Shown here piece by piece: positions 1 to 64,000 of a stretch of DNA of 64,000 nt. The notes below the pieces were generated by a model. It made no database searches. It was given only the letters and a program-made list of their open reading frames with translations, and had not been told where the DNA came from. Origin of the DNA: Pseudomonas fluorescens NCIMB 11764 (GTDB lineage: Bacteria; Pseudomonadota; Gammaproteobacteria; Pseudomonadales; Pseudomonadaceae); the NCBI RefSeq assembly GCF_000293885.2, contig NZ_CP010945.1, positions 1,054,001 to 1,118,000 of the forward strand, in the 5' to 3' direction. Numbering within the stretch: the first letter of the stretch is position 1; every line of letters begins with the position of its first letter. The position numbers and the translations under genes are program-made.

Positions 1-645
1 GTTCGGTTGAACTTTGCCACTGCGCTCAACTTGAGCAATTAACTTAGTTGGCATTCCGGTGAGCCTCAATCGCTGGCGGGCCGCTGTCAGCAAGTCAGCA
101 TCGCCACTACGCTTGAGGGCGAGAAATTCCTCTTGAGCAGCTGCCCAATCCGGCACCAAGATATCTGCCAAGGCGGCATTCACTTTCAGCACATCACCAG
201 ATGCATGGCCGTACACGCGCTCGACAAAGCCCGCCGTACGGGCCTGAATGACTGCAACGTCCCGTTCGTTGAAGGCCAGAACACCTACCACGTTCAGTGT
301 CGAGGCAAATACCCCTCGACTGACACGAGCCAGTCGCACACCAAGGTTCTGAGTCAGGCTTGGATCAATTCGAATGCCGCCGCTGTCCCCCTTGGTATCT
401 GCGTATTGGGGGATCATCTGCATGTCCATGAAGGGTGACTTACCCGGTTTATCGAATTTCTGTTGTGGGTACATGGGGTCATACCAATACAGAACCTTTC
501 GATCGGCAGAGGCTTTGGCTTCCTGATCCGGCTCGACACTAGCTACTTCGCTCATTCGCGGTTGGGCTAACCAGTAACCTCCGGCAACACCCAAGGCGAT
601 CGAGATGCCGACAACTAAAGTCCCTTTCCATACTTTGAAATTCAT
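1..645 (-). CDS. cusB: CusB-like RND membrane-fusion protein, N-terminal part
   Basis: Only the first 215 codons are inside the window; the gene runs off the left edge. It encodes the periplasmic adaptor of a Cu+/Ag+ RND efflux pump, linking the inner-membrane pump to the outer-membrane channel. One membrane anchor (residues 8-25) is followed by a CusB-type metal-binding stretch: LYWYDPMYP at about residues 52-60 and DKPGKSPFMDM at about 65-75. That stretch is typical of copper/silver adaptors rather than zinc ones. The start ATG overlaps the stop of the upstream outer-membrane factor gene as ATGA, so translation is probably coupled. The inner-membrane pump gene (cusA) would be expected further left. 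Family call is firm; substrate is inferred from the motif and the copper neighbourhood. Confidence 0.9.
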   Translation of the reverse strand, partial: MNFKVWKGTLVVGISIALGVAGGYWLAQPRMSEVASVEPDQEAKASADRKVLYWYDPMYPQQKFDKPGKSPFMDMQMIPQYADTKGDSGGIRIDPSLTQNLGVRLARVSRGVFASTLNVVGVLAFNERDVAVIQARTAGFVERVYGHASGDVLKVNAALADILVPDWAAAQEEFLALKRSGDADLLTAARQRLRLTGMPTKLIAQVERSGKVQPN

Positions 646-1904
646 TGAGCGGGCTCCCCGTAAGAGAAATACAGGCGAGCGCTGGTGAGAGCACGTTGCT
701 CTTCAACGTCAATCTGCTTGAGACGGGCTTCGATGAGTTCGCGTCGGGCGGCCACAACCGAGTTCAAATCACCTTTGCCGGAACGGTAGCTAGCCATGGT
801 GAGTTCAACCTTTTCTTTAGCCAGCGGCAACAAGCTTTCCTGATTACGGTTGACTGCACGATTGAGTCGCTCGTAGTCGGCCAACTCATCCTCCAGTTGC
901 TGGGTATGCTCGCGCGACAGAGCTTCCCGCTCAGCCTCAAGCTGGTTGAGTTCGGCGTGCTTTGCCGCAATTTTGGGGTTTTGCCGAGAGTCAGGAAACA
1001 GCGGGAGATCCCATGAAAACTGGACGCTAACCATGTCACCGAATTGTTTGCCTCGATGCTGATAGTCGAATTCCCAGCTCCAGTCAGATTGCTTTTCCGC
1101 CTCAGCTTCACGGATCTTGGCTTGTGCTTCACGGGTCATCGGCACATACGCCGCCAATTCAGGGTGATGTTGCAGCTTATGGGAGTATCCAGAGGTTTCA
1201 ATGGGCCAATCAGGCAAGCTGCCCGCCGGTTTGTCATTGGCAGCAGGGCCAATCCAGCGCTTGAGGGCCGCCCGGGCCTGTGCACGTTGGCGAACTAAAT
1301 CATCCTGCTGCTCCGCCAGTTGGGCAGCTTCCTGTTTAGGTGTCACCGCATCGGCGGGTTGGGCGCGGCCACCCGCAATCTGAGATCTGACGGTATCGGT
1401 CAGAAGACGGTTTTCTTTGTAGAAGTCCTGGAACATCGCATCTTTACGCTCAACCGAGTAGCTACTGATCCAGGCCAATGCCGTGGACTGTCGGACGTTC
1501 AGACGCGCCACTCGACGCTCAGCGGACGCTCGATCAACAGCCGCATCCGCGACCTCGATACGTGCTTTGCGCTTATCGCTGTTGGGCATCTCCTGTCTGA
1601 TCCCGACCACTTGCATGGTCATGAAGTCCTGGTCGATGCTCCATCTGTCGGCACCACCAATGGGGTAGTTCTGCACGCCCAGCAGTAGCTTGGGATCGGG
1701 TAGTTCGCCGGCGGGAATGGCCGCACTGGTGGCTGCTTGAATTTTGGCGTCTTGTGCGGTCAACGACGGTGCATTGTTTTCGGCCAGCCGCAGCGCTTCA
1801 TCGAGTGTCAATGCACCAGCAAGGCTCGGCAATGCCAGTACGCTTGCCGCCAGGCCGGCCACGAGGGACCAACCTGTGCAAAAGCAGTTGGAGTTCATGT
1901 TCAC
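642..1904 (-). CDS. cusC: CusC-like outer-membrane efflux factor
   Basis: A 420-aa TolC-family outer-membrane channel for the copper/silver RND pump. It has an N-terminal signal region with a hydrophobic stretch at about residues 12-30. LTLDEALRLAENNAPSL then opens the first repeat of the outer-membrane efflux protein fold. Long Ala/Glu/Arg-rich helical segments follow (for example the EAQAKIREAEAEKQ region), as expected for the periplasmic coiled coils. Length is normal for the family. The stop overlaps the cusB start (ATGA), making a CB(A) operon read leftward. The small Cys/Met-rich gene at 1998-2339 lies just upstream in the same direction and probably shares the transcript. Reasonable alternative: another metal RND outer-membrane factor such as CzcC; the CusB motif next door favours copper/silver. 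Confidence 0.88.
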   Translation of the reverse strand: MNMNSNCFCTGWSLVAGLAASVLALPSLAGALTLDEALRLAENNAPSLTAQDAKIQAATSAAIPAGELPDPKLLLGVQNYPIGGADRWSIDQDFMTMQVVGIRQEMPNSDKRKARIEVADAAVDRASAERRVARLNVRQSTALAWISSYSVERKDAMFQDFYKENRLLTDTVRSQIAGGRAQPADAVTPKQEAAQLAEQQDDLVRQRAQARAALKRWIGPAANDKPAGSLPDWPIETSGYSHKLQHHPELAAYVPMTREAQAKIREAEAEKQSDWSWEFDYQHRGKQFGDMVSVQFSWDLPLFPDSRQNPKIAAKHAELNQLEAEREALSREHTQQLEDELADYERLNRAVNRNQESLLPLAKEKVELTMASYRSGKGDLNSVVAARRELIEARLKQIDVEEQRALTSARLYFSYGEPAQ

Positions 1905-1997
1905 GATTCCTGTGATGATCCACCGCGCGCTTCATAAGACATGCGCGCAGATATGCCATCCCGCTAACGCGGAATGAGGCTCAGTGTGGTACAGGAA

Positions 1998-2339
1998 TCA
2001 AGTACGGGGAGGTCGCCATAACCCAGAAGGGGTTTGTACGAGTGGGAAATGGCTGGAGAAGGGCAGAACGATTGGACTGGACAAGGTAATAGGAGGCTTG
2101 ATGATCGAGACTTGCAGCATGCCGCCCGTTTTGCATTCCTGGCCCGACTTACAAGGTTTGCCATGCTCAGCGGTACTTTTCATGTCGTGGCAGCAGTCTT
2201 GACCCATACCATCCATCATCGCTATACCCATGGTTTTCATCGGGCATGGTTCAGTCGATGCCTGAACACCCGCCATCCCGCTAAGGGGAAGCGCCAAGCT
2301 AATTAGGAAAATCAGGCAAAACCGCACATAGCGTTTCAT
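1998..2339 (-). CDS. Small secreted Cys/Met-rich protein upstream of cusCB
   Basis: A 113-aa protein with a clear signal peptide (MKRYVRFCLIFLISLALPL...). The short mature part is loaded with possible metal ligands: EPCPMKTM, DCCHDMK and KPCKSGQECK. It ends in LWRPPRT, a tail seen in small unnamed proteins that precede copper efflux operons in pseudomonads and in some DUF2946-like proteins. It stands 93 bp before cusC in the same direction and follows copCD by 74 bp. A role as periplasmic copper-binding accessory is inference from composition and position; no enzyme motif is visible. Confidence 0.6.
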   Translation of the reverse strand: MKRYVRFCLIFLISLALPLSGMAGVQASTEPCPMKTMGIAMMDGMGQDCCHDMKSTAEHGKPCKSGQECKTGGMLQVSIIKPPITLSSPIVLPFSSHFPLVQTPSGLWRPPRT

Positions 2340-2413
2340 GGGCTAAAGTGTAGACGGTGCAAATGGCTCTTACAATTCACCCTTAAGACTCCTGTATTGG
2401 CTGTTACCAACGT

Positions 2414-3352
2414 CTATGCTGCGCTCATTTCCATGACAGGGCTTAAAGTACCTAACCATGCGACAAGACAGATAATGATGACCGCCATTGAAAACTCAAG
2501 TTTCATGCTACGGCGCAAGGCATTCACCGCGACAGTGTATTCGCCATTGCGAACTGATCGCTCCAATAAGGGGCTTAGATGAAAACGGTTAAGCGTGGCT
2601 AATACGATCATCCCTGCAAATAGCAGGACTTTCAAAAATAGCAACTGGCCATAAGTGCTGAGCATCACCTCATCGAGGCTCGGTCCTACGATAAATAGAT
2701 AATTCACCACGCCCGTTATACTGATGATCACTACAATCACCGCGCCGGCCGATTCAAACCCTGTCAGTACCCGAGCAAGAACTCGTACTTCCTGATCACC
2801 TTTCAGCGATTTTAAACGCAGCAGCAGTGCAAATGCTGCCAACGCACCCAACCAACCGCCTGCGGCCAAGAGATGGAAGATGTCGCTAGTAAAATGCCAG
2901 TAACGACGGCTCCCTTCGTCCATCGCACCATGCCCTGTCCATGCCAGCGTCGCTAGCGCAATGGCGCCACATACAGTGACAATCCAAAGACTGAGTGTCG
3001 GAAAGCGCTTACTCAGAGCAACGCCGACAACAGCCGTCAGCAACGCCACTATCCGGACCATCCAGGTCAAACCGACGTCCGTCCCCATGAGAACCATTTG
3101 AAAAATATGGTGATGTAGCTCCATGAAGCCCGACACACCACTCATAGCTTTCGCAAGCAACAACATGGCTGCTAGAGACAGAGCCACACCTAAAACAGAT
3201 GTACTGTAAAGAAGCGACTCAAAATTTAAAACCGCTCCCGATACTCTCTCTTTTCCCCTCAGGCTATAAAGACCAAATATTGCCAGTCCAAATAACAGCA
3301 TCAGATCAAAATATAGAGCAAAGCGAACAGCTATATTTATTGAGTCGCTCAT
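2414..3352 (-). CDS. copD: CopD-family inner-membrane copper protein
   Basis: A 312-aa polytopic membrane protein of the CopD/PcoD family, thought to move copper across the inner membrane together with periplasmic CopC. About eight hydrophobic segments run the whole length, starting with the helix around residues 9-26. Conserved-looking His/Met/Trp residues lie near helix ends, including [18 protein letters not shown] (a His-rich loop at about residues 77-95), WTGHGAMD, and [13 protein letters not shown]. The gene starts 3 nt after the copC stop, so copC-copD is a two-gene operon read leftward. Length matches the family. The direction of copper movement (uptake or efflux) cannot be read from sequence. 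Confidence 0.88.
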
Positions 3353-3355
3353 GAA

Positions 3356-3739
3356 TCATTTCACTTTGAAAGAAAAATTGCCGGTGATGGGATGAGTGTC
3401 AGACGAGACGGCACGCCACTCAACTTTATAAGTACCTGTGGTCAATGGCGATGCAGGCGTAATTACCATCGTCTTAGGATCTCCCCCGCCTGCAACAGCT
3501 GCTTTAACGCCCATTGGGGAGTTAGGCATGCCGGGCATATCGGTCATGATCAGCTTAGCACCGGAAAACTGAGTCGTTAGATTCTCAGAAAATTGCAGTT
3601 CAATTTTCGCAGGAGCAGCAACATCCGACCCTTCTGCTGGAGTAGAAGAAAGCAGCTTTGGATGTGCCTGAGCAACTGCACTCAAAAGCAAACCCGCTGT
3701 CAGTGCTACAGCTACGGTGGTGGTTTTAAGGAATGACAT
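3356..3739 (-). CDS. copC: CopC periplasmic copper-binding protein
   Basis: A 127-aa periplasmic cupredoxin-like copper carrier. Signal peptide residues 1-25 end in AVAQA, so the mature protein would begin with HPK. That gives the free N-terminal His needed for the Cu(II) site, with the other ligands in SSDTHPITGNFSF. A Met-containing stretch (MTDMPGMPNSPM) fits the Cu(I) site of methionine-rich CopC proteins. It is followed 3 nt later by copD. A cop box on the same strand lies about 195 bp upstream (3934-3948), so CopR control is likely. Length and motif order are standard for the family. Confidence 0.93.
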   Translation of the reverse strand: MSFLKTTTVAVALTAGLLLSAVAQAHPKLLSSTPAEGSDVAAPAKIELQFSENLTTQFSGAKLIMTDMPGMPNSPMGVKAAVAGGGDPKTMVITPASPLTTGTYKVEWRAVSSDTHPITGNFSFKVK

Positions 3740-3933
3740 GCAAGACTCCTCACAGCAAAAGCTGTTGGTTCTAGGTTTTTGATGAGTATCTAGTTATTAC
3801 TTTTACGCTTATTAAAAACACTGGCGAGCTACCTAGCAGATTCCGTGTTCTAGGGCGACCTGGACAGGAATAATCACAAGAATTCCAACGTCACAGCGCA
3901 AGTACACGATGCCACACGAACGCAAACTATTCG

Positions 3934-3948
3934 ATTACATTTCAGTCA
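3934..3948 (-). promoter_or_regulatory. cop box upstream of copCD
   Basis: On the minus strand the site reads TGACTGAAATGTAAT, one of five near-identical 15-mers in the left part of the window that all sit before copper genes. It lies about 195 bp before copC, inside a 339-bp interval (3740-4078) that otherwise holds no gene. CopR binding is inferred from known Pseudomonas cop boxes and from the presence of copRS next door. Confidence 0.65.
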
Positions 3949-4078
3949 GCTTGGACCTGCTTTGGGACGCTGAATTTCTTGAAAAGATGGTTAAAATGGG
4001 CTTCCGTTTTGCGACGTTCACACCGTGAAAACCGTTCGCAAGACCACATAGCTGCTCGGGTGTATATGGGGTTGTTGA

Positions 4079-5467
4079 TTAGGCATTTTCTGCACTCGCA
4101 CAAGGGAGTTGTATATGAAAAGCTGTTTTTCCAGCTGACGACGTGCACCATATCTTGCCGTCGTGTGACTCTATGATTGATCGAGTGATTGATAAGCCTA
4201 GCCCCGCATTACTTGGGTTTCCTTCTCTACGAGCGGGGTCCACTCGATAAAATCGATCAAACAGTTTTTCAAGGTGCTCAGGAGCGATAGGTTCTCCAGG
4301 GTTTTCCACGGAGATAGAGATTGACGTCCCTTCCTGTCTTATATCGACACTGATACATTTCCCTGCGGGGGTGTACCGGAGGGCATTCGAGAGCAGATTA
4401 GAGATAGCCCTGTCGAGCATAAGAACGTCACCTCGGACGCTGCCTCTCCCTGTCACCTTAAGGTCGATGCCTTGCTCATCAGCCAACAAGCGGTAGTACT
4501 CGAGTAATTTCTCTACTAGCGCTACCAAGTCTATCGGTTTGTTTTCATGAGTAATCAGACCATTATCTGATTTCGCTAGAAAAAGCATGTCATCGATCAT
4601 CCGCCCCATACGCTTCAGGTCATCAAGATTCGAATACAAGTTGTCTTCGTAATCCTCAATATTCCTTTTTCGAGAAAGCACCACTTCGGTGTGTGTCATC
4701 AAATTGCTGACTGGTGTTCGTAGTTCGTGAGCAATGTCCGCAGAGAAGTTTGATAAGCGAACAAATGCATCGTCAAGTCTAGATAACATTGCATTAAAAG
4801 AAAGCACCATCTGCTGAAGCTCTTTAGGAACGGCCGCTAAAGGAATCCGTTCTTTGAGCGATTTAGCAGACATTGACGCAGCGACTTGAGTAACCTGGCG
4901 AATAGGTCTTAGTCCACTGCTCGCGACCATCCAGCCCAGCGCCGCACTGACCAGCGCGCTTATAAACAACCCTATCAAAAACCAGCGTTCAAGCGTCTCA
5001 AAGAACGCCATATGTTGCGTAACGTCAAAGATCAACATAACGGTCAGCGGTTTTTCTTGTCCCGTCACAATCGCCTGCGCCGTTATTCCCCGGAACGTTT
5101 GCTCATCATCACGCCACTCCCAAACGTTGTTGTTTGAGGTCGTGCGAAAGTCTTCAGGAATATCGATTGGACCTGGATCAGCAAAAAGGGTCTTGCCGTG
5201 ACCATCGAAGATCAGGGCTGTCAAATCTCGGTGAGCACCCAGCAGCGCCTCCAACTCAGGCTTAACATCACTGAACTGGTCAATGCTACTCAATCCCGTC
5301 AAAATTCTTTGGGTCGAGTGTAGCTTCTCGTTTAGCGCCTGCTGATCTAGCATTTTGAAATGATGCCGGCTAAGGCTGTTAAAACTGAGTCCAGCGACGG
5401 TGAGCACCGCCGTTACAGCTAGCATGAACATCAGGCTCATGCGGGTAGTCAGAGACATTCGCTTCAT
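4079..5467 (-). CDS. copS: CopS/CusS-type copper sensor histidine kinase
   Basis: A 462-aa inner-membrane sensor kinase that phosphorylates the response regulator encoded just upstream. Order of parts: a first membrane helix (about residues 12-28), a periplasmic sensor loop of about 130 residues, a second helix (about 163-182), HAMP, the phospho-acceptor motif [10 protein letters not shown], the N box ([16 protein letters not shown]) and the G box ([10 protein letters not shown]). Its start overlaps the stop of the regulator gene (ATGA). It reads like the heavy-metal sensor kinase family (CopS/CusS/PcoS). Copper specificity is inferred from the neighbours and the cop boxes. Confidence 0.88.
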
Positions 5468-6159
5468 TCCAGCCCCGTCCCAGAATCCGGCGCATCTAGC
5501 ATGTAGCCCATGCCTCGGGAGGTGTGGATAAGCTTGACCTCAAAATCATCATCAATCTTTGCTCTGAGCCGCCTTACGGCGACCTCGATGACGTTCGTAT
5601 CGCTGTCGAAGTTCATGTCCCACACCTGGGAAGCGATAAGCGACTTAGGCAGCACCTCACCTCGACGACGGAGCAGCAATTCGAGTAACGCAAACTCTTT
5701 GGCCGTGAGATCTATACGTTTGCCTCCACGGACAACCCTGCGCTTGAGCAGGTCAACCTCAAGATCAGCCAATTTCATATGAGTTTGGGAGGGGGCTGTA
5801 CTCCCTCTTCGCAGCAGCGTTCTGACGCGGGCAAGCAATTCAGAAAAAGCGAAGGGTTTTATGAGGTAATCGTCTGCCCCCAGCTCAAGTCCTTTGACGC
5901 GATCCTCGACGCGGTCTCGCGCCGTGAGAAAAAGCACGGGGACATTTTTTCCGGATGCCCGCACCTTCTGAAGTACTTCCCATCCGTCCAGCCCAGGCAT
6001 CATCACATCGAGAATCAGCAGGTCATAAGCCTCGCTCAACGCGTGTTGAAGCGCCTCCTTACCATTGGTAAAGCGATCAACATTGAACCCTGCCTCAGCA
6101 AGACCTTGCTGCAAATAAATGCCTATTTTGGGTTCGTCTTCCGCAACCAGAAGTCTCAT
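5464..6159 (-). CDS. copR: CopR/CusR-type response regulator
   Basis: A 231-aa OmpR-family regulator. The start was placed at 6159 because the receiver domain begins directly there ([13 protein letters not shown]). The in-frame extension to 6222 encodes a His-rich string unlike the family. Receiver landmarks: acidic pair in AEDEP, phospho-acceptor Asp in [17 protein letters not shown], and the lysine in DYLIKPF. The C-terminal winged helix contains [18 protein letters not shown]. It is the only regulator on the copper side and presumably binds the cop boxes at 3934, 6224, 6796, 11126 and 11492. It overlaps copS by ATGA, and the divergent site at 6224 suggests autoregulation. Confidence 0.9.
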
Positions 6160-6223
6160 GGGGGTGGCTCTCGAATGATTGTGATGATGAGTCTGCAAGG
6201 AAATGCTTCTGCCAACCAGCAAC

Positions 6224-6238
6224 TGACAGAAAAGTAAT
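6224..6238 (+). promoter_or_regulatory. cop box between copR and the PtrA-like gene
   Basis: TGACAGAAAAGTAAT lies in the 206-bp divergent interval between copR (leftward) and the PtrA-like gene (rightward). It differs from the clearest copy (11492-11506) at one base. It could serve either gene or both. Confidence 0.6.
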
Positions 6239-6365
6239 ATTGGCTTCAGGTAGATGTCAGCGAGTGCTGTCTAGGGTTCGAGCATGAGTACTCCCTAGTA
6301 CTCGACCGACGCCTCCGCATGAAACCTTGGGGGAGCCGGAAAACAGATCAAAAAGGAGCTTCCTC

Positions 6366-6719
6366 ATGAATCATCTAAAAATCCTTATCTTTGTGGGTTC
6401 GATACTCATCTCAGCGTCTGCTTTGGCTGAAGGTGGCGCAGATCGGATTGCGGAGCGTATGGAAAGCCTACGCGACAAAGCAGAAGCGACCTTGGTGCAA
6501 GCTGAAAAAGCCCCAGAGGGAGAGCGCCATGTACACATGGCCGAGCATATGAAACTGCTGGGCGAGATCATGAACCAACTCCATCAGGATCACCCAAAAG
6601 CATCAATGTCGCCTCAGGAACATCTTTCCTGGATGGAAAAGCACGACGCTATGGTTGATGACGTTTTGAACCAAATGCAGCGCGAACACAAACTGATGCT
6701 TTCTGAGAACCATCAGTAA
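6366..6719 (+). CDS. Secreted PtrA-like small protein, His/Met-rich C-terminus
   Basis: A 117-aa exported protein. The start at 6366 is set by the AAGGAG about 8 nt before the ATG and by the signal peptide that begins there (ends ALAEGG). It carries the signature AEGGADRIAERMESLR just after cleavage, shared in this window with the proteins at 11262, 25925, 36130 (broken), 47486 and 47826. In Pseudomonas such proteins are labelled PtrA N-terminal domain or DUF2790. Unlike its relatives, the C-terminal two thirds is helical and rich in His and Met (HVHMAEHMKLLGEIMNQL, HQDHP), which suggests metal binding. A cop box lies about 130 bp upstream. Exact function unknown. Confidence 0.75.
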   Translation: MNHLKILIFVGSILISASALAEGGADRIAERMESLRDKAEATLVQAEKAPEGERHVHMAEHMKLLGEIMNQLHQDHPKASMSPQEHLSWMEKHDAMVDDVLNQMQREHKLMLSENHQ

Positions 6720-6795
6720 CCGGGTACCTCCGATGGGCTGTTTGATCCGCTCGGTTGGTACGGCGTCATATGCGCGCCGCACTACTCTTGGAAAC

Positions 6796-6810
6796 TGACA
6801 GAAATGTAGT
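6796..6810 (+). promoter_or_regulatory. cop box upstream of the CopI-like gene
   Basis: TGACAGAAATGTAGT, 73 bp before the start of the cupredoxin gene at 6883. It differs from the copA site (11492-11506) at one position. Likely CopR target by similarity and position. Confidence 0.65.
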
Positions 6811-6882
6811 GTTCACGTCAGTTAGCTGGCAGCTCTATCCTTTTAGCATAGCTAGTGTTTTCCATTTGCTCTTGAGGTCATC

Positions 6883-7419
6883 ATGAAAGCTAAGCTCGTT
6901 ACCCCAGTTATTGCGGCGATCACCTTATTCTTCGGTGCGACGGCCATGGCAGACGTAGGTCATGGCAAAGAGGACATCGGCCAGCCTGGCGTCGCCTCTG
7001 CGGTGACCCGTACGGTAGATGTGGAGATGGGTGATATTTTCTTCATGCCTAAAAACATCGATGTGAAGCCTGGTGAGACTATTCGTTTTGTCCTTCGTAA
7101 TAAGGGCGCACTGCTGCACGAATTCAATATCGGCCAAGCCGCCGCTCATGCCGCGCACCAAAAAGAAATGGCGAGCATGTTCCAGAATGGAACGCTTACA
7201 CCCACCGGGTCAGGGAAAATGACGGGCAGCATGGGTCACAGCATGGGAGGGATGAAGATGGTTGGAATGGAACACAACGACCCGAACAGCATGCTGATCG
7301 AGCCAGGAGCAACAAAGGAATTGATCTGGACCTTCAACAATACAACTGGACTTCAATTTGCCTGTAACGTGCCAGGTCATTACCAGTCTGGGATGGTCGG
7401 TCAATTTGACCTGAACTGA
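6883..7419 (+). CDS. copI: CopI-like periplasmic cupredoxin
   Basis: A 178-aa exported blue-copper-type protein. The signal peptide ends in ATAMA (about residue 23). Type-1 copper ligands are visible in order: His in LLHEFNIG, then Cys, His and Met in FACNVPGHYQSGM. A Met/His-rich insertion (MTGSMGHSMGGMKMVGMEH) between them gives extra copper-binding capacity. This matches CopI-type cupredoxins that protect periplasmic enzymes from copper. It has its own cop box 73 bp upstream and leads into DUF2933 and the copper ATPase in the same direction. The start ATG is the first in frame and begins the signal peptide. Azurin-like electron carrier is the alternative; context favours copper tolerance. 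Confidence 0.85.
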   Translation: MKAKLVTPVIAAITLFFGATAMADVGHGKEDIGQPGVASAVTRTVDVEMGDIFFMPKNIDVKPGETIRFVLRNKGALLHEFNIGQAAAHAAHQKEMASMFQNGTLTPTGSGKMTGSMGHSMGGMKMVGMEHNDPNSMLIEPGATKELIWTFNNTTGLQFACNVPGHYQSGMVGQFDLN

Positions 7420-7514
7420 GCCTGAACTGACCGCTAAACCCGCGTCTCCTCAAGAGTTGGCTACGCTCTGAGGCAGACATCAGAGCAACTCGCTCACACA
7501 CTGGGGTCTAGATC

Positions 7515-7760
7515 ATGAATAACCATCAGCATCCGGCTGGAAGCATCACCACCCCATTTTGGACGCGCAAAACAGGCGTTGTACTGATTATGTTCATTGT
7601 GATCGGCGCCTTCTACGTGGTGCGGGAGCATTTCAGCCACGTTTATCCATATTTGCCCTATCTCATTCTGTTGATCTGTCCATTGATGCATTTTTTTGGG
7701 CATGGACATGGCGTACATGACCATGGCAATCAGGCGCAAGCCAACAAGGAAGAGAAATAG
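7515..7760 (+). CDS. DUF2933 small membrane protein
   Basis: An 81-aa protein with two closely spaced hydrophobic helices (about residues 21-36 and 45-62), the family hallmark [15 protein letters not shown], and a His-rich tail. This is the DUF2933 pattern, common beside metal P-type ATPases. It ends 2 nt before the copper ATPase start, so the two are almost certainly co-translated. It may help hand copper to, or stabilise, the ATPase; that is inference from proximity. Confidence 0.75.
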
Positions 7761-7762
7761 CT

Positions 7763-10120
7763 ATGCCCAATAAACCGAGCCACCACGATCACGGTCCTAC
7801 CCACGCTGCCTCGCCCCCTGACGCTGATCTACGTGACCCGGTGTGCGGCATGACGATTACGCCTCCAAGTAAATTTGGCGAGTCTTATCAGGGACAGATT
7901 TATCAGTTTTGCAGCCAAAAATGCCAAGAGAAATTTCGGGCAGCTCCAGAGCACTACAGTGGTATTCATCCCAGCACTGAACCCAGCATCGCGGCTACAG
8001 AGCCCGCGGTCCAAGTAGCCACTGAATTTACCTGCCCGATGCACCCGGAAATAAAACAGCCAGGGCCCGGCAATTGCCCAAAATGTGGCATGACATTAGA
8101 ACCTGTCATTCCGGCGCTAGATGACGATGACAAAACCGAGCTCCGTGATTTCGCGCGCCGCTTTTGGTGGTCTCTGCCTTTAACCGTGATAGTGACCGTT
8201 CTAGCCATGGCGGGCCATTCATTACAACTCTTCCATGGCTCGGTTCAAAACTGGATCGAGTTTGCTCTTGCGACACCGGTCACCTTATGGGCAGGGTGGC
8301 CCTTTTTTGTAAGGGGCATAGCATCTGTTAGAAATCGCAGTCCAAATATGTGGACTCTGATAGGTTTGGGTACTTCCGCAGCTTATCTTTACAGCGTCGC
8401 AGCAACCCTCTTTCCCCAAAGTTTTCCCACCACCTTCATGCAAGATGGACGCATCGGCGTTTACTTCGAAGCCGCTGCAGTCATCATCTCGCTCACCTTG
8501 CTTGGGCAGATTCTTGAGCTAAAAGCACGGTCACAAACCTCCGCCGCCATTAAGTCCCTTCTAGGCCTATCTCCCAAAACTGCACGCAAGATCAACGCCG
8601 ATGGTCAGGAGGAAGACATTCCTCTTACCCATGTTCACTTGGGCGACCATTTGCGGGTCAGACCTGGTGAAAAGGTGCCAGTTGATGGCTCTGTGCTCGA
8701 GGGAGAAAGTGCGGTGGATGAGTCCATGCTCACTGGTGAACCTGTGCCGGTAATGAAAAGGCCAGGGGATAGTTTGATCGGCGCCACGCTTAATACTCAC
8801 GGGAGCTTGGTGATGGAGGCGCAAAAGGTCGGCGCCGACACCATGCTGTCTCAGATAGTGCAAATGGTCGCTCTAGCCCAACGCTCCAAAGCGCCAATGC
8901 AAAGAATGGCCGACTCGATCGCCGGCTACTTTGTGATGGGGGTTATCGCGATTGCGTTGCTGACATTCTTAGGTTGGGGACTATTCGGCCCGGAACCCAG
9001 CTGGGTCTTCGGCCTGATCAATGCTGTCGCCGTACTTATCATCGCTTGCCCCTGTGCACTTGGTCTTGCAACGCCCATGTCGATCATGGTTTCGACCGGT
9101 AAAGCGGCCAGTATGGGAGTGCTGTTCAGGGACGCCAGTGCTATTGAAAACCTTTGCAAGATCGACACGCTGATTGTCGATAAAACGGGGACCCTGACAG
9201 AGGGACGGCCGGAATTTCACAGTGTGGAGGCCACACCAGATTTTAACCCACACGATGTTCTTCAACTGGCCGCTAGCCTTGATCAAGGCAGCGAACATCC
9301 TTTGGCGCACGCCATCGTCGATCACGCCCGAACTGAAAATATCGCGCTCACCAAGCCTGAATCGTTTGAGTCCGGGTCTGGGATTGGAGTCAGTGGCCTT
9401 GTTGATGGCAAGAAAGTACAGCTGGGCAACACAGCGCTGATGGACGCTGCCGGTGTAAGCACCAAGGTCTTACAGTACCGTGCAGAGTTGTTGCGCCTTG
9501 AAGGCATCAGCATAATCTATCTAGCAGTTGACGGGGTTCTGGCAGGATTACTGGCGGTCTCAGATCCGATAAAACCGACCTCCAAAGAAGCAGTCACCAA
9601 GCTTAAAGCTGATAACGTAAAAATCATCATGGCCACCGGAGACGGGCTCACCACCGCACGTGCTGTCGCCAAGGAGATGGGTATTGAAGAGGTTCATGGA
9701 GAAGTCAAACCTCAGGACAAAGAGCGCCTGGTGGCGGACCTCCAGCGATACGGTCGAAAGGTTGCCATGGCCGGCGACGGTATCAACGACGCACCGGCCT
9801 TGGCGCGTGCAGATGTGGGCATTGCCATGGGTACAGGGACTGATGTCGCGATGAATAGCGCTCAGCTCACGCTGGTAAAAGGCGACCTGATGGGGATTTT
9901 ACGGGCACGGGCACTTTCGGTTGCGACAGTAAAAAACATGCGGCAAAACTTGGGTTTCGCCTTCCTTTACAACTCAATGGGTATTCCCTTGGCCGCAGGC
10001 CTACTCTATCCGCTGACGGGGCACCTTCTGTCGCCAATGATCGCTGCGTTAGCCATGAGCGTCAGTTCTGCGTCAGTAGTTTTCAATGCTTTGAGACTGA
10101 GGAATACCCATATAGCTTGA
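7763..10120 (+). CDS. Copper-exporting P1B-type ATPase with YHS and HMBD domains
   Basis: A 785-aa inner-membrane ATPase that pumps Cu+ to the periplasm. The usual CxxC metal-binding domain is replaced by a YHS domain (DPVCGMTI at about residues 25-32) followed by a heavy-metal-binding segment (FTCPMHPEI ... [11 protein letters not shown], about 93-117). Then come the membrane helices, the actuator motif TGEPVPV, the transport motif [10 protein letters not shown], the phosphorylation site DKTGTLTEG, the SEHPLA motif and [11 protein letters not shown]. The CPC motif with MxxSS in the last helix region ([15 protein letters not shown]) fits the copper subgroup. It follows the DUF2933 gene by 2 nt. 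This is the CopA/CopF class; no symbol is given because copA names the oxidase at 11647 here. Confidence 0.93.
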
Positions 10121-10155
10121 GCGCAACCGTTGCTCGCACCCCACAAAACATAACT

Positions 10156-10192
10156 CTTGACCTTACCGCGGTGTCAACGTTGATGCTGTAAT
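10156..10192 (+). promoter_or_regulatory. MerR/CueR-type promoter of the CopZ-like gene
   Basis: A TTGACC -35 element (10157-10162) is separated by 19 bp from a GATGCT -10 element (10182-10187). This long spacing and -10 form is characteristic of promoters activated by MerR-family regulators such as CueR. The spacer shows only a partial dyad. The site is 45 bp before the copper chaperone gene, a classic CueR target. No cueR gene is in the window, so the regulator would be encoded elsewhere. Confidence 0.5.
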
Positions 10193-10231
10193 CGCGGTGA
10201 AAAGAGACCGCTCAGCACAAGAGGAATAACC

Positions 10232-10432
10232 ATGTTCGTCTTAAACGTATCAGGCATTGGTTGCGGTAGCTGCGTCAGCAAAATCACTAAAGCGATTCAG
10301 TCGTTGGACAGCGAGGCTAAAGTTTCCGTGGATCGCGCGGCAGGTAAGGTAAAAGTTGAAAGTAGCGAAAACCCAGAGCAAGTTCGTAAAGCTGTCGAAT
10401 CACTCGGTTTCCCATCGCAAATCAGCGCTTAA
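10232..10432 (+). CDS. copZ: CopZ-like heavy-metal-associated chaperone
   Basis: A 66-aa cytoplasmic ferredoxin-fold (HMA) protein. The Cu+-binding loop is GIGCGSCVSKI, with the CxxC pair at residues 11 and 14. Gly replaces the usual Met of MxCxxC two residues before the first Cys. It would carry Cu+ to the ATPase upstream. Length is typical. It is separated from the ATPase by 111 bp and appears to have its own MerR-type promoter. Confidence 0.85.
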   Translation: MFVLNVSGIGCGSCVSKITKAIQSLDSEAKVSVDRAAGKVKVESSENPEQVRKAVESLGFPSQISA

Positions 10433-10462
10433 GGCGCTGATTTCATTGTTGGGTAAATTTTA

Positions 10463-10876
10463 CTAATCACCTCGCAGAGCTTTAAGCAGCCCCTTAAATG
10501 CTCCGTTTAATCTATTAAAAGCGCTTTCAAAATGAATTTCGTTATCAGTAAACTTTGCCACTTCAAGCTGTGCATCCACAGTATTTTGATCAAGTGACGG
10601 TTGGTAAGGCGTGCTGTAAAGCAAACCATCACCTTGACCATCACTTGCTAATTCGTTTGCGGCAATATGTTTTAGGTTTGTTGTTTTCAAAGAGAACGGA
10701 GAATCCAAGCCTCGTTTTGTCTGGCTGGCGAGCACAGCAGAAAACTCCAAATCTCTAGCCTTAAAGTTAGGAGTATCAGCGTTAGCGATATTATTGCTAA
10801 GTACCTCAGCTCTTTGGCTGCGATAAACTAACGCTCTTTCTGCGGAGCCAAGCGCTTTTTCAAAATTAATGCTCAC
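10463..10876 (-). CDS. flgB: Orphan flagellar rod protein FlgB
   Basis: A 137-aa protein matching FlgB, a proximal-rod component of the flagellar basal body. It has the N-terminal rod/hook motif NNIANADTPNFKARDLEF and the C-terminal heptad-rich helix (VAKFTDNEIHFESAFNRLN). Full length for the family, GTG start with a good GGAAGG upstream, no visible damage. It stands alone, reversed relative to the surrounding copper genes, with no flgC or other flagellar gene near. The DNA is visibly more A+T-rich than its neighbours, which suggests separate acquisition. Whether it feeds a flagellum or has been reused is unknown. Confidence 0.85.
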   Translation of the reverse strand: MSINFEKALGSAERALVYRSQRAEVLSNNIANADTPNFKARDLEFSAVLASQTKRGLDSPFSLKTTNLKHIAANELASDGQGDGLLYSTPYQPSLDQNTVDAQLEVAKFTDNEIHFESAFNRLNGAFKGLLKALRGD

Positions 10877-11125
10877 AAGCGGCCACCTTCCGTCACGCTA
10901 CTATTTCCCATTTTCACCTATATCAAACACTTATGTGTTGAATGTGGCGCGTCTGAGTCGGCTTATAACTCCGGTGCAAATTCAAAAAACGTCAAGCCCT
11001 GTGAAAGTGACCGAAAGCACAGAACACCGAACGGCTAAATTTTAGGAGCTTGATTTCAGCGAATTCCGACAATGGATAGACCATACGGATTAAGTACATC
11101 GCAGCTCAAGAGAAATATCGGAACC

Positions 11126-11140
11126 TGACACAACTGTAAT
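11126..11140 (+). promoter_or_regulatory. cop box upstream of the short PtrA-like gene
   Basis: TGACACAACTGTAAT lies 122 bp before the start at 11262, in the 385-bp interval 10877-11261 between flgB and the PtrA-like gene. Nothing else coding was seen in that interval. It is the most divergent of the five copies but keeps TGACA and TGTAAT. Confidence 0.55.
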
Positions 11141-11261
11141 ATTGGCCTAAGCTGCCTGACAGGGAATCAGTCTTATAGTCCTATTGAGCCTTAAGCTCTT
11201 CCCTGAGCATCAACAACTTTGTTGTGGATTCAGGGGCTACCATCTATCAGAGGAAACCCAA

Positions 11262-11468
11262 ATGAACCCTATCAAAACCTTGTTCGTCATCGCTGCTCTG
11301 ACCGTATCTTCTTTTGCTATGGCTGAAGGCGGAGGTGACCGCACTTTCGAACGTATGGAAGCGGCCAGGAGTAACTCGATGGAATCGTACCAAGTAGCCC
11401 AAACGAAAAATTCCCAGCCTCCTGTCGCGGAAAGCAAAGCCAGGGCGATGGACCACAAAAATTGCTAA
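11262..11468 (+). CDS. Short PtrA-like secreted protein
   Basis: A 68-aa exported protein; the start at 11262 is chosen because the signal peptide starts there and AGAGGAAA lies 10 nt before. The signal peptide ends FAMAEGG. The mature part opens with AEGGGDRTFERMEAARSNS, the hallmark of the PtrA N-terminal segment in Pseudomonas, and ends soon after with MDHKNC. It corresponds to only the N-terminal half of the longer DUF2790 proteins at 25925 and 47826. In P. aeruginosa PtrA is a copper-induced protein linked to copper tolerance and type III secretion control; the same job here is not shown. It lies between two cop boxes. Confidence 0.75.
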   Translation: MNPIKTLFVIAALTVSSFAMAEGGGDRTFERMEAARSNSMESYQVAQTKNSQPPVAESKARAMDHKNC

Positions 11469-11491
11469 ATATTTGAGCTACGCTCACAAGC

Positions 11492-11506
11492 TGACAGAAA
11501 TGTAAT
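11492..11506 (+). promoter_or_regulatory. cop box upstream of copA
   Basis: TGACAGAAATGTAAT, 140 bp before the copA start, the clearest copy of the motif. It matches what is known of CopR sites before copABCD in Pseudomonas. Confidence 0.75.
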
Positions 11507-11646
11507 CACTGTGGTGGTTTAAATGTGGCAATTTCTGAGCTCGCTTACCGTTTGAGTTCGTCTTTTGTAACGGTGAGTGAGTCTCATCCAGACAATTCAT
11601 TTGTTGTTTCGCGCGGCTTCCCTTTTGACTGATTGGACATAACGGC

Positions 11647-13575
11647 ATGCACTCCAAAACCTCTAGGCGGACATTCGTGAAAGGCTTGGCCGCTGGTGGC
11701 ATTCTCGGCGGCCTTGGCCTTTGGCGCACTCCTGTATGGGCGGTGACAAGTCCTGGTATGCCGAGCGTACTCTCCGGTAACGAATTTGATCTGTTTATTG
11801 GTGAAAGCCCTGTAAACATCACAGGCTCGCCTCGCACAGCTATGACCATCAACGGATCATTGCCCGGACCGTTGCTGCGTTGGCGTGAGGGTGAGACCGT
11901 CACTCTGCGTGTAAAAAACCGTCTAGACCAAGACACATCAATCCATTGGCACGGGATCATCTTACCCGCCAACATGGACGGTGTGCCTGGCTTGAGCTTC
12001 CATGGCATCGCACCCGATGGCATGTACGAATACAAATTCAAGCTTCATCAGAACGGAACCTACTGGTATCACAGCCACTCGGGTTTGCAGGAGCAGGCAG
12101 GCGTTTACGGTCCAATCGTCATCGATTCGAAAGAACCTGAACCGTTTCAATACGATCGCGACTACGTGGTGATGTTGACTGACTGGACCGACGAAGATCC
12201 CAGCCACGTTATGGCGAAACTCAAGAAACAATCGGGCTATTACAACCATCACAAGCGCACCGTCGGAGACTTCATAGACGATGTCAGCAGCAAAGGTTGG
12301 TCTTCGACGGTAGCAGATCGAAAGATGTGGGCTGAGATGAACATGAGTCCTACTGACCTCGGCGATGTCAGCGCGGATACCTATACCTATCTCATGAATG
12401 GCCAGGCACCCAACGGTAACTGGACTGGTATTTTCAAACCGGGCGAGAAACTCCGTCTGCGCTTTATCAACGGCTCGGCCATGAGCTATTTCGACGTCCG
12501 CATTCCTGGGTTGAAGATGACCGTGGTTGCCGCAGACGGTCAACATGTCAAGCCGGTGAGCGTCGACGAGTTTCGTATTGCGGTAGCTGAAACATATGAC
12601 GTTATTGTGGAGACTGCTACTGATGAGGCGTACACCATCTTCGCTCAGTCTATGGATCGCACAGGTTACGCTAGCGGAACACTTGCAGTGCGTGACGGCC
12701 TAAAGGCACCGATACCTGCAATTGACCCACGTCCTATAGTAACTATGGATGACATGGGGATGGGCGGTATGGCTGGTATGGACCATGGCAGCTCGGGTGG
12801 AATGGGCGGCGGCGACATGGCCGGCATGGACCACAGCAAGATGGCAGGGATGAACCAAGGTGACATGACCGGGATGACCGGCATGGACAGCGGTGACATG
12901 ACTAACATGGCTGGTATGGATCACAGCAAGATGGCTGGCATGGACAAAGGCGACATGTCCAACATGGCTGGCATGGACCACAGCAAGATGGCAGGAATGG
13001 GCAGTGGTGATATGTCAGGGATGGCTGGCATGGGAGGTATGGGTGGAGGAATGCAGACTCACCCAGCCTCTGAAACCAACAATCCCTTGGTTGACATGCA
13101 AGCCATGAGTCCAACGCCAAAGCTGAACGATCCTGGCATAGGCTTGCGGAACAATGGTCGTCGAGTGCTCACTTACTCCGACTTGAAAAGCACTTTCCAA
13201 GATCCTGACGGCCGCGAGCCAAATCGCACCATCGAGCTTCACCTGACCGGTCACATGGAGAAGTTTTCGTGGTCGTTCAACGGCATCAAATTCTCTGACG
13301 CCGAACCACTGCGCCTGAAGTATGGCGAGCGTCTGCGCATCACCTTGGTGAACGACACCATGATGACCCACCCCATCCACCTTCACGGCATGTGGAGTGA
13401 CCTCGAGGATGAGAACGGCAAGTTCATGGTGCGCAAGCACACGATTGATATGCCACCAGGTACCAAACGCAGCTATCGAGTCACCGCTGATGCCTTAGGC
13501 CGCTGGGCATATCACTGCCACCTGCTTTTCCATATGGAAATGGGCATGTTCCGTGAAGTACGGGTTGATGAGTAA
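11647..13575 (+). CDS. copA: CopA multicopper oxidase
   Basis: A 642-aa periplasmic multicopper oxidase that oxidises Cu+ and binds copper. A twin-arginine signal (SRRTFVKG, residues 5-12) predicts folded export. All four copper-site motifs are present in order: HWHG, YWYHSHSG, HPIHLHGM and HCHLLFHMEMGM. Between the second and third cupredoxin domains is a long Met-rich insertion (about residues 375-475) built from repeats such as AGMDHSKMAGM, as in CopA/PcoA. It is followed 12 nt later by a small Met/His-rich gene, then copB, making a copA-x-copB operon. A cop box lies 140 bp upstream. Not to be confused with the copper ATPase, which is also often called CopA. Confidence 0.95.
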   Translation: MHSKTSRRTFVKGLAAGGILGGLGLWRTPVWAVTSPGMPSVLSGNEFDLFIGESPVNITGSPRTAMTINGSLPGPLLRWREGETVTLRVKNRLDQDTSIHWHGIILPANMDGVPGLSFHGIAPDGMYEYKFKLHQNGTYWYHSHSGLQEQAGVYGPIVIDSKEPEPFQYDRDYVVMLTDWTDEDPSHVMAKLKKQSGYYNHHKRTVGDFIDDVSSKGWSSTVADRKMWAEMNMSPTDLGDVSADTYTYLMNGQAPNGNWTGIFKPGEKLRLRFINGSAMSYFDVRIPGLKMTVVAADGQHVKPVSVDEFRIAVAETYDVIVETATDEAYTIFAQSMDRTGYASGTLAVRDGLKAPIPAIDPRPIVTMDDMGMGGMAGMDHGSSGGMGGGDMAGMDHSKMAGMNQGDMTGMTGMDSGDMTNMAGMDHSKMAGMDKGDMSNMAGMDHSKMAGMGSGDMSGMAGMGGMGGGMQTHPASETNNPLVDMQAMSPTPKLNDPGIGLRNNGRRVLTYSDLKSTFQDPDGREPNRTIELHLTGHMEKFSWSFNGIKFSDAEPLRLKYGERLRITLVNDTMMTHPIHLHGMWSDLEDENGKFMVRKHTIDMPPGTKRSYRVTADALGRWAYHCHLLFHMEMGMFREVRVDE

Positions 13576-13587
13576 AGGAGACGATCT

Positions 13588-13833
13588 GTGAGCACATACC
13601 TAAATCGTAATTCCCTCGTGGATTGCCTCTTTGCCGCTGTCCTGCTGAGTGGACTCTCGTCCACGGTGCTGGCAGAGGAAAATGGCAGCGATCATTCAAC
13701 CACTGTTCCTGCTACAGCAACGGACAAGCCAGCAGCGGCAAACGATTCGAAGCTAGATCACGGGTCAATGGACCATAGCAAGATGAGCCATGAGTCGATG
13801 GATCATGACCAAAAAACCAAAAAGGCAGATTGA
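13588..13833 (+). CDS. Small Met/His-rich secreted protein between copA and copB
   Basis: An 81-aa exported protein starting with GTG at 13588, supported by AAAGGAG 7 nt before. Signal peptide to about residue 29 (VLAEEN). The mature tail carries the same DHSKM-type units as CopA and CopB ([19 protein letters not shown]). Its stop is 4 nt before the chosen copB start. It is probably a periplasmic copper buffer. The repeats suggest it arose from, or exchanged sequence with, the N-terminus of copB. Confidence 0.65.
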
Positions 13834-13837
13834 GATC

Positions 13838-14869
13838 ATGACCAGTAAGTTTTTACGCCCAACGCTGATGGCACTTGCAGTCTCCACCGGTCCAGCATTC
13901 TTTTTTATGGCTCAAGCCGCTGAAGAGATGGATCCGTCGATGGCGATGCCATCAAGTGCGGACGCAAAGCCATCAATTGCACAAAAATCCAAACCAGCCA
14001 AAGCGAAAGATGCCGCGATGGATCACTCCAAGATGGACCACGGCTCAATGGGAGCCATGGACCATAGCAAGATGGGGGCGATGGATCACAGCAAGATGAG
14101 CATGGATAACGGGCAAATGGACGGTATGGAAAGCATGGATGGAGGGGCGACTACCACAAGCCGAACCCCGATCCCCGTACTTACCGACGCTGACCGGGCC
14201 GCCGCTTTTCCAGACGTACCAGGCCATGGTGTGCACGATAAAAAAATTAACTCGTTCATCCTCCTGGATAAATTTGAGTACCAAGACGCTGACAACGGCA
14301 GTGCGCTGGCTTGGGATGCAAAAGGGTGGATCGGCGGTGACGTCGACCGCCTCTGGTTGCGTTCGGAAGGCGAACGTACAAATGGCGTAACCGAAAACGC
14401 TGAACTTCAGGCTCTGTGGGGACACGCCATCGGTCCATGGTGGGATGTCGTCACCGGTATTCGACAAGATTTCAAACCCGGGTCACCTCAAACCTGGGGA
14501 GCGCTCGGTATTCAGGGCATGGCCCTCTATAACTTTGAAGCTGAAGCGACTGCTTATATTGGTGAGAACGGTCAAACCGCTGCTCGATTTGAAGGCGATT
14601 ACGACATCCTGTTGACCAATCGCCTGATCTTGCAGCCGACCGCCGAAGTAAACTTGTACGGAAAAAATGATCCTCAGCGCGGCATAGGATCTGGATTGGC
14701 CAACACCGAACTAGGCCTGCGGTTGCGCTACGAAATTACTCGTCAATTCGCCCCCTACATTGGTGTTAGCTGGAATCGCTCATACGGTAAGACGGCTGAC
14801 CTGGCCAGCGATGATGGGGAAAAAACAAACGAGGCCCGATTTGTAGCTGGTATTCGGATGTGGTTCTAA
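13838..14869 (+). CDS. copB: CopB outer-membrane copper resistance protein
   Basis: A 343-aa CopB/PcoB-family outer-membrane beta-barrel. The start was set at 13838, where the signal peptide begins ([11 protein letters not shown]...). An upstream in-frame start at 13790 lies inside the previous gene. After the signal peptide (ending AQAAEEM) comes a Met/His-rich segment with repeated MDHSKM units (about residues 50-95). The conserved barrel domain follows from about residue 125 ([17 protein letters not shown]) to a terminal aromatic (RMWF), typical of an outer-membrane protein. It works with CopA in periplasmic copper handling. Confidence 0.92.
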
Positions 14870-15031
14870 GCGATTTGATCACTAGCCCTACGAATTCTAA
14901 TGATCGGGGAGTTAGCTCCCCGACTCTAGAGTAGATCCTTCAATGTAACCTTTGCAGCGGCATGAACGCTTGAGTGGGGTTCTATTGCTTCGTAGAACAT
15001 CTCGCCGTCTCCAAGGGAAAAGGAAATATTC

Positions 15032-15499
15032 ATGACAGGTAGCTTCCGACTTTCAAGTCGATCTCTGCGTATCGCAACATTCGCCGCGCTGTTCATTGGC
15101 TCAACGGCTCAAGCGGCGCAGGCCCTCACCATCGATGTGCATCGTGATGCAAACTGCGGATGTTGCAAAAAATGGATTCAGCATCTTGAGGCCAATGGCT
15201 TCACCGTCATCGATCATGAAGAAACCAACATGAGTGCTCTCAAACAAGATCTGGGTGTCGCTCCACGACTCTCGTCTTGTCACACCGCGATGATCAACGG
15301 GAAGTTTGTTGAAGGCCACGTGCCAGCTGAGCAAATAATTGCGATGAGTAAACGCGACGACCTTCTCGGGATCGCTGCTCCCGGCATGCCACCTGGTTCT
15401 CCAGGAATGGAAGTCGACGGAGTGCATGAGGCCTACCAGATAATCGGCCTGACCAAAGCTGGCACAGATCAGGTCATTGCTGAGTACCCTCAAAACTAA
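15032..15499 (+). CDS. copG: CopG-like DUF411 periplasmic protein
   Basis: A 155-aa exported DUF411 protein. Signal peptide to about residue 31. The thioredoxin-like core begins LTIDVHRDANCGCCKKW with the CGCC cysteines, and a further conserved Cys-His is in SSCHTAMINGKFVEGHVP. DUF411 proteins such as CopG of P. aeruginosa hold a copper cluster through these Cys and His residues. It follows copB by 162 bp in the same direction with its own GGAAA before the start. No cop box was spotted in that gap. Confidence 0.82.
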   Translation: MTGSFRLSSRSLRIATFAALFIGSTAQAAQALTIDVHRDANCGCCKKWIQHLEANGFTVIDHEETNMSALKQDLGVAPRLSSCHTAMINGKFVEGHVPAEQIIAMSKRDDLLGIAAPGMPPGSPGMEVDGVHEAYQIIGLTKAGTDQVIAEYPQN

Positions 15500-15819
15500 T
15501 CCCACCCCATCCCTCCCGTCACAGCATGGTCAGCGTTCATGACCATGCAGCGGGACATGCTCCTTCGATTTCATTCTCAAGCCATGGCTAAAGACGATCA
15601 ACAGCCGTCGTAAAGGCATGCTTGTGCCTAATCAGACAACCCCGAACCGCAGTCCTCAATAACAATTTGAGATGACCCTATCCTCAGCATGCTGACAAGC
15701 ACTGCGCAGCTGATCGCGATAGTGTTAAGTTCGGAGATGGCGTTGCCCCCCTCAGCTTGCCTTCCTGAATCAGGACATCTGTCTCGGCTGAAACAGTAGA
15801 AAACGTAAATGACGGTGGC
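15500..15819. other. Intergenic interval, nothing recognised
   Basis: About 320 bp between copG (rightward) and the DUF1289 gene (leftward), i.e. between converging units. No convincing ORF, strong terminator or known operator was seen. This is the border between the copper block and the cobalt/nickel block. Confidence 0.4.
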
Positions 15820-16002
15820 TTAAGAGTTCTTTTTTTGAAGGCTCTTCAGACGCAGGGTCGCGCGTTGTACAGCGGCCATTTTTTCTGGACGCTTCATTCG
15901 TTTCCATTTTCTGATGTCTTCCTTGGTGCGACCGCAGCTAACGCACAGTTCGCTGTTCAGCTGGCAAACAGAAATACAGGGATTTTCGATGTCCTTGGCC
16001 AT
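15820..16002 (-). CDS. DUF1289 small Cys-rich protein
   Basis: A 60-aa protein with the DUF1289 pattern: NPCISVCQLNSELCVSCGRT near the N-terminus (four Cys) followed by a basic segment (IRKWKRMKRPEK). Predicted cytoplasmic; possibly metal or Fe-S binding. It lies 43 bp after dmeF in the same direction and is probably the last gene of the dmeRF operon. Function unknown. Confidence 0.75.
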   Translation of the reverse strand: MAKDIENPCISVCQLNSELCVSCGRTKEDIRKWKRMKRPEKMAAVQRATLRLKSLQKKNS

Positions 16003-16045
16003 TGTTCAATTCCTCGTCGAACTTATGCGTGCTGCGGGTTCATTG

Positions 16046-17011
16046 CTAAGCCAGAACAGCGATCTGATCAGGTGAGTCAGCACCCAACTTCGTGCGGAAC
16101 TCAACTGTCAGATGAGTGATCTCATGAACCGTCGCAAGCCGCTCTCGTATGTTTTCTGCATTGACTGCTGGGCTGCCCAGAACACTCACAATCGCGGCGC
16201 GGGCTTGCGGCCCCACCTGCCAGACATGAAGATCAATGATCGAAGCATCTCCCGGTCGCTCAACCAGTTCACGAATCTCTTCAGCGACATGATCATCTGT
16301 CTGGTCGAGCAATACACCCGAAGTCACCCTCATCAACGACCAAGCCCAGCGTGCAATCACAACGGCACCCACAATCCCCATTGCAGGGTCGAGCCATACC
16401 CAACCAAGGTATCGACCAGCAAGAAGGGCTGCGATGGCCAGAACCGAAGTCAGTGCATCTGCAATGACGTGAACGTATGCAGAGCGCAAATTATTGTCGT
16501 GACCATGCGCATGGTGAGACTCATCGTGGCCGTGGTCATGCCCATGGTGATGATCATGACCGCCAGACAGCAAAAGCGCGCTCACCACATTCACTGCTAG
16601 TCCGACAATTGCGATTAGAGTCGCTGTCCCGAATTGCACTTGAGTCGGTTGAAAGAGACGAAACAGCGACTCTCCAGCAATTCCCAAGGAAACCAGTCCC
16701 AAAATCAGAGCAGAAGCGAAGCCACCCAAGTCTCCCACCTTGCCAGTTCCAAAACTGTAGCGAGCACTTGAGGCATGTCTTTTCGCGTAAGCGTAAGCAG
16801 CTGCGGCTATGCCCAGTGCTCCTGCATGCGTTGCCATGTGAAAACCATCAGCAAGCAACGCCATTGAGCCAGTGAGATAACCTGCGGTGATTTCAGCAAC
16901 CATCATTACGACGGTCAGGGCCACCACCCACAAGGTTCGCTTGGCGTTTTCTTCATGTGATTTCCCAAGGAACATATGGTCGTGGGAATACTCGGCGTAC
17001 GAATTACTCAT
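16046..17011 (-). CDS. dmeF: DmeF-type cation diffusion facilitator (Co/Ni efflux)
   Basis: A 321-aa inner-membrane CDF exporter. Six membrane helices, with the DmeF-type HMATHAGALG in place of the usual HxxxD of zinc CDFs and a second metal motif HVIADALTSV. Between helices 4 and 5 is a His-rich loop (GGHDHHHGHDHGHDES). The cytosolic C-terminal domain contains IIDLHVWQVGP. This subgroup mainly exports cobalt and nickel. It starts 11 nt after the regulator gene at 17023-17298, forming a dmeR-dmeF pair controlled by the G-tract site at 17302. Confidence 0.88.
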   Translation of the reverse strand: MSNSYAEYSHDHMFLGKSHEENAKRTLWVVALTVVMMVAEITAGYLTGSMALLADGFHMATHAGALGIAAAAYAYAKRHASSARYSFGTGKVGDLGGFASALILGLVSLGIAGESLFRLFQPTQVQFGTATLIAIVGLAVNVVSALLLSGGHDHHHGHDHGHDESHHAHGHDNNLRSAYVHVIADALTSVLAIAALLAGRYLGWVWLDPAMGIVGAVVIARWAWSLMRVTSGVLLDQTDDHVAEEIRELVERPGDASIIDLHVWQVGPQARAAIVSVLGSPAVNAENIRERLATVHEITHLTVEFRTKLGADSPDQIAVLA

Positions 17012-17022
17012 CTGGGCAAATC

Positions 17023-17298
17023 CTATTTGGAATAGCGGCGAATGGCTTCGAGCAGCTCGTCGACACCTTTCGCTCTTTCGTCGTTGCTGAGTGTCGGATT
17101 CGCGACGTGTTCACGAGCGTGGTCTTCGATAATTTCATCCATCAGCCCATTGATAGCGCCACGGGTAGAAGCGACCAAAAGCAGAGTTTTCGAGCAGTCA
17201 TCATCAGAGTCGAGTGCTCGCTCAATCGCCTGGACTTGCCCAGCGATTCGCTTTACGCGCTTAAGAAGATTGTCTTTGCTTGATCTCATGTGACTCAT
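17023..17298 (-). CDS. dmeR: DmeR, RcnR/CsoR-family metal-sensing repressor
   Basis: A 91-aa all-helical cytoplasmic repressor of the CsoR/RcnR/FrmR family: LKRVKRIAGQVQAIERAL in helix 1, DCSKTLLLVASTRGAINGLM with the sensor Cys in helix 2, and EDHAREHV with His ligands. Next to dmeF this is the DmeR type, releasing DNA when Co or Ni binds. A second ATG three codons in is possible. The G-tract operator at 17302-17318 abuts the start and overlaps the ribosome-binding region, so the repressor could block its own mRNA start zone. Confidence 0.85.
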   Translation of the reverse strand: MSHMRSSKDNLLKRVKRIAGQVQAIERALDSDDDCSKTLLLVASTRGAINGLMDEIIEDHAREHVANPTLSNDERAKGVDELLEAIRRYSK

Positions 17299-17301
17299 AC
17301 C

Positions 17302-17318
17302 ATACCCCCCCTACCTAT
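17302..17318. promoter_or_regulatory. G-tract operator of dmeRF
   Basis: ATACCCCCCCTACCTAT directly upstream of dmeR (3 nt before its start). C/G runs flanked by A/T are the known recognition feature of RcnR/DmeR-type repressors. Half of a second tract is imperfect, unlike the two better palindromes at 17547 and 21684. Confidence 0.6.
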
Positions 17319-17546
17319 TAGAACAATATAATCACACGTTCCAATTGGCCATACAACCCAGGGAGGGAATCCATCCGACCAGCAGCGTTGCAGCATTTGA
17401 ATGCTGCATTCGAAACATTCAGCACGTCGCCTCGCCGCGCAGTACCAATACAAGCCGTATGGGCGGCCCGGCACTTCAATAATTCGATAGATGGCGTAGC
17501 GCCTATCTCTTGAGCTGCCTAGGTCAATGGTTTAGGATCGAACCAC

Positions 17547-17564
17547 ATCCCCCCTGGGAGGATG
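17547..17564. promoter_or_regulatory. G/C-tract inverted repeat before the nickel MFS gene
   Basis: ATCCCCCCTGGGAGGATG, an inverted repeat matching the rcnR-side site at 21684-21701 at 16 of 18 positions. It lies about 95 bp before the MFS exporter in the 359-bp dmeR-MFS divergent interval (17299-17657). DmeR or RcnR binding is inferred. Confidence 0.6.
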
Positions 17565-17657
17565 CAGCAATCAACAGAGACGAAACCAGCTGATTGCGTC
17601 TCTTCGTGGAAAGTTCGGTAACCACATGGTTACGCACTTCGCTATTTGAGATATTTC

Positions 17658-18968
17658 ATGCTGAAAATCCTAGCCAACCGTACCTACCGTCACCTCTTCT
17701 TGGCTCAAGTGATTGCGCTCATTGGGACGGGTCTTGCCACTGTTGCATTAGGCCTATTAGCGTTCGACCTTGCAGGTGCCAATGCGGGCGCTGTGCTCGG
17801 TACGGCGTTGGCGATCAAAATGACGGCCTACATTGGCGTTGCGCCAATCGCAGCCGCTTTTGCAGAGCGTTTACCCCGTCGGGCAATGCTGGTCTCTCTG
17901 GATCTGGTGCGAGCACTGGTCGCACTGGCTCTTCCGTTTGTGACGGAAGTCTGGCAAATCTACGTGCTGATTTTCGTCCTTCAGTCCGCTTCGGCAGCGT
18001 TCACTCCGACGTTCCAGGCGACCATTCCAGACATACTGGTGGATGAAGACGACTACACCCGTGCCTTGTCGCTATCACGTCTGGCCTATGATCTTGAAAG
18101 TGTCGCGAGCCCGATGCTTGCCGCTGCACTGTTGACGGTGATCAGCTTCCATAGCCTGTTCGCCGGCACGGTCATTGGGTTCCTTGCCTCAGCGGCCCTA
18201 GTCGCCACAGTGCTGCTGCCTAAGGCGAAGCAGATACCACGACGCAGCATCTACGAACGAACCACCCGTGGCATGCGCATATTTCTGGCCACACCTCGCT
18301 TGCGAGGGCTGTTGGCTCTCAATCTTACGGTTGCGGCCGCCAGTGCTATGGTCATCGTCAATACGGTGGTGCTGGTGCAGTCGCGCTTCGCTCTGCCGCA
18401 GAGTTCTACGGCATTGGCGCTGGCCGCGTTTGGTGGCGGTTCCATGGTGGCGGCCCTGGTCTTGCCTCGACTGTTGAAAAATATCAAAGACCGAACGGCC
18501 ATGTTGTTTGGTGGAGGAGTATTGCTCGCAGGCTTAGCAGTTGGCATCAACCTAACCACCTATAACTTCCTGCTACCGCTGTGGGTGGTGCTTGGGGTGG
18601 GCTACTCCTTGGCTCAAACCCCGAGCGGTCGACTGTTGCGTCGCTCGGCACATGCCGAAGATCGCCCAGCGTTGTTTGCCGCCCAATTTGCGCTATCCCA
18701 TGCTTGCTGGTTGATTACCTACCCATTGGCGGGATGGTTGGGTGCGAACATCAGCCTCACTGCGTCGTTTGTTGGGCTCGCTGTCGTGGCAGGTAGTGCG
18801 CTGGTGGTCAGCATCGTGATCTGGCGTCCAGCTCATGACCAAGACTCTATCAAGCACACCCATGAGAATCTGCCGGGCGATCACACGCACGTCGACGGCC
18901 AGGAAGGTGCGGATCACGAACATCCATACGTGATCGATGATCAACATCGCCGATGGCCCAACAAATGA
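17658..18968 (+). CDS. NreB/NrsD-like MFS exporter with His-rich tail
   Basis: A 436-aa major-facilitator protein with about 12 hydrophobic helices from residue 12 onward. The C-terminal tail is His/Asp/Glu-rich (HDQDSIKHTHENLPGDHTH, then DHEHPYVIDDQHR), as in NreB/NrsD nickel exporters, where it binds nickel. The ATG at 17658 is preferred over the in-frame TTG at 17646 because it opens the family N-terminus (MLKILANRTYRHLF) and GAG lies 7 nt before. The tract operator 95 bp upstream and the flanking cobalt/nickel genes support nickel export. Confidence 0.82.
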   Translation: MLKILANRTYRHLFLAQVIALIGTGLATVALGLLAFDLAGANAGAVLGTALAIKMTAYIGVAPIAAAFAERLPRRAMLVSLDLVRALVALALPFVTEVWQIYVLIFVLQSASAAFTPTFQATIPDILVDEDDYTRALSLSRLAYDLESVASPMLAAALLTVISFHSLFAGTVIGFLASAALVATVLLPKAKQIPRRSIYERTTRGMRIFLATPRLRGLLALNLTVAAASAMVIVNTVVLVQSRFALPQSSTALALAAFGGGSMVAALVLPRLLKNIKDRTAMLFGGGVLLAGLAVGINLTTYNFLLPLWVVLGVGYSLAQTPSGRLLRRSAHAEDRPALFAAQFALSHACWLITYPLAGWLGANISLTASFVGLAVVAGSALVVSIVIWRPAHDQDSIKHTHENLPGDHTHVDGQEGADHEHPYVIDDQHRRWPNK

Positions 18969-19009
18969 TTGTAAGTTCCTAAGATTTGCTAAGGCTAGTT
19001 GTCGGACAT

Positions 19010-19753
19010 TCAGACTAGGAGCCGTAGGGCTTGCAGAGCGGCAAGGTGCCCCGGATAGAACCAGTAGCCCCATTGCCCAACCGGCCAGATCTTGAAGGAG
19101 AAGGTCTGACGCAGAAGCCAAAGTCCGATCAACGGGGCCGCGAATGCGGTGCTCAAAGCCAGCATTGAATAGATTTCCAAGTCCAACGCCCTGGTTACGA
19201 TGCTACTGCGGGTATTGCTCAACAGGCATAGAGCCGCTGGCAGCAACCAAAGAACGCCGGGGTTCTTTATTGCTACTAAGCCAGCCGCTGGAACAAGTGC
19301 ACCGTAGAAGCCGTACATCAGAGGATCATCCAGCCCGTAGGCAACTGCGGCGGCCATCAACGCCATAGCGCTGCTTAACAGAGTGCGATGTTGCCACCCC
19401 CAGGCAATCACCAGCCCCAATGCCAGGGTAACCAACACATTGAATGATCCCGAGGTGCTGATGTAGCGATAAGGCACTTCTGAAATGGCGGCAAACAACA
19501 GCATCAGCGCAAGGTATCGACCATTCGCCACCGTCAGCAATTCGCCCGGTTTGGAGCGCGCTACGTTGGCCGCAATGGCGACACAGAACAGCGGAAAGGA
19601 AAGTCTCCCCGGAATGAACAGGTTGCTCATTTCCGGCCACACCAATCGTAAGTGGTCGATGACCATTGTGAGCATCGCCAGCCACTTGATCAGATCCAGG
19701 CTACTGCTTCGGCTCTTGAGTGGGGGGAGCGGGGTAGTATGAGCCGTCGTCAT
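19010..19753 (-). CDS. TraX-family membrane protein
   Basis: A 247-aa polytopic membrane protein of the TraX type (named after the F-pilin acetylase). The N-terminal LIKWLAMLTMVIDHLRL is followed by many short hydrophobic helices and a C-terminal FYPGHLAALQAL, the family's conserved end. The ATG at 19753 is chosen over the GTG two codons earlier; its ATGA overlaps the stop of the preceding gene. It is last in the rcnR-rcnA-yqaA-like-traX string. TraX proteins are often carried in nickel/cobalt cassettes without a conjugation system; the role is unknown. Confidence 0.75.
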   Translation of the reverse strand: MTTAHTTPLPPLKSRSSSLDLIKWLAMLTMVIDHLRLVWPEMSNLFIPGRLSFPLFCVAIAANVARSKPGELLTVANGRYLALMLLFAAISEVPYRYISTSGSFNVLVTLALGLVIAWGWQHRTLLSSAMALMAAAVAYGLDDPLMYGFYGALVPAAGLVAIKNPGVLWLLPAALCLLSNTRSSIVTRALDLEIYSMLALSTAFAAPLIGLWLLRQTFSFKIWPVGQWGYWFYPGHLAALQALRLLV

Positions 19754-20187
19754 GCCCACCCCAGTGTGACGGCGGTCAGCACGAGATAACGCACGCCCTT
19801 GGCCAGGGTGACGATCAGAAGGAAACTCCAGAGTGGTTCGCGCAGGACTCCGGCGACTACCGTCAGCGGATCGCCAATGATGGGCACCCAGCTCAGCAAC
19901 AGTGAACAGCGCCCGTAGCGCAGATAGGACTGCTGGGCTTTTTCTAACTTGCTCTCGCTCACTGGGAACCAGCCCTTATGACGGAATCGTTCAACAGAAC
20001 GGCCCAGTACCCAGTTAAGTACAGAGCCAAGAACGTTGCCGAAAGTTGCGACCGCCAAAAGCGTTGAAGCAACGTATTGGTCGGAAAGCAACATCCCGAC
20101 CAACACGGCTTCAGACTGCATGGGCAGTAACGTTGCGGCACCGAATGCCGCCAGGAACAGACCAACGTAGCTGGTGAGTTCAAACAC
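19750..20187 (-). CDS. YqaA/DedA-like membrane protein
   Basis: A 145-aa inner-membrane protein of the YqaA branch of the DedA/SNARE-associated family: an N-terminal re-entrant region (AAFGAATLLPMQSEAVLVGML), then GNVLGSVLNWVLGR, and WVPIIGDPLTVVAGVLREP near the middle, which are conserved family features. GTG start, 12 nt after rcnA. The family is tied to lipid recycling and membrane stress; here it is part of the nickel operon. Confidence 0.78.
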   Translation of the reverse strand: MFELTSYVGLFLAAFGAATLLPMQSEAVLVGMLLSDQYVASTLLAVATFGNVLGSVLNWVLGRSVERFRHKGWFPVSESKLEKAQQSYLRYGRCSLLLSWVPIIGDPLTVVAGVLREPLWSFLLIVTLAKGVRYLVLTAVTLGWA

Positions 20188-20199
20188 TCGGACATCGCC

Positions 20200-21336
20200 T
20201 CATGCGTTCAGGCCGATCCAGCCATGAAAGCCGACGTACAGACCAACACCGATGATCAACACGCTGGACAGGTACGGTGCACGACGCGCAACGGTGCCCA
20301 TCCAAGGCCAGCGATTGGAGGCCTGCTTGGCGCCAATAGCGGCGGCTGCACCGACGGTTACCAATGTGAGCGCCAGACCAATGCTGAAGCACAGGACGAG
20401 CACGCCACCCAAGGCGACTTCTTTGACCTGAAGGCAGAGCAGCAAAACGGTGATGGCCGCAGGGCAAGGAATGAGCCCCCCCGTCAACCCGAACATGATG
20501 ATCTGTCCCGTGGTGACCTCACGGTTGGTAAAGCGCTTGCGGATATCGTTGGCATGGGCGCGCTCATGCGCATCCTGATAGCCATCAATCGACAACTCCA
20601 GGCCTTCCAGTTCGGAATGCGCGTGCCCGTGATCATGCTCTAGGTATTCCAGGTCATAATCATGGGAATGACCGGCATGGCCCAAGCTCAAGCGGGCACT
20701 GAATTCATGCGGTTCAGGGATATCGAGTGCCGACTCCAGGAAGTCTTCGCGCTCGACGAAAGAGAACGATTGAGTGCTGCCGTCCAGACGAGTAGTCATC
20801 AGGCGAACATCTGAGGCTGCCCAGGCGTGTCCGGTCAATGTCTTCAGGCGCCAGTGCGGTGGCACGCCTTCTTCGAAGATCGACAGCTCAACACGGCCAT
20901 GGCCAGTATCAATTCGGTGGGTCTCATCATGATGACCATGGTCATGCTCGTCGTGGTGGTGATCATCACCTTGCTCGAACTTGAACATCTGCTCGCCACG
21001 CCAGGTACGCCACAGCATCCACAGCGCAATCACAATGATCAGGGCAGCAGACGCGAGTTGGAAATACGGCTCCGTGGTTTGAGCGTCCAAGCCTTTGCCC
21101 AGATACATGCCGCCAATGGCGACCAACCACACTACAGCGGTATGCGACAGCGTCGCGGCCAGGCCCAACAATACAGCCTGTTTTACCGAGCCACGAATGG
21201 CCACGATAAAGGCCGCCATCATGGTTTTTGAGTGGCCAGGTTCCAGGCCGTGCAAGGCTCCGAGCAGAATGGCACTCGGAAAGTATAGCCAGGCGTGAGA
21301 GCCACCCTGTTGCAAGAGTTCAGCGAAGTTGGGCAT
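20200..21336 (-). CDS. rcnA: RcnA/NicO-family nickel-cobalt exporter
   Basis: A 378-aa inner-membrane exporter. The first helices carry LGALHGLEPGHSKTMMAAF, the NicO signature. A long cytosolic His/Asp-rich loop (GDDHHHDEHDHGHHDE at about residues 122-137, and HAGHSHDYDLEYLEHDHGHA further on) separates the halves. The second half repeats the signature as FGLTGGLIPCPAAITVLL. Larger than E. coli RcnA (274 aa) because of the extended loop. It starts 7 nt after rcnR. Confidence 0.92.
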   Translation of the reverse strand: MPNFAELLQQGGSHAWLYFPSAILLGALHGLEPGHSKTMMAAFIVAIRGSVKQAVLLGLAATLSHTAVVWLVAIGGMYLGKGLDAQTTEPYFQLASAALIIVIALWMLWRTWRGEQMFKFEQGDDHHHDEHDHGHHDETHRIDTGHGRVELSIFEEGVPPHWRLKTLTGHAWAASDVRLMTTRLDGSTQSFSFVEREDFLESALDIPEPHEFSARLSLGHAGHSHDYDLEYLEHDHGHAHSELEGLELSIDGYQDAHERAHANDIRKRFTNREVTTGQIIMFGLTGGLIPCPAAITVLLLCLQVKEVALGGVLVLCFSIGLALTLVTVGAAAAIGAKQASNRWPWMGTVARRAPYLSSVLIIGVGLYVGFHGWIGLNA

Positions 21337-21343
21337 GTCAGAC

Positions 21344-21643
21344 CTAGAGGTACTTGGTGATTTGTTTGAAAGCTTCTAGCGGTGCACGCTCGCCATTGCC
21401 CAACGCCGAAACAGTGTCTTCCAGGCAGTGATCGATGTGATCCTGAATGAGCGTGCGCTTGGCTTGGCACACCGCTTTTTCAACAGCATGTAACTGCTGA
21501 GCAATGTCCACGCACTCACGACCCTCTTCGATCATCGTGATGATGCCGCGTAAATGGCCGTCCGCCCGCTTGAGCCGCTTGATGATTGCTTCATGACTTT
21601 GGTGGGTATGCGCATGGCTGTGTTCGTGTTCTTGCTCACTCAT
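21344..21643 (-). CDS. rcnR: RcnR, nickel/cobalt-sensing repressor
   Basis: A 99-aa CsoR/RcnR-family repressor. The start at 21643 is used because the extra upstream in-frame sequence runs through the operator and into the divergent gene. It has a His-rich N-terminus (EHEHSHAHTHQSHE). The ligand set of the RcnR type follows: Cys in EEGRECVDIAQQLH, His in that same helix, and DHIDHCLED. Divergent from the 21750 gene, with the palindromic tract operator at 21684 in between, so it likely controls both sides. Confidence 0.88.
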   Translation of the reverse strand: MSEQEHEHSHAHTHQSHEAIIKRLKRADGHLRGIITMIEEGRECVDIAQQLHAVEKAVCQAKRTLIQDHIDHCLEDTVSALGNGERAPLEAFKQITKYL

Positions 21644-21683
21644 GACTTGAGCCTCAGGCCTCAATGAATTACGCTGGCATCCT

Positions 21684-21701
21684 ATCCCCCCTAGGGGGAT
21701 G
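21684..21701. promoter_or_regulatory. RcnR-type operator in the divergent rcnR/hupE region
   Basis: ATCCCCCCTAGGGGGATG, the best of three tract sites: an almost perfect inverted repeat of ATCCCCCTAG-type halves. It lies 41 bp upstream of rcnR and 48 bp upstream of the gene at 21750. The form (runs of G/C flanked by AT) is that of RcnR operators. Confidence 0.7.
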
Positions 21702-21749
21702 CGGTCAAACGCATCAAAGCCCCACAAAACGAGTTGAAACCCGAACACT

Positions 21750-22109
21750 ATGTTCAGCAGAACACTGACAATGACGGTGGTAATCGCACTTGCTCTCGCC
21801 ATGTTTGTGGCTTGGGCAGGGCATACCTATACGTTGTCGGTGACATCGAAACAGCCAGCCTGGGAGATTGCACAAGACGCCCATCACTCCCATGAGCAGC
21901 AGGCAGAGATGTCGCGTGCGAGCTACTCGGATCACTACCACTCACCGTTGACCCCTGACCATCAGCACGAAACACCTCAGCTCACGTCCGCGTTAAGTTT
22001 GGCTGCACAGCCGAAGCTGTCTATACGAGTTGATGCGCGCCGATATTCCGTTCCTCGTCCGCCGATTTTCTTGATCGAGCGTCCACCCCGTCCCCCGTTC
22101 GCATCCTGA
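21750..22109 (+). CDS. His-rich small membrane-anchored protein
   Basis: A 119-aa protein with one N-terminal hydrophobic helix (residues 8-24), then a His-rich stretch (DAHHSHEQQAEMSRASYSDH, then HSPLTPDHQHE), and a proline-rich tail ending FLIERPPRPP. The tail resembles that of the small protein at 1998-2339 (LWRPPRT), a feature of poorly described secreted proteins beside metal exporters. It starts the rightward nickel unit that continues with hupE. Probably a periplasmic nickel/cobalt buffer or sensor; inference only. Confidence 0.6.
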   Translation: MFSRTLTMTVVIALALAMFVAWAGHTYTLSVTSKQPAWEIAQDAHHSHEQQAEMSRASYSDHYHSPLTPDHQHETPQLTSALSLAAQPKLSIRVDARRYSVPRPPIFLIERPPRPPFAS

Positions 22110-22156
22110 CCATGGCCGCTCTGCGGCCTTTGATCCCTGCAACGTAGGATTGATCT

Positions 22157-22894
22157 ATGCATTCGCACTCGATGAGCGGCGTTGTCGCATTCACTGCGCC
22201 ATCGCACCGCCCGCTACTGCTGTTGTTTTTACTTGTCGCTACACTTTTCGTCGGGATGCCCGAGGCGATGGCTCACGCCGTCGCGGAAGGTGACAAGGGC
22301 TTCATCCAAGAAAGTTCCGGCGTCATGTTGCTGCCCTTCATCTACATGGGCGCCAAGCACATGATGACGGGCTACGACCACCTGCTGTTTCTGTTCGGGG
22401 TGATCTTCTTCCTCTATCGCCTGAAAGACGTGGGGCTCTACGTCACGCTGTTCGCTGTAGGGCACTCGGTCACGCTGCTGCTTGGCGTACTTACAGAGGT
22501 CAGCATCAGCTCGTACATCATCGACGCCATCATCGGCTTCTCGGTGGTGTACAAGGCGCTTGATAACCTGGATGCATTCCAGCGCTGGTTCGGTTTCCAA
22601 CCCAACACCAAGGTGGCCACGCTGATCTTCGGCCTGCTCCATGGATTCGGGCTGGCCACTAAGATCCAGGAGTACGAAATCTCGCCTGATGGCCTGATTC
22701 CGAACTTGATCGCCTTCAACGTCGGCGTCGAGATCGGCCAATTGCTGGCCCTTAGCGCGATTCTCATTTTGATGGGGTATTGGCGGCGCACCGGCAGTTT
22801 CTGGCGTCACGCCTATACCGCCAACGTTGCCATGATGAGTGCCGGTTTCCTGCTGATGGGTTACCAGATCACCGGCCTGTTTGTCTCCGCGTAA
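22157..22894 (+). CDS. hupE: HupE/UreJ-family nickel-cobalt transport protein
   Basis: A 245-aa membrane protein of the HupE/UreJ-2 type. After an N-terminal signal-like helix (ending AMAHAVAEG), it shows the family's GYDHLLFLFGVIFF with the His-Asp pair, FAVGHSVTLLLG, and GLLHGFGLATKI in successive helices. It could be a nickel/cobalt permease for uptake or outward flow; in an efflux cassette, detoxification is more likely. 47 bp after the His-rich gene and 12 bp before the next. Confidence 0.8.
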   Translation: MHSHSMSGVVAFTAPSHRPLLLLFLLVATLFVGMPEAMAHAVAEGDKGFIQESSGVMLLPFIYMGAKHMMTGYDHLLFLFGVIFFLYRLKDVGLYVTLFAVGHSVTLLLGVLTEVSISSYIIDAIIGFSVVYKALDNLDAFQRWFGFQPNTKVATLIFGLLHGFGLATKIQEYEISPDGLIPNLIAFNVGVEIGQLLALSAILILMGYWRRTGSFWRHAYTANVAMMSAGFLLMGYQITGLFVSA

Positions 22895-22906
22895 GGAATT
22901 CTGACC

Positions 22907-23548
22907 ATGTTCAATACTCCGCTTCCCACTGTTAATGAATTGCCCAGCACTCGCAAACTGCTACGTTCGACTGTTCTTGCAATATTGGTTGCTGCGGGAC
23001 TTCTGGTAACAGTCGTAATGCCCTCGGAATACGCCATTGATCCGACAGGTGTAGGCCGAACACTGGGCCTTACCCAGATGGGCGAATTGAAGATCATCCT
23101 TGCCCAAGAGGCTTTAGCGGACGCAGATCCGCCGCAAGCATCGGCTCCGGAGCCGGCTCCGCAAATTGCAGCAGTTAAACCCGAAGTGCAATCTGCGGTT
23201 CAACCTGTGGCGAAGTCCAATCTAGCCCTGAAAAAAGATCAACTAACCATCACGCTGAAGCCTGGTGAAGGGAAAGAAATCAAGCTGGAAGTGCTGAAAA
23301 ACAGAACCGTCAACTATGAATGGACAACGGTTGGTGGGCCTGTGAACTACGACACCCATGGCGAGCCCTACAACGGTGAAAAGGGTTACTTCCACAGCTA
23401 CAACAAGGGCAAGCAGGTCAAAAGTGATAAAGGTGAATTCATCGCTATTTTTGACGGCACCCATGGTTGGTTTTGGCGTAATCGCAGCAACAGCGACGTG
23501 ACCATCTCACTGAGAACGGCCGGCGATTACTTGAGCATCAAACAGTAA
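22907..23548 (+). CDS. Membrane-anchored periplasmic protein of the HupE cassette
   Basis: A 213-aa protein with one membrane anchor (about residues 21-40), then LTQMGELKIILAQE, a proline/alanine linker (SAPEPAPQIA), and a compact C-terminal domain from about residue 103 (KKDQLTITLKPGEGKEIKLE) to the end. That domain holds the aromatic/His run EKGYFHSYNKGK and HGWFWRN. Such proteins are called 'transmembrane anchor protein' in Pseudomonas and travel with hupE-like genes. No known catalytic motif. Possibly a cupin or beta-sandwich metal-related domain; unknown. Confidence 0.65.
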   Translation: MFNTPLPTVNELPSTRKLLRSTVLAILVAAGLLVTVVMPSEYAIDPTGVGRTLGLTQMGELKIILAQEALADADPPQASAPEPAPQIAAVKPEVQSAVQPVAKSNLALKKDQLTITLKPGEGKEIKLEVLKNRTVNYEWTTVGGPVNYDTHGEPYNGEKGYFHSYNKGKQVKSDKGEFIAIFDGTHGWFWRNRSNSDVTISLRTAGDYLSIKQ

Positions 23549-23641
23549 TCCGAAGCCGCGATGGCTGTTCTATTGCCGAAAATGCAGCGCTCAGCCTAGA
23601 TAAAGACCATTTATCTCATCCATTTTTTGAAAAGTCATTCC

Positions 23642-23770
23642 ATGAAAACCCCAGCAACGCTGATTCGTTCGATGCTCCTGATCTGCTTTCTTGGCCTGAT
23701 GACCGCATGCGGTGGCGGTGAGAAAGGAACAACATCCGAGAGCGCTGAGCACGGACACTCACACGAGTAA
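23642..23770 (+). CDS. Tiny lipoprotein with His-rich tail
   Basis: A 42-aa reading frame. A hydrophobic signal (LIRSMLLICFLGLMTAC) ends in a lipobox with Cys at residue 23, and the mature peptide of 20 residues ends HGHSHE. It would be an outer-membrane or periplasmic-face lipopeptide able to bind nickel. It is the last gene before the strong terminator at 23784, 93 bp after the anchor protein. Signal, lipobox, His tail and position make it credible despite its size. Confidence 0.65.
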   Translation: MKTPATLIRSMLLICFLGLMTACGGGEKGTTSESAEHGHSHE

Positions 23771-23783
23771 CACCCTGAATAAA

Positions 23784-23812
23784 ACAAGGCCGCATTTGCG
23801 GCCTTGTTTGTT
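23784..23812 (+). terminator. Rho-independent terminator of the hupE unit
   Basis: An 11-bp perfect stem (ACAAGGCCGCA / TGCGGCCTTGT) with a 2-nt loop, followed by a T-rich run. It closes the rightward nickel unit and may also act on the other strand because A residues precede it. Confidence 0.85.
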
Positions 23813-23813
23813 T

Positions 23814-24219
23814 CTATATCGCAACCTGCGTACCCAGTTCGATCAGTCGGTTCAGCGGCAAATTAAAGTATTTGAGGTTGCTGTTGACGTTCTTCAGTAA
23901 AAAAGTGAACAAGCTTTCTCGCCAACGAGCCATCCCCATACGCTTGATCGGGATAACCGTCACGCGGCTAAAGAAGTAGGTGGAATGCATCGTGCAGAAA
24001 TCCAGCTCTTTCATGTGTCAGAGACTCAAGGCTGCGGCTACGTCACGCTCCTCGATAAAGCCAAAGTGCAGGCTAACCCGGCAAATCCTTTACCTTAAGC
24101 CTAGACCTCAAACCGCCGATCATCTGGCACGCGCGGCCGTCCTCAGACGCCACAGTTAGCAACACCACCTGCTCGTGCAGAACCTGTTTCTGCAATTGAT
24201 TGTGCGAGAGCCCATGAGG
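23814..24219 (-). pseudogene. kup: C-terminal remnant of kup potassium transporter
   Basis: Three pieces of one Kup C-terminus read in order on the minus strand. [19 protein letters not shown] is followed by a frameshift at about 24085. In another frame comes [20 protein letters not shown], broken by a TGA stop. Then comes [19 protein letters not shown] ... [14 protein letters not shown] ... ELGTQVAI, ending like true Kup proteins. The large membrane part is missing. It is a dead fragment left by recombination at the border between the nickel block and the porin block. Confidence 0.75.
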
Positions 24220-24273
24220 GGCAGCATCAGATCTGGAATAATGGCCGGAACATACCAACAGTTATATCAATAC

Positions 24274-24300
24274 ACAAAAAAAGGCGCCACTCGGGCGCCT
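24274..24300 (-). terminator. Terminator downstream of the first OprD-like gene
   Basis: On the minus strand AGGCGCCCGAGTGGCGCCT is followed by seven T residues. It lies 83 bp after the porin stop codon. Confidence 0.8.
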
Positions 24301-24382
24301 AAGCCGTCTCCAAAACCAAAGGAGAAACAAAGAGACGGGGGTGTATCTGGTAATGGGGCCTAATGCCGATGGCTAGCGCCCG

Positions 24383-25708
24383 TTAAAGGAGTTGCAGCGG
24401 GTATTCGACAATCAGTCGGACCTCGTCCAAATCAGATTCGAAATCCGTGGCTCGTGTCGTTGCCTGGCGAACACGTAGAGACATGTCCTTCAGAGAACCT
24501 GACTGGATGACGTACTTAGCCTCGATGTCTCGTTCCCAACGCTTTTGATCCTGCAGTGGGGCGCCATCCGCTCCACGACGCATGTACACGCTGTTCGCGT
24601 TGGAATAGTCCGCATCCCAACCCTTAGCGTAGCGGGTCATGAAGCTGAGACCGGGGATGCCGAAAGCCTGCATATCTAGATCGTAGCGCAGCTGCAAGGA
24701 TTCCTCTTTCGGTGAGTTGAAATCGCTGTACTGAATAGAGTTATCCAAGAAAATTGAGTCGGATTGGCGAAGGTAGTCAAAGTCGTCGTTACCATTATTG
24801 CGCTGGTACCCAACGGTCACGGTGTGCGCTCCGAATTTGACCCCGGTCTTGCCGCTCCAGATGTTGTTATCGAAGCTTCCCAGAAGTTTTTTACCCTCAT
24901 CAACCGCTCGGTAGTAATTAAAGCCACCGATTAGCGATACGCTGTCTGAGAGCGGATAGCTCAATGTGGTGCCTGCGTAATACTGGTTCCACACATCCTT
25001 GAATTGGCTGGTGTAAAGACTCACACCTACGTGCTCATTGACTGTGTAATCGCCCCCTAGATAAGCGATCCACGGAGCATCTACCGCACCAGCGTAGAAA
25101 GTCGAAAAGCCGTCACGCATGCCACTGGAATTGGGTTGGCTCATCGCATGCAGTCGACCACCCTGAAGGGTCAGGTCTTTGATGCTGGTATTGGTAAACG
25201 TTGCACCACGAAAACTCTCAGGGAGGAGTCGAGAATCGCCATAGGCCACGACAGGCGTCGATGGAAATACGTCCCCTACCTTGACGACTGTATCCAGGAA
25301 ACGCACTTTTGCGGCCCCGCCTACTTTTGAGTAGGAGTCTTCAGGTTGGCCTTTGCTATTGTGCGGCAAGACATCGACTGAGCTACGAGCTCCCGAGCGA
25401 CCATCACCTGAATCGAGCTTGAGGCCTTCCATTGCAAACGCGTCAATGCCGAAGCCTACGGTACCTTGAGTAAAGCCTGATTCGAACCGGCCAATGATGC
25501 CATGAGCCCATTCGGCTGAGTACCCATTTCCCGTGGGGCTTGACTGGCCCTTTCGATAATCACGATTGAGATAGAGATTCCGATTGAGAATACTAAAGGT
25601 GCTCCCCTCAATGAATCCTTCAGGTCTTTGCTCAACAGCCACTGCAACTTGCGCCATGCTCATGCTAAGGGCAATGAGAGAAAGACCATAAATGCTTTTA
25701 TTGTTCAT
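24383..25708 (-). CDS. OprD-family outer-membrane porin (copy 1)
   Basis: A 441-aa porin. Signal peptide to about residue 24 (VAVAVEQRPEG); then the OprD-type opening EGFIEGSTFSILNRNLYLNRDYR and beta-strand-rich sequence to the C-terminus (VRLIVEYPLQLL). OprD porins admit basic amino acids, small acids or carbapenems, depending on the subgroup; the substrate cannot be read here. A close paralogue of the same length lies at 51766-53091. Both stand next to metal genes and Czc-type boxes. In P. aeruginosa CzcR represses oprD, so metal-linked regulation is plausible. Confidence 0.9.
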   Translation of the reverse strand: MNNKSIYGLSLIALSMSMAQVAVAVEQRPEGFIEGSTFSILNRNLYLNRDYRKGQSSPTGNGYSAEWAHGIIGRFESGFTQGTVGFGIDAFAMEGLKLDSGDGRSGARSSVDVLPHNSKGQPEDSYSKVGGAAKVRFLDTVVKVGDVFPSTPVVAYGDSRLLPESFRGATFTNTSIKDLTLQGGRLHAMSQPNSSGMRDGFSTFYAGAVDAPWIAYLGGDYTVNEHVGVSLYTSQFKDVWNQYYAGTTLSYPLSDSVSLIGGFNYYRAVDEGKKLLGSFDNNIWSGKTGVKFGAHTVTVGYQRNNGNDDFDYLRQSDSIFLDNSIQYSDFNSPKEESLQLRYDLDMQAFGIPGLSFMTRYAKGWDADYSNANSVYMRRGADGAPLQDQKRWERDIEAKYVIQSGSLKDMSLRVRQATTRATDFESDLDEVRLIVEYPLQLL

Positions 25709-25924
25709 TTAACACTCCAGGCTTTAGCTTGGCAGAGTTTCTTTATGAAATTTTTTATAGTTATAAAAAGCCACCAGCACGTGAGGATTTCTCCTACGTG
25801 CCGGCAGACATAATTTCATACAATAGATAACTCCAGCGTGACCTGAAAATTACTTCTATGTCAGCGAACAGTAAGCAGGCTCAAAACATACCGAACAACT
25901 TGGCGCAGTTATGGCCAACGCTAA

Positions 25925-26257
25925 CTAGCTTCCGTGAGGGCAGTTAGTACCCATAACCTTGTATTCCAGGGTGTTAAGCTTGCCCGCCGAATCTTCATAG
26001 GTCATGCGCGAAGGGGCTACGCCACAGCTTTTATTGGCTTGAGTGGTACTGATTACCTTCTGGACATCGAGGTTCATTCCATATTCATAATGGACGACTT
26101 CAGGTGTCGTCTTTCCGTTTTCTAAGGCGTACTGCTCCATCGCCTTCTGGTTCTCTTGCATCATTCGACCATAAACACGGTCACCACCTCCTTCAGCCAT
26201 GGCCAAAGAAGACATCGTCAAGATGGAAACGGCAAAAAAAACTTTTAGTGATTTCAT
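25925..26257 (-). CDS. DUF2790 small secreted protein
   Basis: A 110-aa exported protein. Signal peptide ends AMAEGG. The PtrA-like N-terminal motif AEGGGDRVYGRMMQENQK is followed by the DUF2790 domain: HYEYGMNLDVQKVIST, two Cys about 40 residues apart (KSCGVAP ... GTNCPHGS), and MTYEDSAGKLNTLEYKVMG between them. Possibly a disulfide-bonded periplasmic domain. A box like those before czc genes (26331-26346) lies 74 bp upstream. It is closely related to the protein at 47826 and the broken one at 36130. Function unknown. Confidence 0.78.
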   Translation of the reverse strand: MKSLKVFFAVSILTMSSLAMAEGGGDRVYGRMMQENQKAMEQYALENGKTTPEVVHYEYGMNLDVQKVISTTQANKSCGVAPSRMTYEDSAGKLNTLEYKVMGTNCPHGS

Positions 26258-26330
26258 GATTTTCTCCTAGTGTTCACTTACTTCTGACTAGAGGATAACC
26301 AGTGATGCCTTTCAGAAAGCTGCCGCGAAT

Positions 26331-26346
26331 ATTACATATGCGTAAG
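26331..26346. promoter_or_regulatory. Czc-type box before the DUF2790 gene
   Basis: ATTACATATGCGTAAG, matching the set of eight 16-bp near-palindromes on the zinc/cadmium side of the window; closest to the site at 47742. It is 74 bp upstream of the DUF2790 start in a 317-bp interval (26258-26574) with no other gene. Confidence 0.5.
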
Positions 26347-26574
26347 GTGTTCCACAGTACACGTGAGCTCGACTATTAGAAATTTAACTTATTGGCGGAG
26401 TAGGCTGAATACGTCAGATAAGGCATTAGGGACCAACTCGAGCTCCTCATGAAGCACCCAAGATTTTTATTAAAGATACATCTCCTCTATATCATTGACA
26501 GCTGCTTGGACTGCTCCAGATGGATGAGTCGTTTGAGCGCAGTAAGATGAGACGAAGAACGTGTTAAAAAAGCC

Positions 26575-27837
26575 TCATGGGCTGAGAATATTAGGGGCTA
26601 CGTTGAGTACCGAAAACACCATCGCTAGGATAGCCTTTAACAGCCATAAGAAATCGTCCCAGTATTTTATCGCGGCTAGCAGCAAAGCACCGACGATTGG
26701 AAGCAGGGACAACCCCTTCAGCAACCGAAAGGTCCTGGTGAGGGTTCGGCCTTGCTTGTCGACTTGATCGATGGTGATCCTGAGCAGCCCCTGAAGTTTA
26801 GGGGGATATGTTTTTATCTTGTCCTTGAAATCATCGAAAATGACATTGAAGCTGTGTAGGAGGCGCTCCGTTTGCAGCATTTGGTTGTGAAGGATTGCAA
26901 GCAGAACCACAGAAACCACTGCCAACCCAAGGACAAGGATAAAACCTTCGAATCTTGAGGTTGTTTTCTCCAGCACGACCAAACCCGCTAGCGATATCGG
27001 CAGGGCGAGCATCTTGCCGGCGATGTCGCCCAGCACCCCGCTAAGCTTGGTGCCATAGTCGATTTCAGCTTGGGCCACCTCGCGCCGGGCCCGCTCAAAC
27101 GAGAAGCTATAGACGTAGGTTTGCAGATTCGCGCGGTATGTGGCGAGGACCTCCCGCCACTCCCGCACGATCACCAAGAACAGATTGGGCTCGCTCTCAA
27201 ACTTCTCTATGACGCTAGCCACCGCCATCCGAATCATTAATTTTCGTTCGGAGAGGTGTGCCTTATTTTCGTTTTTTCGATTGAGTATTTCTTCCAACAA
27301 GCTCAGGTGATTGAGCTCATAGTCAAGTACCTTGGCGTCAACCTGAGTAGGCAACAGAAATGTTCTCGGCGGCTTAGCCCCATCAGGAGGCAAGGCAAAG
27401 AAAAGATTAAAACCATCTTGGCTGCTGTCTTTGTCGACACCGATCGCTAGCAGTGCAAGCAGCTCGATCAACCGACATACGCGCCTGAGCGCCTTAATCG
27501 TCGGAGGTTCGGTGTCATCACTATCTGCCCAACAGAGCTCAACAATGTACACGTTGCTCGGAAATTGGCCCTTGCCCAATGAGCCATTGCGAGCGACAAA
27601 CTCGCCTAGGTTCGCGTAGAAACGGCCAGACTCGTTCGATGGCAAGCGAAACTCAATATCGAGAGAGTCTGCTTCTTCAGAGCAATGCTCGAACTTGCCA
27701 TAGGCTGCGGGCAGGCCATCGCACATTCGCAACGTACCGATAATGTCGGGCGTTGGCATCCCCTCATAGCGGATGACTCCGTCCTCAATGGGGGGCGCTC
27801 CAATGGCGCGGTAGAGAGCTACCACATTAGAAAACAT
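26575..27837 (-). CDS. 420-aa membrane protein of the NA37 module (copy 1)
   Basis: Not a family I can name. About 260 soluble residues (mixed, with SFSFERARREVAQAEIDYG, a probable coiled helix) precede two membrane helices around residues 287-330 (LALPISLAGLVVLE and FILVLGLAVVSVVLLAIL). A soluble segment follows (LLHSFNVIFDDFKDKIKTYP), then two further C-terminal helices (LSLLPIVGALLLAAIKYW and LWLLKAILAMVFSVL). Near-identical to 54483-55745 at equal length, so it is intact. Here its upstream partners are cut: the 80-aa gene is truncated and the NA37 gene is missing. Without its natural promoter it may be silent. Confidence 0.7.
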   Translation of the reverse strand: MFSNVVALYRAIGAPPIEDGVIRYEGMPTPDIIGTLRMCDGLPAAYGKFEHCSEEADSLDIEFRLPSNESGRFYANLGEFVARNGSLGKGQFPSNVYIVELCWADSDDTEPPTIKALRRVCRLIELLALLAIGVDKDSSQDGFNLFFALPPDGAKPPRTFLLPTQVDAKVLDYELNHLSLLEEILNRKNENKAHLSERKLMIRMAVASVIEKFESEPNLFLVIVREWREVLATYRANLQTYVYSFSFERARREVAQAEIDYGTKLSGVLGDIAGKMLALPISLAGLVVLEKTTSRFEGFILVLGLAVVSVVLLAILHNQMLQTERLLHSFNVIFDDFKDKIKTYPPKLQGLLRITIDQVDKQGRTLTRTFRLLKGLSLLPIVGALLLAAIKYWDDFLWLLKAILAMVFSVLNVAPNILSP

Positions 27838-27839
27838 TC

Positions 27840-28019
27840 TTAGCCGACCCTGGCCAGCAGTTCTTTCTCGATCACACCAACCAGTTCGGCAGTCAGATTG
27901 GACAGTGTCAAATTTTTCCGTCCCTCATCATAATAAACGTCTGCGGCCGGATCCTTACCTAACGCTCCACGCTCGAATTGCAACGACCAGTTAGCCGCGT
28001 CCCCCTTGATACGGGTCTT
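27840..28019 (-). pseudogene. Truncated copy of the 80-aa NA37-module protein
   Basis: Codes for the last 59 residues (from TRIKGDAANWSLQFERGALG to the end) of a protein intact at 55748-55990. The first 21 codons are replaced by DNA of the opposite-strand cadA gene. An 87-codon frame continues into that DNA up to 28103, but the added N-terminus is not related to the true protein. It is the product of the recombination that also beheaded cadA. Confidence 0.8.
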
Positions 28020-29781
28020 TGTTGCCGCTCTTTCCATTCTTAGCGCTGGCTTGCCTACCCTAAAAAAGGGTTGGATTGCGATTAAGAACTTTACTCTGAA
28101 CATTTATTTTCTGATGTCGCTGGCTGTCGTTGGTGCTCTCGTCATTGGTAAGTGGCCTGAAGCTGCGATGGTGGTTTTCCTCTTCGCTATTGCTGAAGCT
28201 ATCGAAGCACTTTCTTTGGAGCGAGCGCGTAACGCGATCAAGTCGCTAACTGCGTTGGCGCCGGAAACCGCCGAAGTAATGATTGACGGTGCCTGGAAAG
28301 ATCAGCCCGTGGCGAGTGTGTTACTCGGTAGTCGTATTCGGGTTCGTACAGGTTCGCGAGTACCGTTGGATGCCAGCGTCGAGTCTGGTCGCGCTGCGCT
28401 TGATCAGGCCCCAATTACTGGCGAAAGCCTTCCAGTTGATAAGCAGGTCGGTGACCCGCTTTACGCAGGCAGTATCGTTACCGACGGAGTGGTTGAAGCG
28501 ACTGTGACGGCCGTAGCAGGAGAAAGCACTCTTGCTCGTATCGCTGCGGCCATACAAGACGCGCAAGCTCAACGAGCCCCTACTCAACGGTTTGTAGATC
28601 AGTTTGCACGTTATTACACCCCGGCTGTAGTGGTTCTTGCCCTGTTGGTTGCTGCGTTAGGCCCCGTTCTGTTCGCTGGTACCTGGGGCGATTGGCTCTA
28701 TCAGGCGCTGGTCCTCCTAGTCATCGCCTGCCCGTGTGCTTTGGTAGTTTCAACGCCAATTACCGTTGTCAGTGGACTTGCCGCGGCTGCCAAACATGGC
28801 ATTTTGATTAAGGGCGGTGCATACCTCGAAAGCGGGCGACTTCTTAAAGTTGTGGCACTCGACAAAACCGGAACTTTGACCCAAGGCAAGCCGGTACTGA
28901 CTGATACCGAGCCGTTTGGTGATCTACCCATCGAAATGGCTTTGAAGATCGCTGCGAGTCTCGACGACCACAGCACGCACCCAGTGGCAAAGGCGTTGGT
29001 CAACGGCTGGAAATTACAGCAACCAGACGTCGCTCCCTTTTCGGTTGAGGACTTCGGTGTACTCAACGGTCGTGGTGTCAAAGGCGTTATTGATGGTCAA
29101 TTATGGCACTTGGGCAACCACCGCTTGGTTGAGGAGTTAGGTCTGTGTTCGCCTGCGCTTGAAGCCCGATTGTCGTTGCTCGAAAACGCAGGAAAAACAG
29201 TAATCGTGCTTTGCGCCGCCAGAGGTCCGGTGGCGATTTTTGCTGTGGCGGACACAGTAAGACCTGAAAGCATTGCAGCCGTAACTGCTCTGAAAGCATT
29301 GAATGTCGTACCGGTGATGCTCACGGGCGACAATCCTGCAACGGCCAAGTCCATCGCCGCGCAGCTCGGTATACAGGATGCACGCGGAAACTTGATGCCG
29401 GAGGATAAACAAGTCGCCGTCGCGGAACTCAAACGCCGCTTTGGTACTGTTGGCATGGTGGGCGATGGTGTGAACGATGCTCCAGCATTGGCGCAAGCCG
29501 ACATTGGTTTTGCGATGGGGGCCGCAGGGACTGCCACAGCCCTTGAAACGGCTGATGTCGCCATCATGGATGACGACCCACGCAAGATTGCTGATTTTAT
29601 TAGCCTGAGTCGTCGATGTGCCTCTGTTTTGAAGCAAAACATCGGACTGGCCTTGGGTATCAAAGTTGTATTTTTGGCGCTTGCATTGTCCGGCCACGCT
29701 ACGTTGTGGATGGCTGTTTTCGCCGATATGGGAGCGAGCCTGCTGGTCGTATTCAACGGACTGCGGCTACTGCGTCGGTGA
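28006..29781 (+). pseudogene. cadA: CadA/ZntA-type zinc-cadmium ATPase lacking its N-terminus
   Basis: About 590 residues of a P1B-2 ATPase. The catalytic core is complete: TGESLPV, CPCALVVSTP, DKTGTLTQG, STHPVAKA and GDGVNDAPALA. Missing are the N-terminal metal-binding region, helix A and most of helix B: recognisable sequence starts at ILSAGLPTLKKGWIAIKN. The frame begins with TTG at 28006 inside the foreign repeat. The first in-frame ATG comes about 35 codons later, within the first core helix. The natural promoter and any cadR are gone. Probably non-functional, though a read-through product is possible. Downstream zf and czcD genes remain in their original order. Confidence 0.8.
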
Positions 29782-29835
29782 TACGAAAGCTGCGACTTCG
29801 TCTTCAATTACATGCCCACACAAGGAAATCAAATC

Positions 29836-30258
29836 ATGCAATGTCCGATCTGCAAAGATACTGCCCTCGTAATGACTGAGCGCCAAAGCATCGAAATTGA
29901 TTATTGCCCTCAATGCCGTGGCGTTTGGCTCGACCGAGGTGAACTCGACAAGATCATCGAGCGCAGCCAACAACAGGAGGCCGTTAGGTTTCTTCCACAG
30001 AACCCAATTCCACCCGTACAGAATGCTCCTCCAGCAGTACAACCCGGTTACAGCCAGCATGGAGATAGCCAAGCTCATGGAGATCAGCGAGGAAGTCACG
30101 GTGGCGGTTGGAGAGAAGGTGGCCATCAGAGCAGTCATCAGAGCGGCCATCAAAGTCATGGTGGACATCAAAACCAGAGTGGGCATCAAAACCAGAGTGG
30201 GCATCAGGGGCAACAGTCGTACCGCAAAAAATCATTTTTGCAGGAGATGTTCGATTAA
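29836..30258 (+). CDS. TFIIB-type zinc-ribbon protein with His/Gln repeats
   Basis: A 140-aa protein. The start at 29836 gives MQCPICKD directly, with AAGGAAA about 10 nt before. N-terminal zinc ribbon: CPICKD ... IDYCPQCRGVWLDRGELDKI, the zf-TFIIB pattern. The C-terminal half is a low-complexity Gly/His/Gln/Ser tract with the unit GHQNQS repeated, ending RKKSFLQEMFD. Likely a cytoplasmic zinc-binding protein; the His tract could buffer Zn or Cd. It stands between cadA and czcD. Confidence 0.72.
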   Translation: MQCPICKDTALVMTERQSIEIDYCPQCRGVWLDRGELDKIIERSQQQEAVRFLPQNPIPPVQNAPPAVQPGYSQHGDSQAHGDQRGSHGGGWREGGHQSSHQSGHQSHGGHQNQSGHQNQSGHQGQQSYRKKSFLQEMFD

Positions 30259-30439
30259 GGCTGCGATTTCGCGCTTTGATCGGGATATACCTCGAACCAG
30301 CACCAATTCTGAAATAGGGTGTTTCATGAGATGGAACCGTTTTGGGTATTAGCTGGTCTTTATATCCTGCAATCGACTCGTAGCAAGGGTGCTACCTGGG
30401 TGGTTGGAGTTTCAGCAAGCGGCGTTTGAGGAAAAGGTT

Positions 30440-31354
30440 ATGAGTTCAGGACACAGTCACGGCCAAGTACGCGCCGGTCACGAAAAGTTGCTGTGGATCG
30501 CACTCACCCTGACGACAAGCTTTATGGTCGCGGAGGTCATTGGAGCTTTTGTCACCGGCAGCCTGGCCTTATTATCCGACGCGGCCCACATGCTGACGGA
30601 CGTTGCGGCTTTGGCGATATCCTTGGTCGCTATTCATATAGCCAAGCGCTCTGCGGATAGGAAGCGGACCTTCGGGTACGCACGATTTGAAATACTTGCA
30701 GCCACCTTCAATGCGGTCTTGCTGTTTTTAGTCGCTATATACATCGTTTATGAAGCGTATCTGCGACTTAAAGTCCCGGCGGAAATCCAGTCGACTGGCA
30801 TGTTGGTCATTGCGGTGTTCGGGCTCATCGTCAACCTTGTTTCAATGCGCCTACTGAGTGCTGCCAGTGGGGAAAGCCTCAATGTGAAGGGCGCTTATTT
30901 AGAGGTCTGGAGCGATATGGTGGGGTCTATTGGCGTCATCATCGCAGCTCTTTTGATCCGTTTCACCGGCTGGACTTGGGTTGATTCACTTGTCGCGGCT
31001 GGCATCGGGTTCTGGGTGCTGCCCAGGACTTGGTCATTGCTCAAGGAAAGCATGAACATATTGCTGCAAGGGGTTCCAGAGGGCATCGATATTGAAAAGG
31101 TAGAGGCAACGCTTTATGGCATTGAGGGGGTCAAGAATATCCACGATTTGCATATCTGGGCTTTGACCAGTGGTAAAAGTGTTATGAGCGTCCATCTTGT
31201 CGCTGACTCGGCTTCCCGCAGCGAGCAAGCTATCTTGGCTGAAGTAACCAGCCTTATGAGTGATAAGTTCCACATCAGCCATACTACCGTCCAAATGGAA
31301 GGATCTGATTTTCACGATCAACTGGCTGACGATCATGAGGGTATGGTCCACTAA
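30440..31354 (+). CDS. czcD: CzcD-family cation diffusion facilitator
   Basis: A 304-aa CDF exporter for Zn/Cd/Co. The start at 30440 gives the usual short His-containing N-terminus (MSSGHSHGQVRAGHEK) and has GAGGAAAAGG before it. Metal sites: HMLTDVAAL in helix 2 (HxxxD) and EVWSDMVGS in helix 5 (a D-site variant of HxxxD). The C-terminal cytosolic domain has IHDLHIWALTSG. Six helices and length are standard. Probably once co-transcribed with the beheaded cadA, now likely dependent on a local promoter in 30259-30439. Confidence 0.9.
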   Translation: MSSGHSHGQVRAGHEKLLWIALTLTTSFMVAEVIGAFVTGSLALLSDAAHMLTDVAALAISLVAIHIAKRSADRKRTFGYARFEILAATFNAVLLFLVAIYIVYEAYLRLKVPAEIQSTGMLVIAVFGLIVNLVSMRLLSAASGESLNVKGAYLEVWSDMVGSIGVIIAALLIRFTGWTWVDSLVAAGIGFWVLPRTWSLLKESMNILLQGVPEGIDIEKVEATLYGIEGVKNIHDLHIWALTSGKSVMSVHLVADSASRSEQAILAEVTSLMSDKFHISHTTVQMEGSDFHDQLADDHEGMVH

Positions 31355-31426
31355 CTGAGTCGTGGTATTTATTTAAGCTGGATGAACGTTTATACGTCGC
31401 GATACAGATCAAAAGGGTCGATTAAA

Positions 31427-31942
31427 ATGGTCAGAAATATTTTAAGTTATTCTGGGCTGGCTTTGTTTTTGGCTTTTGTTGCGCAGCCAGCTTTTTCAAC
31501 ACCTGCTAATCCAGAAAGGGTATACGGGTGGATTGAGGAAGGAATACTTTTGCCAGAAAATATTGCTGTGAAAGTAAAGTTAGATACAGGTGCTCTTACA
31601 TCCTCGATGGATGCGAAAGACTTAGAACGATTCCGTAAAAATGGAGAGGAATGGGTTCGTTTCAACGTTAAAGTAAAAGACACAAAAACTAAGAAGGTGA
31701 GTAACGCACTCTTCGAGCGACGCGTCGAAAGAAATGTAAAGGTTCGAGGCGCCGGTGGCGCTGAACATCGTCCAGTAGTCATGATGACGATGTGCATAGG
31801 TGATAAAATTTATAAGGAAGAGTTTTCACTGAGGGATCGAGGCGACATGAACTACCCCGTATTGATTGGTCGCAAAACTTTGGGGGTCTTGGGGGCGGTC
31901 GATGTTTCACGCACATTCACTAACGAACCAAACTGTAATTAA
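31427..31942 (+). CDS. Retropepsin-like 'ATP-dependent zinc protease' family protein
   Basis: A 171-aa exported protein. The start at 31427 opens the signal peptide (cleavage after AFSTPA, about residue 26). The core has KLDTGALTSSMDA, an aspartic-protease-like DTGA motif, and YPVLIGRKTLGVLG, matching the family labelled putative ATP-dependent zinc protease (RimB-like). There is no ATPase motif in this protein. Its true activity is unsettled. It is A+T-rich and sits between czcD and the convergent eptA. Confidence 0.75.
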   Translation: MVRNILSYSGLALFLAFVAQPAFSTPANPERVYGWIEEGILLPENIAVKVKLDTGALTSSMDAKDLERFRKNGEEWVRFNVKVKDTKTKKVSNALFERRVERNVKVRGAGGAEHRPVVMMTMCIGDKIYKEEFSLRDRGDMNYPVLIGRKTLGVLGAVDVSRTFTNEPNCN

Positions 31943-32101
31943 ACACCTGAGTTATACATTTTATCTATACGTGCAAGGTGAATGTATTGAGAAAATAGCT
32001 CGGCAGAATTTTGCAGCTTTTTTGATGCTTGATGTGGCCGACTAAATAGTCTTAAAAAAAGCTCACCCGGATGCTGATTTTTAGGAAGAGTTAGAAGTGG
32101 C

Positions 32102-32129
32102 GCCATGCAACGATTAGTAGTTGCATGGC
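32102..32129. repeat. Perfect 10-bp inverted repeat between convergent genes
   Basis: GCCATGCAAC, 8-nt loop, GTTGCATGGC, in the 247-bp gap between the protease-like gene and eptA. No T-run follows on either strand, so it is not a textbook intrinsic terminator. It may act as a processed 3' hairpin. Confidence 0.5.
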
Positions 32130-32189
32130 TTCTAATCAAAGTATGCTCATACTATAGGGTCATTTTAGATCTTTCTCGCGCAGCTCCAC

Positions 32190-33890
32190 TTATTTCGGTG
32201 TTTTCATTGATTGACGCTCAAATGTCTGCGCGAGCTTTAACGGTGTTGACGCTTTGGACTGACAGGTACTGAACAGATCAAGCTCGGGGCGATATGATGT
32301 AGTTTGAATACCCATCAACCCCAATATAGAATGGAATAAGTTATCATGGGACAGTGATACTCCGCGTTGTTCCTTCAGGCATTGAGGATCTAGGTTTTGA
32401 CGCGACTGCATATCTTTGGAGATCCAGAGTACCATGGGGATACTAGTCTGCTCGCTGGGAGCCATGGCATAAGGAAGTCCATGCAAGTAAAGCCCATTCT
32501 CGCCGAGGGACTCACCGTGATCAGAGACATAAAGCATCGCCGTATCAAAACGTTCAGCGTTACGCTTTAGCAGGTCGATCGTTTGCCCAAGTACGTAGTC
32601 CGTATAACTGAGACTGTTATCATAGGCACTGACAATGCTTTCGCGCGTACAACGTTCGAGTTGGTTATTATTGCAAACGGGCCCGAATCGTTCGAACGCT
32701 GGTGGATAGCGTTTCGAGTAGGATGGGCCGTGACTGCCTTTCATGTGTAGCACCACGATTGAGTCCCGCTGCTGTTTATCCAAGTAGGCTTGTAAATCTT
32801 GCAATAAGACTTCGTCGTAACACTCGTCGGCTCTACATAATCCCAGCGTTTTTTGATTGTTCAATTTTTCATTTGGTACTCGGTCGCAAATGCCTTTGCA
32901 ACCCGAGTTATTGTCTCTCCAAAGGACCGATACTCCGGCCCGCTGCAAAACGTCTAATAGTCCTTCTCTACGCAGCGCCATACCGTCTTTGTAGCCTTCT
33001 TTACCCACATCCAGGAACATGCAGGGTAAGGAAACGGCCGTAGCTGTTCCACATGAGCTGACATTGGTAAAACTTAAGACGCCACGCCTGGCCAATTCCG
33101 GATTGGTATCCCGGGTATAGCCATTGAGGGAGAAGTTAGCGGACCTAGCGGTTTCACCCACCATAAGTACCGTTAGCCGTGGTTTGCGTACACCAGCAGT
33201 AGCTTCTTCACGGCGGGCATCAGCACCAATGGTTTTTAATTCGGTGGGAACTGCTAGCTGGCGACGCGTATACCCATGGATTGCCGAAACCACATTCGAC
33301 GGAACCAACATCAATCGGAGTTCGCGATGGTTACGCATCAGCGATGCATAGGATTGATAAAGCGTAAATACGATGACCGCCAAGCAGGTGAGCGCTACCG
33401 CCACACCCATCAATCGATGAGCAAGTGCGCGGGACCACGATCGTTGGATCAAACGGACTCGGGTAATAATCAACCCCGGTATAACACCAAAGCCCAGCAT
33501 CCACAGCAGTAGTTCCCAGTTCAGCAGGTCCGTGGCCTCGGACCTGTCCGTCTGCATCACATTCGTTAGCATGCTGTAATCAATTACTATGCCATAGCTA
33601 TTCATAAAGTAACTCGTTGCTGCCGCAACCAGCAGCACGATAGCTAACACAGGTTTTATCAAGCGTCCCCAGGCCATCACGCTGAGCAATACGTATAGCC
33701 AAATCAACACGAACCAAGGCAGGCTAAGCACGAATATGGTGTTTCCGTCCTGTAGGCCTCCCACGCCTTGCCAGACAGCTCGCCAAAATGGCCAGTTACT
33801 AAACAATAGAAGCCAGGTTGAAACTGCAAGAATTAACTGATTACTACCGAGGGTGATTTCCCAACTGCGAATTGGTACTTTGTTATTCAT
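32190..33890 (-). CDS. eptA: EptA/MCR-family phosphoethanolamine transferase
   Basis: A 566-aa inner-membrane enzyme that transfers phosphoethanolamine to lipid A. Five N-terminal helices (to about residue 180) precede a periplasmic sulfatase-like domain. Catalytic features: GETARSANFSLNGY with the metal-binding Glu, SCGTATAVSLPCMF with the nucleophilic Thr, several paired Cys (for example NNSGCKGICDRVP), and SDHGESLGENGLYLHG with metal-binding Asp/His. Full length. In Pseudomonas, eptA is induced by zinc through ColRS, which fits a zinc-resistance island. It could lower polymyxin susceptibility; this is family-level knowledge, not shown here. Confidence 0.9.
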   Translation of the reverse strand: MNNKVPIRSWEITLGSNQLILAVSTWLLLFSNWPFWRAVWQGVGGLQDGNTIFVLSLPWFVLIWLYVLLSVMAWGRLIKPVLAIVLLVAAATSYFMNSYGIVIDYSMLTNVMQTDRSEATDLLNWELLLWMLGFGVIPGLIITRVRLIQRSWSRALAHRLMGVAVALTCLAVIVFTLYQSYASLMRNHRELRLMLVPSNVVSAIHGYTRRQLAVPTELKTIGADARREEATAGVRKPRLTVLMVGETARSANFSLNGYTRDTNPELARRGVLSFTNVSSCGTATAVSLPCMFLDVGKEGYKDGMALRREGLLDVLQRAGVSVLWRDNNSGCKGICDRVPNEKLNNQKTLGLCRADECYDEVLLQDLQAYLDKQQRDSIVVLHMKGSHGPSYSKRYPPAFERFGPVCNNNQLERCTRESIVSAYDNSLSYTDYVLGQTIDLLKRNAERFDTAMLYVSDHGESLGENGLYLHGLPYAMAPSEQTSIPMVLWISKDMQSRQNLDPQCLKEQRGVSLSHDNLFHSILGLMGIQTTSYRPELDLFSTCQSKASTPLKLAQTFERQSMKTPK

Positions 33891-33944
33891 GGGTACTCCG
33901 GAATATCTCGACGTATCCAGGCGCGAACTGCCACCGGAGTGTCA

Positions 33945-34088
33945 CTACGTTTTAGGTAAGAAAAAATCGCCAATGGCGCGGTGCAACTCGTGGATGCACC
34001 AGTGACCCTGAACGTTCTCGTCAGCTAGTTGGCGATCTGCGACTAGCCAAACCGCCAGACACCCCAAACTGATGAAAATCTTTTTCAT
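33945..34088 (-). CDS. Possible 47-aa secreted peptide upstream of eptA
   Basis: ATG at 34088 preceded by GAGGGG-like G-poor sequence (rc ...GGCACCTC ATG, weak RBS). It encodes MKKIFISLGCLAVWLVADRQ and then a short His/Trp-containing tail. The hydrophobic start with two lysines looks like a signal or membrane anchor. It ends 54 bp before eptA in the same direction, so it could be a leader or small partner. It also overlaps the decayed czcC by a few bases. Weak support. Confidence 0.35.
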   Translation of the reverse strand: MKKIFISLGCLAVWLVADRQLADENVQGHWCIHELHRAIGDFFLPKT

Positions 34089-34785
34089 GAGGTGCCCCCC
34101 CAAGTAAGCGACGTGGCTGTAGATCTGCTCGATTCGTCCTTGAACACCAGTAGTTGTGCTGAAGCGAAATACTGGGTGCGGGGCCGCGTAGACTTTGTTG
34201 CTCTGTTGGCCGTCGAGCGCTTGTCTACAGCGAGGCGGATTTCGTACCGCAGGCGTAGCTTGGTGACGTTGTGCAGATCACGAGACTGATAGGTGCGGCT
34301 GGCCGCCGACGAAATACTTTTTAGTTTGCGGCCGAAGGACAAAATCGGTGTTGAAGCGTCCACCAGGGTCAACCGCTTCCGGATGCTGGTCATCCTCGTT
34401 CCGCCAGACATTGCGAACTCTGAACTGAAATCAGACCTTGCTGTGCACGCATGACGCACACTTTCGGCGTCCGACGGAGCTTTACGTTGGTGGTGTTCGA
34501 ATTTTCGCGGAAGGCTTTGGCATCCATTAGTACTGGATTAGGGATCAAATCAGTCTGTTGGTGCCCCGTTTGGACAGTTTGGATATCCCACTGGACATCT
34601 ACGGGGCTTGGGTTATTGAGTAATGCGGTTTGGGGTTTTGTCCTAGCCTCGACGTGGGCTTCCTGTCGCGACGCCGTCATCAACGACGAAACACGAGACA
34701 GTGGACCTGCCGCCCACAACATTTTTCTAATGCGAGATCGCATAACGAGATTTACGCCCCCAAAGCGCATTGTTTCTTTGTTCAC
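34085..34785 (-). pseudogene. czcC: Decayed czcC (outer-membrane factor) remnant
   Basis: Two minus-strand frames carry pieces of CzcC that line up with the intact gene at 41532. Near 34600, ALLNNPSPVDVQWDIQ and TDLIPNPVLMDAKAFRENSN match AFANNPDLAAAQWETG and AGLIPNPEVSWEAEDTRRNS. Near 34250-34370, SRDLHNVTKLRLRYEIRLAV matches ARDLRNASELRLRTEIQTTL. The middle of the gene (over 200 codons) is gone and the end is out of frame. Identity is low, so decay is old. It is divergent from the orphan response regulator at 35168, as the intact czcC is from its regulator. Confidence 0.72.
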
Positions 34786-34938
34786 TAATAAATATTTGAT
34801 GGTCTAAAAAAACTGCGGGCATCGATTTCAGGTGTCTGGATTCGATCAGAAGTCGCCCCGTCCGCAGGATCCTATGACGCGTAGATTTTTTGCACACTCA
34901 ATGTACTGTTGAGCAGTTATCAGAAGGATGACTGAAGA

Positions 34939-34954
34939 ATTACAAATTTGTTAT
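34939..34954. promoter_or_regulatory. Czc-type box between decayed czcC and the orphan regulator
   Basis: ATTACAAATTTGTTAT in the 382-bp interval 34786-35167. It occupies the same relative place as the box at 41436 in the intact czc locus. Still well conserved although the adjacent czcC is dead. Confidence 0.5.
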
Positions 34955-35167
34955 AAGCCCATCTGCTGCGGACAATTAGTCTAAGATCTATTTAGTGTGG
35001 AGGTTTGTATGTTTTACGTCGATTGCGTAGCGGAGCCTCGATAATGCGTGATAAATTCTTACTGACTAAAATCGATCAATGCAAATATGTTGGAATGGGT
35101 TGGTGAGTGAAGTTATCTGTGCGCGTATAAGGAAGTTTTATTATTTAGTATCGAGATTTTATGAAAA

Positions 35168-35845
35168 ATGCGTATTTTGATAATAGAAGACGAGCTGAAA
35201 ACCGCCCATTATTTACATCAGGGGCTGACTGAAAGCGGATTCGTCGTTGATTGCGTCGCCAGCGGAATCGATGGCTTACGCTTAGTATCCCAACAGGCTT
35301 ATGATCTTGTAGTGCTCGACGCGAACCTACCGCAACGTGACGATTGGGGTCTACTTGTAAGCATTCGCAAGGTCATTATTGCGCCTATCATGATACTTAC
35401 CGTTAAAGGTAGTCTGGAGGACAAAATCAAAGGGTTCGACCTAGGCGCCGACGATTACATGGTCAAACCAATTGAGTTTCCAGAACTGTTGGCCCGAGTA
35501 CGTACTCTGATGCGTCGCACTGAATTGTCGGCATTGCCCGATGTGCTGTGTGTCGGCGACCTGGAACTCGATCTGGGCAGACACCGTACCTGTCGCGCCA
35601 AGCAGCGGATTGAACTGACCAACAAGGAGTTCGCCTTGCTACACCTCTTGATGCGCCAGACTGGTACGACGCTGTCACGCAAGCAAATCATGTCCTCTGT
35701 CTGGGGGCTGAATGCTGATTGCGACACCAATGTTGTTGAAGTAGCAATGAGAAGGCTTCGGGCTAAGATTGATGACCCTTTTGACAAGAAGCTAATCCAT
35801 ACCTTGCGTGGTGCTGGATATGTTCTCGAAACGCGTGATCAATGA
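35168..35845 (+). CDS. Orphan CzcR/CopR-like response regulator
   Basis: A 225-aa OmpR-family regulator starting directly with MRILIIEDELKTAHYLHQGL. The phospho-acceptor lies in VVLDANLPQ and the receiver lysine in [16 protein letters not shown]. The C-terminal winged helix has [18 protein letters not shown]. It resembles the regulators at 37909 and 40491, but several otherwise constant positions differ (LTVKGS for LTARGR, KPIEF for KPFEF). No histidine kinase follows; 285 bp later comes a broken DUF2790 gene. The reading frame is intact, so it may still act, driven by one of the other kinases, or be on its way out. Confidence 0.8.
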   Translation: MRILIIEDELKTAHYLHQGLTESGFVVDCVASGIDGLRLVSQQAYDLVVLDANLPQRDDWGLLVSIRKVIIAPIMILTVKGSLEDKIKGFDLGADDYMVKPIEFPELLARVRTLMRRTELSALPDVLCVGDLELDLGRHRTCRAKQRIELTNKEFALLHLLMRQTGTTLSRKQIMSSVWGLNADCDTNVVEVAMRRLRAKIDDPFDKKLIHTLRGAGYVLETRDQ

Positions 35846-36029
35846 GCCCTCTTAATCCTTCGAATTTTGAAATTGTGTGAAATAATCGACATTCAATTTA
35901 AATTCAGAATGCACAAATATTTGCTCTAATAGTCAGTTTTATAGGATTCCCCAATGGCTCCTGGGTGGGACGGTACTGCGCCTGGCTGATTTTGATACCT
36001 CACTAAGCTTTTGAGGCTAACGGGTGGAA

Positions 36030-36045
36030 ATTACAAATAAGTAAT
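36030..36045. promoter_or_regulatory. Czc-type box before the broken DUF2790 gene
   Basis: ATTACAAATAAGTAAT, 100 bp before the lost start codon at 36130, in the position the box has at the intact DUF2790 genes (26331, 47742). Confidence 0.5.
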
Positions 36046-36129
36046 TTTTCTAAAATGAGTCAGAAAGGTTTATCTCGTTAAACTTACGTAAGTTTAACAG
36101 CTTTGTAACCACTTCAAAGAGACTCTGCG

Positions 36130-36458
36130 ATGAGCGCTTAAAATTAAGTGCTGTTGCGCTGACGCTATCATTGTCTTCGATAACATTCGCTGAAAGCCGT
36201 GGTGATCGCAACGACAACGCCATGGAAGCAAATCAGAAAAAAAAGGCAGCCTACGCAGCCCAAAAAGGCAAGACAGCTCCGGAAGTTCAGAAATATCGTG
36301 ATGGAATGAAGCTTGATATCGCAAAAGTGGTGAGTACGACCCCACCAATTCGCTCTTGCAACATTGTACCTTTTCGAATGACCTATGAGGACTCAGCTGG
36401 AAAGCTTCACACTATTGAATACCAAATTATGGGTGTGTGTCGTAACACGCACGAATGA
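36130..36458 (+). pseudogene. DUF2790 small secreted protein with broken start
   Basis: The body is intact: a signal-like stretch (RLKLSAVALTLSLSSITFAE), the DUF2790 core (KYRDGMKLDIAKVVSTT), and MTYEDSAGKLHTIEYQIMG with the two Cys. But the only good ATG (36130) is one base out of frame: ATGAGCGC would need one more A (ATGAAGCGC) to read MKRLKLSAV. No in-frame ATG precedes the signal. A TTG at 36171 could start a form without export signal. The AEGGGDR motif has also become AESRGDR. Likely a recent pseudogene, or a sequencing error at one base. Confidence 0.65.
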
Positions 36459-36499
36459 ACGGATGACGTGAATAAGGGCTGTTTTTTCAATGGTTGGTG

Positions 36500-37912
36500 T
36501 CACCAGCTGGCTTGTCCATGGATGTTTGGAAAACCGAGCTTGAAGATCGTGATATTACCGGGGGAGCTTTTAGCCTCTGCCACTCCCTGATGCAGACTCA
36601 TGATCGATTTCACAATGGCCAAACCAAGCCCGGTACTGCCTTCAGTGCGAGAATGATGGGTGTCGACTCGATAAAAGCGATCGAATAAGTGCGGCAGATG
36701 TTGAGGTTCAATACCTGCGCCTGGGTTGGCTACAAGTAGCGAGACTTCTGTGGCATGGACTTCGATGGTGATTGAGATGGCTTGGCCTGCTGGACAATGG
36801 CGTATTGCGTTGGACATCAGGTTGGAAATTGCCCGCTGAATCATCAGCCGATCACCAATGGTCGACCCACTGCCCGTAACGCTCAAGCTGACATGTTTCT
36901 CTTCCGCCGACAGGGAAAACAGATCGATGACCTTCGAGGCTTCATCCTCCAGCGCAATGGTCTCAAACGGGACCAGCGCAGCGGGATTACTGACCTGCGC
37001 TAGGAAAAGCATGTCCGAGACAATCCGGGTTACGCGCCCAAGCTCTTCGGTGGAGGACTCCAAGACTGCTTTGTACTCCTCAATAGGCCGCTCCCGGGAC
37101 AGCGTCACCTGGGCCTTGCCCATCAGGTTGGCAATGGGCGATCGCAGTTCGTGGGCCAGGTCATCGGAGAACTGCGACAACTGCTGAACATCGCTGTCGA
37201 GTCGGTGCAGCATAAAGTTGATGCCACGGGCCAGTTCACTGAGCTCCTGTGGCATCTTGACCACCGAGAGTCGGTGACTGAGGTCCTGAGCAGAGATCAT
37301 GGCGGCCACCTTGCGAAACTCCTGCAGCGGCGCGAGCTCCCGTTTTACCACTGCCCAGGCACTGATGCCGATAAGAAGCAGCAGCAGTGGCAACGCTATG
37401 ATCGTCGAGCTTAGATATGTGCTGAGCAGCGCTTCATTGTTGACGCAATCAATCGACAGCAATACGGCGATATTCGTACCGTTCGGTAAGCGGATAAGTC
37501 TGGACGCAGTCAGGAAGTGCCGGCCCTGATCATCGATGCTTGGGGAGTACGACACATTGACGGTGGCAGACCCTGCCGCCTTCAACTCCACCCTGGGGTC
37601 CTTCAAGCCAGAGCCGGACTTTAAGAGCGGCGTCCTCATATTCTTCAGGTCATAAATGGTAAGGTTCAGGTTGTCATGCCCCATCACCTGATCCAGCAAT
37701 ACGTGCGGTTTGATTTTGATGTCGACAGGTTTTTCATACAGCGAAAGACTGTGCTCGATTTGCCGCATTTTCTCGCTCAGGCTGTCTTTTGACAGTTTAT
37801 CTAACTCATGCGTTAGCGCGATGAATGCAAGAACCGCCAGAAATAACACCAACAATGCGCCCAGGATACTCACCGCTAAACCCAACCGCGTCGACAGGCT
37901 TGCCGACTTCAT
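36500..37912 (-). CDS. czcS: CzcS-like sensor histidine kinase (pair A)
   Basis: A 470-aa membrane sensor kinase of the heavy-metal family. Helix 1 about residues 14-33, a periplasmic domain of about 140 residues, helix 2 about 172-190, [14 protein letters not shown] with the phospho-acceptor His, N box [17 protein letters not shown] box [12 protein letters not shown]. Its start overlaps the regulator stop (ATGA). It is closely similar to the kinase at 39097, including the periplasmic phrase KPHVLLDQV(M/L)GHDNLNLTI, so both probably sense the same metal. The DNA is richer in G+C than that of its twin. Confidence 0.88.
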
Positions 37913-38583
37913 TCCCGGGCCTCCAGCACGTAGCCAACGCCGCGCAGGGTATGGATTAGCTTGTTGTCAAAAGGATCATCAATTTTGGCCCTCAGGCGGC
38001 GGATGGAAACCTCGACCACATTGGTGTCGCAGTCGAAGTTCATGTCCCAGACCAATGAAATGATCTGGGTACGGGAAAGCACCTCACCCGACTGACGCAT
38101 CAACAGGTGCAGCAAGGCAAACTCCTTGGTCGTCAGGTCGATGCGCTGTTCGCCCCGGAAGGCCCGATGGCGGCCCTGGTCGAGTTCCAGGTCAGCGACC
38201 TTCAAGACCTGCGGGACGGGAACGTGTTCGCTGCGACGCATCAAGGTTCGTACCCGGGCCAGCAGTTCTGGAAACTCGAATGGCTTGACCAGATAGTCAT
38301 CAGCCCCCAGGTCGAGGCCGCGGATCTTGTCCGCCAGGCGCCCGCGAGCGGTCAGCATCATGACCCGGGTGTTACTGCTTTGGCGCAGTTGCTCAAGTAC
38401 ACCCCAGCCATCAAGTTGTGGTAGATCGACGTCAAGTATTACCAAGTCGTAGGTTTGTTGACGCGCAAGGTGAAGTCCATCCGTGCCATTCACCGCCCGA
38501 TCTACTATATAGCCGCTTTCAGTCAAACCCTGATGCAGGTATTCGGCAGTTTTAAGCTCATCCTCAACTACAAGCATTCGCAT
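37909..38583 (-). CDS. czcR: CzcR-like response regulator (pair A)
   Basis: A 224-aa OmpR-family regulator: [20 protein letters not shown], the Asp in [26 protein letters not shown], and a winged helix with [18 protein letters not shown]. Nearly the same protein as the regulator at 40491 (about nine of ten residues alike by eye), yet the codons differ widely, with G/C far more common at third positions here. Overlaps its kinase by ATGA. Likely binds the 16-bp Czc-type boxes. Confidence 0.9.
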
Positions 38584-39096
38584 GGTAGTGCCGCCCTATG
38601 TAATATGAATTGAATAATGAAATTTCGAAGTTTACTTAAATGCCCGACTAAGAAATGATGTAGAACTATTCGATCATAAAGATCTCAAAACCGCGCATTG
38701 CTCAAGTGTCCAGTATCAAGCCTGAAGCTGCTACAGGGTCAACAGGAGGAAGAGCTTTTACAATAAAAGTATTTGCGACCATATGTCGCAGGTGTGTTAA
38801 AGCGCGGTTCTCTTACATTTATTTCAGTCTGAAGCCAAGCTCCGCTCGGCTGATATCTATAGGCAATCGTTTCGAAGTGTTACGGTACAGGCAGTCAATT
38901 TAATGCCGCACGCGTTGGGGAGGAGTGGCAGGATGTACCAAGGGGAGTTGATCTCGCTTTGTTATGTGCAAATATCCCACCCTATCTATGCTCTAAGGAT
39001 TTCGGAGTCGCACTCTTAGGTTGTTTTCTATTTGTTTTGATTTTAGTTAAAGTCTTACTAAAAACACTTCCCCGATTTGTGGTCTATTAGTTTACT
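38584..39096. other. Interval between the two kinase-regulator pairs
   Basis: 513 bp, A+T-rich. It must hold the promoter of pair A (leftward from 38583). A 65-codon frame on the plus strand (38706-38903) has no start context or recognisable sequence and was not called. No terminator for the pair B transcript was seen at its left end. Confidence 0.4.
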
Positions 39097-40494
39097 TTAC
39101 GCATTATATTTTGGAAATGTAAGTCGAAAGACTGTCGGATGACCCGACATACTTTTGACCTCTGCCGTTCCTTGGTGAAGACTCATGATGGATCGGACAA
39201 TGGCCAACCCTAATCCAGTACCACCTTCAGCTCGTGAGCGACTGTTATCTACACGATAGAAACGATCGAAAATATGGAACAAGTGCTGGTGCTCAATTCC
39301 TACCCCAGGATTACTTATTGATAGTGAGACTTTTTCAGTTTGCGTTTCAATCGCTATAGCAATGGACTGCCCTGCTGGGCAGTGACGAATGGCATTTGAT
39401 AAAAGATTGGAAATAGCCCGTTGAATCATGAGTCGATCACCTAAAACTTTGCCCCATCCGCTGACAGTTATACCAACGCTCTTTTCCTCAGCCGATAGAG
39501 AAAAAAGGTCGATGACTTTTAGCGCTTCATCCTCTAGTAAAATGCTTTCAAACGGCACGAGTGCAGCCGGATGACTTACTTGGGCCAAGAAAAGCATGTC
39601 TGAAACAATTCTGGTGATTCGTCCTAGTTCCTCGGTGCATGACTCTAAAACAGCCTTGTACTCTTTTGCCGGGCGTTCTCGAGAAAGTGTTACCTGAGCT
39701 TTCCCCATAAGGTTCGTAATCGGTGACCGCAGCTCATGCGCCAAGTCATCAGAAAATTGCGATAGTTGTTGAACTCCGCCGTCAAGACGGTGCAGCATGA
39801 AGTTTATACCGTGAGCAAGCTCACTGAGTTCTTGGGGCATCTTGACAACTGAGAGTCGATGACTTAAATCCTGGGCCGACACCATTGCTGCAACTTTCCG
39901 GAATTCCCGGAGGGGGGATAAGCCTCGTTGCACAATAGCCCAGGCGCTGAAACCAATCAGAATCAGCAACAGTGGAACCGCTACAATGGTCGAACTCAGG
40001 TAGGCGCTCAATAGCGTTTCATCATTCGAGCGATCAATAGACAGTAGGACCGATACGAACTCACCATCCTTTAATTTCATGAGCTTAGAGGCGGTGAGGA
40101 TGTGGATTCCGGACTCTTCGGCTGGGGAGTAGTACGACAGCTTATTACTGGCGGCTGTTCCGGCTTGATTCGTAGATACTTCAGGTATATCTGCTCCAAA
40201 ACTCAGCAGAGGTTCACTCATGTTGTCATCATCAAAGATGGTCAGGTTAAGATTGTCGTGTCCCAGCACTTGATCTAATAGCACGTGTGGTTTTAAACTC
40301 ATGTCACGGGTACTGATATCCATCAGTAGACTGTGCTCAATCTGACTCATCTTCTTCTCTAAGCTATTTTTTGCGCGCGAATCAAGTTCGTGAGTAAGCG
40401 CTAAAAAAGCTAGTATCGCTAACAGCACTACTAGTACCGCTCCCATAATGCTAACTGTCAACCCCAGCCGCATCGATAGGCTGACCGGTTTCAT
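39097..40494 (-). CDS. czcS: CzcS-like sensor histidine kinase (pair B)
   Basis: A 465-aa paralogue of the kinase at 36500 with the same layout: helix 1 (about 14-33), periplasmic sensor, helix 2 (about 170-188), HAMP, HELRSPITNL, N box [17 protein letters not shown] box [12 protein letters not shown]. The periplasmic half is the least conserved part between the two. Overlaps its regulator by ATGA. This pair sits head-to-head with czcCBA, so it is the likelier direct controller of the pump. More A+T-rich than pair A. Confidence 0.88.
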   Translation of the reverse strand: MKPVSLSMRLGLTVSIMGAVLVVLLAILAFLALTHELDSRAKNSLEKKMSQIEHSLLMDISTRDMSLKPHVLLDQVLGHDNLNLTIFDDDNMSEPLLSFGADIPEVSTNQAGTAASNKLSYYSPAEESGIHILTASKLMKLKDGEFVSVLLSIDRSNDETLLSAYLSSTIVAVPLLLILIGFSAWAIVQRGLSPLREFRKVAAMVSAQDLSHRLSVVKMPQELSELAHGINFMLHRLDGGVQQLSQFSDDLAHELRSPITNLMGKAQVTLSRERPAKEYKAVLESCTEELGRITRIVSDMLFLAQVSHPAALVPFESILLEDEALKVIDLFSLSAEEKSVGITVSGWGKVLGDRLMIQRAISNLLSNAIRHCPAGQSIAIAIETQTEKVSLSISNPGVGIEHQHLFHIFDRFYRVDNSRSRAEGGTGLGLAIVRSIMSLHQGTAEVKSMSGHPTVFRLTFPKYNA

Positions 40495-41165
40495 TTCCTC
40501 GCCTCCAATACATAGCCTACGCCACGAAGGGTATGTATTAATTTTGTTTCAAATGGATCATCTATTTTTGCTCTCAATCTTCGTATCGAAACTTCGACAA
40601 CGTTTGTGTCGCAGTCAAAGTTCATATCCCACACTAAAGAGATAATTTGAGTGCGAGATAACACCTCTCCTGATTGACGCATCAACAGATGAAGCAGCGC
40701 GAACTCCTTTGTCGTCAGATCTATGCGTTGCTTTCCGCGGAATGCGCGATGTCTGCCTTGATCAAGTTCAAGGTCAGCGACTTTTAATACCTCTGGAACT
40801 GGAACATGTTCGCTGCGACGCATTAAAGTGCGTACTCTTGCAAGCAACTCAGGGAATTCAAATGGCTTGACCAGGTAATCATCGGCTCCCAAATCCAATC
40901 CTTTGATTTTGTCTGCCAGACGCCCTCTTGCAGTCAGCATCATTACCCGAGTGCTACTAGTCTGCCGAATATTTTCAAGAACGTCCCAACCGTCAATTTC
41001 AGGTAGATTTACGTCTAGTATTACCAGATCATAAGCTTGCTGACGTGCTAGATGGAGTCCATCAGCCCCGGTCGATGCGCAGTCTACAATATAGCCACTT
41101 TCAGTCAGGCCTTGATGTAAGTACTCAGCAGTCTTCAGCTCGTCCTCTATCACAAGGATTCGCAT
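40491..41165 (-). CDS. czcR: CzcR-like response regulator (pair B)
   Basis: A 224-aa OmpR-family regulator, near-twin of the one at 37909: [30 protein letters not shown] with the phospho-acceptor Asp, [34 protein letters not shown]. Divergent from czcC across 366 bp that contain the box at 41436. In P. aeruginosa CzcR activates czcCBA and represses oprD; similar wiring is plausible here given boxes near both OprD genes. Confidence 0.9.
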   Translation of the reverse strand: MRILVIEDELKTAEYLHQGLTESGYIVDCASTGADGLHLARQQAYDLVILDVNLPEIDGWDVLENIRQTSSTRVMMLTARGRLADKIKGLDLGADDYLVKPFEFPELLARVRTLMRRSEHVPVPEVLKVADLELDQGRHRAFRGKQRIDLTTKEFALLHLLMRQSGEVLSRTQIISLVWDMNFDCDTNVVEVSIRRLRAKIDDPFETKLIHTLRGVGYVLEARK

Positions 41166-41435
41166 AGGATTTCACCCTCTGGTAAATGTATCGGAATGAT
41201 TGGATGCTCGTTAAACATGGTTTAAGGGCTTTATTAATCTGTATAAATGTTTCGATTCTGGCTACATCTTTAATTTTCTTCGCAATATGGTCTTTTTAAA
41301 GCTTTGCAAGGTTCGTCATGTTTCCTTGACCTCCTAAAGTACTAGGTTCGGCTCCCTTTTTTTGTTTCGGGTTGTTTCTTGGTGCGAGCACTTGTTGACT
41401 TCATCCTAATGCATTAATTGAGGTTTTTCCGCTGG

Positions 41436-41451
41436 ATAACGTATTTGTAAT
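41436..41451. promoter_or_regulatory. Czc-type box before czcCBA
   Basis: ATAACGTATTTGTAAT, 81 bp upstream of czcC and nearly identical to the site at 47403 (ATAACGAATCTGTAAT). A second half-like ATTACA stands at 41484. It lies in the 366-bp divergent regulator/czcC interval 41166-41531. Confidence 0.55.
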
Positions 41452-41531
41452 TTTTCAGTCACCTTGTTGATAGGTGCGGAGAATTACATTTGCCTCATGG
41501 GAAATTCTTTTTGTTTTAAAGGTTTTAAGGA

Positions 41532-42818
41532 ATGATGGAATTACTTCGGCGTAGAAAGTTTATTGCTCACCCAATCACGCATAAGACCATGCTAAGAGCA
41601 GGTCTCATTTCGATCCTTGCGCTTTTGACTAGTCCTTTGTTTGCGGCGACCGCTCAAATGCTAACAATGGATCAGGCGCTTGAAACCGCTTTTGCCAATA
41701 ACCCTGATCTGGCGGCCGCTCAATGGGAGACTGGTATTGCTCAGGGAGAGCGACAGCAGGCAGGGTTGATCCCTAACCCTGAGGTTTCCTGGGAGGCTGA
41801 AGATACTCGGCGAAACTCGCGCACTACGACGGTAATGATCAACCAGCCGATCGAGCTTGGCGGTAAGCGCGGGGCTAGGATCGAGGTGGCCAGTCGAGCT
41901 CAAGACGCGGCCGGTATTGAATTGGACCGCAAACGCAATGTTCTGCGTGCCGATGTCATTCAGGCGTTTTACAGCTCCTCGACGGCTCAGCAAAGGCTGC
42001 TGTTATCACGTCAATCACTTGAGCTCGCCGAGCGCGGTTTGCGTGTAGCTCAAGGTCGCATCAAGAGTGGTAAATCCTCACCCGTTGAAGGTACTCGCGC
42101 AGAGGTTCAGCTATCAGAAGTGCGTCTGGAGCTGAGGCGGGCTGAGCGGGATGAGGCCAGTGCCTACCAGCGACTCGCTCAGGTCATGGGCGCGCCTTTG
42201 CCTGCATTCGTGTCTGTGGGTGATCCAGGCCGGTCGATGCCAACCGTACCGGATTCGTCACTGCTGCTTAATCGCATAGGTGAAACCGCGGAACTACGAT
42301 TGGCAAAACTGCAAATAGATCAGCGGGAAGCCTCCCTTGGCCTGGAGAAGGCTCAGCGAATTCCCGACCTCACCGTGAGTATCGGGAGCCAATACGACGA
42401 GCGCGAGCGCGAGCGGGTGAATGTCGTGGGGCTGTCTATGCCCATCCCATTGTTTAACCGTAACCAGGGCAACGTACTAGCCGCTGCCCGCCGTACCGAT
42501 CAAGCCCGCGACCTTCGTAACGCCAGTGAGTTACGCCTGCGCACAGAAATCCAGACCACCCTGGATCAGTGGATGACGGCTAACACTGAAGTCGCGTCGT
42601 TCAATCAAACCATCCTGCCTGCCGCGAAAAGTGCCGTCGACACCGCTACCCGAGGTTTCGAAATGGGCAAGTTTAACTTCCTCGACGTACTCGATGCTCA
42701 GCGCACCTTGATTAGCGCCCGCACGCAATACATCCAGGCTATCGCCGAGGCGACAGACGCCTGGGTGCGCATCGAGCGAATTTTCGGAGATGTCGCCCTT
42801 CTCACTCGCACTCCGTGA
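41532..42818 (+). CDS. czcC: CzcC outer-membrane factor of the Zn/Cd/Co RND pump
   Basis: A 428-aa TolC-family channel. Signal peptide to about residue 39 (SPLFAATAQ). The first half opens LTMDQALETAFANNPDL with GLIPNPEVSWEAEDTRRNSR. The second half has the matching MPIPLFNRNQGNVLAAARR and MGKFNFLDVLDAQRTL, as in CzcC/CnrC. AAGGA stands 5 nt before the ATG. First gene of czcCBA, 88 bp before czcB. The dead relative at 34085-34785 comes from the same family. Confidence 0.92.
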   Translation: MMELLRRRKFIAHPITHKTMLRAGLISILALLTSPLFAATAQMLTMDQALETAFANNPDLAAAQWETGIAQGERQQAGLIPNPEVSWEAEDTRRNSRTTTVMINQPIELGGKRGARIEVASRAQDAAGIELDRKRNVLRADVIQAFYSSSTAQQRLLLSRQSLELAERGLRVAQGRIKSGKSSPVEGTRAEVQLSEVRLELRRAERDEASAYQRLAQVMGAPLPAFVSVGDPGRSMPTVPDSSLLLNRIGETAELRLAKLQIDQREASLGLEKAQRIPDLTVSIGSQYDERERERVNVVGLSMPIPLFNRNQGNVLAAARRTDQARDLRNASELRLRTEIQTTLDQWMTANTEVASFNQTILPAAKSAVDTATRGFEMGKFNFLDVLDAQRTLISARTQYIQAIAEATDAWVRIERIFGDVALLTRTP

Positions 42819-42906
42819 ATTTCATATAACGCTTTTTTTACCGCTGCTCAGCATCGCAATACCACGGTAATCCGTGACTGCCGACTGGGCTGCGCAGGGA
42901 GTTTCC

Positions 42907-44142
42907 ATGGATAAAAAACTAATTCTCGTCACTGCACTGACCTTGACGTTGGGTATAGGCATCGGCTCGTTGTGGATGGGCAGCCCATCGGTGCCCTCAG
43001 CCGAGGCTCAGGCTCAGGCTCAGGCTCAGGAGGGCAAAGGCCATGACGATCACGGCGATGAAACTACTGGCAAAAAATCAGCCGAGGGCGAACACGCCGA
43101 AGGCGAAGCGGAAGAAGGTCACTTGACTCTGAGCGAAGAGCAGATCAGCTCAGCCGGCATCCAGTTGGTCGAAGCCAAGGCGCAGAGTATTAGCCTTTCA
43201 TTGCCCTTTCCTGGAGAAATCCGTTTTGATGAAGACCGCACTGCACATGTGGTGCCCCGTGTACCCGGTGTCGTCGAGTCGGTCCATGTCAATCTTGGTC
43301 AACCGGTGAAAAAAGGCCAGTTGCTGGCCGTGATCGCCAGCCAACAAATTTCTGATCAGCGTAGTGAACAAGCCGCGGCGCAACGTCGTCTTGAGTTGGC
43401 CCGTACTACCTACGAGCGAGAGCGACAGTTATGGCAGGACAAAATCTCTGCCGAACAGGATTTCCTGCAAGCCCGCCAGGCTTTGCAAGAAGCCGAAATC
43501 GCCCTCAGCAATGCTCGACAAAAAATCAGCGTACTCAGTGGCAGCTCGGTCACCAGCGGGGGTAACCGATATGAATTGCGTGCGCCGTTTGACGGGGTTG
43601 TCGTTGAGAAACACTTGGGCCTCGGTGAGGTTGTCAGCGAAACCACTAATGCCTTCACCCTCTCCGACTTGTCGCGTGTGTGGGTGACCTTTGGTGTCTC
43701 GCCAAAGGATTTAAACAAGGTACTGGTGGGCAAGTCGGTCACGGTCAGTGCGTCGGAACTGAATGCCGAAGTCACTGGAACCGTGGCCTATGTCGGCAGT
43801 TTGTTGGGCGAGCAAACTCGTACAGCCACGGTCCGCGTGACCTTGGCCAATCCACAAGGTGCATGGCGTCCCGGGCTATTCGTGACCGTGCAGGTTGACA
43901 CTGATACTCGGCAAACAAAGGTCGCAGTACCAGAAGCGGCTATCCAGACGGTCGAGGACACGCAAACTGTTTTCGTTCGAACGGACGACGGGTTTAAAGC
44001 TCAGCCAGTGGAGACAGGTGGCCGTTCGGCGGGTCTGGTCGAGATCACGGAGGGCCTGGAGCCCGGTGTTCAAGTCGCCGCTGCCGGCAGTTTCATTCTG
44101 AAATCAGAACTGGGTAAAGCCTCGGCTGAACACGCCCACTGA
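42907..44142 (+). CDS. czcB: CzcB periplasmic adaptor
   Basis: A 411-aa membrane-fusion protein. The start at 42907 is chosen because the anchor helix begins there (MDKKLILVTALTLTLG) and GGGAG lies 5 nt before. A charged His/Asp/Glu segment follows (GHDDHGDE, EGEHAEGEAEEGH), typical of CzcB and possibly zinc-binding. Then the lipoyl/barrel-sandwich halves (VPRVPGVVESVHVNLGQPVK and YELRAPFDGVVVEKHLGLGE) flank a coiled coil, and a C-terminal His (EHAH). It bridges CzcA and CzcC. Confidence 0.92.
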   Translation: MDKKLILVTALTLTLGIGIGSLWMGSPSVPSAEAQAQAQAQEGKGHDDHGDETTGKKSAEGEHAEGEAEEGHLTLSEEQISSAGIQLVEAKAQSISLSLPFPGEIRFDEDRTAHVVPRVPGVVESVHVNLGQPVKKGQLLAVIASQQISDQRSEQAAAQRRLELARTTYERERQLWQDKISAEQDFLQARQALQEAEIALSNARQKISVLSGSSVTSGGNRYELRAPFDGVVVEKHLGLGEVVSETTNAFTLSDLSRVWVTFGVSPKDLNKVLVGKSVTVSASELNAEVTGTVAYVGSLLGEQTRTATVRVTLANPQGAWRPGLFVTVQVDTDTRQTKVAVPEAAIQTVEDTQTVFVRTDDGFKAQPVETGGRSAGLVEITEGLEPGVQVAAAGSFILKSELGKASAEHAH

Positions 44143-44168
44143 TCCGCCACTTCCACGAGAAGGTTCTC

Positions 44169-47100
44169 ATGTTCGAACGCCTGATCCAATTTGCCATCGA
44201 GCAGCGCATCATCGTGCTGCTCGCGGTTCTCCTCATGGCCGGCCTCGGTATAGCCAGCTACCAGAAGCTGCCGATCGACGCCGTTCCCGATATCACCAAC
44301 GTCCAGGTGCAAATCAACACAGGGGCAGCAGGTTTTTCACCACTGGAAACCGAGCAGCGCATCACGTTTCCCATCGAAACTGCAATGGCTGGTTTGCCGG
44401 CTCTAGAACAAACTCGCTCGCTGTCACGCTCGGGTTTGTCGCAAGTCACAGTGATCTTCAAGGAAGGCACTGACCTGTTCTTCGCCCGACAATTGGTCAA
44501 CGAACGGTTGCAGGTGGCCAAGGAGCAACTACCCGAGGGGGTGGAAGCCGTCATGGGGCCGATCTCAACCGGTCTGGGTGAAATTTTCCTGTGGACGGTC
44601 GAGGCTGAAGAAGGTGCCGTCAAGGAGGACGGCAGTCCCTATACGCCGACCGACCTGAGGGTGATCCAAGACTGGATCATCAAGCCTCAGCTGCGCAATG
44701 TTCCCGGGGTCGCCGAAATCAATACCATTGGCGGGTTCGCCAAGGAGTACCAGATTGCGCCCGATCCAAAACGCTTGGCGGCTTACAAGCTTACGCTGAC
44801 TGACCTTGTTACAGCGCTGGAGCGCAACAACGCCAACGTCGGTGCCGGTTACATCGAGCACAGTGGCGAACAGTTACTGATTCGCGCACCTGGCCAAGTA
44901 GCGACCACCGAAGATATCGCCAATATCGTCATGGCCAACGTCGACGGTACGCCCATCCGTGTCAAGAACGTCGCAACCGTGGACATCGGCCGTGAATTGC
45001 GCACGGGGGCAGCGACCGAAAACGGTCGTGAAGTGGTGCTCGGCACAGTGTTCATGCTGATCGGTGAGAATAGCCGCACCGTGGCCCAAGCCGTTGCTAG
45101 CAAGCTTGAGCAAATCAACCGCTCACTGCCAAAAGGGGTGGTGGCAGTCACCGTCTATGACCGTACCAATTTGGTGGACAAGGCAATTGCCACCGTTAAG
45201 AAGAACTTGATTGAAGGTGCGATCCTGGTGATCGCGATTCTGTTCCTGTTCCTTGGCAACATTCGCGCGGCTCTGATTACTGCCATGGTGATCCCGCTCG
45301 CGATGCTATTCACATTCACTGGCATGTTTACCAACAAGGTCAGCGCCAACCTGATGAGCCTCGGAGCGTTGGACTTTGGCATCATCGTTGATGGCGCGGT
45401 GGTCATTGTCGAAAACGCCATCCGTCGTCTGGCCCATGCACAGCAACACCACGGACGCATCCTCACCCGCTCCGAACGCTTTCACGAAGTGTTCGCGGCG
45501 GCCAAGGAAGCACGCCGACCGCTGATTTTCGGCCAGTTGATCATCATGGTCGTGTACCTACCGATTTTTGCCCTCACCGGCGTCGAAGGAAAAATGTTTC
45601 ATCCGATGGCGTTTACTGTGGTGATTGCCTTGCTCGGCGCGATGCTGTTGTCGGTGACCTTTGTCCCGGCGGCGATTGCGATGTTCGTCACCGGTAAGGT
45701 CAAGGAAGAAGAGAACATCATCATGCGTAGCGCCCGTCGGGTGTATGCGCCAGCGCTAGAATGGGTCATGGGCCATCGATCAATGGCATTCGCCATAGCA
45801 CTAGCCGTTATCGCGGTGTGCGGTGTGGTCGCCAGTCGAATGGGCAGCGAGTTTGTGCCGAGCCTCAGTGAAGGGGATTTCGCGTTGCAAGCACTGCGTG
45901 TACCAGGTACCAGCCTGACGCAATCGGTAGAAATGCAGCAACGTCTGGAAAGACTTGTGTTAGCAAAGGTACCGGAGGTCAAGCGGATGTTTGCTCGTAC
46001 TGGTACAGCAGAAATTGCCTCAGACCCAATGCCACCAAACATCTCTGACAGCTACGTGATGCTCAAGCCGAAGAATCAATGGCCTGATCCGAATAAATCC
46101 AGGGAGGCGTTGATAGCCGATATCCAAAAAGCTACAGCCGCCATGCCCGGAAGCAACTATGAGCTTTCTCAGCCTATTCAATTGCGTTTTAACGAGCTGA
46201 TTTCAGGCGTACGCAGTGATGTGGCAGTGAAGGTCTTCGGTGATGACATGGCGGTGCTTAACAGCACCGCTGCAAAAATTGCCGCGTCCATGCAGAAGAT
46301 CAATGGTGCCTCCGAGGTCAAAGTCGAGCAAACGTCGGGACTGCCGGTACTGACCATCAACATCGACCGTGACAAAGCCGCCCGTTACGGACTGAACGTT
46401 GGCGACGTACAAGACACCATTGCGGTGGCGGTCGGTGGTCGTCAAGCCGGTACGATGTATGAGGGAGACCGCCGATTCGACATGGTGGTGCGTTTATCCG
46501 ACGCCATGCGTAAGGATCTCGAGGGATTGTCCACACTGCTAATCCCGGTACCGGCGCTGCTTAACACCAATGCCGATCAGATCGGGTTTATTGCTCTTTC
46601 AGAGGTGGCTAGCCTCGATCTAGTGTTGGGACCTAACCAGGTCAGTCGTGAAAACGGCAAACGTCTGGTGATCGTCAGCGCCAACGTGCGTGGGCGTGAT
46701 ATCGGCTCATTTGTACAGGAGGCCAGTAGCGCCATTGATAAAGAAGTGCAGATCCCGGCCGGTTACTGGACCAACTGGGGAGGACAGTTCGAGCAGCTCC
46801 AATCCGCTGCCAAGCGACTACAGATTGTAGTCCCGGTGGCCCTGCTCTTGGTGTTCGCACTCTTGTTCATGATGTTCAACAACCTCAAGGATGGCCTATT
46901 GGTGTTCACCGGTATTCCATTCGCGTTGACGGGGGGAGTCATGGCTTTATGGCTCCGAGACATCCCGCTGTCGATCTCGGCAGGTGTTGGTTTCATCGCG
47001 TTGTCGGGCGTGGCGGTGCTGAATGGTCTGGTGATGATTGCGTTCATCCGCAATCTTCGGGAGGAAGGACATTCGTTGAGTTCCGCAATCAATGAAGGGG

Positions 47101-47342
47101 CTCTTACCCGGTTGCGCCCAGTGTTGATGACAGCTCTGGTGGCCTCTCTTGGCTTTATTCCGATGGCACTGGCCACCGGAACGGGGGCAGAGGTCCAGAG
47201 ACCCCTGGCTACCGTGGTGATCGGGGGCATCCTATCCTCAACTGCGTTGACCCTGCTGATATTGCCTGCGCTTTATCAATGGGCGCACCGCCGAGACGAG
47301 GAAGAAGCCGAAGACGAAGACGATAAAATAGAAGCCGTATAA
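44169..47342 (+). CDS. czcA: CzcA heavy-metal RND efflux pump
   Basis: A 1,057-aa proton-driven inner-membrane pump of the HME-RND class; length typical. Twelve helices in two halves. Helix 4 carries GALDFGIIVDGAVVIVEN, whose acidic residues (D, D, E) relay protons and mark the Zn/Co/Cd subgroup (CzcA) as opposed to the Cu subgroup. It begins IQFAIEQRIIVLLAVLLMAG and ends with an acidic tail (EEEAEDEDDKIEAV). 26 bp after czcB. The operon ends in the strong terminator at 47355. Confidence 0.95.
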   Translation: MFERLIQFAIEQRIIVLLAVLLMAGLGIASYQKLPIDAVPDITNVQVQINTGAAGFSPLETEQRITFPIETAMAGLPALEQTRSLSRSGLSQVTVIFKEGTDLFFARQLVNERLQVAKEQLPEGVEAVMGPISTGLGEIFLWTVEAEEGAVKEDGSPYTPTDLRVIQDWIIKPQLRNVPGVAEINTIGGFAKEYQIAPDPKRLAAYKLTLTDLVTALERNNANVGAGYIEHSGEQLLIRAPGQVATTEDIANIVMANVDGTPIRVKNVATVDIGRELRTGAATENGREVVLGTVFMLIGENSRTVAQAVASKLEQINRSLPKGVVAVTVYDRTNLVDKAIATVKKNLIEGAILVIAILFLFLGNIRAALITAMVIPLAMLFTFTGMFTNKVSANLMSLGALDFGIIVDGAVVIVENAIRRLAHAQQHHGRILTRSERFHEVFAAAKEARRPLIFGQLIIMVVYLPIFALTGVEGKMFHPMAFTVVIALLGAMLLSVTFVPAAIAMFVTGKVKEEENIIMRSARRVYAPALEWVMGHRSMAFAIALAVIAVCGVVASRMGSEFVPSLSEGDFALQALRVPGTSLTQSVEMQQRLERLVLAKVPEVKRMFARTGTAEIASDPMPPNISDSYVMLKPKNQWPDPNKSREALIADIQKATAAMPGSNYELSQPIQLRFNELISGVRSDVAVKVFGDDMAVLNSTAAKIAASMQKINGASEVKVEQTSGLPVLTINIDRDKAARYGLNVGDVQDTIAVAVGGRQAGTMYEGDRRFDMVVRLSDAMRKDLEGLSTLLIPVPALLNTNADQIGFIALSEVASLDLVLGPNQVSRENGKRLVIVSANVRGRDIGSFVQEASSAIDKEVQIPAGYWTNWGGQFEQLQSAAKRLQIVVPVALLLVFALLFMMFNNLKDGLLVFTGIPFALTGGVMALWLRDIPLSISAGVGFIALSGVAVLNGLVMIAFIRNLREEGHSLSSAINEGALTRLRPVLMTALVASLGFIPMALATGTGAEVQRPLATVVIGGILSSTALTLLILPALYQWAHRRDEEEAEDEDDKIEAV

Positions 47343-47354
47343 TTCTTTAGTTTT

Positions 47355-47391
47355 AAAAGCCCACTATCGAGATTCGATAGTGGGCTTTTTT
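47355..47391 (+). terminator. Terminator of czcCBA
   Basis: A perfect stem of 16 bp (AAAAGCCCACTATCGA / TCGATAGTGGGCTTTT) with a GAT loop and T-run, 12 bp after the czcA stop. Symmetric enough to work in both directions. Confidence 0.92.
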
Positions 47392-47402
47392 ATGTGAGCT
47401 AC

Positions 47403-47418
47403 ATAACGAATCTGTAAT
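47403..47418. promoter_or_regulatory. Czc-type box before the short PtrA-like gene
   Basis: ATAACGAATCTGTAAT, 67 bp before the gene at 47486. The whole promoter region that follows (through GTTCGAATTGATA and a TATATGAGGT ribosome site) is repeated with changes before the gene at 47826, showing a tandem duplication. Confidence 0.55.
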
Positions 47419-47485
47419 CTTGGCGCCACCGTGTTGATAGGTTCGAATTGATACCCTACTAGCGTTAACTATATGAGGTGTCAGT

Positions 47486-47683
47486 ATGAAAATTGCTCAA
47501 ATCTGCGCTCTTGCGGGTGCTTTAATCCTTTCTTCAGTTGCTTTAGCCGAAGGTGGGGGGGACAGAACCTTCGAAAAAATGATGGCGGCGCGAGATGTGG
47601 CAATGGAGGCATATGTTGCTAGAGAAGGGAAGAGCGTTCCCGTGGTTTCAAGTGATGCTAAAGATGAGACAGGTAAAATGTAG
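47486..47683 (+). CDS. Short PtrA-like secreted protein (after czcCBA)
   Basis: A 65-aa exported protein: signal peptide ending ALAEGG, then AEGGGDRTFEKMMAARDVAM and a short tail. It equals the N-terminal half of the 110-aa neighbour at 47826 and lacks the DUF2790 half, like the copper-side protein at 11262. GAGG stands about 9 nt before the ATG. Preceded by a Czc-type box and closed by a hairpin at 47697, so it is a one-gene unit. Confidence 0.75.
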   Translation: MKIAQICALAGALILSSVALAEGGGDRTFEKMMAARDVAMEAYVAREGKSVPVVSSDAKDETGKM

Positions 47684-47696
47684 TAGTACTGCGTAT

Positions 47697-47733
47697 AAAA
47701 AACCGCTTCCGGTTTCCGGCGGCGGTTTTTTTT
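47697..47733 (+). terminator. Terminator after the short PtrA-like gene
   Basis: A C/G-rich stem (AACCGC ... GCGGTT, with a possible extended pairing through the CCGG-containing middle) followed by eight T residues, 13 bp after the stop codon at 47683. Confidence 0.75.
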
Positions 47734-47741
47734 ACGGCTTT

Positions 47742-47757
47742 ATTACACATTCGTAAC
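47742..47757. promoter_or_regulatory. Czc-type box before the DUF2790 gene
   Basis: ATTACACATTCGTAAC; its reverse complement GTTACGAATGTGTAAT aligns with the site at 47403. 68 bp before the gene at 47826, the same distance as its neighbour. Confidence 0.55.
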
Positions 47758-47825
47758 CTAGCCGCCACGCCATCGCAATGTTCGAATTGATATCCTTGTA
47801 ACAGTTAATATATGAGGTACTAAAT

Positions 47826-48158
47826 ATGAAGTTCATGAGTATTATTACTTTCGCTGGAGCTCTGACGTTATCCTCTCTCGTACTGGCGGAAGGGGGAGGA
47901 GACAAAGCCTTTGAAAAGATGATGGTGGCGAATGCTAAAGCCATGGAGCAGTATGCAATTAGCCAGGGGAAAAGCGCCCCTGTGTCGAAAGAATACGAGT
48001 ACGGGATGAAGGTGGATGTTGTGAAGGTTATCAGTGTGGTGCGGCCTGCAAAAGTCTGCGCAGTGGTGCCCGCCGCAATGACCTATGAAGATTCAAAAGG
48101 ACAGCTAAATACAATTAGGTACACTGTGGCTGGAGAGTGTCGTAAACGAGGCGGCTAG
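47826..48158 (+). CDS. DUF2790 small secreted protein (after czcCBA)
   Basis: A 110-aa exported protein. Signal peptide ends VLAEGG; AEGGGDKAFEKMMVANAKAM is followed by the DUF2790 half: EYEYGMKVDVVKVISVV, Cys pair in AKVCAVV and GECRKRGG, and MTYEDSKGQLNTIRYTV. Intact paralogue of the protein at 25925 and of the broken 36130 gene. GAGG lies 10 nt before the ATG. Own box upstream and terminator downstream. Function unknown; the association with zinc/cadmium regulators suggests a periplasmic metal-stress role. Confidence 0.8.
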   Translation: MKFMSIITFAGALTLSSLVLAEGGGDKAFEKMMVANAKAMEQYAISQGKSAPVSKEYEYGMKVDVVKVISVVRPAKVCAVVPAAMTYEDSKGQLNTIRYTVAGECRKRGG

Positions 48159-48186
48159 CAGCTATGCTGCTGTCAGAGGGATTTAT

Positions 48187-48232
48187 AACGCTCGATTAAC
48201 CTCAACACTTAGAGGTATCGGGCGTTTTTTAT
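48187..48232 (+). terminator. Terminator after the DUF2790 gene
   Basis: Long imperfect hairpin: AACGCTCGAT pairs with ATCGGGCGTT, with inner pairing TAACCTC/AGAGGTA, followed by a T-run. It stands 28 bp after the stop codon and just before the left end of the group II intron pair. Confidence 0.8.
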
Positions 48233-48250
48233 ATGCTCGTGTTTTAACGG

Positions 48251-49650
48251 ATCGAGTAGGAGGCGGATTTACATCCGCCGTCCTCTCACACCACCGTACG
48301 TACGGATCCGTATACGGCGGTTCAAGCTATGCGGCTAAGCCGGTTTATCGTATCCAGTACCGAGACCAACCCAAGTTGATCCCATAGCTTCTTCGGCAGC
48401 GCCTGATTCATATGAGATGCTCCCGAGCTCCACCATGGGCCTCGGCCATTGAAGGCTGATTTGCAGGTGCGAGCTTCGCTAAGCCCCAGGCGCATCAAGT
48501 TACGTGCCCTCGTTGAGGGCCGCTTCCATTGACGCCAGACGACGCAGCGAAGTTTGCGTCGTACCCAGCCGTCAATTTCCTCAAGTGGCCGTTTGCTCTG
48601 ACTGAGCTTGAAATAGCCTGCCCACCCGCGCAGCACAGGGTTTATTCGTTCGATGACATTCGCCATCTTGTGGCCCCGCGCCCCGCGCAGCAGGTCTCTT
48701 AACCGGTCGTGCAAGCGACCCAGACTCATCGTCGCCACTCTCAGCCTCGGTTGCTGATGCCAGCTCATCCCATAACCCAGATAGTCGCAGACCCAAGGCC
48801 GTGCTACGTGGCTCTTTTCCCGGTTCAGCGTCAGTTTCAGGCGCTGATTCAGGAAACGCTCAACACCGGCCATCACCCGCGTGCCAGCTCGCTGACTGCG
48901 CACATAGATGTTCGCGTCGTCGGCATAACGCACGAAGCGATGGCCTCGCCGTTCCAGTTCGCGGTCGAGTTCGTTGAGCAGGATGTTCGACAGCAACGGC
49001 GAGAGCGGGCCGCCTTGATACGCACGCCTAAGGTTGGCCGGTACAAGCACCTGCTCCATCAGCGTGTCCGGCTCCGCGTTCGTCCACGTCACAGACGCCG
49101 CCGATACCTGTGCGCTGTCAGCCGTCATCCTCGGATACTGTCCGGGACTCGGAGTAACAGTCTTCTCTTGGAGAAATTTCTGCATTTCGGTATTCAACGA
49201 GACTTTGACGCCTACTGGCGGCATAACTTGTTCGGCCCTTGGTGACGGGTTTATTCGCCACTTACTACGGCCTCGGCTGACTTCTGCACGTTCATCCCGT
49301 CGCCTCTCGACGCTCGGTAGCACTGTGGCAAACGTGCAGATCTCCCAGGGTAATTCGCGCGACCTTCCTGCTTATGCCTGTCGGATCTACGTCGCAGCGT
49401 CCCGTGCAAGTATTGGGCTTTAGGGAAACACGCCCCTTTACCCCGCTGCGCCGCCTCTATCCGCTTGCTGTTCGTCAGGCCAGCATTTTGCCTCGGGCTT
49501 CCTTCAGATTCGCGGTCACCCGCGACACCCTTGCCTCTGGCTAACACTTCCCCTTGCCGGGTGTGTAGAGGACTTTCACCTCCAAGTCACCAGCGAGGCC
49601 ACACAGCCAAGCTGGTTGCGCTTGCGCGCAACGCGCCATGCCTGGCGCAC
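48251..49650 (-). mobile_element. Group II intron 1 (IIC-like), internally deleted
   Basis: Read leftward. The 5' end is GTGCGCCAGG at 49650. Domain V begins GAACCGCCGTATACGG at 48323, and domain VI (GGCGGATGTAAATCCGCC) is followed by CCTACTCGAT at 48251, the likely 3' end. Length 1,400 nt, about 430 nt short of its neighbour because its protein gene has lost its middle. It starts only 2 nt (GC) after the 3' end of intron 2, so the two are head-to-tail. The ribozyme parts look complete, so splicing or movement might be helped in trans by the intact protein next door. Confidence 0.75.
48322..49323 (-). pseudogene. ltrA: Group II intron reverse transcriptase with in-frame internal deletion
   Basis: A 333-codon open frame. 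The N-terminus ends normally at EQVLVPANLRRAY, then jumps directly to QGGPLSPLLSNILLNELDRE. In the intact protein at 49741 about 145 codons separate these points (RT motifs 0 to 4, including the first catalytic Asp). The YADD motif (FVRYADDANIYV) and the maturase/X region (LRGWAGYFKLSQS) remain. The frame is kept across the joint near 49015, so a shortened maturase-like protein without polymerase activity could be made. Its stop overlaps the start of domain V. Confidence 0.85.
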
Positions 49651-49652
49651 GC

Positions 49653-51483
49653 ATCGGCATAGGGGACGGCCTTCATAGGCCGCTCCCCTGCCACACCACC
49701 CGGCATGCGGGTCCGCACCGGGCGGTTCGAGAGATTGAGGTTATGAGAGGCGCGCCAATCCCAGCCTGTCGAACCACGCAATATTCAGCACACGATTCAA
49801 CTCAAAACGGCTATTACGCCACCAGCGATGAGAGTTACTGGCCACCCTCTGCGCCACCTGCTGGCTCGCCCCCAGTGTCCGCAGCTCTCGATAGATCGTA
49901 GGGCCACGCTTCCACTGCCTGAGCTGGATCGCTCTCAGTCGATGTCGTATCCATTCGTCCAGCTTGCGCCAGACTGCCGGTGTTTGCGACAACGTGAAGT
50001 AGGCTTTCCAGCCCAAAAGATAAGGCCGAAGATTATCTGCGACCTGTTGCAAGCTACGCCCGCAGGAGCGCCGGGTAAGCCAGCGGATACGCTGCTTGAA
50101 CTGTTTCTGCGCCTTATAAGAGACCGCGCGCTTGACTTCACTTCGGGCTGACCACAACTCATAGCCCAGAAACTTGCGACCAAACGCGCTCGTCACTGCA
50201 CTCTTGCTCTCGTTGACGCTCAAGTGCAGCTTTTCGTACAGCCGCCTCAGCAGGGCCATTACCCGCTGCCCCGCCTTCTGACTGCGCACATACACGTTCG
50301 CATCGTCGGCATAGCGCACGAAACAATGGCCTCGGCGTTCAAGCTCCCGATCCACTTCGTCCAGCAGCACGTTCGCCAACAACGGCGACAGTGGGCCGCC
50401 TTGCGGCGCCCCGCAGCGGCTTTTCTCGACCACGCCATTGATCAGCGTTCCCGCATCCAGATAGGCGCGAATCAGCCGGATAACCGCCTGATCCGTAATC
50501 CGTTTGCGCAAACGATCCATCAAGATGTCGTGATCGACCCGGTCGAAGAACTTCTCCAGATCAACATCCACCACCACTTTACGTCCTGAAGAGGCATAGC
50601 GCTGAGCCGCTAAAACGGCGTCCTGCGCACAGCGTCCCGGACGGAAGCCGTAGCTGTGTTCACTGAAGGTCGGATCGAGTAATGGCTGCAAGGCTTGCAG
50701 CAACGCTTGTTGGATCAAACGGTCGGTGACCGTTGGGATACCCAACTCGCGTTGACCGCCGTCAGGTTTGGGAATGACCACACGCCGTACCGGACTGGGC
50801 CGGTAGACTCCTGAAAGAAGCTGTTCACGAATCCCCGCCCATTGGGTCAGCAGGTACTCGGCCGTCTGATCAATATCCAGACCGTCGACTCCCGCTGCAC
50901 CTTTGTTGGCCTTGACCCGTTTCCACGCCCGTTTCAGGTTTTCTCTCGCAAAGGCCCGTTCCAGCAGCCCTTGTCCTGCGTTATCGGGTTCATTTTGCGG
51001 GCGATTGACCTCGTCGCTGACAGGATTTCTCACGGTTTCACCGCTCGTTATCTCCGTCCGCCCCGCGTTTGGCAGGCATCTGACTTCCGGTCTTTCGCAT
51101 CAACATGGCCTATGACGCTTTCTCTCGTTCGGCCCTTCGTCAAAAAAAAGACTACTACGGCCTCTGCTGACTTCTCGCTCCGACTCGCGCCGTCGCCCTT
51201 TCAGGCACAAGGCGAGATCTCCCCAGGTAAGAACGCAATCCTTCACCGCACAACCGCCGGATTTACGCTGCCTGACCCTTGACCACAAGAGCTTCGCGGT
51301 TTTATGCCCGCTCGCCCTGGTCGGCTTCGCCTTGTATCCGGTTCTTGTACATCGGCTCGCGGTTTCGATTCACGCTTCCTCCCCACACTCGGTCGCCCTC
51401 ATGCAGTTGCGCTTCACTTCGTTCGCTGTGGTCAGCTTACGGCGGGACTTTCACCCACAAGATTGCGCCCATGCTGGGCGCAC
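49653..51483 (-). mobile_element. Group II intron 2 (IIC-like), apparently intact, inserted behind a terminator
   Basis: Read leftward. 5' end GTGCGCCCAG at 51483, immediately after the T-run of the terminator at 51485-51512. That placement is the known target preference of class IIC introns. Domain V starts near 49731 (GAACCGCCCGGTGCGG); the domain VI stem pairs GGCC with GGCC around CTATGAA, and CCTATGCCGAT ends the intron at about 49653. Length about 1,831 nt. It encodes a full reverse transcriptase (49741-51033) and lies directly upstream of intron 1. Confidence 0.8.
49741..51033 (-). CDS. ltrA: Group II intron reverse transcriptase/maturase
   Basis: A 430-aa intron-encoded protein of full length. 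RT motifs in order: NKGAAGVDGLDIDQ, RRVVIPKPDGGQRELGIPTV, YGFRPGRCAQDAV, VVDVDLEKFFDRVDHD (first catalytic Asp), GAPQGGPLSPLLANVLLDEV, FVRYADDANVYV (catalytic Asp pair). The maturase X domain contains YLLGWKAYFTLSQT. No HNH endonuclease follows, as in IIC proteins. It promotes splicing of its intron and target-primed insertion. It could also act on the defective neighbour intron. Confidence 0.92.
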   Translation of the reverse strand: MRNPVSDEVNRPQNEPDNAGQGLLERAFARENLKRAWKRVKANKGAAGVDGLDIDQTAEYLLTQWAGIREQLLSGVYRPSPVRRVVIPKPDGGQRELGIPTVTDRLIQQALLQALQPLLDPTFSEHSYGFRPGRCAQDAVLAAQRYASSGRKVVVDVDLEKFFDRVDHDILMDRLRKRITDQAVIRLIRAYLDAGTLINGVVEKSRCGAPQGGPLSPLLANVLLDEVDRELERRGHCFVRYADDANVYVRSQKAGQRVMALLRRLYEKLHLSVNESKSAVTSAFGRKFLGYELWSARSEVKRAVSYKAQKQFKQRIRWLTRRSCGRSLQQVADNLRPYLLGWKAYFTLSQTPAVWRKLDEWIRHRLRAIQLRQWKRGPTIYRELRTLGASQQVAQRVASNSHRWWRNSRFELNRVLNIAWFDRLGLARLS

Positions 51484-51484
51484 A

Positions 51485-51512
51485 TAAAAAAGACGTCCCG
51501 AGGGACGTCTTA
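51485..51512 (-). terminator. Intrinsic terminator used as intron landing site
   Basis: On the minus strand AAGACGTCCCTCGGGACGTCTT forms a 9-10 bp stem with a short CTC loop, followed by TTTTT and AT. The group II intron begins at the next base (51483/51484). It terminates leftward transcription, either from the OprD-like gene 250 bp upstream or from the candidate orphan promoter near 51700. Confidence 0.88.
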
Positions 51513-51697
51513 AAAATTCACCTTTTTCCAAAGGAGCTTCTAAAGGTGAGCTTGGAGCTTTAACTGAACAGCAATGAGTTTCAGATTTTCACAGACTAGC
51601 TACTTGTCTATAGGAATCCAACCAGATGCGCTAGCTAGGTTCCTATTAACTCCCACTCACTATAAGCAATTTAAGTTAACGTGGAGATGATTGAAAA

Positions 51698-51713
51698 ATT
51701 ACATTTTTGAAAT
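51698..51713. promoter_or_regulatory. Czc-type box without an adjacent downstream gene
   Basis: ATTACATTTTTGAAAT together with the preceding AACGTGGAGATGATTGAA matches the OprD copy 2 promoter zone at 53200-53240 (AACGGGGAGATGATTGAA then a perfect box). It points leftward into a 180-bp gene-free stretch (51513-51697) that ends in the terminator at 51485. Either a leftover from duplication or the promoter of a small RNA. Confidence 0.4.
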
Positions 51714-51765
51714 CTTTCTATCGAAAACGGGATATTCGTCAAGAACGAATCATCCCGTTCAGGTA

Positions 51766-53091
51766 TTACAGAATCGCTAGTGGGTACTCAACAATCACAC
51801 GGACTTCATCCAAATCCGATTCAAATGCGGTTGCACGGGTGTTCGCTTGCCGCAAGCGGAAAGACATATCTTTCAAGGAACCTGTCTGAACGACGTATTT
51901 TACTTCGATGTCGCGCTCCCAACGTTTCTGATCGGTCAACGGGTTCCCGTCCGCATCGCGCCGCATGTATGTTGCGTTAGCGTTGGAGTAGTCAGCGTCG
52001 GTGCCACGACCATAACGTGTCATAAACGACAAGCCGGGTACGCCATACGAGCTCATGTCGAGGTCGTAACGAACCATCCATGAACGTTCTTTTGGCGAGT
52101 TGAAGTCGCTGTACTGGATTGAGTTGTCGAGAAAGATGGAATCCGACTGACGCAGATAGTCGAAGTCGTCGTTACCATTATTTCGCTGGTGAGAAAGTGC
52201 AAGTGAGTGCGCACCATACTTCACGCCAATTTTAGCGCTCCAAATATTGTTGTCGAACTCGCCCAGCAGTTTTTTCCCTTCGTCAACTGCCTTATAGTAA
52301 TTCACACCGCCGAATACGGAAAGCTCATCAGACAAGGAGTAGTTCAACCCGGTGCCAGCATAGTATTGATTCCAGGCGTCTTTGAGACGGCTGGAGTAAA
52401 GACTAACGATGACATTCTTGTTCACAGTGTAGTCGCCACCGAAATAGCCGACCCAAGGCGAATTAACGGGGCCCGCATAGAAGGTCGCGAAATTGTCGCG
52501 CATATTGCTGGAGACTGGTTGACTCATAGCATGCAGGCGACCACCCTGAACAGTCAGTCCTTCGATGCTGGTATTGGTCGCGGTCACACCCCGGAAACTT
52601 TCCGGTAGAAGCCTTGAGTCGCCAGACGCCACGACAGGGTTGGCGGGAAATACATCACCGACTTTCACCACAGTGTCAAAAGCGCGAACTTTGGCCGCGC
52701 CACCGACTTTCGTGTATTCATCTCGAGCTTCGCCGTCACCGTTGACAGGTAGTACATCGAACGAGCTACGACCGCCATTACGACCGTCACCCGTATCAAG
52801 CTTCAACCCGATCATCGCGAAAGCATCGACACCCACGCCAACAGTGCCTTGAGTAAATCCGGATTCGAACTTACTGATAATCGCATGCGACCAGGCTTCG
52901 GAGTAGCCATTGCCCGTGGGGCTTGATTGACCGTTACGATGATCACGATTGAAGTAGAAATTTCGATTGAGCACGGTAAGGCTGCTGTCTTCGATAAACC
53001 CCCCAGTCTTTTCCTCCGCAAACACTATAGAAGGCCCAGAACTGACAACCAACGCCAAAGCGGCCATCGAAAATTTCGTATTGTTATCCAT
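51766..53091 (-). CDS. OprD-family outer-membrane porin (copy 2)
   Basis: A 441-aa porin, paralogue of 24383-25708 with identical length and most residues shared (for example YSDFNSPKE, KKLLG(S/E)FDNNIWS, RNNGNDDFDYLRQSDSIFLD). Signal peptide to about residue 25 (SIVFAEEKTGG); C-terminus VRVIVEYPLAIL. A perfect 16-bp Czc-type palindrome lies 134 bp upstream (53225-53240), so this copy is the better candidate for direct metal control. Substrate not readable. Confidence 0.9.
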   Translation of the reverse strand: MDNNTKFSMAALALVVSSGPSIVFAEEKTGGFIEDSSLTVLNRNFYFNRDHRNGQSSPTGNGYSEAWSHAIISKFESGFTQGTVGVGVDAFAMIGLKLDTGDGRNGGRSSFDVLPVNGDGEARDEYTKVGGAAKVRAFDTVVKVGDVFPANPVVASGDSRLLPESFRGVTATNTSIEGLTVQGGRLHAMSQPVSSNMRDNFATFYAGPVNSPWVGYFGGDYTVNKNVIVSLYSSRLKDAWNQYYAGTGLNYSLSDELSVFGGVNYYKAVDEGKKLLGEFDNNIWSAKIGVKYGAHSLALSHQRNNGNDDFDYLRQSDSIFLDNSIQYSDFNSPKERSWMVRYDLDMSSYGVPGLSFMTRYGRGTDADYSNANATYMRRDADGNPLTDQKRWERDIEVKYVVQTGSLKDMSFRLRQANTRATAFESDLDEVRVIVEYPLAIL

Positions 53092-53224
53092 TAATCACTC
53101 CTTAGGTTCGGCAGAACTAGAAAGCTCTTCGGCTGGAATTATTGTTTACGGGAGCAGTTTCTGCCCCCGTATCGTCGCCGACTTGTATCGTTGCAATTTG
53201 AAGATAACGGGGAGATGATTGAAC

Positions 53225-53240
53225 AATTACAATTCTGTAA
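53225..53240. promoter_or_regulatory. Perfect Czc-type palindrome before OprD copy 2
   Basis: ATTACAATTCTGTAAT, with ATTACA and TGTAAT as exact inverted halves; the most symmetric of the eight copies. 134 bp before the porin start. Confidence 0.6.
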
Positions 53241-53804
53241 TGTTCGCCTGTTTTTTCAAAATTAACTTTTTCGGCATGCCCCCAACCGATGGGTGGCTCT
53301 ACCTTTACTAGGGCTTTTCTCAGGAGTACTCTTAACCAGCAGCACGAATCAACACCTGAAAGTGCGCATGCTCAGGAGCTGAAACCAGTTCTCGATGCAT
53401 CGTCACAGCGAAGTCGAACCGAGATTGTTTATATTTTTGGCTCACCTGACCAATCTGACCATCACACAGCCTTATATGATTCAAGCAGTGACCGCGGTCA
53501 AGTTGGGATGCGGCAATAGCTGTACCCGGAAGGCGCTCGCCGCTAACCAAAATGAGACAGCGATAGCGGAAATATTCAGGATGTAGTGTTGTGGAGGTTT
53601 CCCATCCGCTTGTTCAAAAAACCGAGTATTTTTTAATACTGCTGGAGTTGTTTCTTTTGGACTTTATCAGCCAGTCCCTATTACGGCGCATACTGGTCAA
53701 GTTACATGCAAACGAATGTCTGCAAGAAAACAACTGGCTGGTCAGTGGTATTGCATAGGGAGCAAGAGCAGTGTAATGAAGCACGTTCTTTAACGATACG
53801 ATAG
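53241..53804. other. Interval between OprD copy 2 and the NA37 region
   Basis: About 560 bp. Short frames exist on both strands (53289-53519 plus, 53332-53550 minus), but they overlap each other, have no good start context, and were not recognised. The minus frame holds MHRELVSAPEHAHFQVLIR, which might be a gene fragment. Treated as unassigned. Confidence 0.35.
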
Positions 53805-54107
53805 TTACTGGATGGGTTTGACCGAGACCACATCGAAATATTTGAATTTCTTCTTTTTAGCTTCATTTTTTGCATCTTGTTCCGCGACAAGAGTACTCAG
53901 CGTGTTCGCATCATAAATGAATACGCTCACGTCGCCTTCGAAGTCCTTGGTAACATGCAGTGTCACCCTCAGCTTCGGTGATAGCGGTTTAGAGTTTAGT
54001 CGGGACGTTGGACTCGGCTGCGGCTTTGCGAGTACTACGGGGTCGGATTGTTTTGGGGAGCCGAATAGCGCCAAGCGCATATCCTCCTCATTCAGTTCAT
54101 CGCTCAT
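53805..54107 (-). CDS. Small island-type protein, function unknown
   Basis: A 100-aa protein starting MSDELNEEDMRLALFGSPKQ at 54107. The frame extends to a TTG at 54209, but the extra part is basic and unlike a protein start. A proline-rich middle leads to a C-terminal domain from about residue 57 (KLRVTLHVTKDFEGDVSVFI) ending KYFDVVSVKPIQ. It has the feel of short conserved proteins of Pseudomonas integrative elements, but I cannot name the family. Downstream of the NA37 module and in the same direction. Confidence 0.5.
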   Translation of the reverse strand: MSDELNEEDMRLALFGSPKQSDPVVLAKPQPSPTSRLNSKPLSPKLRVTLHVTKDFEGDVSVFIYDANTLSTLVAEQDAKNEAKKKKFKYFDVVSVKPIQ

Positions 54108-54205
54108 CTGGGATTTCTCGTCGCTAATGTAAGACGCGGGACCTTCAATACGTAGACTACGTGGCAACCTCCTGCTGACCGCCAACTGTGATGGCCTCAG
54201 GAGTT

Positions 54206-54421
54206 TCAAATGGTGGGTTTTCCTCTCTTAACGTTTATCACTGAACGATTGAAAACGACGTGGCCGAGGGATAAGCCAGATTTCCCGCAAAGCGCTGCCT
54301 TTATGAAAACCGCCGCACGCTCCAGCTCCGTTGAGGATGCTGCGTGCTCAGCCGCCACCTGTTTGTTGCGAGCATAAATTTTTTCCTCGAGCAATTGAAG
54401 ACAGCGTGGATCATTATTCAA
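54206..54421 (-). CDS. Possible 71-aa protein downstream of the NA37 module
   Basis: A TTG-started frame 61 bp after the 420-aa gene in the same direction. Helical, charged N-terminus (CLQLLEEKIYARNKQVAAEH) and ELERAAVFIKAALCGKSGLS. No family recognised. The non-ATG start and lack of a counterpart beside copy 1 make it uncertain; it might be part of the same transcript. Confidence 0.35.
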   Translation of the reverse strand: MNNDPRCLQLLEEKIYARNKQVAAEHAASSTELERAAVFIKAALCGKSGLSLGHVVFNRSVINVKRGKPTI

Positions 54422-54482
54422 CAGTTTGAACTTACTAATCCAATTTCACCTTAAAATTTTCCATAGAAATGAGGCAAAGCCT

Positions 54483-55745
54483 TTACGGGCTGAGAAAGTT
54501 CGGGACTACGTTGAGCGCGGAAAACACGACCGATAGGATGGTCATCAATAGCCATACGAAATCGTCCCAGTATTTTATCGAGGCCAGCAGCAAAGCCCCG
54601 ACGATTGGCAGCAAGGACAGCCCCTTCAGCAAGCGAAAGGTCCCAGTTAGCGTTCGGCCCTGCTTGTCGACCTGGTCGATGGTGATCCTGAGCAAGCCCT
54701 GAAGTTTTGGGGGATAGGTTTTTATCTTGTCCTTAAAATCATCGAAGATGACATTGAAACTGTGTAGCAGGCGCTCTGTTTGCAGCATTTGATTGTGCAA
54801 GATCGCAAGCAGAACCACAGAGACCACTGCCAGCCCAAGGACAAGAATAAAACCTTCGAATTTTGAGGTTGTTTTCTCCAGCACAACCAGACCCGCCAAC
54901 GATATCGGCAGGGCAAGCATCTTGCCCGCGATGTCGCCCAGTACCCCGCTAAGCTTAGTGCCATAGTCGATTTCAGCCTGGGCCACCTCGCGCCGGGCTC
55001 TCTCAAACGAGAAGCTATAGACGTAGGTTTGCAGATTCGCACGGTACGTGGCGAGGACCTCCCGCCACTCCCGCACGATCACCAAGAACAGATTCGGCTC
55101 GCTCTCAAACTTCTCGATGACGCTCGCCACCGCCATCCGAATCATCAATTTTCGTTCGGAGAGGTGCGCCTTGTTTTCGTTTTTTCGATTGAGTATTTCT
55201 TCCAACAAGCTCAGGTGGTTGAGCTCATAGTCAAGAACCTTGACGTCAACCTGGGTAGGCAACAGAAAAGTTCTCGGAGGCTTAGCCCCATCAGGAGGCA
55301 AGGCAAAAAACAGGTTATAACCATCTGGACTGCTGTCTTTGTCGACGCCGATCGCTAGCAGTGCAAGCAGCTCGATCAGCCGGCAGACGCGCCTGAGCGC
55401 CTTAATCGCCGAAGGTTCGGTGTCATCACTATCCGCCCAACTGAGCTCAACAATGTACACGTTACTCGGAAATTGGCCCTTGCCCAATGAGCCATTGCGA
55501 GCGACAAACTCGCCTAAGTTCGGGTAGAACCGGCCCGACTCGTTCGATGGCAAGCGAAACTCAATATCGAGAGAGTCAGCTTCTTCAGAGCAATGCTCGA
55601 ACTTGCCATAGGCTGCGGGCAGGTCATCACACATTCGCAACGCACCGATAATGTCGGGCGTTGGCCTCCCCTCATAGCGGATGACCCCATCCTCAATGGT
55701 GGGCGCTCCGAGGGCACGGTAGAGAGCTACCACATTGGAAAACAT
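54483..55745 (-). CDS. 420-aa membrane protein of the NA37 module (copy 2, intact operon)
   Basis: Same protein as at 26575 with a handful of changes. Soluble N-terminal part (about 1-260), then membrane helices around 287-305, 314-330, 375-393 and 398-417. Between the pairs lies a charged cytosolic or periplasmic loop (DFKDKIKTYPPKLQGLLRITIDQ). It starts 2 nt after the 80-aa gene, so it is third in a tightly packed operon NA37 - 80 aa - 420 aa. Such an arrangement (DNA-associated protein, small linker, membrane protein) is common in defence or conflict systems, where the membrane protein is the effector; that role is a hypothesis. No known toxin or enzyme motif was found. Confidence 0.72.
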   Translation of the reverse strand: MFSNVVALYRALGAPTIEDGVIRYEGRPTPDIIGALRMCDDLPAAYGKFEHCSEEADSLDIEFRLPSNESGRFYPNLGEFVARNGSLGKGQFPSNVYIVELSWADSDDTEPSAIKALRRVCRLIELLALLAIGVDKDSSPDGYNLFFALPPDGAKPPRTFLLPTQVDVKVLDYELNHLSLLEEILNRKNENKAHLSERKLMIRMAVASVIEKFESEPNLFLVIVREWREVLATYRANLQTYVYSFSFERARREVAQAEIDYGTKLSGVLGDIAGKMLALPISLAGLVVLEKTTSKFEGFILVLGLAVVSVVLLAILHNQMLQTERLLHSFNVIFDDFKDKIKTYPPKLQGLLRITIDQVDKQGRTLTGTFRLLKGLSLLPIVGALLLASIKYWDDFVWLLMTILSVVFSALNVVPNFLSP

Positions 55746-55927
55746 TTTTAGCCAGCCCTAGCCAGCAATTCTTTCTCGATCACACCAACCAGTTCGGCAG
55801 TCAGATTGGACAGGGTCAACTTCTTCCGCCCCTCATCATAGTAAACGTCTGCGGCCGGATCCTTACCTAACGCTCCACGCTCGAATTGCAACGACCAGTT
55901 AGCAGCGTCCCCCTTGATACGGGTCTT
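54483..55927 (-). repeat. Direct repeat, intact copy of the NA37-associated module
   Basis: Partner of 26575-28019, same orientation and length, offset 27,908 bp, with scattered base differences only. Here the sequence continues naturally to the right into the start of the 80-aa gene and the NA37 gene, so this copy is the parent form. Confidence 0.9.
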
Positions 55928-55990
55928 CTCTTTCAGCGATTTCGCATTGACCGTAAAGTCGTCCGGCACCTTATGTTTCTCACTATTCAA
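55748..55990 (-). CDS. 80-aa middle protein of the NA37 module
   Basis: Begins MNSEKHKVPDDFTVNAKSLK; its ATG overlaps the NA37 stop (ATGA), and the next gene follows after 2 nt. Contains TRIKGDAANWSLQFERGALG and DVYYDEGRKKLTLSNLTAEL, suggesting a small alpha/beta fold. No family recognised. The truncated twin at 27840 shows the protein is encoded only with the 420-aa gene here. Likely an adaptor or regulatory subunit by position. Confidence 0.65.
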   Translation of the reverse strand: MNSEKHKVPDDFTVNAKSLKEKTRIKGDAANWSLQFERGALGKDPAADVYYDEGRKKLTLSNLTAELVGVIEKELLARAG

Positions 55991-56880
55991 ATATCCTTCA
56001 ACCCAACGATTTCATCCACTAAGTCAGCGGGTACGTGTGCGACAGCGACGTGGCAGATGGCGTCCAGGCGCGCGGACTTGCCTGCGGCCAACTGCTCCTC
56101 CAGATATTTGATCACCGCCTCTTTGGCCTTATAACCAAAGCTTTTTAACGCTTTGTTGTCGCGAAAAAACCGGGCAATGTTATCAATGGCATTTTTGGTA
56201 GCGCGTCCGGAGGCCACTCCTTTCGCACAACCCAGTGCAGAAATGAAATAGTCAGATGCCTGACTATCACGGCCGCGGCTGATGAAGCACAGGTAGGTTG
56301 AATCCACTTCATCCTCCGCGTCATCCTCATTCTGCTCAGGCGCAGCAGCGGCCGCAGCAGCCATAGCCTTTATGGCCACGAAGCTAGCCAAGTTGATCCT
56401 GGCGGCCTGCTGAACCTTGTTGAGATCGACTTCTTGAATTTCCTTCGGCACATAGTTTTCGTCCAGCTGAATACCACCGCGCTCCTTCATGCTGGCGACC
56501 AGGAAAAAGTCGGTTGCGCCCGAGGTGTACTGGGCGCAAAGGATGTGTCCACCAGTCGACAAGACTTGATTACCGGCTTGCTCCACCAGTTGGTCCATTG
56601 CCAAGTGGGTCAAGTCGATAAATTGCGCTTTATCATCTTGTACTTCTACGAACGCGGTGAAGCGCTCTGGAAACGGCCCCTGACGGTCATCATTGGCAAA
56701 CTGTCCATAGACCACGCTGTTGCCTTCTTTGCCGATGAGGCCGTGGATGCCATTGACCAGAAAATGCAACGCAGGATTTTCAGTATCGAGCGCCACATCC
56801 TTCTTGACCACCTCGGAGATATAGCTGGTCTTGGCCAGCTTCTTGAAGCTGTGAATAATGGCAGTTTTCAGTGTGATCAT
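55987..56880 (-). CDS. NA37/YejK-like nucleoid-associated protein
   Basis: A 297-aa protein of the 37-kDa nucleoid-associated (NdpA/YejK) type, slightly shorter than the housekeeping form (about 335 aa). N-terminal IIHSFKKLAKTSYISEVV; then the typical HLAMDQLVEQAGNQVLSTGGH and GATDFFLVASMKERGGIQLD, and IQEVDLNKVQQAARIN. The C-terminal half has YLCFISRGRDSQASDYFISA and GCAKGVASGRATKNAI, both hallmarks of the family. An Ala-rich acidic linker (AAAAAPEQNEDDAEDEVD) is unusual. First gene of the three-gene module. Accessory-element NA37 proteins also occur on Pseudomonas integrative elements, so it may be a mobile-element housekeeping gene instead of a defence gene. Confidence 0.82.
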   Translation of the reverse strand: MITLKTAIIHSFKKLAKTSYISEVVKKDVALDTENPALHFLVNGIHGLIGKEGNSVVYGQFANDDRQGPFPERFTAFVEVQDDKAQFIDLTHLAMDQLVEQAGNQVLSTGGHILCAQYTSGATDFFLVASMKERGGIQLDENYVPKEIQEVDLNKVQQAARINLASFVAIKAMAAAAAAAPEQNEDDAEDEVDSTYLCFISRGRDSQASDYFISALGCAKGVASGRATKNAIDNIARFFRDNKALKSFGYKAKEAVIKYLEEQLAAGKSARLDAICHVAVAHVPADLVDEIVGLKDI

Positions 56881-57164
56881 AGGTCGAATTCCGTTCCGAT
56901 AGTATCAATATGGAATCACTGAAAATAACACCTTACCCAACAAACTTCAGGGCTTATCTCGGCACGTGACACCGCCCAAGGGCTTCAACACTTAGGCAAT
57001 GAGTAAGACCGTAAGAACCCATTAACTGTACATACATACAGCATAATGATCTATACCGTTCATCAACACGAGGGTCGGAGCGTTGAAGCGCGGACAGCAC
57101 CATCTCGGATTGCCACAGACCATGGTCTCTATCATAGACTCAGTCTGAGGAAGTTTTTCCAACC

Positions 57165-57422
57165 TTATCCGTCAGTGCTGGAGCTCAACTGGGGAGTGTG
57201 GACCACTATCGCGAACTCTCGCGTTGGATCGCTCGGATCCTTTGTTTGAAGCAACTCTTCGAAGGAGCCGATCCCAAAGATCACCCATGGTTCTGGGTAA
57301 TGCCGCAGGAGGCGTTTTGCCTGCTGACGAACAGATTCTGGGAGGGTCTGATCTCTGGACAGCTCACGCAAGAACTCGCCTGTTTGGACGATACTCCGGG
57401 TACGCTCGCAGGGCATGGTCAT
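57165..57422 (-). CDS. BPSL0761-like small protein
   Basis: An 85-aa protein: MTMPCERTRSIVQTGEFLRE and LPESVRQQAKRLLRHYPEP match my memory of the BPSL0761 family of short proteins in Pseudomonas and Burkholderia. No catalytic motif. It may be an antitoxin-like or phage/island accessory protein; function unknown. Alone in its neighbourhood. The 283 bp to the next gene carry only a doubtful 65-codon frame. Confidence 0.55.
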   Translation of the reverse strand: MTMPCERTRSIVQTGEFLRELSRDQTLPESVRQQAKRLLRHYPEPWVIFGIGSFEELLQTKDPSDPTREFAIVVHTPQLSSSTDG

Positions 57423-57705
57423 GTGTTGCCACTCCGCTAGAATTTGCGCTTAACCTTAGAAAACCACCGCCATCGCCGATGGATTCTGGGAGTGTGAATC
57501 ATTCGTTTGAATTATAGCAAGCACGCCGCTCGGCTCCTCTGAAGTAGACAGGCCACCCCTTATACAGCCAGGTTCTAGGGGGCGATTGCTGATACGTGGC
57601 CAACACTATGTCTTGGTAAGCACCGGAAAAATATAGGGATGGCTGAGGCGGACGAAACCTAAAACGCTGAACGTCGATGACTGCCACATTGCGCACCAGT
57701 GACTT

Positions 57706-58098
57706 TCAGTACAGGCTCTGCGCGACGTCCAGGTCTGTTCGTACCCTTCGACCGGGTCCCATCAACACATAAACGGTGTTTTTTGTCTCGAACAGGCAAT
57801 CATGGGTGAACGAAACCCCCAATGAAGTTCTTACCCAATGACCGCGAGGGAAACGTCCTTTGCTATCGTGGATAACACATAAAGCGTTGACCAAAGTGGG
57901 AGTGACTCCTCTTCTCACAACGGCCTTTAACTGACGGGGGGAGACCGCTATATCAACCACTGTCCAATCAGCGACTAGGCAATAGGCGCGTCCAGGGAAG
58001 TAAAATCCGACCAGAGCCACGGCGTCTGAATGAGCTAGCTCACATCCAGGTAATCTTTCGCCACCGGAAAGCAGTTCGACTAGGCCCGCCAGATTCAT
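57706..58098 (-). CDS. Small conserved Pseudomonas protein of unknown function
   Basis: A 130-aa protein with no signal peptide or membrane helix. Recognisable phrases: HSDAVALVGFYFPGRAYCLV, CVIHDSKGRFPRGHWVRTS and CLFETKNTVYVLMGPGRR. I recall a family with this last motif (perhaps DUF6957) as a recurrent short accessory protein of pseudomonads. Function unknown. It lies near the transposition genes, among typical island cargo. Confidence 0.55.
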   Translation of the reverse strand: MNLAGLVELLSGGERLPGCELAHSDAVALVGFYFPGRAYCLVADWTVVDIAVSPRQLKAVVRRGVTPTLVNALCVIHDSKGRFPRGHWVRTSLGVSFTHDCLFETKNTVYVLMGPGRRVRTDLDVAQSLY

Positions 58099-58621
58099 TC
58101 GTCCCTCCGACTCACCTCAAAAATCGAGTCGAATAATCAATCACACCAGTCAGCATAGCTGCGCGTAAAGCGCCTAGTCTAAACGCGATGAACAGCACGC
58201 AAAATTTGACTCATCTCCTCGAAAGCTGATGCTTAGCCCGGTCGCTATGGTCTGATTCACCCCGCGATACCTCTGATCGCGGGTTCACGTTTTCAAGACC
58301 TACAGCTCTACGTATCTCTCGCCTCACTGAACACCACTATTTCGATCGGTGGTGTCGCCGGCTGGAGTGGCTTACGCCAGTTACCGACGTCATACCATTG
58401 CCCATGCTTGAATCCCACTTCGGGATCGGTGCAAATGGGAGTGAAGCCGGGGCGTCATGAATGCTGACGTCTGCGGCATTGAGTGGGGCGATATCGGCGC
58501 GTCCAATGCCCCGTCGATATGCAATTGGCGTCGGTATAAATAGTGACATCCACTGCCCAGCAATACGCCTCAGAGATCATCGGATCCACAGCAGTACTGT
58601 GCCATTCCATAAAAATATCTA
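58099..58621. other. Interval left of the tniQ genes
   Basis: 523 bp without a convincing gene; a 70-codon minus frame (58337-58549) has no recognisable content. This marks the boundary between cargo and the Tn7-like core. I saw no series of about 20-bp repeats of the sort that mark TnsB binding sites at a transposon end, which fits the ends lying outside the window. Confidence 0.4.
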
Positions 58622-60292
58622 CTAGAGCTTTGAATTGGACGCGATCATCTCCATGTATGCATTGCCACCCATGGGAATATCATAACCTGGTGGCCCTTCC
58701 CATTGCCGCGAGACGCCGGTATTTCTAAGCATAACTTCACCATCAATACCTTCCTTAACCATGTTGTCTAAATCCCACTCGAAGTGATTTATGAGAGCTT
58801 GGCAAGCCACATGAGGTACTGTAGTCAATAATTTTAAGCTGGAGCTGTTTGGGGGTAACTTAAGCCTCGCGATCTCCGACATCGTCCATATCATTCTCCG
58901 TAACCGGAAATGCCAAAGAGATTCTAGATGAAGCTCAAGTTGTTCTGACACCAACGGAAAAGACTTACGAGTCGCACGCTCCCTACTTACTTTTCGCGGC
59001 AAAAGTGCAAGCATGTTACCGATATTTACTCGAACCTGTTTTTGGGCGATGCGGTACAAATTCTCAACGCCTTCTTTAAGAATAGTTGCGTATTTTTCGT
59101 CCTCATCGCTCACCACCGACTCGACACTGTTCTTCTGCTTTACGTCCCTTGTAATTTCACTCAATAACCAGTCTTTATCGTTTTCGTTGAGCCAGCGTGT
59201 TACTTGATAAGCATTGACCCAAAGATAGTCCATACCAATACCTGGCTTAACCTCAAGTAGTATTGAGATTTTTTCTCGATAAGCCTTTTTTTTACTTTCT
59301 GGCAAAGCTTTCTCTTTTAGACGAACCGTCGGGTTTGCCGAGCTAGTAAGTAGAGACTCTTCTGCCAAGCATTTCTCAAATTTTTCTGCACTACCAAATA
59401 GATGTAGAGATATTAGAAGATGCCGCGCCAGCGGCATATCGATTTGACCTCTTGTTGTCGATAGCCGAATCCATTGACGTCGGATACCGGCTGCGTATGC
59501 TAGGTCAATTTTCGAAATAGTATCATCGCCAAACTTATCACGAATACTGCTAAATAATTTAGCAGTGCCAATCAGATTCCCATGAACAAACCCACGCTTC
59601 TTTGCTTGACGTCGATAACAGGCAGCCAAAATCTTATAATCCACCGATGGCAGATTGCGTTGCAGAATATCATTTACAAAAACTGCGTACTCTCGTTCTT
59701 CAGATGAGGCTAGTAAACGGTTCGCAGGTTTAATAGCGTTCCACCCACAAACACAATCTTCGGTTAAATTAGGTAATAACTTGTTTCTACGAAAGAAAGG
59801 GTGAGAACAATTCGGACAAGATTGAAGAAGTTCCTCGCCGTGCCGCCAGCAGGCCGTAACGCCCGGTACATGATGAGCTCGGTGCCAATATGCGTAACCT
59901 GACTCTATGATGTCGGCTTGCACACAGGCTAAGCAAATCTTTGCTCTGCTATTTTTAGTGCCCTCCCACCTAGGCACACGAGCAACATCTGACAAAACTC
60001 TGTCCCGTTCCTTAGATGGGTCTTTTGATAACCCTATAAAAGGCTTGTATGCAGGAAAATAAGTATTAATTTCAAGCAATTCATTAAAGTTGCTTTCTTT
60101 AACTCCAGGTAATCGAGACGCAAGATTCCCTAATTGCTTTGGTATAAACGAAAGTTGAAATGGGGCAACGTCAAAAAGATCACGAAACGTTTCTGCCTCG
60201 GTTTTGTTTCCGGACAAAAAATGGTACCTCGTAATACGAGATAACAGGGTCTCGTCGGGCATCGATATTGGAAAAAAAAGAATGCTGGACAT
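58622..60292 (-). CDS. tniQ: Second TniQ/TnsD-like targeting protein
   Basis: A 556-aa TniQ-domain protein; start at 60292 because the domain opens there (MSSILFFPISMPDETLLSRITRYH-type N-terminus). Zinc finger: CLACVQADI ... YWHRAHHVPGVTACWRHGEE ... CPNCSHP. The C-terminal part lacks close similarity to the neighbouring TniQ, as expected if it reads a different target DNA. Strikingly A+T-rich compared with tnsC and the first tniQ, suggesting a different origin. In Tn7-like elements TnsD recruits TnsC to an attachment site; two such genes imply two targeting routes. Confidence 0.82.
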   Translation of the reverse strand: MSSILFFPISMPDETLLSRITRYHFLSGNKTEAETFRDLFDVAPFQLSFIPKQLGNLASRLPGVKESNFNELLEINTYFPAYKPFIGLSKDPSKERDRVLSDVARVPRWEGTKNSRAKICLACVQADIIESGYAYWHRAHHVPGVTACWRHGEELLQSCPNCSHPFFRRNKLLPNLTEDCVCGWNAIKPANRLLASSEEREYAVFVNDILQRNLPSVDYKILAACYRRQAKKRGFVHGNLIGTAKLFSSIRDKFGDDTISKIDLAYAAGIRRQWIRLSTTRGQIDMPLARHLLISLHLFGSAEKFEKCLAEESLLTSSANPTVRLKEKALPESKKKAYREKISILLEVKPGIGMDYLWVNAYQVTRWLNENDKDWLLSEITRDVKQKNSVESVVSDEDEKYATILKEGVENLYRIAQKQVRVNIGNMLALLPRKVSRERATRKSFPLVSEQLELHLESLWHFRLRRMIWTMSEIARLKLPPNSSSLKLLTTVPHVACQALINHFEWDLDNMVKEGIDGEVMLRNTGVSRQWEGPPGYDIPMGGNAYMEMIASNSKL

Positions 60293-60565
60293 GATTAGCC
60301 GACTTTCTAGCGTGGGTTCAGGTAGGACGCAAGTCCTGTGAAGGAGTACTTTTATCACATATCACCCTGTACCCAGGCAAGGATTTTTATGAACGCAACA
60401 CAGTAGCTAACAGCCACCAACTACTACTTTAAAAAATCAGCCCATTTTTATTCGGTTTCACAATATAATACCGAACACATATAAATACCCTTCGTGTATT
60501 GCTTCGCCAAAACCTCACACAGGGAATCTACGCACTGCTCATTTACGGGGCTTCTGGCGACGGAG

Positions 60566-62290
60566 TTACAGAACAATATCCATACGAGAATCAGAATGCA
60601 GTCCCCCTGTGCGCGGTTTTCTGATACACGCTGTTCGATATATCGATGATTGAGTAATTGGTTTGCCGTCCAGTTTTAGCTTACGCTCTGCCCAGCTCAA
60701 ACGCCTCCTATGGAATGCATCCAGGGTTTCGCATTCGGCTGCTAGGGCAGCTGCACAGTGCGGCAGCTTGTTGAGCTGTTTTTCAAACCTAGACAACATA
60801 TGAAGCTCTCTGCCTATTTTTGTCCGTGAGATACGGACAGGTTTTCCTGGAAGCGTTCGTAACATTTCAGCGCATTGAACCACTTCGTTGGCAAGGTTAC
60901 GGTCGAGGTCTTTGAATCTTTCTGCCTGCTGTCCACATGGTCTGTGGGCTTTACCTAGCTCTTGTGTACGCTCGGACAGCCATTGCCGATCGTTTCGATG
61001 AAGCCACACATAATCTCGACACTCATGAGCTAGGCGAGCTATGTAGTCCCCCTCAAATCGATTCCTCCTATCACCCAGCTGTTTCGAAAGCCTCGCCTCT
61101 TTCCATCGGCCTGGTCCATCCGAAATCGTGCGTATCGCTCGGTAAACGCACGCAACCGAGCTCCCCGTTTCTGACGCTATGGTCTTCGCGTCAGCCCCCG
61201 AGAGTGCCCGCGTCCAGATCGCTTCAGATGCCTCACTCATATACTCATTGGCGCTTGCCCCATGGATTTGAGGTCCGTTGGCCGCGCTATCCCTAGAAGT
61301 TTCGGTATTGCCTGTTCGGTTAAGCGGCCCGGTAATAGGCCCGTTCTGCCGCAGTATCCTTTCCATGTCGACCTTCAGCGCGCAGGCCAGCAGGATAAAT
61401 TTCAGCGGATGATGGGTGCCCCTCGGCTTACGCAAAAGCTTCACAACCCAGGCCGCCGGTATATCCGCAGACGATTTGCTCAGTATCGAGTACTCCCCTA
61501 AGGAGGGGAGAGCCTCAAAGAACGCAGACATGTGCCGCGCCAATCTGCCTAAGTGCAGCCGACCAGTGTCGGAAGCCATTTCCAAGGCAATAGCGCTATC
61601 CAGAAACACCGATCGAATCGCATCAGGAGATAATGGAGGAACATCGGTCTCAAGCACCTGCATCGAACGCCGTGCTATTTCGTGCAGAGCACTTTGTAGA
61701 TTTTGAGGGATGTCTAACGAAATGGAGTGAGACTGAACGTCCTCATCGTCCGGCAAGTGCATTCTTCGAGAATTTCGGCTCAACCAGCGGTAATCAAGGA
61801 ACTTCAACGGGGTTCCATGGTGTGGACAGATCAAAACGCCTGGAAGCTGATGCACACGGTGCCAGTACGCTGCTCCCACACAGGCCATGTCCTGGTTGAT
61901 ACAGTCGAAGCACAATCGCACTCTCGAAGCGAACTCGAGTCGACTCGCGATTAACCCCAACCTTAGCATCAACCCCTCGCCATTTCCCGCCATCAAGGTA
62001 TTGGCGTCGTCCACTTGTTGCTGGGTCAAAAAAGGTTCGTAGTAGGGCAGCTGCGTATGGCGCTTTATAACCCCGGCTAGCGATAAGCCTGTGCCGCACG
62101 GCAGCGCCTCGGCAAGCTCAGCTAGTCGACATGGAAAAGCCACGTTCTGCGAGAAGAAGTTTGCGGACTGCGCTCCATCGAAAACTGCTCCGCAGCTACG
62201 TACGCCACAGAGCCGGGCGTATCTTGAAAGGACGCTGTGAAGCGTCTCATCGTGAAACACGGCCGGAAAGAAATGGAATTTGAGCCCCAT
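60566..62290 (-). CDS. tniQ: First TniQ/TnsD-like targeting protein
   Basis: A 574-aa TniQ-domain protein. N-terminus FHFFPAVFHDETLHSVLSRY; zinc finger RLCFDCINQDMACVGAAYWH ... LPGVLICPHHGTPL; a long C-terminal region with a helix-turn-helix-like stretch (TIASETGSSVACVYRAIRTI). Starts 15 bp after the tnsC stop in the same direction, so it is part of the core operon. Size and layout agree with TnsD-type target selectors. Which chromosomal site it reads is not visible. Confidence 0.85.
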   Translation of the reverse strand: MGLKFHFFPAVFHDETLHSVLSRYARLCGVRSCGAVFDGAQSANFFSQNVAFPCRLAELAEALPCGTGLSLAGVIKRHTQLPYYEPFLTQQQVDDANTLMAGNGEGLMLRLGLIASRLEFASRVRLCFDCINQDMACVGAAYWHRVHQLPGVLICPHHGTPLKFLDYRWLSRNSRRMHLPDDEDVQSHSISLDIPQNLQSALHEIARRSMQVLETDVPPLSPDAIRSVFLDSAIALEMASDTGRLHLGRLARHMSAFFEALPSLGEYSILSKSSADIPAAWVVKLLRKPRGTHHPLKFILLACALKVDMERILRQNGPITGPLNRTGNTETSRDSAANGPQIHGASANEYMSEASEAIWTRALSGADAKTIASETGSSVACVYRAIRTISDGPGRWKEARLSKQLGDRRNRFEGDYIARLAHECRDYVWLHRNDRQWLSERTQELGKAHRPCGQQAERFKDLDRNLANEVVQCAEMLRTLPGKPVRISRTKIGRELHMLSRFEKQLNKLPHCAAALAAECETLDAFHRRRLSWAERKLKLDGKPITQSSIYRTACIRKPRTGGLHSDSRMDIVL

Positions 62291-62305
62291 TTCGTCACCT
62301 TTTAT

Positions 62306-63775
62306 TCACCCCTTCCGATACAACGGAGAGAACTCAAATAGATCTCTGTTTATCCAACCGGCGCTCTTCAACGCCTCAATGGAGTCTTCACTTTCACTTA
62401 ACGCCTGTGCCTCTGACGTCTCAACCGCCACCGCCGAAGGAGGCTGCGATTTGAGTGGGTTAACGGGCGCCGCATTAGGCTTTGGGGCACTATTGTCGCT
62501 GCGACTGATGACACTGCGCAGCAACGCCAGTCGCTCCGGCCGAGCCAAACCATCGAACGCCATCATGTCGCTTAGTTGGTCTTCAATCGGAAGCAAATCG
62601 TCGAACTGCCGCATCCGTTTCGGATCTCGGCTTCGCAGGGCGGACAAAGCTGGCTTCAATATTTGCATCTTGGTGTTGCTCACCAACGCGATTGTCTCGG
62701 CGGTAACGCATTCCGAACCACTCTGGATCGCATACCTCTGACTGAGCACCAAAAGCTTCACCAAAAAGTCGGTGACGCCTTGTGTATGCTCATACAGCGC
62801 ATCAAACACTTCTTCGGTCAGTTCGACCGGCTGCTGGTACCACTGATAGCTCCAGAGGTTTTCAACGAGCATTCGCCACTCGTCATCGTCCTTCTCAAAG
62901 CGTTTAAATTCGAGTACCCCGACGCCGCAGCAACGCCGTGCGTTGCGCATGACGTCCGAAAATAGGCTAATCATCGAATTTGTCCCGATGAACACCACGG
63001 GAATGCCGATGTTGTTCACTAGATGGAGGAAGAAATTCAGCATGTTGTCCTTGCCCCCAGTTTTCGCCAGGTGCAGGTTCTGTAGTTCGTCGATCAACAG
63101 AGCGCCGATGAAAAATGTACTCGCAACCTGCTCCATTTGTTGCAACGAGTCATTGATGTTCCGAGCCCGATGCCGCTTGTAGTAATCCTCATCACCTAAC
63201 GCTCGCCCGACCGCATAGAAGAATTGCTGACAGAAGCCTGCCAGCGACCCATCTCGGGGGCAGTCAAGCTTGAGCCAGGTGATCTGGGTATGAACGAACT
63301 GCTTTCCTTCATAACGCTCGTGTCGGATCGTTTGAGGGTAGAGACTCAAAATGGCTTCGAGGGCGGTGGACTTCCCAATGCCACTAAGGCCAACCAGACT
63401 GAACGTTTCGGCAGTGGACTTGAATCCATCGTGGTAGCGCTGTGCACCCGAAAGCGAGTGTAGATGTCTGACAGTGTCTGGAGAAGTCGGGTTGCGTCCG
63501 ACGTACCCTCGTCGGACCAGCAATGAAAATACGGACTCCAGATCCATGTGGACAATCAGAGGCTGAACCACCGTCCTCAACCGGTCGATACAGTGGATCC
63601 GAGTCGAACGGTCAAGGGCGAGCTCTTCTGGATCAACAGGACGGGGAAAATTCGAGATCAGTTGGATTGCTACCTCTTCTGAGAAGATAGGTGGCAGCGC
63701 TTCGATGAGCGGATTTCCCGCGTAGTCCGCTATCGCCTGCTTGGTGTAGCTTGCGAAAACTTGGGCGCCTTTCAT
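62306..63775 (-). CDS. tnsC: TnsC-like AAA+ transposition regulator
   Basis: A 489-aa ATPase that links target selection to the transposase. Walker A GLSGIGKSTALEAIL (about residue 128), Walker B FIGALLIDELQNLH (about 223), sensor segment IPVVFIGTNSM, and an arginine-rich follow-up (RNARRCCGVG). The longer N- and C-terminal arms fit TnsC of Tn7-like elements better than the shorter TniB. Its ATG overlaps the tnsB stop as TAATG, so the two are coupled. Confidence 0.9.
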   Translation of the reverse strand: MKGAQVFASYTKQAIADYAGNPLIEALPPIFSEEVAIQLISNFPRPVDPEELALDRSTRIHCIDRLRTVVQPLIVHMDLESVFSLLVRRGYVGRNPTSPDTVRHLHSLSGAQRYHDGFKSTAETFSLVGLSGIGKSTALEAILSLYPQTIRHERYEGKQFVHTQITWLKLDCPRDGSLAGFCQQFFYAVGRALGDEDYYKRHRARNINDSLQQMEQVASTFFIGALLIDELQNLHLAKTGGKDNMLNFFLHLVNNIGIPVVFIGTNSMISLFSDVMRNARRCCGVGVLEFKRFEKDDDEWRMLVENLWSYQWYQQPVELTEEVFDALYEHTQGVTDFLVKLLVLSQRYAIQSGSECVTAETIALVSNTKMQILKPALSALRSRDPKRMRQFDDLLPIEDQLSDMMAFDGLARPERLALLRSVISRSDNSAPKPNAAPVNPLKSQPPSAVAVETSEAQALSESEDSIEALKSAGWINRDLFEFSPLYRKG

Positions 63776-64000
63776 TAGTTTTGTCCTGGGCGGAGTCGTT
63801 TGAGCATATCGATGACCTGAGCGCTGCGAGGGCCGGCAAAGTTCTCCGAGCGTTCTGGGGCGGTCTCTGCCTTCTGCCCAGGCGGGTCAATCCTCACACC
63901 CTCTGGCACATGGGCGGTCTCCCGCTCCTTGAGGCGTTCAACAGCGCGGTTCTCACGAATATTTCCAATCATCTCGGCCTTGGTCGCAGGGACTGGCTCT
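63775..64000 (-). CDS. tnsB: TnsB-like transposase, C-terminal tail
   Basis: 75 codons visible; the gene continues past the right edge. The visible part is a charged, proline-containing tail (ENRAVERLKERETAHVPEG ... SAQVIDMLKRLRPGQN) of the sort with which TnsB touches TnsC. The catalytic DDE domain would be outside. Identity rests mainly on position: coupled (TAATG) to tnsC and reading leftward as in tnsA-tnsB-tnsC. Confidence 0.65.
   Translation of the reverse strand, partial: EPVPATKAEMIGNIRENRAVERLKERETAHVPEGVRIDPPGQKAETAPERSENFAGPRSAQVIDMLKRLRPGQN

Follow-up and report, generated by a model that had tools for sequence, protein, structure and literature searches.

The 64,000-nucleotide stretch of contig NZ_CP010945.1 analysed here (positions 1,054,001 to 1,118,000; hereafter the window), from Pseudomonas fluorescens NCIMB 11764, carries what appears from its sequence to be a damaged, divergent member of the recently published DS-1 kind of anti-phage system. 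The proposed cassette consists of two genes, a broken NA37 (YejK-type) gene and a gene encoding a membrane protein, and its mechanism is suggested to be Rex-like. The explanation as a whole is given a probability of about 0.55, a figure that reflects both good support for the identity and uncertainty about the mechanism. Anti-phage function is likely for the family, while defence by the damaged window copy is only putative; it is the family that merits attention, and not the window copy alone.

Gene content and damage of the window locus

How many genes does the locus contain? Three open reading frames (ORFs) lie between positions 54483 and 56880:

55987..56880, minus strand: NA37 (YejK-type), N-terminal piece, 297-aa ORF (PF04245, 112 bits)
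55748..55990, minus strand: C-terminal piece of NA37 in another frame, 80-aa ORF with a TTG start (PF04245, 33 bits)
54483..55745, minus strand: DS1_2-like membrane protein, 420 aa (NF053869, 75.5 bits; hydropathy; AlphaFold2)

The first-pass annotation placed these ORFs correctly and read them as three genes. They are better described as two genes, the first of them apparently frame-broken, because the PF04245 domain is split over the two upstream ORFs and the relatives keep one frame there. The 297-aa ORF covers profile positions 1-245 and the 80-aa ORF positions 263-323 of 325 (E 5.4e-8), both above the Pfam gathering score of 24.6 bits, and residues 1-296 of the former align with intact relatives about 377 aa long. 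One frame is continuous across the window's break point in all 17 named relatives that hold the region (L003-L018 and L022), although the frame of L008 is interrupted elsewhere. Of the 114 NA37 relatives found, 103 consist of one chain of 358-427 aa, and the other 11 measure only 163-322 aa. The break is thus private to the window, intact copies being found in many relatives, and it may be a sequencing error.

This corrects a misreading: the 80-aa product, previously taken for a small adaptor, corresponds by its profile match to the tail of the broken NA37. Because the 80-aa ORF begins with TTG, which overlaps the TGA of the 297-aa ORF, the first junction reads TTGA and not ATGA as had been reported. 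The TTG is preceded by AAGGA, and the gap of 2 nt to the 420-aa ORF is as originally described.

Does the locus still function? The strongest alternative, which concerns the copy and not the family, is that it is a decaying remnant without present function, and this is rather probable. NA37 is broken in the copy described above (copy 1) and mostly missing from a second copy in the window (copy 2), the break is private, and damage is common in the genus. In a sample of 20 genomes, 24 copies were found, of which 16 have both frames open (including those of G175 and G296, where the NA37 ORF in short-flank loci measures 318 and 313 aa) and eight are damaged: two in the P. fluorescens genome studied here (G000), three in G030 and one each in G049, G087 and G241. 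The membrane gene is interrupted at L005 and L022. Frequent breakage may hint that the module is costly to carry. Against complete loss of function, the break maps to the interval separating helices 294-299 and 313-318 in the model of an intact relative, close to where the last small domain begins. Translation of two NA37 chains is also still conceivable, since the TTG start has AAGGA in front of it and overlaps the stop of the 297-aa ORF. The 80-aa piece also has no amino-acid changes relative to four of eight relatives, but a recent break would give the same result. As NA37 is split, activity of the window copy is doubtful.

Values of dN/dS between the window and the eight relatives are 0.03-0.20 for the N-terminal piece of NA37, 0-0.15 for the C-terminal piece and 0.06-0.22 for the membrane gene, or 0.03-0.22 wherever any amino-acid change exists; between the two window copies of the membrane gene the value is 0.081. 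These sequence comparisons indicate that both proteins have been under constraint, though a recent break would leave no trace in dN/dS.

Relationship to DS-1 and to housekeeping YejK

To which family does the pair belong? The 297-aa ORF matches the NCBIfam family NF053868 (DS1_1_antiphage, titled "nucleoid-associated anti-phage protein") with 71.7 bits (E 5.3e-20; equivalog cut-off 330), and the 420-aa protein matches NF053869 (DS1_2_antiphage, titled "anti-phage protein") with E 4.1e-21 and a score below the equivalog cut-off of 315, as is the 72.3 bits of the copy 2 membrane protein. The phage, plasmid and Escherichia coli prophage relatives tested also match the DS1 anti-phage families. In loci L075-L077, whose membrane proteins lie above the DS1_2 cut-off, an NA37 gene is followed by an adjacent gene for a DS1_2-like membrane protein, as in the window. 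The window membrane protein is approximately 23% identical to those of L075-L077, and an intact relative of the window NA37 is 25-26% identical to their NA37 counterparts.

The DefensePredictor study lists a YejK nucleoid-associated domain among those that it newly validated as defensive in E. coli, where 42 of 94 cloned units protected (Science 2026; PMC13092281). The parts of its main text that were available offer no mechanism for the YejK-domain system. Nor does "DS-1" occur in them as a separate word, so the DS1 of NCBIfam is only presumably the YejK-domain system of that study. The proposal that the window holds an undescribed system is therefore partly overtaken, given the prior validation of a YejK-domain system in E. 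coli (PMC13092281), and partly upheld by the low identity of the window proteins to L075-L077. No other paper describing a defence pair of NA37/YejK and a membrane protein was recognised among those listed in a literature search conducted mostly without subscription papers and preprints, and the window proteins match no PADLOC family even at E 10.

Could the window NA37 be the housekeeping nucleoid-associated protein YejK/NdpA? The same genome encodes a separate, full-length housekeeping-type YejK (G000:C1:6826588-6827547), which is 21.7% identical to the intact relative of the window NA37. The window NA37 itself scores 88.3 bits against the housekeeping family NF001557, below its equivalog cut-off of 341. 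Since the housekeeping-type protein is a separate gene, no clear housekeeping function emerges for the window protein. At least one NA37 gene is present in all 13 Pseudomonas genomes of the relatives sample. In a tree of NA37 proteins, 19 housekeeping rows cluster with one long-branched NA37 partner of the DS kind (L056), and the remaining partners fall outside. The label test on this tree gives three changes instead of one, because L056 lies among the housekeeping rows and row L112, labelled housekeeping, is really the DS partner of genome G007. In profile comparison, the NA37 partners matched housekeeping YejK, the positive control for the comparison with Kiwa, with a probability of 100% (E 8.3e-58).

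Pairing, copies and carriers

Mostly separate occurrence of the genes in other genomes, which the first-pass annotation named as a refutation, is not what is seen. An NA37 ORF was found upstream of 73 of 86 DS1_2-like ORFs, on the same strand and within 400 nt; this set consists of loci and contains redundancy, several of them repeating one genome. Of the 13 ORFs without such a neighbour, window copy 2 accounts for three, nine are fragments and one is a piece at a contig edge. Six pairs have a wide gap because one gene of the pair is broken: the window copy (three times), L008, L026 and L050, with L008 and L026 probably one strain counted twice. With longest-ORF calling, 29 of the 73 pairs overlap by 1-56 nt. 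The pair is present, with NA37 upstream, in all 15 viral-contig loci fetched, from a collection that is viral by construction. Thus, NA37 and the membrane protein are kept together far beyond the members that exceed the NCBIfam cut-off.

Pairwise distances of the two proteins correlate strongly, with r 0.982 for 52 pairs and r 0.91 for 35 diverse pairs (median pairwise identity approximately 17-20%), the latter correlation being matched by none of 2000 permutations. Such a correlation is expected of any co-inherited genes, whether or not their proteins touch.

The second, partial copy some 28 kb away was confirmed. Positions 54476-55927 and 26569-28019 of the window are direct repeats of 1452 bp with 91.9% identity, and the following features belong to copy 2 and to the surroundings of copy 1:

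26575..27837, minus strand: copy 2 membrane gene, 420 aa, 95% identical to copy 1
27843..28019, minus strand: copy 2 remnant of NA37, C-terminal piece, corresponding to residues 22-80 of the 80-aa piece (tblastn and repeat end)
58622-60358 and 60566-62290, minus strand: TniQ/TnsD-like proteins, context outside the module (Pfam)
62306-63775, minus strand: TniB-like AAA ATPase, context outside the module (Pfam)

In copy 2 the 420-aa ORF is whole and the remainder of the NA37 gene is missing. Have the two copies arisen by duplication in place? The membrane gene of copy 2 is letter-for-letter identical over 1263 bp to Pseudomonas rhodesiae locus L009, and differs from that of copy 1 at 105 positions. 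Each copy has an OprD porin gene downstream, and these two genes share 69% identity in DNA. The copy 1 OprD is 99% identical to its counterpart in L003 and L005, and the copy 2 OprD matches those adjoining the module in L004, L006, L007, L009, L010, L011 and L022 at 88-99% identity. On these grounds the copies are suggested to derive from two related element lineages, and not from one recent in-place duplication. The Tn7-like transposition genes listed above (58622..63775) neighbour the module in the window, and TniQ/TnsD homologues also adjoin it in L004, L006, L011 and L022.

Several other features of the window were noted. A P-type ATPase frame (PF00122, 28006-29781) abuts the end of copy 2 at about 28019; its 5' end looks replaced, because the frame starts inside copy 2. 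A phosphoethanolamine transferase of EptA/EptB type (32190-33890) lies between metal-efflux genes and a second element remnant. Genes for two different group II intron reverse transcriptases/maturases are close to each other (48322-49323 and 49741-51033); the product of the first, 333 aa long, aligns solely with the later portion of the reverse transcriptase profile and looks incomplete. Degenerate ATGG-rich repeats (12767-13033 and 14046-14117) lie within two large ORFs, and the protein they encode is rich in Met-Gly/Met-Asp-His.

The distribution of the family is rare, patchy and mobile. A 63-sequence profile matches 20 of 298 Pseudomonas genomes, and NF053869 matches 10 genomes in a phylum sample of 398 and 26 of 295 in the family of genome G664, three of these above the cut-off. 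At the DNA level, a Klebsiella phage cassette matches 39 of 5,426 E. coli genomes, and a second cassette matches 40 of the 5,426. The window protein matches five of 72,556 plasmid records and three of 50,697 phage records; five phage records match when the Klebsiella phage protein is the query.

Of the four E. coli regions read, three are prophage regions of lambdoid type in which the pair is inverted directly beside antiterminator Q, a position shared with Klebsiella phage P7641 and viral contig L122. The fourth is a P2-like prophage with the order HTH gene, DUF6037, NA37, membrane gene, the insert sitting between an ogr-like gene and the D gene. In viral contigs L131 and L132, the first sizeable gene upstream on the same strand encodes a CI-like repressor; in L129 such a repressor is also upstream on the same strand, with short ORFs intervening, and in L127 one converges from the opposite side. 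No CI-like repressor lies upstream at the window locus or in the Q-adjacent prophages. These phage and prophage positions are typical of lysogenic conversion genes. A gene labelled "nucleoid-associated protein" was directly upstream in all three plasmid records read, of the five.

A DUF6037 gene was also seen a few genes upstream of the pair on plasmid pXWY (L063:3631-8921). It is 42% identical to the one directly upstream in the P2-like prophage (L074:6519-9522), and DUF6037 was found in no other locus examined.

The carriers are therefore diverse, and the module is not confined to integrative-element backbones. Prophages, plasmids and Tn7-like elements are its vehicles, and in several phages it occupies sites of superinfection-exclusion genes. 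Do the relatives lie in defence islands? At E 1e-6, 37 PADLOC families were matched both by 55 chosen ORFs flanking L012-L018, L061 and L063 (L062 was left out) and by a random control of 71 ORFs from seven arbitrary Pseudomonas stretches, with a floor of 130 aa and slightly unequal ORF floors between the sets. Among the matches listed, 25 of the 37 in each set, the kinds differ and include PDC-S06, PDC-S73, PDC-S60 and Hp2 for the flanks and GajB and mad3 for the control. The equal count does not discriminate between the two sets.

Proposed mechanism and comparison with known systems

The intact NA37 relative's model matches YejK (9be2). The membrane protein (AlphaFold2 model, pLDDT 86.9) has a soluble N-terminal part (about 250 aa, modelled as mixed alpha/beta) followed by hydrophobic stretches near residues 272-290, 298-316 and 372-390, and in some members 396-414, consistent with three to four predicted membrane helices. 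Within the motif DIAGK..LALP, residues D271, I272, A273, G274, K275, L277 and P280 are invariant in 63 aligned sequences, and P280 is present in all 35 diverse membrane proteins. A membrane effector seems preferable to a mere anchor, because conservation is best where the chain enters the membrane.

How might the two proteins act together? NA37 bound to DNA would recognise a property of phage DNA, whether infecting or replicating, and, by contacting the soluble part of the membrane protein, would activate that protein. The conserved membrane-entering helix (DIAGK-LALP) would then harm the membrane or the energy state, so that infection is aborted. These sensor and effector roles, and defence by the window's branch of the family, are what we infer. 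The Rex-like reading is tentative, at a little under even odds, and is preferred on account of the positions next to cI and Q and of the conserved helix at the point of membrane entry. It offers a testable mechanism, a DNA-bound sensor with a membrane effector, and intact environmental Pseudomonas copies exist. The original suggestion of a module for conflict or defence whose action is at the membrane is thus supported for the family, on the DS1 matches, the co-occurrence and the phage positions, and not for the damaged copy itself.

A Kiwa-like division of labour would reverse the roles: the membrane protein would be both sensor and anchor at the injection site, and NA37 an effector coating phage DNA and blocking its replication and transcription, with survival of the cell. 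This is possible but unlikely. In Kiwa, sensing falls to KwaA in the membrane, and KwaB, which binds DNA, blocks that of the phage (PMC12904381, consulted in part), a likeness that extends to the types of the two proteins; the gene order is opposite, with KwaA first. In profile comparison with KwaB, scores equalled those of reversed sequences, so that no sequence kinship with Kiwa emerged, and structure comparison gave only a weak row.

Alternatively, NA37 might be part of the housekeeping of mobile elements, regulating transfer or silencing with assistance from the membrane protein. The model would be NdpA2 of the integrative element PAPI-1, which the portion of the report available describes as countering MvaT and stimulating transfer (PMC9927451); likewise, two Pseudomonas phages carry NdpA/YejK according to the accessible part of PMC10305613, and the pair occurs on plasmids and a Tn7-like element. 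This is very improbable, as the carriers (lambdoid and P2-like prophages, plasmids, Tn7-like elements and other loci) have no common transfer backbone and the constant partner is a membrane protein that matches an anti-phage family. Slightly less credible still is a true three-gene system with NA37 made as two chains on purpose: the TTGA overlap with AAGGA in front and the split near a modelled domain boundary would suit it, but the form recurs in no other locus read and nearly all database relatives are single chains. A programmed frameshift behind the three ORFs was ranked low, because no relative read shares the break.

A wider and rather unlikely view is that YejK-type nucleoid proteins have become specialised for sensing phage DNA, in partnership with a single family of membrane effectors. 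The published DS-1 would then represent one branch of a large superfamily that is mobile on prophages, plasmids and transposons and works as a Rex-like conversion operon assembled from unrelated components; NA37 and KwaB might share a deep fold kinship.

Among known systems, the housekeeping nucleoid-associated YejK/NdpA is a different gene here, and the window NA37 falls below its equivalog cut-off. DS-1 itself has the same two genes in the same order and both window proteins match its profiles, but they score far under the equivalog cut-offs and share only 23-26% identity with L075-L077. RexAB combines RexA, a sensor that binds DNA, with the membrane protein RexB, which arrests growth, and a RexAB-type pair of a DNA-binding protein and a membrane effector is described in Pseudomonas putida (PMC12894663, seen in part). 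The parts of RexAB are of other sizes, and the likeness is one of part type and position: both are prophage-borne gene pairs that couple a DNA-binding protein to a membrane protein, and three of the viral contigs have a CI-like repressor upstream of the pair.
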